From: Planctomycetales bacterium
Lineage (GTDB): Bacteria; Planctomycetota; Planctomycetia; Pirellulales; JAEUIK01
NCBI GenBank assembly: GCA_020426575.1
Contig: JAGQPT010000297.1
Location: 1 to 35,914, forward strand
DNA length: 35,914 bases
Direction: 5' to 3'
Shown here: positions 1-35,914 of the stretch, piece by piece
How the letters are laid out: each line of letters opens with the position of its first letter
Position numbering within the stretch: the first letter of the stretch is position 1
Notes under the pieces: model-generated
What the model saw: only the letters and a program-made list of their open reading frames with translations
What the model was told of the DNA's origin: nothing
Databases searched by the model: none
Position numbers and translations under genes: made by a program

Positions 1-108
1 AACATATACAACCTGTCCACCCGTATCCGGTTTCCCGAATTCAGGTGATGCAGACACATATCCGTGCGTCGAGATCATCATGATCCGCCGGTCCGTCGCG
101 GCATCCAT
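1..108 (-). CDS. GT-B glycosyltransferase, sucrose/mannosylfructose-phosphate synthase type (N-terminal 36 codons only)
   Basis: The gene runs off the left edge, leaving the first 36 codons. The start ATG (108-106) is preceded by a strong Shine-Dalgarno sequence, GAGGAGGT, six bases upstream. The peptide contains ISTHGYVSA (residues 12-20) followed by GKPDTGGQVVYV (25-36). The DTGGQ motif is the N-terminal signature of GT4 enzymes that transfer hexose from NDP-sugar or to fructose (sucrose synthase, sucrose-phosphate synthase, mannosylfructose-phosphate synthase), and the ISTHGY lead-in resembles the last of these. It lies 53 bases downstream of the MarR gene on the same strand, so the two may be co-transcribed. 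Product specificity cannot be decided from this fragment. Confidence 0.8.
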   Translation of the reverse strand, partial: MDAATDRRIMMISTHGYVSASPEFGKPDTGGQVVYV

Positions 109-161
109 GGTTCTACCTCCTCGTTAGAGTCGTGGTTTGTGGCGGTTCGTGGCCGAATTGG

Positions 162-794
162 TCAGCCGTCGGACCGCGTTCTGCCAGTTCTTCCTCTGAA
201 CGTAATGGGCGGGTCCGGGGACGCGAGACCATCGGGCGAATCGATGGCCCCGCCAAAGAATTGCGACAAATTCTCGGATAAGGCTTCATGATCGCCGCCG
301 AGGACCTTCGAAGTATCGATTTTGTCGGCATCCATCATCGCGGCAATGCGCTGAAGCGTGGCGAGTATCTGGTTTTGCTCCCAATCCTTGAGCGTCGAGA
401 GCTCGCGTCGAAAGCGGTCGTGCAATAACGACGGCGCCGTGCTCAACACGGACCGGCCCTCGTCCGTTATTTCAACGTCGACGGCGCGACGATCTGCACC
501 ACTACGGGCCCGAGTGATCAGGCGGCGTTTTTCCAGACGCGTGAGGATGCCGGTGAGCGTTGCTTGGCTGAGATGGATCGAGCGGGCCAGCGCCCCCACG
601 GTGACTGGTTGCATGCGCGCGATTGCCCGAAGAGCCGCGAGTTGCGGGGCAGTCAGCCCAACTGCCTGAAGCAGTTCCCGCGAATGGAGATCAATGGCGC
701 GGGTGATCCGCCGCAGGGCGACGATCACCTGATCTTCCAGAGCCGGAGACGACGGGCTGTCGTCCTCGCATCGCGGGTAATACATGATGGCCAT
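162..794 (-). CDS. MarR-family transcriptional regulator
   Basis: This 210-residue protein has a MarR winged helix-turn-helix at about residues 22-160. The recognition region is SIHLSQATLTGILTRLEKRRLI (about 72-93, shown here only to place it), and the wing carries the DRR motif (101-103) typical of the family. The N-terminal helix (LRRITRAIDLHSRELL) and the end of the domain (DWEQNQIL, AAMMDADKID) resemble MarR proteins found beside compatible-solute genes such as ectoine clusters; that likeness is from memory. The C-terminal 40 residues look disordered. The glycosyltransferase start follows 53 bases downstream and is its most obvious regulatory target. No Shine-Dalgarno precedes the ATG at 794; an in-frame ATG at 785 is the alternative start. 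Confidence 0.88.
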   Translation of the reverse strand: MAIMYYPRCEDDSPSSPALEDQVIVALRRITRAIDLHSRELLQAVGLTAPQLAALRAIARMQPVTVGALARSIHLSQATLTGILTRLEKRRLITRARSGADRRAVDVEITDEGRSVLSTAPSLLHDRFRRELSTLKDWEQNQILATLQRIAAMMDADKIDTSKVLGGDHEALSENLSQFFGGAIDSPDGLASPDPPITFRGRTGRTRSDG

Positions 795-796
795 TT

Positions 797-824
797 ATTA
801 TGCACACAAAGCATTTTTCTGCAA
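797..824 (-). promoter_or_regulatory. Possible sigma-70 promoter of the MarR gene
   Basis: Read on the minus strand, TTGCAG (824-819) and CATAAT (802-797) are separated by 16 bases. The -10 element ends only two bases before the annotated ATG, so transcription from here would start inside the first codons. That would fit a nearly leaderless mRNA starting at the in-frame ATG at 785. A 12-base perfect palindrome, CATTCCGGAATG, lies upstream at 859-870 and could be an operator. The rest of 795-1035 shows no gene. Confidence 0.3.
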
Positions 825-1035
825 CCGCCCCGGCAGATGTCGCAGTATTGCGGCAGGACATTCCGGAATGCGTCGCGACCGGCGGTGTCAAAATCATTCG
901 ACACGATTGAATTAGGGCCGGCAGGCGGCCGGCACGAATGGCTCATGGATCACCATCGGGGAGTACCGCCCCGCGAGCGCGCACCGCGCTTTCAATGGGC
1001 AAGTCAACTCACTTCCATTGGACGGATTTAGTCGC

Positions 1036-2337
1036 TCAGAGATTGTCGTCAATGTGGTCGGGATCCATCTGCAGGGCGTGGCAGGCCCGGATGAAGCTGG
1101 CGGCTGACCAGGCTTGATAGGCTTTGCCCATGGGGCGCCCCGTCACGCCGTGGTGCCACTCGTTGAATTCCCACTCGTGGGCCGTTCCCATCGCACACAG
1201 TCGCGCCAGGTTGACAAGTTCCCGACGTGCGATGTCGACCATGCCCAACTTGTGGATGTATCGCACCCAAAGCCCGCCGATAAAGGGCCAGATTCCGCCG
1301 TTGTGGTAATGGTTGGGCAGGTTCAAAAGGTTCACCGTGAAGTAGCCGCGCCACTCGTGGTCGCCCGCTTGGACGGGGGGATACAGGCATTTGACCGGGC
1401 CCGGGTCGTTGACCCCGACGCCCCACATGAAGCGAAACGACATCATGGCGCGTTCTTTGTCAATCATCCCGGTAAGGTACGCCAATAGATTGCCGTACAC
1501 GTCGCAGCGCCAGCTAAAACTAAACGGCGAGATTTCCGCGACGAGGTAGCGCGCGTCGCCCAGCGCGAATTGCACGTCGCTGAACGACGGCATTGTGTCG
1601 GTGTGCTGGTGATTCGTCGACGGCCAGAAACTTCGCAGCACGACGCGCCGCACGTGATCCGCCCAATTCCGATAGTCGCTCGCCTTTTCGTTATCTTCGA
1701 GGTGGTCGAGGATGTTCGCATAGCAAACCAGGCAGCGGTGCCACAGCACTTCGTCATAGAGGATGTGATAGCTGCGAGCGAACAGGTCGGTCCAGTCTCC
1801 CGCTTCGGGAATCTCCAGCAGCCCGCAGTTGTTCGAATCGTGGGCGCTGAGCCAGTCCATCGTGCGTTGTAATTGGTGGCTAAACTCTTCGACGATGGAC
1901 CAGTCGTCGGTCGTCTCGGCGTAGTGCCAGACCGCCAGCAGCAACCACAACGCGCTGTCGATGGACGTGATACCACCCACGCCTGCGTATTCCGGTTGGT
2001 CGTCGTCGATCATGACGTTGCTGGGAATCTGACCCGAGGGCGCCTGGTGGGAGAGCAGTGTCCGCAGCGTGTCGGCCTGGCACTGGTGGATTTCCGCATC
2101 GTCGAGGTCGAGCGTCCAAATGATGCATTTGCATCCGTCGCGGGCCCAGACGGCCCGGTAATTAGCGTCGGTGCCGTACACCTGGTTGTCGTCGAGCGAA
2201 CACGCCGAGAAGCCTTTGGGAGTGAGGTTTTTCTTTAGCGCGTCGACCGCCTTATGGTAAGCCGTCTGCAGTAGCGCGAGTTCGTCGGAACTGAGATCTC
2301 GGTATTCATCAGGTTCAAACAGCACGCGCTTGGGCAT
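1036..2337 (-). CDS. GH100-like (neutral/alkaline invertase-type) (alpha/alpha)6 glycosidase
   Basis: This 433-residue protein without a signal peptide is probably a cytoplasmic glycosidase with an (alpha/alpha)6-barrel. Visible landmarks are VWARDG (residues 63-68), SIDSALW (125-131), HYHNGGIWPF (about 343-352) and, near the C-terminus, a WEFNEW...GRPMGKAYQAWSAASF segment. The Asp in SIDSALW and the Glu in the WEFNEW region sit where GH100 invertases keep their catalytic acid pair, and the GK-x-YQ-x-W-S tail also fits that family. Database labels might instead read amylo-alpha-1,6-glucosidase or glycogen-debranching protein. It lies upstream of the MarR gene and the glycosyltransferase on the same strand, so hydrolysis of sucrose or a related disaccharide is plausible but inferred. 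The exact substrate is unknown. Confidence 0.75.
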   Translation of the reverse strand: MPKRVLFEPDEYRDLSSDELALLQTAYHKAVDALKKNLTPKGFSACSLDDNQVYGTDANYRAVWARDGCKCIIWTLDLDDAEIHQCQADTLRTLLSHQAPSGQIPSNVMIDDDQPEYAGVGGITSIDSALWLLLAVWHYAETTDDWSIVEEFSHQLQRTMDWLSAHDSNNCGLLEIPEAGDWTDLFARSYHILYDEVLWHRCLVCYANILDHLEDNEKASDYRNWADHVRRVVLRSFWPSTNHQHTDTMPSFSDVQFALGDARYLVAEISPFSFSWRCDVYGNLLAYLTGMIDKERAMMSFRFMWGVGVNDPGPVKCLYPPVQAGDHEWRGYFTVNLLNLPNHYHNGGIWPFIGGLWVRYIHKLGMVDIARRELVNLARLCAMGTAHEWEFNEWHHGVTGRPMGKAYQAWSAASFIRACHALQMDPDHIDDNL

Positions 2338-2506
2338 TTATCTACTTTCTTGTTGAAGGATTGTAGTGTCGCTCAGCAAGCAACTTCAATTGAAGTATTC
2401 GACACGAAGCGCAGTGGCACTCCGCGTCGGGCGGGCTCTCCGACGATTGGCCCGCACAGGACTGTGAAACCGCCGGGTCGTTGCGAAGACGACAACTCGG
2501 CCGATT

Positions 2507-3928
2507 TTAACGACCGGTGCGATCGCCAGATGATTCCAAGCAGTATATCGCTTCGTGTCCCCGAAGAAACAGCTGGTCCCCCACGATCGCCGGTGAAGCG
2601 TCGATGCGAGCATCGAGCGTGTTCGTGGCGACGACATCCAGCGTCGCTGCGGCGCGAATGACAAGCGTCGTACCGTCTCGTCCGACAAGGAAAACATGCC
2701 CGTCGGCTGCGACCGGCGAGGCGTAGAGGCTCGACAGGTTGGGAAGTCGCTCGGGCCCGAAGATAACAGCACCGCTCGACGCGTCGAGGCAGGAAATGAT
2801 CGCGCTGTTGGAACGCGTGAAATAGAGTCGCCCGCAATGGAGCAGCGGCGAGGGGACATACGGCGTGTCGTGCGGATATTGCCACGCGAGGCCGGCGTCG
2901 TTTTGTCGGTTTCTCCCGCTGACTTCTTCGCCGCGATCGGCAATGTCGAAGAGATTGCTGACGTCGCCACGCGATGAAAGAGGTATTGCATACAACGCCG
3001 ACGCGCCCTTGCCGCTCATGCAATAGGTGATGCCGTCGGCAGCGACCGGTGACGGGATCGCGTTGATCGTCTGCCCGTCACATCGCCACAATTCGCTGCC
3101 GTCGTCGAAATCGTAGCCCCGCGCAAAGTTTGTGCCGTTGACGACTATCTGCGTCTGCCCGTCGTGCTCGGCAAGCAAAGGTGTTGCCCACGACGTCGGC
3201 TCGTCGCGGTCGACGCGCCAAAGTGTCCGCCCCGTCTCGGCATCGAGCAGGTAAAGTGCCGAATCGTCCTCGTGGTCCCAGTTCACCACGAGTCGATCTT
3301 GGTGGACGACGGGCGACGTCGCTTCGCCCCAACCGTAGCGCGTCCGCATCTTGCCGAAGTCGCGCTGCCAGAGCAATTCGCCGTCCAGGTTGTAGCAATA
3401 GATCCCCTGCGAACCAAATGAAACATAAAGTCGCTGTCCGTCGGTTGTCGGCGATGCCGAAGCATACGTATTCGTGTAGTGCCGCCCCTGGTGCGGAACG
3501 GCTTCGCGGGCCACGTGGCTCCATCGCTCGGCACCGCTGTGACGGTCGAGACAGGTGACGACGAATCGATAGAATCGCTTCGGTGCCTGCGTCTTCGAGT
3601 ATTCGTCGTCGGGAGGTGGCTCGTCCAATTCGCGATCAGTTTCGACGGCAGCGACAACGAACACACGGTCGCCCCAGACGATCGGCGTCGCGCTGCTCTC
3701 GCCCGGTACGTTCACTTTCCAACGCACGTTGTTCGATTCGTCCCAGTGCACCGGCGGGTGTGCATGCGGAGCGACCCCGTCGGCCGCCGGGCCGCGCCAT
3801 TGATGCCAGTTCTCGTCGCGAAGCGAGGCGAAGTCGACAGCCGAGTCGTCGCCGCTGCAAATCGTGGCAACGGAAAGCAACTGAACGACGATCAGAGTCG
3901 CGAACCACTTCGTACAGCGCACTCGCAT
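2507..3928 (-). CDS. Exported PQQ-type (outer-membrane assembly BamB-like) beta-propeller protein
   Basis: I choose the ATG at 3928, giving 473 residues beginning MRVRCTKWF, because it overlaps the upstream stop codon in a TGATG junction and yields a normal signal peptide (basic start, hydrophobic ATLIVVQLLSVATI, cleavage near CSGDD). The body is a run of propeller blades, each with a Trp-containing strand such as GAERWSH, GELLWQRDF, GRTLWRV and GSELWRC, and an opening HQWRGPAADGV motif common in planctomycete PQQ_2 proteins. No catalytic PQQ-binding residues are evident, so it may be a scaffold or binding propeller rather than a dehydrogenase. As the last gene of the adk-cupredoxin-molybdoenzyme operon, it probably works with the periplasmic oxidoreductase. 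Confidence 0.85.
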   Translation of the reverse strand: MRVRCTKWFATLIVVQLLSVATICSGDDSAVDFASLRDENWHQWRGPAADGVAPHAHPPVHWDESNNVRWKVNVPGESSATPIVWGDRVFVVAAVETDRELDEPPPDDEYSKTQAPKRFYRFVVTCLDRHSGAERWSHVAREAVPHQGRHYTNTYASASPTTDGQRLYVSFGSQGIYCYNLDGELLWQRDFGKMRTRYGWGEATSPVVHQDRLVVNWDHEDDSALYLLDAETGRTLWRVDRDEPTSWATPLLAEHDGQTQIVVNGTNFARGYDFDDGSELWRCDGQTINAIPSPVAADGITYCMSGKGASALYAIPLSSRGDVSNLFDIADRGEEVSGRNRQNDAGLAWQYPHDTPYVPSPLLHCGRLYFTRSNSAIISCLDASSGAVIFGPERLPNLSSLYASPVAADGHVFLVGRDGTTLVIRAAATLDVVATNTLDARIDASPAIVGDQLFLRGHEAIYCLESSGDRTGR

Positions 3929-5127
3929 CAGGCGTCCAACTGTACGACGCGGGGCCACTGGGCGTATGATTCCCAATACGTCCGTTTTAGGGCGATCTCG
4001 TCATCGGCGGCCGTGGGTTGCACGCGTCCATGCACGTCAATGGCGCGCGACACCAGTGTGCACGGCCCCGGTTCGAGCAACCCCAAGTCGGCCGAGAAAA
4101 ACCGCCAGCAGTACTTCGCCCGCGGCTCAGCATCAAGCACCGCTGGACGCCAAGGACCGTCGTCGACACGGACCTCAACGCGGTCGATGCCCGTGCCGTC
4201 GTCCCATGCCGCGCCGTATACCTTCACCGGTACCTGGCCGTCGACGGTGTCGCGGCGCATTACCCGCGCGATCACGCTCTTGAGGTTCATCCGCGTGACC
4301 GAGGTCTCGATGAACACGACTTCGTCACCCTGTTTGCGACCGCGGACCGTCACGTAGTCGCGGCCCATGAATCTGCCCATGTAGCGATTGTCGCGGAGTT
4401 CGATCCGCGTGAGCCACTTCACGTTGGCGATGCCGTACCAGCCCGGCACGATCAATCGCAGCGGTGCGCCGTTGCGAGGTTCCAGCGGCGCGTCGTTGCG
4501 TTCGTAGGCGAGTAGAGTGTTGAGCCGCATGGCGTCGTCCAGCGACATGCTACGACCAAACGGCACGTCGACCGTCACCTCACGAGGTGTGTCTTTGCGC
4601 AGTGTCTCTTCGTTGCGATCGACGCCGAAAAAGACCACTTCCGTCGCCTCGGAGCGAACGCCGCAGGCGTCCAGTAGCGGTGCCAACGGTGTGCCGGTCC
4701 ACTTGCTGTTGTAAATCGCGTTCATGAAGCCCTTGGAAACACCGTTCCCGGAGCACTCGAGCGTCATCAGTTGCTCGCGGCGTGGTAGTTCCTTGATCGC
4801 ATCGAGCGTGAGCACCCGCGGACGATCGACGAGTCCGGTGATTTCCAGGCGGTACTCGGTCGGGGCGACCTCGGGACTGCCGTAGTGCTGCACGCTGAAG
4901 ACCTGGTCTTGCGGCGTGATCCACTCGGTGAGCGTCTCCCAGTCGAGCGAGTTCGGCCCCGTGCGCGGCATCCCCTCAAAGGGCACCAGGCGTTCGTCGT
5001 CGCCCTGTCCGGGAAATACGAAGTTGGGCAGCGACATCTGCGCCACGAGCGCGGACATGGTCGCGGCACCCGCCTTGAGAACCTGGCGCCGCGATGCGGG
5101 TGCCCCATGGATGTCGTGTCGAAGCAT
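3928..5127 (-). CDS. Tat-exported sulfite-oxidase-family molybdoenzyme (SoxC/YedY superfamily)
   Basis: With the ATG at 5127 (AAGGA nine bases upstream) the protein has 399 residues and a Tat signal containing SRRQVLKAG (12-20). The oxidoreductase molybdopterin-binding domain follows at about residues 70-250. It includes TLECSGNG, in which Cys125 is the expected molybdenum ligand, and the WTGTPL segment (143-148). A molybdenum-cofactor dimerisation (Ig-like) domain fills about 265-390, as in SoxC and eukaryotic sulfite oxidase. It should catalyse a two-electron oxidation such as sulfite to sulfate in the periplasm, but the substrate is not proven. No SoxD-like cytochrome is nearby; the upstream gene encodes a blue-copper-like protein that may accept the electrons. 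The stop overlaps the next gene's ATG by one base. Confidence 0.88.
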   Translation of the reverse strand: MLRHDIHGAPASRRQVLKAGAATMSALVAQMSLPNFVFPGQGDDERLVPFEGMPRTGPNSLDWETLTEWITPQDQVFSVQHYGSPEVAPTEYRLEITGLVDRPRVLTLDAIKELPRREQLMTLECSGNGVSKGFMNAIYNSKWTGTPLAPLLDACGVRSEATEVVFFGVDRNEETLRKDTPREVTVDVPFGRSMSLDDAMRLNTLLAYERNDAPLEPRNGAPLRLIVPGWYGIANVKWLTRIELRDNRYMGRFMGRDYVTVRGRKQGDEVVFIETSVTRMNLKSVIARVMRRDTVDGQVPVKVYGAAWDDGTGIDRVEVRVDDGPWRPAVLDAEPRAKYCWRFFSADLGLLEPGPCTLVSRAIDVHGRVQPTAADDEIALKRTYWESYAQWPRVVQLDA

Positions 5128-5132
5128 TCTCG

Positions 5133-5846
5133 TCAATCCTTCTGTACGTCGTCGGGCGAGACGTCGATGTCGACCGTGACGGTCTCTCCGGCGTGGACCG
5201 TGATCTCTTTGCTCCAGCGGAGCCTACCGGCCGGGTGGGCCATCTCGAGGCGATACTCGCCGGGCGGTACCCCCGTGAGATTGTAACGTCCGTCGCTGGC
5301 TGTTACCTGGAAAAACGGGTGTTCGAAGACAAAAACCCAGGCCCGCATGTTGTTGTGGAAGACGCATCCCAACTCGACGGGGCGGCTGATACCGCCGCCG
5401 CGGGGAAACGTCTCGGTCAATTCACCGCCACTGGGGATCGTGTTGTTGAACGGGTGCAACGGATCGCGGGAATAGACGTTGTGATTCGCCGCGTCGCTGT
5501 TGCTGAAGCGGACGGTCTGGCCCGCGCGGATGGCGGACGTCTCGGGGACGAACTGGTGGTCGCGCTGGTCGATGACCGCCACCTCTTCTACGGCAGGGTA
5601 GGTACCTTTCCGCAACGATTGACCACGCAGTGCCACAACCGCCTCGGCAATTTCGCCGGTCTTGTGGTCTGCCACGTAATAGCGGCGATAACGCCAGACG
5701 CGGTCGGGGTCAACGTGATAACGTACTGTGCCGGTGATCTTTGCGCCTTCGTCGGCGGCCCACGCCGGCGCGCGCCATGCAACGACGGACAACAGTATTG
5801 CCAACGTGATGACTGCCGCTGGGAAGCCGCGCCGATGTCTCTTCAC
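5133..5846 (-). CDS. Exported cupredoxin-like protein with C-terminal carboxypeptidase-regulatory-like segment
   Basis: The GTG start at 5846 overlaps the adk stop as GTGA and gives 237 residues; a longer upstream reading frame only shadows adk. Residues 1-30 form a signal peptide (KRHRRG, hydrophobic AAVITLAILLSVVAW, cleavage near AWA). The middle is a cupredoxin fold: His122 in ANHNV and Cys161, His164, Met167 in the C-x2-H-x2-M pattern of CVFHNNM make a complete type 1 copper set. Residues about 180-237 resemble a carboxypeptidase-regulatory beta-sandwich (DGRYNLTGVPPGEYRLE). The protein is probably a periplasmic blue-copper electron carrier. The molybdoenzyme starts five bases after its stop codon, and that gene's ribosome site lies inside this gene's last codons. 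Confidence 0.82.
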   Translation of the reverse strand: MKRHRRGFPAAVITLAILLSVVAWRAPAWAADEGAKITGTVRYHVDPDRVWRYRRYYVADHKTGEIAEAVVALRGQSLRKGTYPAVEEVAVIDQRDHQFVPETSAIRAGQTVRFSNSDAANHNVYSRDPLHPFNNTIPSGGELTETFPRGGGISRPVELGCVFHNNMRAWVFVFEHPFFQVTASDGRYNLTGVPPGEYRLEMAHPAGRLRWSKEITVHAGETVTVDIDVSPDDVQKD

Positions 5847-6481
5847 GACTCGACCCCGAGGTGACGAAGGATCTCGGCGTGCAACTCTGCCGGCGACTGT
5901 TCCCCCTCGACGTCGATCACCAATTCCTTGCGGCGAAACAAGTCTATCACCGGCTCGGTTTTCGTCCGGTAATCGCGCAGGCGATCGTTCAGGGCTTGTT
6001 CGGTGTCGTCGGAGCGGGTGATGAGTTGGCCGCCACAGACGTCGCAGGTGTCCTCGGCTTCCGGGCGGTGGTAGATCAAGTTGTAGTCGAGACCGCACTG
6101 CGGGCAGAGACGCCGCGCCAGGACACGGCGCCGCACGACTTCGTCGGAGATCGCGATGTGGATGACCGCGTCGATGTCGTAGCTTTCCAGAAAGAAGGCC
6201 GCCTGGGTCGCATTACGGGGGAAACCGTCGAGAATGAATCCGTAGTTCCAGTCGTGGGCATCGAGCCGGTGTTGGACAATCTCTTCGACGATGTCGTCGC
6301 TGACGAGTTGCCCCCTGCCGATCACTCGTTTGACAAGCGCGGCGAGCTTTGTGTGGTTCTGAATGTTCCAGCGGAAGATGTCGCCGACGCTGATGTGCAC
6401 CACGTCGAGCTTCTGCTCGAGTAGCTTGGCCTGGGTGCCTTTGCCGCAGCCCTGGGCCCCCATGATGACGTACTTGTGCAT
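5843..6481 (-). CDS. adk: Adenylate kinase (zinc-binding LID type)
   Basis: This 212-residue enzyme interconverts ATP + AMP and 2 ADP in the cytoplasm. It has the P-loop GAQGCGKGT (8-16), the AMP-binding GFPR (86-89) and a LID domain with four cysteines (Cys126, Cys129, Cys146, Cys149) that should bind structural zinc. The downstream RSDDTEQALNDRL segment supplies the catalytic arginines. The length is normal for the family. The ATG at 6481 has GGAG seven bases upstream. It is unusual for adk to head an operon of periplasmic redox proteins rather than sit with ribosomal protein or secY genes. A second adk elsewhere in the genome would suggest this one is a paralogue. It could also act on another nucleoside monophosphate. 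Confidence 0.88.
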   Translation of the reverse strand: MHKYVIMGAQGCGKGTQAKLLEQKLDVVHISVGDIFRWNIQNHTKLAALVKRVIGRGQLVSDDIVEEIVQHRLDAHDWNYGFILDGFPRNATQAAFFLESYDIDAVIHIAISDEVVRRRVLARRLCPQCGLDYNLIYHRPEAEDTCDVCGGQLITRSDDTEQALNDRLRDYRTKTEPVIDLFRRKELVIDVEGEQSPAELHAEILRHLGVES

Positions 6482-6782
6482 TGGCCGTCTCCAGTCGTGG
6501 GGCGGTTCCCCGGTGTTCCGAAACGATAGCCTATTCCGACTCCCGGCACACTAGCTTGCCGAATCGAGCGAATTGCTGGCAAACGGGTCGTATATTGTCG
6601 GCTCCGGGCAAAAGAATGGCATCGACACGTCCGCGCCGACTCGGTACAAAAAGGTGCTTGCACAGGAGGTCCGGCTCCAGGTCCCACGAACGCCGCGTCG
6701 GACCGTTTTTGGCAAGAATTTCAGTACGTCGTAAAGTCCGGAGCGCTGGCGGCCGTTCACCTCGATCAAGGACGTTTGGCCC
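6482..6782. other. Divergent intergenic region between adk and the desaturase gene
   Basis: This 301-base stretch separates the divergent adk operon and desaturase gene. I see no gene in it. It must carry both promoters; only a candidate for the plus-strand gene was recognised. Confidence 0.6.
6709..6737 (+). promoter_or_regulatory. Possible sigma-70 promoter of the desaturase gene
   Basis: TTGGCA (6709-6714) and TAAAGT (6732-6737) are 17 bases apart, with one and two mismatches to the consensus. The predicted start near 6744 would leave a leader of about 39 bases containing the AAGGA ribosome site at 6765-6769. Confidence 0.35.
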
Positions 6783-7814
6783 GTGATTCAACGTTCCCCC
6801 ACCGACACGGTGAGTTCCGCGCCTCAGCGGATTCCTCCCCCCCAAGGTACGCGGCCGGCCCGCATCGTCTGGCGGGAGACAATCATCATCGGCGCCTTCC
6901 ACCTGTTGGCGCCCCTGGCCTTCTTGCCCTGGCTGTTCAGTTGGATCGGAGTCGCCAGCGCCTTTCTGGGCTGCTTCGTGTTTGGCTGCCTGGGGATCAG
7001 CCTGGGCTACCACCGTCTGCTCACGCACCGCAGTTTCACCTGCCCGCGTTGGCTGGAACACACGTTTGCCCTGTTGGGCGTCTGCTGCGTGGAAGATACG
7101 CCGGCGCGTTGGGTGGCGAATCACCGCTGTCACCACCAGCACTCCGACGAGCAACCCGACCCACACAGCCCCATGGCCGGTTTCCTCTGGGGGCACATGG
7201 GCTGGCTCTTTGTGAAGAACCGCGAGAACGATCCGATCTCGATGTACGAACGCTATGCCCGCGACCTGCTCAAGGACCCGTTCTACTTTCGTTTTGAACG
7301 GACGTTTCTCTACATCTGGGTCAACATTGCCCAGTGGGGCCTCTACCTCGTGGCCGGCGCCGCGCTCGGCTGGTGGATGTACGGCACGGCCATCGGCGCC
7401 GCGCAGATGAGCCTCAGCCTGTTCCTCTGGGGCGTGGTCGTGCGGACCGTGATGGAGTGGCACTTTACCTGGAGCGTCAACTCGCTGTCACACGTCTTCG
7501 GTTATCGCAACTACGAGACCAGCGAGAACAGCCGCAACAATTGGCTGGTGGCGATCGTCAGCCACGGCGAAGGCTGGCACAACAACCACCACGCCGACCC
7601 CCGCAGCGCGGCCCACGGCCATCGCTGGTGGGAATTCGACGTCACCTACGGCGTGATCCGACTCTTGAGGGTGCTCGGTCTGGCCCACGACGTCGTGCCG
7701 ATCCGCGCTGCCGAACCGACCGGCGACGCCGTCCCCGCCTGGCACCGCCGCCGCGGCGAAGGGCAACCACGGACGGCCGAACTGATGGCCTCGGACGACC
7801 ATTCAGAATCATGA
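6783..7814 (+). CDS. Membrane fatty-acid (acyl-CoA/acyl-lipid delta-9 type) desaturase
   Basis: This 343-residue integral membrane di-iron desaturase has the three histidine boxes HRLLTH (77-82), HRCHH (114-118) and HNNHH (about 267-271). They are separated by two pairs of hydrophobic helices, as in the stearoyl-CoA desaturase family (Fatty_acid_desaturase domain). It introduces a cis double bond into a saturated acyl chain using oxygen and an electron donor; no donor gene is adjacent. The start is GTG, with AAGGA 13 bases upstream. It is transcribed alone, divergent from adk, and ends at a strong hairpin shared with the convergent M56 gene. The C-terminal 45 residues are polar and probably disordered. 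Regiospecificity is inferred from family likeness. Confidence 0.9.
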   Translation: MIQRSPTDTVSSAPQRIPPPQGTRPARIVWRETIIIGAFHLLAPLAFLPWLFSWIGVASAFLGCFVFGCLGISLGYHRLLTHRSFTCPRWLEHTFALLGVCCVEDTPARWVANHRCHHQHSDEQPDPHSPMAGFLWGHMGWLFVKNRENDPISMYERYARDLLKDPFYFRFERTFLYIWVNIAQWGLYLVAGAALGWWMYGTAIGAAQMSLSLFLWGVVVRTVMEWHFTWSVNSLSHVFGYRNYETSENSRNNWLVAIVSHGEGWHNNHHADPRSAAHGHRWWEFDVTYGVIRLLRVLGLAHDVVPIRAAEPTGDAVPAWHRRRGEGQPRTAELMASDDHSES

Positions 7815-7818
7815 ATGA

Positions 7819-7864
7819 ACGGCAGCGAGCTCTTGGCACTCGCTAGCTCGTTGTGCCGTCTTTT
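7819..7864 (+). terminator. Intrinsic terminator after the desaturase gene
   Basis: ACGGCA (7819-7824) pairs with TGCCGT (7854-7859), with an inner CGAGCT/AGCTCG stem, and is followed by CTTTT. The structure lies where the two convergent genes meet and includes the last codons of the M56 gene. Confidence 0.6.
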
Positions 7865-10800
7865 GCGTTGGCCCGCACCTCAGGGGGTAAGGGCGAAATG
7901 CGTCCTTCGAGCACGAGTTCTTTCTCTTCGCCTTCGGCGATCGTGATGTCGCGAGTGGGCCGGCGGGTGAGTTCAAACGGGACGTGGCCCAAAAACTTCC
8001 AGAACCCCTTCCTATCGGGGCTGCGACCTGCCGCGTGGAAGACGGCCGCGACGCCTAGTTGATACTCCCCCGGCAAGACGCGGATGCGGAAGGTACCGTC
8101 GGCTTGAACGCGAGCGGATGCCGCTGATCCGCCAGGTTCTCTCGGCCGTCGACTGAGCTCGAGCGAGATGCGATTGTCGCTTGCGTCGAGGGCTGCTCCG
8201 GTATCCGAATCGATCAATGTGCCATAGACCTCACCACCGCGAACGAGCTGTACGCCGTCCGATTCGAGCGTTTCACCAACTGTTAGCTGAAGCCGATCAA
8301 CGCGGCTACCAGCGTAGTCGGCGGCAAAAAAAGAGGCGTCATGGGGGCCTCCGCGCAAGCCGCTCACGCGAAATTGGCCCGACTTGTCGGTAATCGTAAG
8401 TGCGGCGGGAATGTGGATCATTGCGCCGTCCGCGGCACGTGGCTCCGATTCCGGCGGACCCTTTTTGCCTGACGGGCTTGGCGAAACCGCGACGCGCACA
8501 CCTGCTGCGGGAAGTCCGCTGTCGGCGAACAGCACGCGGCCGGTCATGGACGCCCCTCGCTCCAGTTCGACTTGAACCTCCCGCGGGCGCTGTTCCAAGT
8601 ATGATCGCGTCTGCGATACAAACCCTTCCGCCGTGATGCGATAGGCCCACGGGTAGAGAGTGATTGCGTCGAGTTTCTTTGTGGGCGGCGCCGGATCGCC
8701 GGTCTCGCTGACGTCGTCAATTTGAAACTCGCCATCATCATCGGTATATGCACACGCGAAGTCTTCAATTCGCGGTAGAGTCAGCCCAAATCGCACCAGG
8801 GCTCCCGCAATGGGGTGACCGTCAACGTCAGTGACACGTCCGCGCAGCGGTTCTGACGGTAGCAAAACGAGTTGCATTTCTGGCGGTTCGTCGCTCGACA
8901 CTTCGCCGAATGCCGACGCCCGGCCGGAGGATTGCGCCGCCACTCCCAAGGGCAACTTGTCCAAGTCATTGAGCGGCAGATTTGGTGCGTTGGCGAAGCG
9001 GAAACGGCCATCCGCGGCCGATTGCGTTCGTGCGATGAGTTCATTTCCAACGGCGTAGTGTTCTGTGTTGACGAGAGTCACGGTGGCGCCGGGAACCGGA
9101 TTCCCATCGCCGTCGACGCATCGGCCGTCGATTGCAAAGGTCGCGTGCTTGGGCGGCGTGGCAGTCGCCCCATCGTTGGCATTAGGCTTGTCAGCACGAT
9201 CGCCGCCGTGCTGCGTTCCGCTATCTGTGTCCGGCCGCCAAGAGACGATGATCGTCGCCTTGTCCGTTTCGGCCGTCTGGTCGGCGGCAACGGTGGTCGT
9301 GCTGTAGGAGAGGTTGTATGTCTCGTCGCCGACGCGAACGTCGATGGACTTGTCGCGCACCAGTTCGATCTGCTCTTCTTCGCCGTCGGGTTTGGTGACG
9401 AGAACATCGAGCGCGTCGTCGTTGCCACGTGTCATCTTGATGGTAACGAGTTCTTTGCCGTGCGCGGGAAGCTTTTCGTCGTTGAGCACGACGGGAAACT
9501 GGCCGCCGAGCGTGACCTGGGCTATCAGCATGTAGTTCGGCTTTCCTTCAACCGGAGTCGACGGCGCGAGGGCCGTCCAACTCGTCCGGTCTTCGATGCC
9601 CGGCGTGGCAGTGAACGTGAGGCGGTGGGACTCGGCAGTGTTGGAATCCGTTCGTGCCGGATTGCCTTGAATCTGGAGTTGGGGCCGTTGTTTTTGCAGA
9701 TTTGCGATGCCGTCAGCTGTGATCTTGGTATCGTCATGTTTGAACAGTATGAGCTTCGGCATCTTGGCGATGGATGCGAGGCCAGCGTCTGTGATGTCCG
9801 CGCCTTCGATGCTTAGACTTGCTAGCGAGGGCAATTGAGTAAGGTGCGCAATTCCAGCATCTGTCACGTCTGACAGTCCGAAGACCAAGAACCCCAATTC
9901 GGGCCATTTGGCCACCTGCTCTAACGTCTCGTCATTGATGTTCGATCCGTACAGATGGGCGCCGGTGAGGTTCTCGCAATCCGCCAGCACGGAGAATCCG
10001 GCTGGTGAGATTGACGTGTGAAACAGACTGATAGTCCCAAGCTTTGGAAGGGATGCGACCGCGCGCAATACGTCGTCCCCGATGCCTTTTCCGTCCAGTG
10101 CGACCGAGGACACTTCTTCCAGGCCATCGAGTGCGAGGAGTCTACGGGCTTGTTCAGCGTAGATTGAGGTTTCTGACAAACCGATGAACCAAACGTTATT
10201 GTTGTCATTTAGTTGAACCCTCGCGCCAGCGGCAAGTAGTTGAGCAATCGTGCTGGGGTTACTTGCGTGAACACTTCGTATGGCGTTCCAGTCAACTATT
10301 TTGCTGTCGTTTGCACCCACCAAAATAGTGAAGGTGGCGTCGCCCATTGGGGCCGGCAACGTTTCCACACTTCCATCCGCTAGCGCGACGAGGACTCGTC
10401 GATCGAGTAAGCCGCTGAACCCGGCGGCAGGTCTTTCCTCAGGCATGTCAAAGTCCCTCGGCCGCGACCATTCGACCGCACTTTCGTTGTCGGCCTCAAA
10501 TAGCATCAACGTGTTCGACAGGCCATCGGTGATTTCGCGCATATTGCGTGTGCCAGACGGCGGAAAGAAGGCGTTTTGACCACGCAGGCCGAGGTAGTGC
10601 GTCTTGCCTTGGCCTGCTGTGCCTCTAGGCGACTCGAACGTGTCGGGGATCTCAGAAACCAACGCTCGGTTATGTGGACTGTCCCACGGCTCATCGAGGT
10701 GGAAGCGGTCGTATAACTGTTGATACCCATCGAGAAACGGCAGTATGTGCACGCGCCAGCTCAACAGCGGCCTACCTTGAGCATCGAGACTGGCAGCCGG

Positions 10801-12057
10801 AGGATAGTGCCCGTGCTCATCGTGGTAGTTGAGCATCGCGATCGCGATTCGCTCAAGGTGCACGCGTGAAACCCCGATTGAGTCTTCTGTCGTGTCCGAT
10901 TTTGAAGGATCATCACCTAATAACGCTACTTCATTACCCGTCAACAAGCCGCGTCCCGGCAGGAGCATCACTGCTCCAATCACCAACACCGCCCAACAAA
11001 ACCATGGTGTGCGGCGGCGCAGTCGCGTGCCTGGTGACATGATGGCTTCGAGGCGTTGGCCCGTGACGTCGACGGGGCGGATGCCGCTGGCCAGGTACAG
11101 CGGTTGCAGGTTCTTGGCGAGTCGAAGCACGTTGAGCACTCCTTGGGCGTACTGTTCGGCCGAGCAACCGATCGAGGCGAGGACCGCCTGATCGCAGCAC
11201 TTTTCACGTTGGCGGGAAAGCTGGCGGCTGGTGAGCCAGACGAGCGGGTGGAACCACCACAACACCGTCACGACGACTTGCAACAGGGCCGCCCACGTGT
11301 CGCCGCGCTTGAGGTGCACGAGTTCGTGGGCCAGGATCGGAATGAGCCCGTCCGTGTTGCCGGCTTCCACAAAGGACTTTTCGACAAAGGTGTCGGGCAG
11401 CACGACCGTCGGACGCAGCACGCCGAAGCAGAGTGGCCCATATGCAGGTTCGCCTTCAGCGCTGTGCGAAATCCACAACCGGGGCCGGCGTCGCAACCGC
11501 AACTGGTTGCCGAGTCGATCAGCGAGTTCGACGACATCGCCACTCGCCGCGTTGCAGCGGCGCCGGATCGCGCGGTACTGGCGGCACCAGCCCACGACGA
11601 TCACGATCACGCATCCGATTGCACCTACTGCCCACACTCCGAAGAGCAGCGTCGGCCACGACGGCAGTTCGAACGAAGGCGGCGCCGACGTTTTCTGTGG
11701 CGTCGGGGAGAGCGGTGGAGGGTCGCTAGGTGGGAGTGGTTCGCCGAGCGGCTGTGCGAAGTCGACGTACGACGCCTCGTAGCTGGTGGGATCCAGAGGT
11801 GTCACACTCACGGGAGTCGTCGCCACCCGGGCCGTCTGCAACCAACTGAAGACACTGGCGCGGCTGCTCCACAGCGGAGGTACCAGGCACTTCACGAGCA
11901 CAAGCATCAGCAGGGCATACGCCAGGTACGGTCGCTGCCGACAGAACATCCGCACGACGAGCAGCGCGAGCGCCGCTACCACGGTGACTTGCCAGAAATG
12001 CGTCCAGGCAACGCTTGCCAGCTTCGCGTCGGTGAGGGTCGCAAGTACGTCGCTCAT
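7843..12057 (-). CDS. BlaR1-like M56 metallopeptidase fused to DUF1559, leucine-rich repeats and carboxypeptidase-regulatory domains
   Basis: This 1404-residue multidomain membrane protein begins with an M56 (BlaR1/MecR1) module at about 1-345. Its transmembrane helices lie near 20-37, 44-62, 136-158, 256-275 and 353-370. The zinc motif is HELVH (244-248), with the downstream REKCCDQ (284-290) supplying the third ligand. After the last helix come a DUF1559-type domain without its pilin-like leader (about 395-590, with LNYHDEHGHYPP), about six leucine-rich repeats (645-795), an unassigned beta-rich region (810-945) and three or so carboxypeptidase-regulatory-like domains (about 975-1060, 1068-1165 and 1168-1270, possibly another to 1385). 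BlaR1 normally ends in a penicillin-binding sensor; none is seen here. The ATGA overlap with blaI shows coupling. Probable role: a membrane sensor that inactivates the BlaI repressor. Its ligand is unknown. Confidence 0.88.
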   Translation of the reverse strand: MSDVLATLTDAKLASVAWTHFWQVTVVAALALLVVRMFCRQRPYLAYALLMLVLVKCLVPPLWSSRASVFSWLQTARVATTPVSVTPLDPTSYEASYVDFAQPLGEPLPPSDPPPLSPTPQKTSAPPSFELPSWPTLLFGVWAVGAIGCVIVIVVGWCRQYRAIRRRCNAASGDVVELADRLGNQLRLRRRPRLWISHSAEGEPAYGPLCFGVLRPTVVLPDTFVEKSFVEAGNTDGLIPILAHELVHLKRGDTWAALLQVVVTVLWWFHPLVWLTSRQLSRQREKCCDQAVLASIGCSAEQYAQGVLNVLRLAKNLQPLYLASGIRPVDVTGQRLEAIMSPGTRLRRRTPWFCWAVLVIGAVMLLPGRGLLTGNEVALLGDDPSKSDTTEDSIGVSRVHLERIAIAMLNYHDEHGHYPPAASLDAQGRPLLSWRVHILPFLDGYQQLYDRFHLDEPWDSPHNRALVSEIPDTFESPRGTAGQGKTHYLGLRGQNAFFPPSGTRNMREITDGLSNTLMLFEADNESAVEWSRPRDFDMPEERPAAGFSGLLDRRVLVALADGSVETLPAPMGDATFTILVGANDSKIVDWNAIRSVHASNPSTIAQLLAAGARVQLNDNNNVWFIGLSETSIYAEQARRLLALDGLEEVSSVALDGKGIGDDVLRAVASLPKLGTISLFHTSISPAGFSVLADCENLTGAHLYGSNINDETLEQVAKWPELGFLVFGLSDVTDAGIAHLTQLPSLASLSIEGADITDAGLASIAKMPKLILFKHDDTKITADGIANLQKQRPQLQIQGNPARTDSNTAESHRLTFTATPGIEDRTSWTALAPSTPVEGKPNYMLIAQVTLGGQFPVVLNDEKLPAHGKELVTIKMTRGNDDALDVLVTKPDGEEEQIELVRDKSIDVRVGDETYNLSYSTTTVAADQTAETDKATIIVSWRPDTDSGTQHGGDRADKPNANDGATATPPKHATFAIDGRCVDGDGNPVPGATVTLVNTEHYAVGNELIARTQSAADGRFRFANAPNLPLNDLDKLPLGVAAQSSGRASAFGEVSSDEPPEMQLVLLPSEPLRGRVTDVDGHPIAGALVRFGLTLPRIEDFACAYTDDDGEFQIDDVSETGDPAPPTKKLDAITLYPWAYRITAEGFVSQTRSYLEQRPREVQVELERGASMTGRVLFADSGLPAAGVRVAVSPSPSGKKGPPESEPRAADGAMIHIPAALTITDKSGQFRVSGLRGGPHDASFFAADYAGSRVDRLQLTVGETLESDGVQLVRGGEVYGTLIDSDTGAALDASDNRISLELSRRPREPGGSAASARVQADGTFRIRVLPGEYQLGVAAVFHAAGRSPDRKGFWKFLGHVPFELTRRPTRDITIAEGEEKELVLEGRISPLPPEVRANAKDGTTS

Positions 12058-12443
12058 TTTTCTCCCCCTTTGAGTTCTTCGAGACGTCGTTGCAGGAGTT
12101 CAATGTCATCAGCCGAGAGCCGGTGGGCGTCGATCAGGTGTTGCACCAGCGGCAGCGCCTCGCCGTCAAACAAACGGTCCAAGAAGTCGTCGGTCAGTTC
12201 GCCGATCACCTTGCCGGGCTTGACGGCCGGCGCGTAGACGTTGCCCTGACCGCGTCGCGTGGCCGTGAGGTAGCCCTTCTCACGCAGCCGCCGCAGATAT
12301 GTCTGCACGGTCCAGAAGTCGAGGTCGCGGTCATCGGGCAACGCCTCGTGGACCTGGCGCACCGTCGCCTCACCGAGTTGCCAGACGATGCGAGCGACCT
12401 CTAGTTCGCTCTTGGCCAGCGGCGGCCGATCCTTCGCCATCAT
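12054..12443 (-). CDS. blaI: BlaI/MecI-family winged-helix repressor
   Basis: This 129-residue repressor has the BlaI hallmarks: LAKSELEVARIVWQLGEATVR (9-29), the recognition part DFWTVQTYLRRLREKGYL (42-59) and a C-terminal dimerisation helix bundle. I chose the ATG at 12443 because GGAGG lies seven bases upstream; a second ATG follows directly. In the known systems BlaI dimers bind TACA-N2-TGTA dyads and are cleaved when the partner M56 protease is activated. Two such dyads overlap the promoter of this gene, so it very probably represses itself and the M56 gene, whose start overlaps its stop (ATGA). Other targets in the genome are likely. Confidence 0.92.
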   Translation of the reverse strand: MMAKDRPPLAKSELEVARIVWQLGEATVRQVHEALPDDRDLDFWTVQTYLRRLREKGYLTATRRGQGNVYAPAVKPGKVIGELTDDFLDRLFDGEALPLVQHLIDAHRLSADDIELLQRRLEELKGGEK

Positions 12444-12484
12444 GGCTTTTCCTCCCTCGGTCGAAATGTGCAGGCAAGCTAGAT

Positions 12485-12500
12485 ACGTACAATTGAACGT
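12485..12500. promoter_or_regulatory. BlaI operator, proximal (imperfect dyad)
   Basis: ACGTACA-AT-TGAACGT has the same seven-base half-sites as the distal operator except one mismatch in the right half. It sits just downstream of the -10 element, over the expected transcription start. Confidence 0.7.
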
Positions 12501-12501
12501 T

Positions 12502-12529
12502 AATATACGTACAAATGTACGTTCGTCAA
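12502..12529 (-). promoter_or_regulatory. Promoter of the blaI-M56 operon
   Basis: On the minus strand TTGACG (12529-12524) and TATATT (12507-12502) are 16 bases apart. The spacer contains the distal BlaI dyad and the region after the -10 contains the proximal one, the arrangement expected of an autorepressed promoter. Confidence 0.7.
12507..12522. promoter_or_regulatory. BlaI operator, distal (perfect dyad)
   Basis: ACGTACA-AA-TGTACGT is a perfect seven-base inverted repeat with a two-base centre, containing the TACA-N2-TGTA core of BlaI/MecI boxes. It begins at the edge of the -10 element and fills the promoter spacer, 22 bases centre to centre from the proximal site (two helical turns). 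Confidence 0.78.
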
Positions 12530-12540
12530 GCGCGGCGCAT

Positions 12541-12581
12541 AAAAAACACTTGAGCCGCCCGAATTGGAGCGACTCAAGTGT
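12541..12581 (-). terminator. Intrinsic terminator of the PII gene
   Basis: Read on the minus strand, a nine-base perfect stem (ACACTTGAG / CTCAAGTGT, arms 12573-12581 and 12546-12554) is followed by six T residues. It separates the PII gene, which ends 47 bases upstream, from the blaI promoter. Confidence 0.8.
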
Positions 12582-12627
12582 CTGGAAGGAGGTGGCCCGT
12601 GGGGGCGAGGAACTGAGTATCTGGGCC

Positions 12628-13056
<429 letters not shown>

Positions 13057-13333
13057 CTAGCGACTTCGCTCGCTCTCACCAGTGGAGGCCAGAAACCCGG
13101 GAAAAACAGGGGTATTCCGGCCCACTCGGGGGGCATCGAAACGGCCAACGCCAGCGATGACTCTGCGGCTTGCGCACGATGGGAGCAGGCGTTGCGCGAA
13201 AGCTGGGCGAAACGACTCTCCCGCCGTCGCCCCAATCCCTCACTGCATCGACACTTCTGCTGAAACGACCGTTCGTTTTGTTAGAATCGTAAGGGATGCC
13301 GTTCCCGCTCAACCGGACACGTTCACGCACCGC

Positions 13334-16300
13334 ATGTTTGCCCGCCTGTTGTCAGCCGTTGTTCTTGCAACCGTGACCGCCATCGCAGCGCACGCTTCGG
13401 CAGCCGAAGTGAACGCATCTGACGCGGACACGGTTGAGGTAGATTTCGCCACGCGGGTGGCGCCCATCCTGCGTCGAAAATGCCTTAGTTGCCACAACGA
13501 CGACACTCACGAGGGCGGTCTTACGTTACAGTCGGTGGCGGCGGTCCGTGACGGCGGCGACAGCGGAGAGGTGGTCGTCGCAGGGCAGCCGAACGCGAGC
13601 TACCTCGTCGACTTAATCACGCCCGTCGATGGCGAAGCCGAAATGCCGCAGGGAGGCAAGCCGCTACCCGACGATGAGCAGGCCATCCTCCGCCAGTGGA
13701 TTGCCAGCGGTGCACAGTGGCCCGCCGATTACGTTGTCGACCCGGAAACCTGGTGGTCGCTGCGCCCGCTCGAGCGACCGAGCATGCCCAAGTTGTCTGG
13801 CGAACGTGCCGCCTGGTGCCGAACGCCGATCGATCGTTTCATTGCCGCGCGACACGAACAGCTTGGACTCCAACCGGCCGCCGAGGCAGACCGCCGCACG
13901 CTGATTCGTCGGCTGTCGTTCGACTTGACGGGCTTGCCGCCCACGCCGGCCGAGATCGACGCCTTTCTGGCGGACACGTCGCCGGGCGCCTACGAGCGGC
14001 TCGTGGATCGACTGCTGGACTCACCCCGCTACGGTGAACGTTGGGCGCGTCACTGGCTCGACGTCGTGCACTACGGCGAGACGCACGGTTACGACAAAGA
14101 CAAGCCGCGGCCGAACGCCTGGCCGTATCGCGACTACGTGATCCGTGCCTTCAACGAAGACAAGCCATACGCTCAATTCATCGAAGAGCAGGTTGCCGGC
14201 GACGTACTGCACGCCGGCAGCGTTGACGGCATCGAGGCGCTGGGTTTCATTGCCGCCGGGCCGTGGCACTTTATCGGTCACGCCGAGGTGCCCGAGTCGA
14301 AAATCGACGGCAAAGTTGCCCGGCACCTGGATCGCGACGACATGGTGCGCACCACGATGTTGACGTTCGTGAGCCTGACCGTCGGCTGCGCCCAATGCCA
14401 CGACCACAAGTTCGATCCGATCACGCAGCGCGAGTACTACGGCCTGCAGTCGGTGTTTGCCGCCTTGGATCGGGCCGACCGCGAGTATTACGCTGATCCC
14501 GCGCTGACGCAGAAGCACGACGCGTTGTGGGCCCAGCGTCGCACATTGGAAGTCGAACGCGATGCGCTCGCCGCAACGATCACGGAGCAGGGGGGCGAAG
14601 CGCTTGCCGATGTTCGCGAACGGCTGGCCGCCGCGGAGAAGTCATCGGAAAGGCCCACGCAGTACGGCTACCACAGTGCAATCGAGTCCGACGACGCCTC
14701 TGAAGATGCCGACGGCGTCAAATGGGTGCAGGTCGACCTGGGCGGTGACGTGCCGATCCAGCAAATCGAGCTAATCGCATGCGACGATGACTTCAACAAC
14801 ATCGGCCCGGGTTTTGGTTTTCCCGTGCGTTACAAAGTCGAGTTGGCCGACGACGCCGACTTTGGCGAGGGAGTGCGATGCGTGGCGGACCGGACCGTCG
14901 ACGATGTCGAGAATCCGGGCACCGCGCCGCAGTCGATCGCGTTGGGTAGCCAGACGGCACACTACGTCCGCGTGACGGCGACGAAATTGGCGCCGCGTCA
15001 GAACGACTTCATCTTCGCGCTCGCCGAACTCAAGGTGCTCGACGACAGCGGCGAAAACGTGGCGCTCGGCAAGGCCGTCACGGCGCGCGACTCGATCGAG
15101 TCGGGCGAACGTTGGGGACGCGAAAACCTGGTCGACGGCCTGTACCCGAATGCCGCCGCCGACCCCGAGGCGATTGCCGCGCTCGAGGCGGAGCGCGACG
15201 CCACGCTGCAACGCGAGGTCGACGCGGCCGTCGTGGCACGTCAACAGGACGTGGCCGCGCACCTCGCTGAAGTGACGGCCGAGATCGACGCGTTACCGCC
15301 CGCTCAGCGCGTGTTTGCCGGCACTGTGCACTACGGCAGCGGCGCGTTTCGCGGCACCGGTCCTGACGGCGGGCGACCGCGCCCCGTCTTTGTGTTGGCG
15401 CGGGGCGACGTCACGAAGCCCGGCGGCGAAGCGACCCCCGGTGCGCTCGCCTGCATTGCGGGGCTGGAAGCAAGCTTTGTCGACACCGTAGCCGAGCCCG
15501 AGGGACAACGCCGGGCCCGCCTGGCAAAGTGGCTCGCTTCACCCGACAATCCGCTCACCTGGCGCTCGATCGTCAACCGAGTCTGGCAGTATCACTTCGG
15601 CCGCGGCATTGTCGCCACGCCTGAGGATTTCGGCCACATGGGCGAGTTACCCACGCACCCTGAGTTGCTCGACTGGCTGGCAGTCGAGTTTCGCGACGGC
15701 GGCGGATCACTCAAGCAGCTTCATCGTTTGATCGTGACCAGCGCCGTGTATCGTCAGTCGTCCCGGTTGAACGACTGCCCGCAATGCAATGCTGCGCCGG
15801 ACGCCGACGCAGCGTCAAAGGTCGATCCCCGCGACGTCGACGTCGACAACCGGTTCCTCTGGCGGGCGAACCGTCGGCAACTTGAAGCTGAAGCCCTGCG
15901 CGACGCCATCTTGTCCGTGTCGGGGCGACTCGACCTGGAGATGGGTGGGCCGAGTTTTCAGGACTTTGTCGTCGAGCGCCCCGAGCACTCGCCCCACTAC
16001 GAGTATCGCCTCCACGATCCGGAAGACCCGCATTGTCACCGGCGGAGCATCTACCGGTTCATCGTGCGTTCACAGACGCAGCCGTTCATGACCGCACTCG
16101 ACTGTGCCGATCCATCGATCATGGTCAGCCGACGCAATCAAACGATCACACCGCTGCAGGCGCTCACGATGCTCAACAACAAGTTGGCATTGGTGATGGC
16201 GCGGCACTTTGCCGAGCGGATCGCGCAGACGAGCGACGACGTGGACGCTCAAATCACCGATGCCTACCAAATTGCCCTGGGACGGTCGCCAAACAACGAC

Positions 16301-16396
16301 GAACTAGAGTCTCTGCGCGAATACGCGGCAGTGTACGGGATGGCCAATGTTTGTCGGGTTATCATGAACCTCAACGAGTTCGCCTTCGTCGACTGA
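13334..16396 (+). CDS. PSCyt1/DUF1549/DUF1553 planctomycete cytochrome-like surface protein
   Basis: From the ATG at 13334, which opens a signal peptide (MFARLLSAVVLATVTAIAAHASA), the protein has 1020 residues; upstream in-frame starts only add low-complexity sequence. Domains in order are PSCyt1 with the haem-binding-type CLSCH (50-54); DUF1549 (about 155-380) with a second C-x2-C-H in CAQCHDHKFDP (about 351-361); a discoidin-like region (about 455-605); a charged, probably coiled segment; and DUF1553 (about 725-1010). Proteins of this set are abundant in planctomycetes and often lie beside DUF1501 or sulfatase genes; a role in polysaccharide breakdown has been proposed but is unproven. The DUF1501 gene starts 28 bases downstream, so the two form an operon. 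Confidence 0.9.
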   Translation: MFARLLSAVVLATVTAIAAHASAAEVNASDADTVEVDFATRVAPILRRKCLSCHNDDTHEGGLTLQSVAAVRDGGDSGEVVVAGQPNASYLVDLITPVDGEAEMPQGGKPLPDDEQAILRQWIASGAQWPADYVVDPETWWSLRPLERPSMPKLSGERAAWCRTPIDRFIAARHEQLGLQPAAEADRRTLIRRLSFDLTGLPPTPAEIDAFLADTSPGAYERLVDRLLDSPRYGERWARHWLDVVHYGETHGYDKDKPRPNAWPYRDYVIRAFNEDKPYAQFIEEQVAGDVLHAGSVDGIEALGFIAAGPWHFIGHAEVPESKIDGKVARHLDRDDMVRTTMLTFVSLTVGCAQCHDHKFDPITQREYYGLQSVFAALDRADREYYADPALTQKHDALWAQRRTLEVERDALAATITEQGGEALADVRERLAAAEKSSERPTQYGYHSAIESDDASEDADGVKWVQVDLGGDVPIQQIELIACDDDFNNIGPGFGFPVRYKVELADDADFGEGVRCVADRTVDDVENPGTAPQSIALGSQTAHYVRVTATKLAPRQNDFIFALAELKVLDDSGENVALGKAVTARDSIESGERWGRENLVDGLYPNAAADPEAIAALEAERDATLQREVDAAVVARQQDVAAHLAEVTAEIDALPPAQRVFAGTVHYGSGAFRGTGPDGGRPRPVFVLARGDVTKPGGEATPGALACIAGLEASFVDTVAEPEGQRRARLAKWLASPDNPLTWRSIVNRVWQYHFGRGIVATPEDFGHMGELPTHPELLDWLAVEFRDGGGSLKQLHRLIVTSAVYRQSSRLNDCPQCNAAPDADAASKVDPRDVDVDNRFLWRANRRQLEAEALRDAILSVSGRLDLEMGGPSFQDFVVERPEHSPHYEYRLHDPEDPHCHRRSIYRFIVRSQTQPFMTALDCADPSIMVSRRNQTITPLQALTMLNNKLALVMARHFAERIAQTSDDVDAQITDAYQIALGRSPNNDELESLREYAAVYGMANVCRVIMNLNEFAFVD

Positions 16397-16424
16397 CGAA
16401 GCTGTCCTGCAGGAAACATACACC

Positions 16425-17918
16425 ATGCAGCGATCGTCGGCATTCCCACATGGCCAAGAGCTGACCCCGTTGTCGCGGCGTGAATTTCTCTGGCGCAGCG
16501 GCGGTGGTCTGGGGGGCATTGCGCTGGCGAGCATGTTGGCCGAAGAAGGCGTGCTCGGGGCGGCGACATCGACATCCGTGCTGCATCACCCTCCCAAGGC
16601 GCGCCGCGTCGTGCAGTTGTTCATGGCAGGGGCGGCAAGCCACATCGATCTGTTCGACTACAAACCGGCGCTGGTCAAGCATCACGGCGAGCCGGCAGAT
16701 TTTGGTGAGCACGTCGAGGCGTTTCAGGACGGACTCGGGCCTTGGCTGCGCCCTGTCTGGGAGTTTCAGCCATACGGCCAATCAGGCAAGATGCTCAGTG
16801 AAGTGGTCGCTCCGCTGGGTGACGTCGTTGACGAGTTGGCCTTCGTCCACAATATGGTTGGCAAAACCGGCGTGCATTCCCAGGCGACATTGCTCCAAGC
16901 CACCGGGTTCAATCGCCCCGGCTTTCCCTCGATGGGCTCGTGGATCAGTTATGGTCTCGGCAGCATGAACGACGATTTGCCGGCGTTTGTCGTCTTGCCC
17001 GATCATCGCGGCTTGGCGTCCAACGGGACGAAGAACTGGGACAGCGCCTTCTTGCCGTCGCAGCACCAGGGGACGGTGATTTATCCCGGCCGGGAAAACG
17101 CCATCGCCGATTTGTTTCCAGACGAGCACGGCGACTACATCACCAACGCCAGCTCCGCGGCGACCGTGCCGCTGCTCAATCGGCTCAATCGCCATCATGC
17201 CGAGCAGCGCAGCGGCGACGGTCGGCTGGAGGCTCGCATCCGCAGCTACGAGCTCGCCGCACGGATGCAGTTGGCGGCACCCGAGGCGCTCGGCTTTGCG
17301 GACGAGCCCGAACACGTCCTGCGTCTCTACGGTCTCGACAACATCCCCGCCTCGTATCCTGAGGAGATCAACGCTCGCGAAGAGTCGGTCTACTTTTCCA
17401 CAAAATGTCTCGTCGCCCGGCGGTTGCTGGAACGCGGTGTGCGTTTCGTCCAGATTTGGAGCGGCAATGACAACGGCTTTCCCCGCCGCAACTGGGACTC
17501 GCACGAAGACGTGCAGCGCGATCACGGCCCCCTGGCCGAGGGCATGGCACGGGGGTGCGCCGCTCTGATCCGAGACCTGCAGCAGCGCGGCCTGTTGGAC
17601 GACACGATTGTTCTTTGGACGACCGAATTCGGCCGCATGCCATCGTCGCAGGGTGGAAAGGGGCGCGACCACAACCCGTACGTGTTCACGAATTGGCTCT
17701 GCGGGGGCGGCATCAAGGGGGGCATCAGCTACGGCCCGTCCGACGAATGGGGTTACAAGCCGCTGGATCGTGATCGGCCGACGCAGGTCTACGACATCCA
17801 CGCCACCATCCTGCACCAATTGGGCATCGACCACGAGCGGCTCACGTTCCGCAACAACGGGATCGACCGCCGGCTGACTGACGTGCACGGTCACGTGATC
17901 CATGAGCTGATTAGTTGA
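16425..17918 (+). CDS. DUF1501 family protein, Tat-exported (alkaline-phosphatase/sulfatase fold)
   Basis: This 497-residue protein has a Tat signal (SRREFLWRSG at 17-26, then a hydrophobic stretch). The DUF1501 body belongs to the alkaline phosphatase-like superfamily. Recognisable pieces are QLFMAGAASHIDLFDYKP near the start, TEFGRMP, the GRDHNP motif and the C-terminal [14 protein letters not shown]. The function is unknown; a hydrolase acting on sulfated or phosphorylated surface polymers is a common guess. The gene has AGGA ten bases before its ATG and follows the DUF1549/1553 gene by 28 bases. It shares the whole architecture with the DUF1501 gene at 31845-33329. Nothing was recognised in the 292 bases between its stop and the tRNA gene. 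Confidence 0.92.
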   Translation: MQRSSAFPHGQELTPLSRREFLWRSGGGLGGIALASMLAEEGVLGAATSTSVLHHPPKARRVVQLFMAGAASHIDLFDYKPALVKHHGEPADFGEHVEAFQDGLGPWLRPVWEFQPYGQSGKMLSEVVAPLGDVVDELAFVHNMVGKTGVHSQATLLQATGFNRPGFPSMGSWISYGLGSMNDDLPAFVVLPDHRGLASNGTKNWDSAFLPSQHQGTVIYPGRENAIADLFPDEHGDYITNASSAATVPLLNRLNRHHAEQRSGDGRLEARIRSYELAARMQLAAPEALGFADEPEHVLRLYGLDNIPASYPEEINAREESVYFSTKCLVARRLLERGVRFVQIWSGNDNGFPRRNWDSHEDVQRDHGPLAEGMARGCAALIRDLQQRGLLDDTIVLWTTEFGRMPSSQGGKGRDHNPYVFTNWLCGGGIKGGISYGPSDEWGYKPLDRDRPTQVYDIHATILHQLGIDHERLTFRNNGIDRRLTDVHGHVIHELIS

Positions 17919-18210
17919 CAGGCTCGACGCCGCGCGCCACGGCGTCCGGTAAGACGGTGAACCGACCTCCGGCATGGACTGTCGAGCCAATCGCCGCGGC
18001 GCTGCCATTTCACTCTAGCTGGCACCGTACACTCGTCAGGACCGAGACCCAGCAGGCTGCCCAAAACCCTGTCACTGCAGGAGTTGCGGACCGGCAAGAT
18101 TTGTGCGATAACACGTGTTCGATTGGTCCTCGGACCGATGACACAGGGCGGCGTGGTGGGGCGTAACGACTGGCACGAGCCGTCGCCCAAAGTGTCAGAA
18201 CAAAAGTGGG

Positions 18211-18285
18211 CGGGGCGTGGCGCAGCCTGGCTAGCGCGCTTGACTGGGGGTCAAGAGGTCGCAGGTTCAAATCCTGTCGCCCCGA
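18211..18285 (+). tRNA. tRNA-Pro (anticodon GGG)
   Basis: A complete cloverleaf can be folded. The acceptor stem CGGGGCG pairs with CGCCCCG (18278-18284), the D-stem is GCGC/GCGC, and the anticodon stem CTTGA/TCAAG (39-43 and 51-55 of 182xx) encloses the loop CTGGGGG with anticodon GGG (18246-18248). The T-arm is GCAGG-TTCAAAT-CCTGT. C1-G72 and discriminator A73 are typical of bacterial tRNA-Pro. CCA is not encoded. Confidence 0.95.
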
Positions 18286-19145
18286 CTATACTGCAAAGTG
18301 AGCCCTTCGGCCAAAACGTCGAAGGGCTTTCTTTTTGTGGTGTCTAGAGTTACGTCGGTCAAAGTGTGGTTCAAACAAACCGATTCGAGTATCTCGCGCT
18401 TGGTGCGAATGTTTGAACCGAGCCAGATCCCGGCCGCACTTTGCGTCCAATCGAAGAGCGCCAGCGTCGATTCGGCGATAGCCGGATCGACGTCCCCTAA
18501 CTGTATCAGCGCCTCGTCGGCCTTTGCCTGCTCCTCCTTGAGTTCGTTCGACTTGGCCACGTACCTTTGCTGCTCGTACATTTTCTGTTCGTACATTTTC
18601 TGATCGACGGTGCCGGCGAGATAAGCGTCAGGCAGCCGGTCCTGCATGGCCTCAAGTTCCGTCTTCCGCTTGGCCAGCGACTTCGACTGACGTCGTCGGT
18701 AGGCGGTCAGGTCACTGACGGCTGCTTTTAGCTCGGTGCGGAACCACCCAGCGATCTCCGGCGTGGCCGCCCGCATCGACTGCAGGTCATTGGCGATGGC
18801 TCGCTCCAGGTCACCTGATTTCCAACGAACCCGTGGGTGGTCGGGGCCGGGGCGGTTGTTGGCGCAACATTCGTAGACATGCTTGTGAACATCTCTGTTC
18901 TCGAATTTGCGGCGGATGCGTTCCCCGGTGATCGATTGCCCACCGTACCCATAGCGGAACTGGCCGCCGGCCAGCGGATGTTGAGGCGCACTGGTTCGAG
19001 GGTTCCGACCGCTCAGAACGTCCTGGCAGGCGTCAAAGGACCGGCGAACGATGACCCGTCGGTGCTTCCCCTCATAGACCTGTCCGTTGCGCACCAGCTG
19101 ACCGATGCAGAAGTGGTTGCTGCGCAGTTTGTCGCGGTGCCACGA
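18267..19145 (-). pseudogene. Serine recombinase, C-terminal remnant
   Basis: The open frame matches the C-terminal half of large serine recombinases: a stretch after KLRSNHFCIGQL with GQVYEGKHRRVIV, the recombinase zinc-ribbon region (HPLAGGQFRYGYGG, then YECCANN), a coiled-coil part (RRRQSKSLAKRKTELEAMQD) and the family's end motif KRKPFDVLAEGL. The catalytic resolvase domain with its serine is absent: an in-frame TAA (19148-19146) closes the frame and no homologous sequence was seen upstream. The first usable start is a GTG at 19094. The zinc-ribbon C-x2-C appears as Y-x2-G, another sign of decay. The frame ends at a TGA inside the T-arm of tRNA-Pro on the opposite strand, which suggests that an element once integrated at this tRNA. 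Confidence 0.8.
18301..18336 (+). terminator. Intrinsic terminator after tRNA-Pro, inside the antisense recombinase frame
   Basis: AGCCCTTCG (18301-18309) pairs perfectly with CGAAGGGCT (18320-18328) across a ten-base loop and is followed by TTCTTTTT. It lies 15 bases after the tRNA. On the other strand the same bases encode the conserved KRKPFDVLAEGL end of the recombinase. Confidence 0.75.
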
Positions 19146-19885
19146 TTAAACGCTGTTTGGAATGCTTGGCACTAAGCATCGGCCAAAGCCAGATCCAAAT
19201 ATGCCTAGCGCAGCTATGAACTTCTCATGCACGTCCTGCCAGCTGCAAGGGTCGTCGCAAACGGTGCGCCGTAGTGCTGCACTCAACGGAACGAGGTCGG
19301 TGCCATCAATACGGTTCATGAACGTTGTGTGGACGAAACGGAATGTTGCGCCGGTGCAGTTTCGGGGACTTAACCAAATTCACACGGACGGTTCATCCTG
19401 CGCTCACTTCTGGGTGCGCGTGATGTCGACGAAGTCAATGACCTTCTGCATAGCGCTTCAATCATTCTCCTAGGACAGTCGTTTGATTGGTAGAAGAACG
19501 TCGGCCGGCGTGTCGATAGTAGACGTCCGGCGTGTCCATTTCATCTTATGCGACCACCGTTTCGCCTCAAAGGATGTGCTTTCAGTGGCCATCTCATAGG
19601 CCGCCGGTGAACGGCATTTTCCTCACATCCGCTGCGACTTTCCACGACGCTTGGCAAGTTCATGTGGTCACCGATTGCCCCTTGGCACTGTACAGTAACT
19701 CAACTCGGTACCGATATTGCTTCTGAAACAAGAAAATCATCTGACTGGCTTCGTCGAGCGTCTTGTGCGCGGGTTGACGTCGGCGATCGATCCGATCACA
19801 CTCGAACTCTGCTAACCGTGATCCCTTTTTGGGCCCTGGCGTGTGTGGTCGGAAAAACTTTGCTTGTCTGTTGAGGGTATGTTCA
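19146..19885. other. Gene-poor region between recombinase remnant and HAD gene
   Basis: No convincing gene is visible in these 740 bases. Short minus-strand open stretches exist, for example 57 codons from the ATG at 19319 to the TAA at 19146, in the same frame as the recombinase remnant, and 15 codons at 19404-19451. None matches a family I know. The stretch is less GC-rich than its neighbours and may be debris of the element that carried the recombinase. I found no second copy of the tRNA 3' end. Confidence 0.5.
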
Positions 19886-20854
19886 GTGTCGACTTCTGAC
19901 GTGTTTCCGGGTACAGACGGTTTGTTGGCCGAGCCTTTCACGGTTCCGCATACCGACGGCAATATCGAGATCGTCCGTGAGTTCGATGGTTCTGAGATTT
20001 CGGTTGCCTTGTTCGATTTCGACGGCACGATCTCCGACGAGCGCGTGGGGTGGCCCAACCTGGCTGTTGCGAACAACGTCGCCTATCTAATGGCGCTATC
20101 TTCGCCACATGTCGATCACCGCCACGCCGAAGAGATGGTGCTTGCCGAACTCGAAGCGACGATCGGCGTGCCAACATACGTGCAAATGAAACGTCTCGCG
20201 GAGATGATCGTCGACTACGGCTACGAGGGCCCGGAACTCGATCCGCAGATGTTCAAGAACTCGTACAACGACGCGTTGGTCGGAATGGTCGCCAGTCGTC
20301 GCGCGAAGTTGGCAACGGGCGAGCTGACAATGGACGACCTGCGCATCAACGGCGCCGTGCAATTGCTGGAGGAATTGGCACCGCGGTTGTCGCGCGGCAT
20401 CTACCTGGCCAGCGGTTCGGATCTGTCGGCCGTTACCGAGAGTGTCGAGCACCTGGGATACGGCACGTACTTTCCGCAGGAGCGGATCATGGCGGCCGGG
20501 TCGTTGGGGCCAGAGGACGATGCCAAGGAGGCCATCATCGGTCATTTGCTCGACGAAGTAGGCGTGCGCGGAGAAGAGTTGCTCACGTTTGGCGATGGTT
20601 TTCCCGAGATGCTCTACACGTACCGAGCCGGCGGCGTCGCCGTCGGCGTGCTCTCCCGCGATGAAAGCCATTACGAGCACCTTGGGCATTTCACCGTCGC
20701 ACAGAAACGCGAACGTTTGATCAATGCCGGAGCGCACGTACTCGTGCACGCCCCGTTCGACAACGTACCGGCATTGCTCGACGTGGTGTTTACCGGCTAT
20801 CGCGTGAAAGCAGCGATGCGAGACGACGCGGCGACGGGTGCCGCTACGCGTTGA
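19886..20854 (+). CDS. HAD-superfamily hydrolase
   Basis: From the GTG at 19886 (GAGGG eight bases upstream) the protein has 322 residues; upstream starts would add unlikely sequence. HAD motif I is FDFDGTIS with the nucleophile Asp44 and Asp46, motif II is probably LASGSD (Ser), and motif IV is FGDGFPEM. A helical cap lies between motifs I and II, as in C1-cap phosphatases and phosphomutases. The protein should act on a small phosphorylated metabolite, probably a sugar phosphate, but the substrate cannot be told. The first 35 residues precede the fold and are unassigned. Its 3' end overlaps the convergent aldolase gene by 11 bases. Confidence 0.82.
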   Translation: MSTSDVFPGTDGLLAEPFTVPHTDGNIEIVREFDGSEISVALFDFDGTISDERVGWPNLAVANNVAYLMALSSPHVDHRHAEEMVLAELEATIGVPTYVQMKRLAEMIVDYGYEGPELDPQMFKNSYNDALVGMVASRRAKLATGELTMDDLRINGAVQLLEELAPRLSRGIYLASGSDLSAVTESVEHLGYGTYFPQERIMAAGSLGPEDDAKEAIIGHLLDEVGVRGEELLTFGDGFPEMLYTYRAGGVAVGVLSRDESHYEHLGHFTVAQKRERLINAGAHVLVHAPFDNVPALLDVVFTGYRVKAAMRDDAATGAATR

Positions 20855-21791
20855 GTCGCGCCAGCCACGCTTCGTTTTTGGCTAACAGATCGTCTAGCGC
20901 CGCGTTGATCTCGGTCGTGATGCCGCTCGGCACCTTGCGGCTGTATGCGCCGATGGCTAGTCCGCGACGCTGCAGGAACGACTTGGCGGACGCGGGGTAG
21001 GTTGCGTCCTCAGTCGCCTGGAATGTGGTGTTGAGGAAACGTTGTAGTTCTTCGGCCAGTTTGGGCTCTCGGTCGTAGTTTGCGCAAAGCCAGGCGTAGA
21101 GCTCAGGCATGAAGTTGGCACCGATGCCACAAAAGCCGTCGGCACCCGCGCGGAGCGAGGCGGTCAGCGTTTCTGCGTTGGCGTTGAACAACTGAAGTGG
21201 CGAGCCTGCCAGCAAGTCGAGTCGCCGGCGTATCGTGTCGATGTTGCAGCAGGTGTCTTTGAGGAACATGAATCGCTTCGACTCGGCAGTCCAGCGAATT
21301 GCCTGGTCGCCCAACAGCCGATGGTATGGCAGCGGGCATTCGTACATCGCAAGTTGAACGTCGGCCGGTATCCGCTGGAGCAGATTGTTTGCTTGCGCGA
21401 TCCATTCCTCGTCACTGCATTGTTCGTCCGCCAGGTGCGAGACGCCAATAGCGACGTGATCGGCACCGGCGTCGTGCACCCGCGTGATGAGTGTCGCGAG
21501 GCTTTTGGTGCCAGCAACGGAAATGGCGCCGGCGACGATGGGGATTCTACCGGCGGTGCGCCGTATGATGTGTTCGGCTAGTTGGACCTTTTCGTCGTCG
21601 TCCATTTGCAGCACCTCGGCCGACAGGCCACAGGCGAAGATGCCCGAGGCGCCTGCCTCGATGCACTGGTCAGTGAGTCGACTAACGCCGTCCCAATCGA
21701 TTTGACCGTCGTCGTGAAACGCGGTCAGCATGGCGGGATAGGAGCCGGCCGGTAATCTAGCCGTCGACGGTTGCGGGGATGGTTTCGTCAT
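20844..21791 (-). CDS. DapA/NanA-superfamily aldolase (dihydrodipicolinate synthase family)
   Basis: This 315-residue class I aldolase-type TIM barrel has the substrate-carboxylate loop GLSAE (55-59), the catalytic Tyr150 in MYECP and the Schiff-base Lys178 in FLKDTC. The family includes dihydrodipicolinate synthase, N-acetylneuraminate lyase and keto-deoxy sugar acid aldolases or dehydratases. Overlap with a sodium:solute symporter gene (the start lies 35 bases inside it) argues for catabolism of an imported sugar acid rather than lysine synthesis. No ribosome site is visible, in keeping with coupling to the upstream gene. The specific reaction is unknown. Confidence 0.88.
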   Translation of the reverse strand: MTKPSPQPSTARLPAGSYPAMLTAFHDDGQIDWDGVSRLTDQCIEAGASGIFACGLSAEVLQMDDDEKVQLAEHIIRRTAGRIPIVAGAISVAGTKSLATLITRVHDAGADHVAIGVSHLADEQCSDEEWIAQANNLLQRIPADVQLAMYECPLPYHRLLGDQAIRWTAESKRFMFLKDTCCNIDTIRRRLDLLAGSPLQLFNANAETLTASLRAGADGFCGIGANFMPELYAWLCANYDREPKLAEELQRFLNTTFQATEDATYPASAKSFLQRRGLAIGAYSRKVPSGITTEINAALDDLLAKNEAWLARLNA

Positions 21792-23505
21792 GGGATTCGT
21801 TTTCGTGGGTCCAAATCGTCAGGTTGGGCAACTTCTTCTTGTTGTGCAGAATCAGCAGGCCGGCCACGTAGCCGACCGAGAACATCACCAAGTTGCCGAC
21901 GATCGACGTGTAGTAGAGGTCGGCACCGACGATATAGCGCAAGAAGTCGAGCACGTGGTTGACCGCCGCCGTGGCGTGTTGCGCGATGGCTGATGAGTCC
22001 GGTGATTGCCTGAGCGCGGGGATTTCCGGGGCAATGCCGTTGTGCGCGGCGAGCGTCCAGGAGATGAAAAGCAGCGTGCAGGCGATGCCACACATAGCGG
22101 CGAAACCATTGCCGCGCGTTGTGAGCATGCCCAACATAAACAAACCGAAGAGGCCGCCCCCCAGCACGGCGGTGAGCACGGTCGAGGTGTCCTGCAAGGT
22201 CTTGATGTTGATCGTCGTGAACCAGATGGCGCCCAGGATCATCAATACGCTGACCACGACGGAAATCAGGTGTGCCGCCACCAGGTAGTGCCGGTCATTG
22301 CGGCCCTTGACCAGATGACGCTGGTAGACGTCAAGGATCGAGACGGCCGAGATCGCGTTGATGCTTGAGTCAATCGACGACATCGCGGCCGCCAAGGCGG
22401 CGGCTATCACGATCCCCTTTAGGCCCGACGGCAACTGGTGGAGGATGAAGTACGGCATCACGTCTTCGGCGGGCCGAGCGCCGCTGAGCATGTCGGCCGT
22501 CTCCTGCGTGGGAAATGCCTGGTAGAAGGCGTAGAAACTCGTGCCGATGAACATGAAAAAAAGCCAGATCGGCAGGCTGGTAAGGCCTGCGACGGCCATG
22601 GCCTGTCGGGCGTCTTTGTCGGTCCGCGCGGCGGCGTAACGCTGGATCGTGTGTTGAACGCAGCTGTATTCAGTGAGCCAGATCGTCAACCCGATGAGCA
22701 GCATCATCGTGGCAGTCTTTCGTTGTAGCGTTAAATCCCAACTCACCGGCTTGAGCGCACCAGCATCGGCGTCGTATTCGGCAAAGCTGAACTTGTTGGC
22801 GCCGTTGGCGACGTCAATGATCTCGCGGAAGCCACCGGGCAGTTCGCTGACGACGACAAGCAGGCAAACGGCTCCCCCAACGGCCAATACGACCGTCTGC
22901 ACGACGTCGGTCCAGATCACTGCATGAATGCCGCCGACGATCGTGTAGAAACCGACGAGCATGCCGGAAATGACGATACATGGCACGGTGCCAAGGTCCG
23001 TGAGCGTGTGCAGCATGATACTGACGAGAAACAGAATCGTGCTGATGCGTACCAACTGTGCGGCCACGAAGGCCAATGCGCCGTAGACACGCACGCCCGG
23101 GCCAAAACGCATTTCGAGGTATTCGTAGGCGCTGGAAATGTAGTTCTTACGGAAGAAGGGGAGAAAAACGTACGCCGCGATCACGAGCGCCACGGGCAGC
23201 ATGAAATTCGGCACCATCCGCAGGTATGCCGTCTTGAAGGCGTCGCCGGGAAAGGCCAGGAACGAGATAGAACTGATCGAAGTTCCCACCAGCGAGAGCC
23301 CAATCACCCAGCCTTTGTGCGAGCGGCCCCCAACGAAATAGTCCTCGGTTGTGACGTTGCGCTTGGCAAAGGAGATGCCCATCAGGCCGATGCCCGCCAT
23401 GTAGCCCACAAGGCAGATAATGTCGAGAGTGCCGAGCTGCACGATATGGTGCCCTTGCGAAATTCGTGGGGACGGAGGGACGAACGCATCGGGGGCCCCT
23501 TGCAT
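21757..23505 (-). CDS. Sodium:solute symporter (SSS family)
   Basis: This 582-residue inner-membrane protein has about 13 hydrophobic helices. It carries SSS-family landmarks such as EDYFVGGRS near the first loop, SSAYEYLEMRFG, GGIHAVIWTDVVQ and the AAAMSSIDSSINAIS segment that lines the sodium site. It should import a sugar, sugar acid or similar solute with sodium. The ATG at 23505 lacks a good ribosome site; a GTG at 23442, with AAGGG nine bases upstream and leading straight into VQLGTLDIICLVGYM, may be the true start (561 residues). It is followed by the overlapping DapA-type aldolase gene and is divergent from the GH38 gene, so the three may be one substrate-handling unit. Confidence 0.92.
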   Translation of the reverse strand: MQGAPDAFVPPSPRISQGHHIVQLGTLDIICLVGYMAGIGLMGISFAKRNVTTEDYFVGGRSHKGWVIGLSLVGTSISSISFLAFPGDAFKTAYLRMVPNFMLPVALVIAAYVFLPFFRKNYISSAYEYLEMRFGPGVRVYGALAFVAAQLVRISTILFLVSIMLHTLTDLGTVPCIVISGMLVGFYTIVGGIHAVIWTDVVQTVVLAVGGAVCLLVVVSELPGGFREIIDVANGANKFSFAEYDADAGALKPVSWDLTLQRKTATMMLLIGLTIWLTEYSCVQHTIQRYAAARTDKDARQAMAVAGLTSLPIWLFFMFIGTSFYAFYQAFPTQETADMLSGARPAEDVMPYFILHQLPSGLKGIVIAAALAAAMSSIDSSINAISAVSILDVYQRHLVKGRNDRHYLVAAHLISVVVSVLMILGAIWFTTINIKTLQDTSTVLTAVLGGGLFGLFMLGMLTTRGNGFAAMCGIACTLLFISWTLAAHNGIAPEIPALRQSPDSSAIAQHATAAVNHVLDFLRYIVGADLYYTSIVGNLVMFSVGYVAGLLILHNKKKLPNLTIWTHENESHDETIPATVDG

Positions 23506-23977
23506 CTCGGTCCGGCTGCCTCAGTCCTGCCGCGCTTCCTCGTTAAAGTTGTGCCAGCCACGGCCACAATTGCCTGGACCGACCGCCGATTCGCGTGTCG
23601 GGCACAAGTGAGACTGGGGCGGGAGTTTTGCGCGTGAGCCGCGTCGCGGTGCTCGAAAAGAACGCGATGACTCGAAGCCACGCCAGCTTACCATGCCCAG
23701 GGGCGAGCGCAAAGTCGCGATGGCCGTTCGCGTCGGTGACGTATTCCCCAACGCGCTTCGTTTTGGCACAATCTGCGGGGTGTCCGGCGCCCCTAGCTCT
23801 TCCGGCACGATCGCCTTGCCGGCAAGCCGCCCGCGCAGACGTCCGTCCCCCCGGTCCTACATTGCGGTCATCATCCCGCAAGCGTCGACGAATGATGCGA
23901 CGGACGTGTAGAAACCGGGTTCATGGGGTGTCGGATATCGCAGCGATCATTCAACACATGCCAGTAGGACGAACGAT
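23506..23977. other. Divergent intergenic region between symporter and GH38 genes
   Basis: These 472 bases hold no gene I can support; open frames here look like chance frames of GC-rich DNA. They must contain the promoters of both divergent units. The GH38 ribosome site AGGA lies eight bases before its ATG. No clear operator was recognised. Confidence 0.5.
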
Positions 23978-26788
23978 ATGCCTTCCGAGCCAGTGAGTAG
24001 CGACGCGTGTGACGCCCAGCAGGACCACAAGAAGCTTCACATCATCTGCAACACGCATTGGGACCGCGCCTGGGTCTATCCGTTTCAAGAAACTCGGCTG
24101 CTGCTGGTGGAGTTCATGGACGACCTGCTGGACCTGCTTGAAAGTGACCCAGAGTTCCACTCGTTTCTGATGGATTCACAGACGATCGCGGTCGAGGATT
24201 ACCTCGATTTGCGGCCGGAGCGCGAGGAGCAGTTGAAGAAGTTCGTGCGGCAGGGCCGGCTGATCGTGGGGCCCTGGTACACGCTGCCGGAAGAATACAT
24301 CGTCAACGGCGAGTCGCTGGTGCGGAATCTCGTGATTGGCCATCGCTTGGCCCAGGCCTGGGGGGCCGTGAGCAAGATTGGTTACACGCCGTTTTCCTAC
24401 GGCCAAACGTCCCAGATGCCGCAGATCTACCGCGGCTTCGACATCGACACGATCATCTTCTATCGTGGCATCAACACGAAGAAGTCAGAGTTCATCCTCG
24501 AAGGCCCCGACGGTTCACGCGTCACGGGGTGCCGTTTCGGGGCGCTGTCGCGTTTCAGCTACTACTTTTACGTCTACCGCATGGCGCGATTCGGCATGAG
24601 CCGCGACGAGTGGTGGTATGACTGGGACCGCGGAGCGTTGCCGTTTCGGCTCAACAACGAACACCGTCCGCACGATCATTACTATCCGCTTGACGTGGCG
24701 AAAGAGCAGTTTAACGCAGACGTCTTGCCGGCGCAATTGGAAAAGTTGATCCGTGACGAAAGCGAACATTTCGGTACTCGGCACATCGCCTGTATGCAGG
24801 GTTTCGACTGTTCGTCGCCCGATCCCAATGAGCGCAAGCTGATCGAGATGAGTCGCCCGATCGTCGAAGCGCTTGGCCACGAGATCGTGCAAGACTCGCT
24901 GGAAAACTACATGCGGGAGATGATGGCCGAGTTGAAAGACGTTGAGGTGCTCAAAGGAGAAAGCCGCAATCCTGGCGCGACGGGTAAGTGGACTCACCTG
25001 ATGGGGGACGTGATTTCCAGCCGGATCAAGATCAAACGCCGCAACGCGCAAGTCGAAACGGCGCTGCAGCGTCGGGCCGAGCCGTTCTCGCTCTTGGGCT
25101 GGCTCTCGGGGGGCGAGTACATGCGCTCGGCGATCGATCTGTCCTGGCGGTATCTGCTTCAAAACCATCCGCACGACAACATCTGCGGCGCCGGCGTCGA
25201 CCAGATGGAAAAGGACATGCACTACCGCTTCGACCAAGCAGAAATCATCGCCGACGGCGTGATGCGGCGGGGGATGGCGGCGATACAGAAACAGATCGAT
25301 AACCGCGACGTTGACGTCTACGAATCGGTGTTGACGGTTTTCAACCCCTGCCCGTTCCCCCGCTCCGAAGTTGTCGGACTTACGCTCGATTTGCCCGATC
25401 AATGTAGATACGACGGTTTCTCGATTCGCGATCAGGATGGCAACGCCGCCACTTTCGTGCAAACCGGCCGCGAGTCTCACGGTACGCTGGTGCGCAACCT
25501 GCAAGACATTTCGTTGCAGCTGCGCAGCGATCGCGTGGCGATGCACGTCGAGTTCGCGGACATTCCAGCGCTGGGGTATGCCACGTACCTGGTGCGGCAC
25601 GAAGCGGGCGACGTCGGAGCGTTGCCAGCCCGGACGCAAAAAGACGACGGACCACCTCGCTTGGAAAACGAGTTCCTCCGCGTCGAGATCAACTCCGACG
25701 GCAGCCTCGACGTCACGGAAAAGCAGACGGGCCACACCTTTGACGGGCAACACTTCTTTGAGGACTCCGGGGAAGCAGGTCACGCCTGGATTCATCAGGC
25801 ACCGAGCGACGACCGGGTGATCACGACACTGGGCAGGCAGGCTGAAATCGAACTGATCGTCGACAGCGAGTTGATCACGCGCTGGCAGGTTCGCCACGTG
25901 ATGCGCATCCCCGACAACGTTGAAGTCGAAGGTGACAAAACGCAGCGAACCGCAACGCTTGTCGACCTTCCGATCACGTCGACGCTCACCCTGCGCAAAG
26001 GCCAGCGCTGGCTGGACGTACACACCGTGATCGAAAACCACGCTGAAAACCACCGGGTGCGGGCTTGCTTCCCGACTCGCCTGTCGATTGAAGAATCGGC
26101 GGCCGAAGCATCCTTCGATGTCATTAATCGTGTGATCGTACAGCCGAAGGAGAGCAACTACTACGGCGGGCCGAATCCTCAGTTCCCCATGCACCGGTTT
26201 GTCGACATGAGCGACGGAAAAATCGGACTGGCGATCTTGAATGAGGGGTTGCGCGAGTACGAAGCCGTCGTCGACGAAGATCGCACGCTGGCAATCACGT
26301 TGCTGCGTGGGTTCCCGGCGCAGCAGTCGCCCGTCATTGACCAGTGGGACGTGTATCCGTGGATGAAGCTGGCGCAGTCATTGGGCCGCAACGAGTGCCA
26401 CTATGCGATTTTGCCGCACGTTGGCGACTGGCAGACGGGCGGGCTTTTTGGCGAGGCGGATCGGTTTGTCCTGCCCCTGGAGACCGCACAGGCTGGCAAG
26501 GGGGGCGGCGAGATGCCGAAACGTCTGAGCTTCGTCGAAGTGAGTCCCCAGGAAATCGCCCTGAGCGCTATGAAAAAATGCGAGCACCGCGAATCGCTAA
26601 TCTTGCGTTTGTTCAACCCCACCCTCGGCGCGGTTTCGTCGACAGTCACATTCTATCGTCCGATCGCCCAAGCGTGGTTGACGAACATGAACGAAGAACG
26701 GCGCGAGCAACTCGAGACAGACGGTAGTTTGGTGAGGGTCCCGTTGGGCCACAAGCAGATCGTTACTCTCGAGGTGATGCTGACATGA
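23978..26788 (+). CDS. GH38-family protein (alpha-mannosidase-like) with altered nucleophile motif
   Basis: This 936-residue protein has no signal peptide. The GH38 catalytic domain opens with NTHWDR (25-30; His27 and Asp29 are expected zinc ligands), and HDNICG (399-404) matches the HDGVTGT motif carrying the last zinc His. The alpha-mannosidase middle domain (about 370-450) and C-terminal beta-domains (about 470-930) follow; the length is normal. The segment where GH38 enzymes show a D-x-F-G nucleophile reads GYTPFSYGQ (135-143), with Phe139 at the place of the Asp. GFDCSSPDPN (275-284) may carry the acid/base Asp. It could be an active subfamily with a shifted residue or a non-hydrolytic homologue. 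Known members act on alpha-mannosides, including mannosylglycerate. It is divergent from the symporter. Confidence 0.87.
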   Translation: MPSEPVSSDACDAQQDHKKLHIICNTHWDRAWVYPFQETRLLLVEFMDDLLDLLESDPEFHSFLMDSQTIAVEDYLDLRPEREEQLKKFVRQGRLIVGPWYTLPEEYIVNGESLVRNLVIGHRLAQAWGAVSKIGYTPFSYGQTSQMPQIYRGFDIDTIIFYRGINTKKSEFILEGPDGSRVTGCRFGALSRFSYYFYVYRMARFGMSRDEWWYDWDRGALPFRLNNEHRPHDHYYPLDVAKEQFNADVLPAQLEKLIRDESEHFGTRHIACMQGFDCSSPDPNERKLIEMSRPIVEALGHEIVQDSLENYMREMMAELKDVEVLKGESRNPGATGKWTHLMGDVISSRIKIKRRNAQVETALQRRAEPFSLLGWLSGGEYMRSAIDLSWRYLLQNHPHDNICGAGVDQMEKDMHYRFDQAEIIADGVMRRGMAAIQKQIDNRDVDVYESVLTVFNPCPFPRSEVVGLTLDLPDQCRYDGFSIRDQDGNAATFVQTGRESHGTLVRNLQDISLQLRSDRVAMHVEFADIPALGYATYLVRHEAGDVGALPARTQKDDGPPRLENEFLRVEINSDGSLDVTEKQTGHTFDGQHFFEDSGEAGHAWIHQAPSDDRVITTLGRQAEIELIVDSELITRWQVRHVMRIPDNVEVEGDKTQRTATLVDLPITSTLTLRKGQRWLDVHTVIENHAENHRVRACFPTRLSIEESAAEASFDVINRVIVQPKESNYYGGPNPQFPMHRFVDMSDGKIGLAILNEGLREYEAVVDEDRTLAITLLRGFPAQQSPVIDQWDVYPWMKLAQSLGRNECHYAILPHVGDWQTGGLFGEADRFVLPLETAQAGKGGGEMPKRLSFVEVSPQEIALSAMKKCEHRESLILRLFNPTLGAVSSTVTFYRPIAQAWLTNMNEERREQLETDGSLVRVPLGHKQIVTLEVMLT

Positions 26789-27074
26789 GGCATTAAATGT
26801 TTTCGCACCCGTTGGAGAGGTCGCGTTGTGCATATTCAGAGTCGTTCCACGACGTTGGCCTACCGAGCGTCAAATCGGTGTAGCCGAAGTCAATTGCGTA
26901 GCGGAAGCAGCACAGCGAGGATCCCGCACCGTACTCCCCTAACCAACGAGACACGTGTTTTGGGTCCGGCCACCGACCAATCGTGGTTCGCGGATCGACA
27001 AGGTCAAGATTGCTGAGGCTCTCATAGCGCATGGATCAGGTCTTCGTGAGCAGGCTACGCTACGTCTGCTCCGA
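26789..27074. other. Convergent intergenic region after GH38 and SDR genes
   Basis: The 286 bases between the stop codons of the two convergent genes show no gene and no clear terminator hairpin with a T-tract. Confidence 0.4.
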
Positions 27075-27860
27075 CTAGAAACGCATGGCGGTAAAGCCCC
27101 CGTCGACGTAATAAGCAGCGCCGGTGATGAAGCTGCCGGCATGAGGCGAAAGCAGCAACAGCGTCGTGCCGATGAGCTCGTCCGGTTCGCCGAACCGAGC
27201 CATCGGTGTTTGATTCATGATCTGGGCGACGCGCTGCTCGTCGAGAATCTTGCGATTCTGCTCGGCGGGGAAGAAGCCGGGGCAGAGCGCGTTAACGCGA
27301 ACTCCGTCGGGGGCGAATTCGCGGGCGACGTTTTGGGTGAGATTCAACACGGCGGCCTTTGAGGCCGAGTAGGCAAACACCCGCGACAGCGGCAAGTGGG
27401 ACGTCACGCTGGCGATGTTGACGATTGCGCCGCCCTGGCCTGATTCGACCATGTGGCCGCCAAGGATTTGGCACCCCCAGTGCACGCTACGCAAGTTCGA
27501 GTCGATCACCCGCTGCCAGTCGTCGTCGCTGACTTCGCGATAGGAACTCGCCGCGTTGACTCCGGCGCCATTGACCACGGCATCGAGACGGCCGTAGCGC
27601 TGGAGCGTGGTCGCCAGCAGTGCCTCGAACGACGCGCGCTGCGTCACGTCGAGCTCGACGAACGACGCCACGCCGCCCTGCAACTCGATCGCCTCGACCC
27701 GTTGCTGGCCACGTTCGGCACTGCGGCCGGCGATGACGACGGTGGCACCGGCCTGGGCGATTCCCGTGGCCATCGCTCCACAGAGCACGCCGGTCCCCCC
27801 GGTGACGACGGCAACCTTTCCGTCGAGTCCAAACAGTTTTTGCAGATACTCAGCCGACAT
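27075..27860 (-). CDS. Short-chain dehydrogenase/reductase (gluconate/mannonate oxidoreductase-like)
   Basis: This 261-residue classical SDR has the cofactor motif TGGTGVLCG (20-28), NGAG (97-100, the usual NNAG) and the catalytic triad Ser151, Tyr164, Lys168 in YSASK. AGRS (44-47) at the end of the second strand suggests a preference for NADP over NAD, because there is no Asp there. The opening LFGLDGKVAVVTGG and the overall look resemble gluconate 5-dehydrogenase and D-mannonate oxidoreductase types, which would fit its place after the 6-phosphogluconate dehydrogenase gene. The substrate is not certain. It starts 93 bases after the gnd stop, across a small tandem repeat. Confidence 0.88.
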   Translation of the reverse strand: MSAEYLQKLFGLDGKVAVVTGGTGVLCGAMATGIAQAGATVVIAGRSAERGQQRVEAIELQGGVASFVELDVTQRASFEALLATTLQRYGRLDAVVNGAGVNAASSYREVSDDDWQRVIDSNLRSVHWGCQILGGHMVESGQGGAIVNIASVTSHLPLSRVFAYSASKAAVLNLTQNVAREFAPDGVRVNALCPGFFPAEQNRKILDEQRVAQIMNQTPMARFGEPDELIGTTLLLLSPHAGSFITGAAYYVDGGFTAMRF

Positions 27861-27914
27861 GGGGCAATTGCTTTCTCATGTTCAAAGGTTGCGCGTGCTA
27901 CGTCGCGATGGTGG

Positions 27915-27953
27915 CTACTTAAGCTCACGAGGGCTACTTGGGCTCGCGACGGG

Positions 27954-27973
<20 letters not shown>
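27915..27973 (-). repeat. Three tandem 20-bp copies at the 3' end of gnd
   Basis: Three near-identical units lie at 27954-27973, 27934-27953 and 27915-27933. On the minus strand each reads CCCGTCG(C/T)GAGCCCAAGTA(A/G) or a close variant. The first unit encodes the last residues and stop of gnd; the next two lie after the stop and repeat the same codons and a stop. Confidence 0.85.
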
Positions 27974-29390
<1,417 letters not shown>

Positions 29391-29478
29391 TGTGTTTTGC
29401 TCGTTCTTTTTCTCGTTCGAGATGCGTGTTTGCGTTCGTCACCGCCCGCGCCGCAACTCGTCGCGGCTTCGCCGCCGT

Positions 29479-30345
29479 TCAATCGACGGGCCAGGGGGGC
29501 GACTCGGGAAGATACGTGTCAAATTCGGCAAGCAACCGCGTTTGATAGTCGCCGGCAAACGTGCCGGCAAAGAATCGCTCGATTCCTTCGTCGAACAGAC
29601 GTTGCCAGCTTGCTTCTTCGGCCCCCGGATTGATCGGGTAGAACAAGGCGTCGTTCGCCTTGGCCGCGTTGTAGTCGCCCGGGGCGTCGCCGATCATCAG
29701 CGTGTGGTAGGCCGCGTAGTTCTTGGCCAGCGCAAGCGATTCCTTTTTCGAGGCGGTCTCCTGGCCGCAGATGGCCGTGACGTACTGGGCCAGGCCGTGT
29801 TCGTCCCACTCGCGGCGCAGCGCGTCGTTGGGCGTGGCTGAACAGACGATCAAGTCGGCCTGCTCGGCCATCCGCTCCAGGCATTCGCGAACTTTGGGGA
29901 AGGGCGGCACGCCGCGGACGAACCTCGCCACGGTGTCGTTCACGGCGGTCGACCATTCGAGCGCCCGGCGCAGCTCGGGATCGCCGCCCGACTCGACCAG
30001 CTTGGCCAGCGCCGGGTTACCGAGCTTCGTTTCGCTGGCCATCCAGTCGACCAGCGCCTGGGGAATCTCGATCGTCACGCCGCGAGCCTTCACCTCCGGG
30101 CGCCGCTGGAGCCACTCGAGTGTTTCGACCAGCGCCGGAAAACGGTTTATTCCCCGGCTCTTCGAATAGAGGTTGACGAACTCGGCTGCCTCGCGGGCAT
30201 ACTTGCTCACCGCCTGCAGGTCGTACGAGTTGATCGTGTTCGGGATGAAGCACTCTTTGTGCTTGATTTCCATCGTGTCGAACGCGCAGCCGTCGGAATC
30301 GATGCCGACGAGGAATTTGTGCTTGGACTCGATCTCAACTGTCAT
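29479..30345 (-). CDS. HAD-superfamily hydrolase
   Basis: From the ATG at 30345 the protein has 288 residues; an upstream TTG would add six. HAD motif I is GIDSDGCAFD with Asp16 and Asp18, motif II is VCSATPND, and motif IV is IGDAPGDYNAA. The long insert between motifs I and II is a helical cap. The DSDG form of motif I differs from the usual DxDGT but keeps both aspartates. The protein probably dephosphorylates a sugar phosphate, and its place between phosphofructokinase and 6-phosphogluconate dehydrogenase supports a role in sugar metabolism. It is not closely similar to the HAD protein at 19886-20854. No good ribosome site was seen. Confidence 0.8.
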   Translation of the reverse strand: MTVEIESKHKFLVGIDSDGCAFDTMEIKHKECFIPNTINSYDLQAVSKYAREAAEFVNLYSKSRGINRFPALVETLEWLQRRPEVKARGVTIEIPQALVDWMASETKLGNPALAKLVESGGDPELRRALEWSTAVNDTVARFVRGVPPFPKVRECLERMAEQADLIVCSATPNDALRREWDEHGLAQYVTAICGQETASKKESLALAKNYAAYHTLMIGDAPGDYNAAKANDALFYPINPGAEEASWQRLFDEGIERFFAGTFAGDYQTRLLAEFDTYLPESPPWPVD

Positions 30346-30426
30346 GGGGCGCGCCGTCGTCAAAACTCGATTAATTGGTTTGTTGTTCGCTATGAATGAA
30401 GACCGGAGCGACCGCGTGATCGCCGC

Positions 30427-31716
30427 CTATTTTCGATCGGCCTGGGGCACGTAGCTGGCGAGTTGCTGTTCGGCGTAGATCGGTTCGAAGCGCGTGAGCC
30501 GTTGACGTCCGCCCACGATCGGCAGGCTGACCATGTCGGCGCCGACCAACGGCATGGCGTAGCGGACGAATTCATCCGACACGTCGGTACCGCCTGCGCT
30601 GATCCACGACGCCGGAAAGGCCCGTTCGCTGTTGGCGACTTCGGCAAGCGGCACCTCGTCGTAGCGGACCGTGTAGATCGATCCCTCTTCGCGGAGGATC
30701 GTCGACATGAAGCCGCTTTGTCCACTGGCGGCGAGCAGGGCGGCCATTTCGCCGCACTTGTACGCTTCGTCGAGATCGACCGGCGACGCATAGGCCATCG
30801 AGTGGCGTTGGTCCGTGCCGGGGACGTTCCCCCGAGCCGCCCCTTTCGCCGGCAGGCCCGTTTCGTTGAGGTAATTGACCAGCAACTGCGCCACGGTGAT
30901 GCTGCTGGAACTGAACGACGTGTGGCCGAAGGCGTCTTTGACTTCGCCGATGTCGCCAAAGTGAAATCCCTCGCTGACGACGACGATCGCCCGGCCGTGG
31001 CGGCGCACGCAATCGGCGACGTTGTCGGCCAGTTGTTCCTTGTTGACGCCGCTTTCGGCCAGGTAGATCAGCAGGGGCATTTCCCGCTCGGGATCGGCCA
31101 GTCGCGCCGCGGCGGGGATGTAGCCGATCTTGCGCCCCATCGCCTGCAGCACCAGCACGGGATCGGCCGGGCAGGAGCCCGAGTTCTCTTCGTTGGCATA
31201 TTGCACGTTCTGCATCCAGTAACGCGCGACCGAACCGTAGCCGGGGGTGTGGTCGATCAGGCGAAACTCGCTGTCGCCGACGTCGTTGTCGATCGTCTTG
31301 GGCACGCCGACGCCGACCAGGTCGAGCCCGCGCTGGGCCGCCAGCGCCGCGACCTTGTCGGCCGTGTCCATCGAGTCGTTGCCGCCGATGTAGAGGAAGT
31401 AACCGACGTCGTGGGCGCGGAACACTTCGATCACCCGCTCGAAGTCCTCGTCCTGGCCGGGCTTGAGCTTGTAGCGGCACGTGCCGATCGAACCGGCCGC
31501 CGGCGTGGTCCGCAGCAGGGCGACCTCCTGGGCCGATTGGGCCGAGAGGTCGAGCAACTCCTCCTTGAGCACTCCCTCGATGCCGTGCCGGGCGGCGTAA
31601 ATCGTGCCAATCTCCGGCAACTCACGGGCCGTTTCGATGATCCCGCGCAGGCTGTTGTTGATGACGGGGCTCGGCCCACCACTCTGGGCAACGACAAGAT
31701 TACGGGGGCGGGACAT
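30427..31716 (-). CDS. 6-phosphofructokinase, probably pyrophosphate-dependent
   Basis: From the ATG at 31716 the protein has 429 residues, longer than the 320 of E. coli PfkA and in the range of PPi-type enzymes. GGPSPVIN (13-20) begins the phosphate-binding site. GGNDS (111-115) and PKTIDND (139-145) correspond to GGDGS and PGTIDND of ATP enzymes. Asp114 and Lys140 at the two positions that are Gly in ATP-dependent enzymes are the known markers of PPi use. Asn113 at the Mg-binding Asp position is unusual. The enzyme converts fructose 6-phosphate to fructose 1,6-bisphosphate, reversibly if PPi is used. It is first in the PFK-HAD-gnd-SDR row. Confidence 0.88.
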   Translation of the reverse strand: MSRPRNLVVAQSGGPSPVINNSLRGIIETARELPEIGTIYAARHGIEGVLKEELLDLSAQSAQEVALLRTTPAAGSIGTCRYKLKPGQDEDFERVIEVFRAHDVGYFLYIGGNDSMDTADKVAALAAQRGLDLVGVGVPKTIDNDVGDSEFRLIDHTPGYGSVARYWMQNVQYANEENSGSCPADPVLVLQAMGRKIGYIPAAARLADPEREMPLLIYLAESGVNKEQLADNVADCVRRHGRAIVVVSEGFHFGDIGEVKDAFGHTSFSSSSITVAQLLVNYLNETGLPAKGAARGNVPGTDQRHSMAYASPVDLDEAYKCGEMAALLAASGQSGFMSTILREEGSIYTVRYDEVPLAEVANSERAFPASWISAGGTDVSDEFVRYAMPLVGADMVSLPIVGGRQRLTRFEPIYAEQQLASYVPQADRK

Positions 31717-31800
31717 CGCGAATGACGGTCTCAAAGAGGAAGCATAGTGCCTGCGGCCACGGCCAAAACAAGGATTTTAGTGGCCGACGCGGGGGCTGAC

Positions 31801-31833
31801 AATGCGCCGGTTGAAGTGGCGCCTCGGCGCATT
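31801..31833 (-). terminator. Hairpin after the second DUF1501 gene
   Basis: AATGCGCCG (31801-31809) and CGGCGCATT (31825-31833) form a perfect nine-base stem with a 15-base loop, 11 bases beyond the DUF1501 stop. No T-tract follows on the minus strand, so it may be a weak terminator or an mRNA 3'-end stabiliser. Confidence 0.45.
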
Positions 31834-31844
31834 CTGACCTAGAT

Positions 31845-33329
31845 TTAGGCCAACAAGGCCTGCAGCACGTGGCCGTGCACGTCGGTCAGTCGGCGGTCGA
31901 TGCCGTTGTGGCGGAAGGTGAGCCGTTGGTGGTCCAGGCCCAGCAGGTGCAGGATCGTGGCGTTCAGATCATGCACGCTCGAGACGTCCTGCACCGCCTT
32001 GAACCCGAGCTCGTCGGTCTCGCCGTAGCTCGCGCCGCCTTTGACGCCCGCCCCGGTCAGCCAGGCCGTGAAACCCTGCGGATTGTGATCGCGGCCCTGT
32101 GCGCCCTTTTGGAACATCGGCATCCGGCCAAACTCGGTGCACCAGACCAGCAGCGTTTCCTCCAACAGGCCGCGCTGTTTCATGTCCGTGATCAGCGCCG
32201 CGACGGGTTGGTCCATGATCGGGCCGTGCACGTCGTACTGCTCGCGGAGTTTCTGGTGACCGTCCCAGTTGAGCTTGCCGGCGCTGGCGTACGCACCGTT
32301 GAAGAGCTGCACAAACCGCACGCCGTTTTCGATCAACCGACGTGCCAGGATGCAATTACGGGCGAAGCCCGCCTTGATTTCGTTTTCGGTGTCGTCGGCA
32401 CCGTAGAGGTTGAGCACGTGCGCCGGCTCGCTGGAAAGGTCGCTGATCTTGGGCACCGAGAGCTGCATGCGGGCGGCAAGTTCGTAGCTGGCAATGCGGG
32501 CGGCCAGGTTGCCGTCCCCCGGATGCCGACGAAGGTGTTCGTCGTTGAATTGCCGCAGCAGGTCGCGGGCGGCGGTGTCGGTGGCGGCGTCTACATTCGA
32601 CGGCGGCGCCAGGTTCTTGATCGGCTGGCTGGTGCTCATCGGCGTGCCTTGGAACACGGCCGGCAAGAAGCCCGGCCCCCAGTTGTTCACGCTCGCCTGC
32701 GGCACACCGCGGGGATCGGGGATCGCCACGAACGCCGGCAGGTCCTGGGTCTCCGAACCGAGCGCGTAGGTCACCCACGCCCCGATGCTGGGAAAGCCGT
32801 CCAACACGAAGCCGGTCGAAAGGAAGTTTTCGGCCGGCCCGTGGGTGTTCGACTTGCTCGTTAGCGAGTGCACGAAGACGAGGTCGTCGACGTGTCGCGA
32901 GATATGCGGCACCATGTCGCTGCACATCTTGCCGCACTCGCCGTACGGTCGGAACTGGTACTGTGGTCGTGCGAGATTGCCGGCCGGTCCCTGAAACGTG
33001 ACCGCCGGGCCCCCTTCGAGCGGTTGATCGTCGCGGCGGATCAACTCCGGCTTGTAATCCCAGGTTTCGAGCTGGCTGCACGCGCCGGCACAGAACACGA
33101 CCAACACGTTTTTCGCCCGGGGCGTGAAGTGAGGCGGTCGCGGTGCGTGGGGATGCGCCGGATCGATCACCGGACCACCCGCCGCCAACAGCCGCTCGTC
33201 GCTGAGCAGACTCGCCAGCGCAATAGCGCTCAACCCGGTCGCGGTGCGACCGAGAAAATCGCGCCGACCGAGCAGGTGATGCCCGCCGAGCGAAAGCGCG
33301 TCGTGCTGTGTCGAACGTAGTGGTGTCAT
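31845..33329 (-). CDS. DUF1501 family protein, Tat-exported (second copy)
   Basis: This 494-residue protein has a Tat signal ([12 protein letters not shown], 21-32). The DUF1501 landmarks [34 protein letters not shown] and the C-terminal [13 protein letters not shown] align with the copy at 16425-17918. The alkaline-phosphatase-like fold suggests a hydrolase outside the cytoplasm, with unknown substrate. It starts 31 bases after the DUF1549/1553 gene on the same strand, so the pair forms an operon. The copies have diverged strongly in the middle, which points to different targets rather than recent duplication. Confidence 0.92.
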
Positions 33330-33360
33330 GGCAACAGGCGATGCACGCTAGCTTAGTGCT

Positions 33361-35914
33361 TTAGGGAATGAAGAGGAACTCGTTGGTGTTCAGCAGCACC
33401 CGGCACAGCGTCGGCAGGCCGTGTTCGGCAACAACACGGGCGGCGGCCGCGCGCTCTTGCTCACTCGGACGGCGAGACAACGTCAAACGAAACGCCCGGT
33501 CAATTGCTGTGGCGTCATCCGGGGCGCCGCTGGTTGTGTCGCTGGACTCGGCCTCGGCGCGTCGGGCGAGCTCCGTGGCCTGTTCGACGACGAAATCACT
33601 GTTGAAGAGATTGAGCGCCTGGATTGCTGTCGTCGACTGGCTGCGCGACGGCGTCGCCTGGCCCGCGTCGGGGCAATCGAATGCGCCGAACACCGGCACC
33701 GGCTCCATGCGGATCTTGTGGGCGTAGATCATCCGTCGCAACTCGTCCGGCCCAAACGACTGCTTGGGAGGAAACCCGCTCAGTCCGCCGCGGGTTTCGA
33801 AGAAGTCGAACCCCGGCCCGCCCATCTCCAGGTTGAGCCGACCGCTGACGAACAGCATGCAGTCACGAATTGCCTCGGCTTCGAGCCGCCGCGAGGCAAA
33901 ATGCCCCAGCAATCGGTTGTCGGCGTCGACGACCGTCGCCTGAGAATCGACCTGATTGCTCTGGCAAAACGTCTGGGAAAGCAGAATCCGGCGGTGTAGG
34001 CGCTTCATAGACCAGCCGTCCGCGACAAACTGCTGCGCCAACCAATCGAGCAACTGCGGGTGGGTCGGCCGCGCCCCGTTCATGCCGAAGTCGCTGGGCG
34101 TGTCGACTAGACCGTGGCCGAAATGCTGTTGCCACACGCGATTAACGATCACGCGCGCGGTGAGCGGATTCTCGGGACTCGCGATCCAGTCGGCCAGCGC
34201 CGTTCGCCGCTGCTGGTCGGTGACATCGGTTCCCAGGGTGAGTGATCCCAAGGAGACGGGGACGTGCGGAACCGTGGGGTCCAGCCGCTGTTCGGGATCG
34301 CCGCGATTGAGCACAAACGTTTCATGAGGTTCGCGAAACACGCCAGCAAATACCAGTCGCGTCGTTTCGAGCTCATCGCGCCGGGCATCGAGGTCTTTCC
34401 GTTCGTCGATGAGCGGCATCAGCTCGACCGTCCCGCCTGCCGGTTGATTGCGCAATAACGCGTAGACGTCGTCGTGTGGCGTACCCGGCGGCACGCGGTC
34501 GCCAGAACTTGCCACCGTTGTCCATTGCACACCGTCTAGCGACACCTCAATCCGATAGTCGATCGGCAATCGGTCTGCATATTGCCTTTCGCGGTCACGG
34601 GCCCAGCGGATGCGGTCGATTCGCTCAACCCGGGGCAGCTCGAGCTGGACCCAGCCTCCGCCACGCTCGCTGGATATCCAACTCCACTCGTTGCCGAAGC
34701 GACCGTCGTTGATGTGCCCGAGCTGATGGCGGCCTGTTTCCGAGTAGTTGCCCGAGGACGTGGCGATCGTGCCGGTCGCGGCCAGGGCGACGTTGCGCGG
34801 CTCGCTGCCCACCGCGAACACTTCCAGCTCATCGAGGCACGGCTCGTGCAGGTTGTCGTCGATCGTGGCCGCGACGGTAAAGCGAATGAAGCGAGCGTCG
34901 ACCGGTGCGAAGTACTCGTCGTTGCCCGCCGCGTCGACCGGCCCTCGCAGTCTTGGCAGCGTCTTCTCGTCGGCCGGAGCGGCGGCATCGTCGGCTTGCA
35001 GCACGATCACGTCAGCGGCGACGTTGGCCGCACCGCCGCCACAGCGCAGCACCAGCCGCGTTTCTGGCGCCCAGTCGTGTGTGCCGGCGTCCAATAGACC
35101 GCTCCACAGCGGCTTCTTCTCCATGGGCCCTTCGCTCACACCAGAGAAGTGTTGTTGGTTGGCGCGGGCAACTTCCGTTTGATCGTCGCGCGTGTCGAGC
35201 CGCCCGTCGGCGTCGAGCAGGTAGCGGGCGTCGCCGCTCTGCGTGGCGTCGCCATGAGCCCCCCACGACACCCAGAGGTGATAACGCCCCGTGACGCCTG
35301 GATTCCAGGTGAAGACGTCCTCGGACGGCGTGGCTCCATATCGGGTGAAACCGCCGCGGCTAAGATTGCCAAGCCGGTCGTCCGCGCCGACGTCGTCGCG
35401 ATAGCCCCGCTCGCTGCCCGACGGGTTCTCCAGACGTTCGCCGGGCGGTTTCAGTGCCGTGGTCCGCGGGTCGTCATCGTCGATGATCAGCGTGTCTCCA
35501 GGGAAAGCCGGTGGCGCGTACTCTCGCAACTTTGCGTCGAGCTGTGCAATCCGCCGTCCCAACTCGGTGGCGCGCTGTCGACGCAGCTCGTAGTCGGCGT
35601 CGTGGATTTCGCGGTCGCCGTATTCGACGCCAGCGAAGAACGCCTGCATCGAGTAATAGTCCTGCTGCGTGAAGGGATCGAATTTGTGGTCGTGGCAGCG
35701 GGCGCAACCGATCGTGACCCCCAGAAACGTCGCTCCGGTGCCGACGATGATTTCGTCGAGTTCGTCCTGCCGCGCCTGTCGCTTCGAGGCGTCGTCCTGA
35801 CCGATCTGGCCCGGTAGCAGCGCCGCGGCGGCGACTAGAAAACCTGTCGCCCGGTCTTCTCCAACCGCGTCGCCCGCGAGTTGCTCGAACACGAAGCGAT
35901 CGTACGGCTTGTCC
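33361..35914 (-). CDS. DUF1549/DUF1553 planctomycete surface protein (5' end cut by the window)
   Basis: The frame is open to the right edge; the first visible residues DKPYDRFVFEQLAGD are a conserved part of DUF1549, so the N-terminus (signal, probable PSCyt1) lies outside. About 850 residues are visible. CARCHDHKFDP (70-80) ends DUF1549. A segment starting DTLIIDDDDP (about 120-320) resembles golvesin-like carbohydrate-binding modules, with GVTGRYHLWVSWG. A discoidin (F5/8 type C) domain follows at about 330-490 (HINDGRFGNEWSWIS, GGGWVQLELPRVERIDRI). DUF1553 occupies about 590-850, with RVIVNRVWQQHFGHGLV. The two binding-type inserts suggest attachment to a polymer. The DUF1501 gene follows 31 bases downstream. 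Confidence 0.9.
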   Translation of the reverse strand, partial: DKPYDRFVFEQLAGDAVGEDRATGFLVAAAALLPGQIGQDDASKRQARQDELDEIIVGTGATFLGVTIGCARCHDHKFDPFTQQDYYSMQAFFAGVEYGDREIHDADYELRRQRATELGRRIAQLDAKLREYAPPAFPGDTLIIDDDDPRTTALKPPGERLENPSGSERGYRDDVGADDRLGNLSRGGFTRYGATPSEDVFTWNPGVTGRYHLWVSWGAHGDATQSGDARYLLDADGRLDTRDDQTEVARANQQHFSGVSEGPMEKKPLWSGLLDAGTHDWAPETRLVLRCGGGAANVAADVIVLQADDAAAPADEKTLPRLRGPVDAAGNDEYFAPVDARFIRFTVAATIDDNLHEPCLDELEVFAVGSEPRNVALAATGTIATSSGNYSETGRHQLGHINDGRFGNEWSWISSERGGGWVQLELPRVERIDRIRWARDRERQYADRLPIDYRIEVSLDGVQWTTVASSGDRVPPGTPHDDVYALLRNQPAGGTVELMPLIDERKDLDARRDELETTRLVFAGVFREPHETFVLNRGDPEQRLDPTVPHVPVSLGSLTLGTDVTDQQRRTALADWIASPENPLTARVIVNRVWQQHFGHGLVDTPSDFGMNGARPTHPQLLDWLAQQFVADGWSMKRLHRRILLSQTFCQSNQVDSQATVVDADNRLLGHFASRRLEAEAIRDCMLFVSGRLNLEMGGPGFDFFETRGGLSGFPPKQSFGPDELRRMIYAHKIRMEPVPVFGAFDCPDAGQATPSRSQSTTAIQALNLFNSDFVVEQATELARRAEAESSDTTSGAPDDATAIDRAFRLTLSRRPSEQERAAAARVVAEHGLPTLCRVLLNTNEFLFIP

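Follow-up and report, generated by a model that had tools for sequence, protein, structure and literature searches.

A planctomycete BlaI/M56 pair with a composite, probably non-beta-lactam ectodomain

The window, the 35,914-nucleotide stretch of DNA analysed here, derives from a planctomycete (order of Pirellulales type) whose genome comprises 5.27 Mb in 610 contigs and is about 90% complete. On its reverse strand, a BlaI-type repressor gene is followed by a gene for an M56 membrane protease (Table 1). The original prediction of a 1404-residue M56 protein overlapping blaI by ATGA was borne out: the M56 gene is a single unbroken open reading frame of 1404 codons (12057..7843), whose ATG (12057-12055) shares bases with the blaI TGA (12056-12054), the blaI ATG being at 12443. 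The unit contains no third gene, as it is flanked by a terminator-like hairpin upstream and a convergent desaturase gene downstream. Because this hairpin, with a 17-bp stem and −30.6 kcal/mol in an RNA fold of 12531-12600, separates a P-II gene from blaI, we marked blaI and the M56 gene as their own transcription unit.

The P-II nitrogen regulator gene (12628-12969) lies directly upstream of blaI, and other M56 loci have no such neighbour. A link to the neighbouring PSCyt/DUF1501 genes was rejected, as these showed no enrichment (2 of 82 M56 loci versus 2 of 79 control loci); they also adjoin the nearest M56-LRR (leucine-rich repeat) relative, L064. Desaturase homologues were present in all six related genera, with no P-II, PSCyt or BlaI/M56 gene beside them in the stretches examined. 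At L290 (G005:C204:108500-117000), a desaturase homologue adjoins a DUF1559 gene whose product is 44% identical to the DUF1559 domain of the window.

Table 1 Features of the blaI-M56 locus, in the direction of transcription
Feature	Position	Strand	Evidence
Terminator-like hairpin and T run, between P-II gene and blaI	12531..12585 (approximate)	-	RNA fold
Sigma-70-like blaI promoter, TTGACG-16 nt-TATATT	12502..12529	-	Consensus scan
Operator 1, ACGTACA-N2-TGTACGT, in promoter spacer	12507..12522	.	Perfect palindrome
Operator 2, with one mismatch, immediately after the −10 element, 22 bp from operator 1	12485..12500	.	Operator search
blaI, BlaI-type repressor, 129 aa, without cysteine	12054..12443	-	Pfam Penicillinase_R, E 1.3e-28
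M56 membrane protease module, residues 1-372	10942..12057	-	Pfam, alignment, BlaR1 profile match, hydropathy
DUF1559 domain, residues about 384-598	10264..10908	-	Pfam, E 3.6e-21; AlphaFold
Leucine-rich repeats, residues about 636-800	9658..10152	-	LegL1 match; AlphaFold and Foldseek
No family assigned, probably beta-rich, residues about 805-970 (about 165)	9148..9645	-	Low-confidence strands
About four carboxypeptidase-regulatory-like domains, residues about 976-1390	7888..9132	-	Pfam

Repressor, protease and outer array

The blaI product aligns with MecI along its full length, and both the Penicillinase_R domain and the TACA-N2-TGTA operator of BlaI/MecI repressors are present. Its score of 76.4 bits with the CopY_TcrY model TIGR02698 exceeds that with any BlaI model and would suit a copper-type control like that of CopY/TcrY. 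However, this score falls below the model cut-off of 121.95, the CopY metal site requires a C-terminal Cys motif that a repressor devoid of cysteine cannot offer, and the repressor is paired with a protease; we therefore consider copper-type control extremely improbable.

The protein encoded next to BlaI belongs to the M56 (BlaR1-type) membrane peptidases, with a Peptidase_M56 domain at residues 25-318 (Pfam, E 2.5e-33) and the catalytic motifs H244-E-x-x-H248 and E285xxxD289. In BlaR1, residues H201, E, H205, D210, E242, D246, Y261 and R294 have been shown or argued to matter (PMC9834060). Their counterparts in the window protein, namely H244, E245, H248, D253, E285, D289, Y303 and R335, are invariant or nearly so in an alignment of 24 planctomycete M56s, and a profile built from these 24 domains retrieved BlaR1 (8exs/8exp) from the PDB (E 8.6e-10). 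Hydropathy peaks at 21-39, 45-63, 137-155 and 354-372, together with a weaker one at 257-275, agree with the four transmembrane helices that surround the protease of BlaR1/MecR1; with the orientation taken over from BlaR1, the protease would face the cytoplasm and the array would lie outside. Since the BlaR1 residues are kept, the BlaR1 profile matches and membrane helices are present, the protease core is expected to work.

At the BlaI/MecI scissile position (N101-F102), planctomycete BlaIs mostly carry His (58 of 81) followed by Leu (73 of 81), and the window BlaI has H-L aligned there. A hydrophobic residue at P1′ is in keeping with a thermolysin-like protease, and the M56 protease of the window may cut its BlaI at this site. 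Known BlaI proteins are reported to have a nearly invariant Phe at P1′ (PMC9834060), and the autocleavage residue Phe284 of BlaR1 is not conserved in the aligned planctomycete M56s, the alignment being too loose to place that site. Because the P1′ Phe is Leu and Phe284 is not conserved, the cleavage rules may differ here.

Beyond the last helix, the predicted succession of a DUF1559-type domain, leucine-rich repeats and several carboxypeptidase-regulatory-like domains was recovered. The DUF1559/SBP_bac_10 family matched residues 400-598 with 76.8 bits against a gathering score of 23.3, and in the AlphaFold model of residues 376-830 this domain, with pLDDT mostly above 90, opens with a long helix (384-415) and is followed by the repeats. 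Pfam returned no LRR family name for the window protein; residues 609-803 showed sequence similarity (E 3.1e-4) to LegL1 (4xa9), an LRR protein of Legionella, and the top Foldseek matches of the model were LRR structures, which places this stretch among the LRR proteins. No Pfam family matched residues 805-970, and four stretches from residue 976 matched CarboxypepD_reg (E 5.4e-25). Structure prediction, proposed for the entire C-terminal part, was thus informative for residues 376-830, in which Foldseek found repeats and no penicillin-binding fold, whereas the single-sequence AlphaFold model of 806-1404 was unusable (pLDDT 35), CarboxypepD_reg occupying 976 onward. Pfam likewise found no class D-like penicillin-binding domain in the window protein, which departs in this respect from BlaR1/MecR1 with their C-terminal sensor.

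We next weighed a true beta-lactam or cell-wall-damage sensor with a cryptic ligand domain. The BlaI/M56 pair is of the same kind, and peptidoglycan dipeptides act directly on BlaI/MecI in Bacillus licheniformis and S. aureus (PMC3305447). Nonetheless, no transpeptidase or beta-lactamase domain was recognised here or in 80 surveyed C-termini (none among all 14 families at Pfam 1e-12), the sole stretch without an assigned family spans about 165 residues, and no second exact operator core was found for a beta-lactamase. Furthermore, NCBIfam blaR1_generic scored 85.5 bits against a curated cut-off of 400 and covered only profile positions 104-308 of 585, which is the protease half. We regard a cryptic sensor as quite improbable and the non-beta-lactam reading of the pair as well supported. 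That the beta-lactam sensor was "replaced", as the original prediction put it, holds insofar as no penicillin-binding fold was found; the word is too narrow and misleading, because no sampled planctomycete M56 C-terminus is a recognised penicillin-binding domain, and non-penicillin-binding ectodomains are, as far as sequence can tell, the rule among the M56s sampled. A protein or polysaccharide as ligand is a guess, for which the LRR and carboxypeptidase-like domains are only suggestive, and we know of no ligand for DUF1559.

Operators and regulated genes

The blaI promoter has 10 of 12 consensus matches, where 0.2 such promoters were expected in shuffles. The predicted ACGTACA-N2-TGTACGT operator proved real, with the perfect copy accompanied by a one-mismatch copy (Table 1). 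Its exact core GTACANNTGTAC (GTACA-N2-TGTAC) has a single copy in the whole 5.27-Mb genome, at the blaI promoter. When up to one mismatch was allowed in the 16-bp operator, one further match appeared, at C430:8937, inside a coding frame resembling pyruvate:ferredoxin oxidoreductase; 13 further sites with two mismatches were near background. The genome-wide search thus failed to deliver the anticipated regulon. It revealed no output gene besides the blaI-M56 operon and no operator match that would place a beta-lactamase or PBP2a gene under control, in a genome about 90% complete and with the proviso that weaker operators would escape such a search.

Similar sites recur in relatives. Of the 80 planctomycete blaI genes adjoining an M56 gene, 32 have exact TACANNTGTA boxes upstream (0.27 expected from single-base shuffles); these boxes are often paired, and pairs 22-32 bp apart precede many other planctomycete blaI genes. 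The exact core was found 17 times across six other genomes, in 10 cases at the own promoters of BlaI/M56 pairs. The other seven, around which gene names were assigned by eye, comprised five within coding frames, one intergenic and one just upstream of an ImuA-like gene. Because paired operators lie at the pairs' own promoters and the exact core is unique here, autoregulation of blaI-M56 is well supported by sequence.

We favour, with somewhat better than even confidence, a BlaI/M56 proteolytic signalling pair that has a non-beta-lactam ectodomain and derepresses mainly its own operon. At rest, BlaI would bind the two operators over the blaI promoter and keep the operon low. As BlaR1 does, the M56 protein would reside in the inner membrane, its zinc protease on the cytoplasmic side and its remaining 1000 or so residues exposed outside. 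A change at the outer array, be it binding, stretching or a lost contact, would shift the last transmembrane helix, upon which the protease would cut BlaI and the operon would be derepressed. Since the main detectable target is the own operon, the signal would raise the amount of receptor. Of the original inference, the non-beta-lactam signalling system endures through the intact BlaR1-type protease and the lack of a penicillin-binding fold; no wider regulon was seen.

Alternatively, the array may itself be the product that matters, as an adhesin, scaffold or binding protein, with M56 and BlaI setting its amount by sensing whether it is folded, exported or engaged. Such a self-regulating surface protein would agree with an exact core unique to its own promoter, the same tendency in six other genomes and a unit devoid of a third gene, and the secretin, POTRA and HlyD modules of relatives (see below) resemble working parts more than small-molecule sensors. 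On the other hand, autoregulation is a property of canonical BlaR1 as well, any targets that have weak operators or fall in the 10% of the genome not recovered would escape view, and the array has no proven activity. We judge self-regulation unlikely, while giving it appreciable weight, and retain the signalling pair as the preferred reading.

Modular outer parts of planctomycete M56 proteins

The survey covered the family (7 genera), the class (398 genomes) and the order (197 genomes) and yielded more than 80 M56 proteins; it is not an unbiased census because these were picked by similarity to the M56 of the window. BlaI adjoined M56 directly upstream in 80 of 86 surveyed M56 open reading frames. 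The source genome itself holds eight M56 and eight BlaI genes, the M56 C-termini differing from one another. Among 80 C-termini, Pfam at 1e-4 recognised Secretin (17), CarboxypepD_reg (10), LRR (5), DUF1559 (4), POTRA (3), HEAT (3) and Poly_export (2). The outer part of BlaI/M56 proteins is modular and swapped among relatives.

Several architectures were observed besides that of the window. BlaI-linked M56 with a secretin-like region occurs in L110, L117, L127 (which also has SLBB) and 14 more of the 80 C-termini; the secretin matches are moderate, with one example lacking a PDB match, and such proteins would join an inner-membrane protease and an outer-membrane-type domain in one chain. In L122 (1568-5770), M56 is followed by five POTRA repeats matching BamA structures (E 2.5e-11), with no barrel domain named. 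L165 (1680-10055; 2791 residues) and L119 (2204-9262; 2352 residues) encode giant M56-LRR proteins, and in L119 carboxypeptidase-like domains separate the LRR blocks. In L191 (450-2867), a BlaI-linked M56 is fused to an HlyD/CusB-type membrane-fusion region.

The search for the same domain order beside blaI gave a divided answer: M56-DUF1559-LRR-CPD (carboxypeptidase-like domain) was seen nowhere else in the survey, but the parts and sub-combinations M56-DUF1559, M56-LRR, M56-CPD and M56-LRR-CPD-LRR occur. M56 with DUF1559 was found in the window, L065, L188/L197 and L189. In the M56 tree, these four lineages are separate and require four changes, a single clade being rejected (AU p 4.6e-8); exact placements are unsure because some DUF1559-bearing rows have long branches. 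By this tree, M56 acquired DUF1559 on no fewer than four occasions. The nearest M56-LRR relative in the window's own family, L064, has neither DUF1559 nor a carboxypeptidase-like tail. L197 (3095-8229; Bythopirellula sp. IP29b_bin.185) has two tandem M56 genes behind a single BlaI; their M56 parts are close, but their C-termini differ (DUF1559 versus none recognised).

These comparisons also bear on an assembly or annotation artefact joining unrelated genes. Third-position G+C is about 0.77 over the M56 part and drops to 0.56-0.68 across much of the C-terminal part, and the exact order is not seen in other genomes, as an artefact would have it. Yet the frame is unbroken, relatives contain the sub-combinations named above, and the change in composition is compatible with module gain, which would produce such a step. 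The original prediction had named absence of the fusion from close relatives as a sign of artefact; since other families, in assemblies made independently (L188/L197 and L189), also join M56 to DUF1559 at this junction, the window protein does not stand alone, and we consider an artefact very improbable.

In the literature searched, subscription papers aside, we found no paper joining BlaR1 or M56/BlaI with DUF1559 or describing planctomycete M56 receptors, and no experiment on any planctomycete M56 protein. The window pair belongs to a large planctomycete set with many different outer domains that is apparently undescribed. More tentatively, and with rather less than even confidence, we propose that planctomycetes use the BlaI/M56 switch as a general platform for sensing at the envelope or for homeostasis of surface proteins, on which outer modules (DUF1559, LRR, carboxypeptidase-like, secretin, POTRA, SLBB, HEAT, HlyD) are exchanged while control by each pair stays mainly with its own operon; the window protein would be among the most composite members. 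BlaR1 is familiar as a sensor in antibiotic resistance; should the switch operate with many unrelated outer modules, penicillin sensing would be one particular form of a general transmembrane proteolytic receptor. Module swapping would then allow a direct study of how events outside are relayed to the inner protease, which the BlaR1 structure paper (PMC9834060) states as an open question. The proposal would also give a first regulatory context to DUF1559, among the largest planctomycete families and without known function.

Comparison with known systems

The closest known systems are BlaI-BlaR1 and MecI-MecR1 of Staphylococcus and Bacillus licheniformis, with which the window pair shares the repressor fold, the TACA-N2-TGTA core, the gluzincin residues, the transmembrane layout and the gene pairing. 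In contrast to BlaR1/MecR1, the window protein bears a modular ectodomain of about 1000 residues in place of a penicillin-binding sensor, and unlike BlaI/MecI, its repressor has H-L instead of N-F at the scissile position and no beta-lactamase or PBP2a target was found. The M56::DUF1559 fusions (L188/L197 of Bythopirellula sp. IP29b_bin.185, L189 and L065) resemble the window protein in having M56 then DUF1559, directly after the last membrane helix in L188 and L189 and after an extra region in L065, but they sit on separate M56 branches and have no LRR or carboxypeptidase-like tail. Conversely, the M56::LRR and M56::LRR/CPD proteins (L064, L071, L119, L128 and L165) share M56 and LRR with the window, L119 also the carboxypeptidase-like domains, but have no DUF1559. 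Finally, planctomycete DUF1559 (PF07596) proteins, of which there are 74 in R. baltica (PMC2754498) and 68 in P. limnophila (PMC10632474), share with the window this domain and its fold, predicted with high confidence and including a long N-terminal helix, although most of them are not fused to M56.
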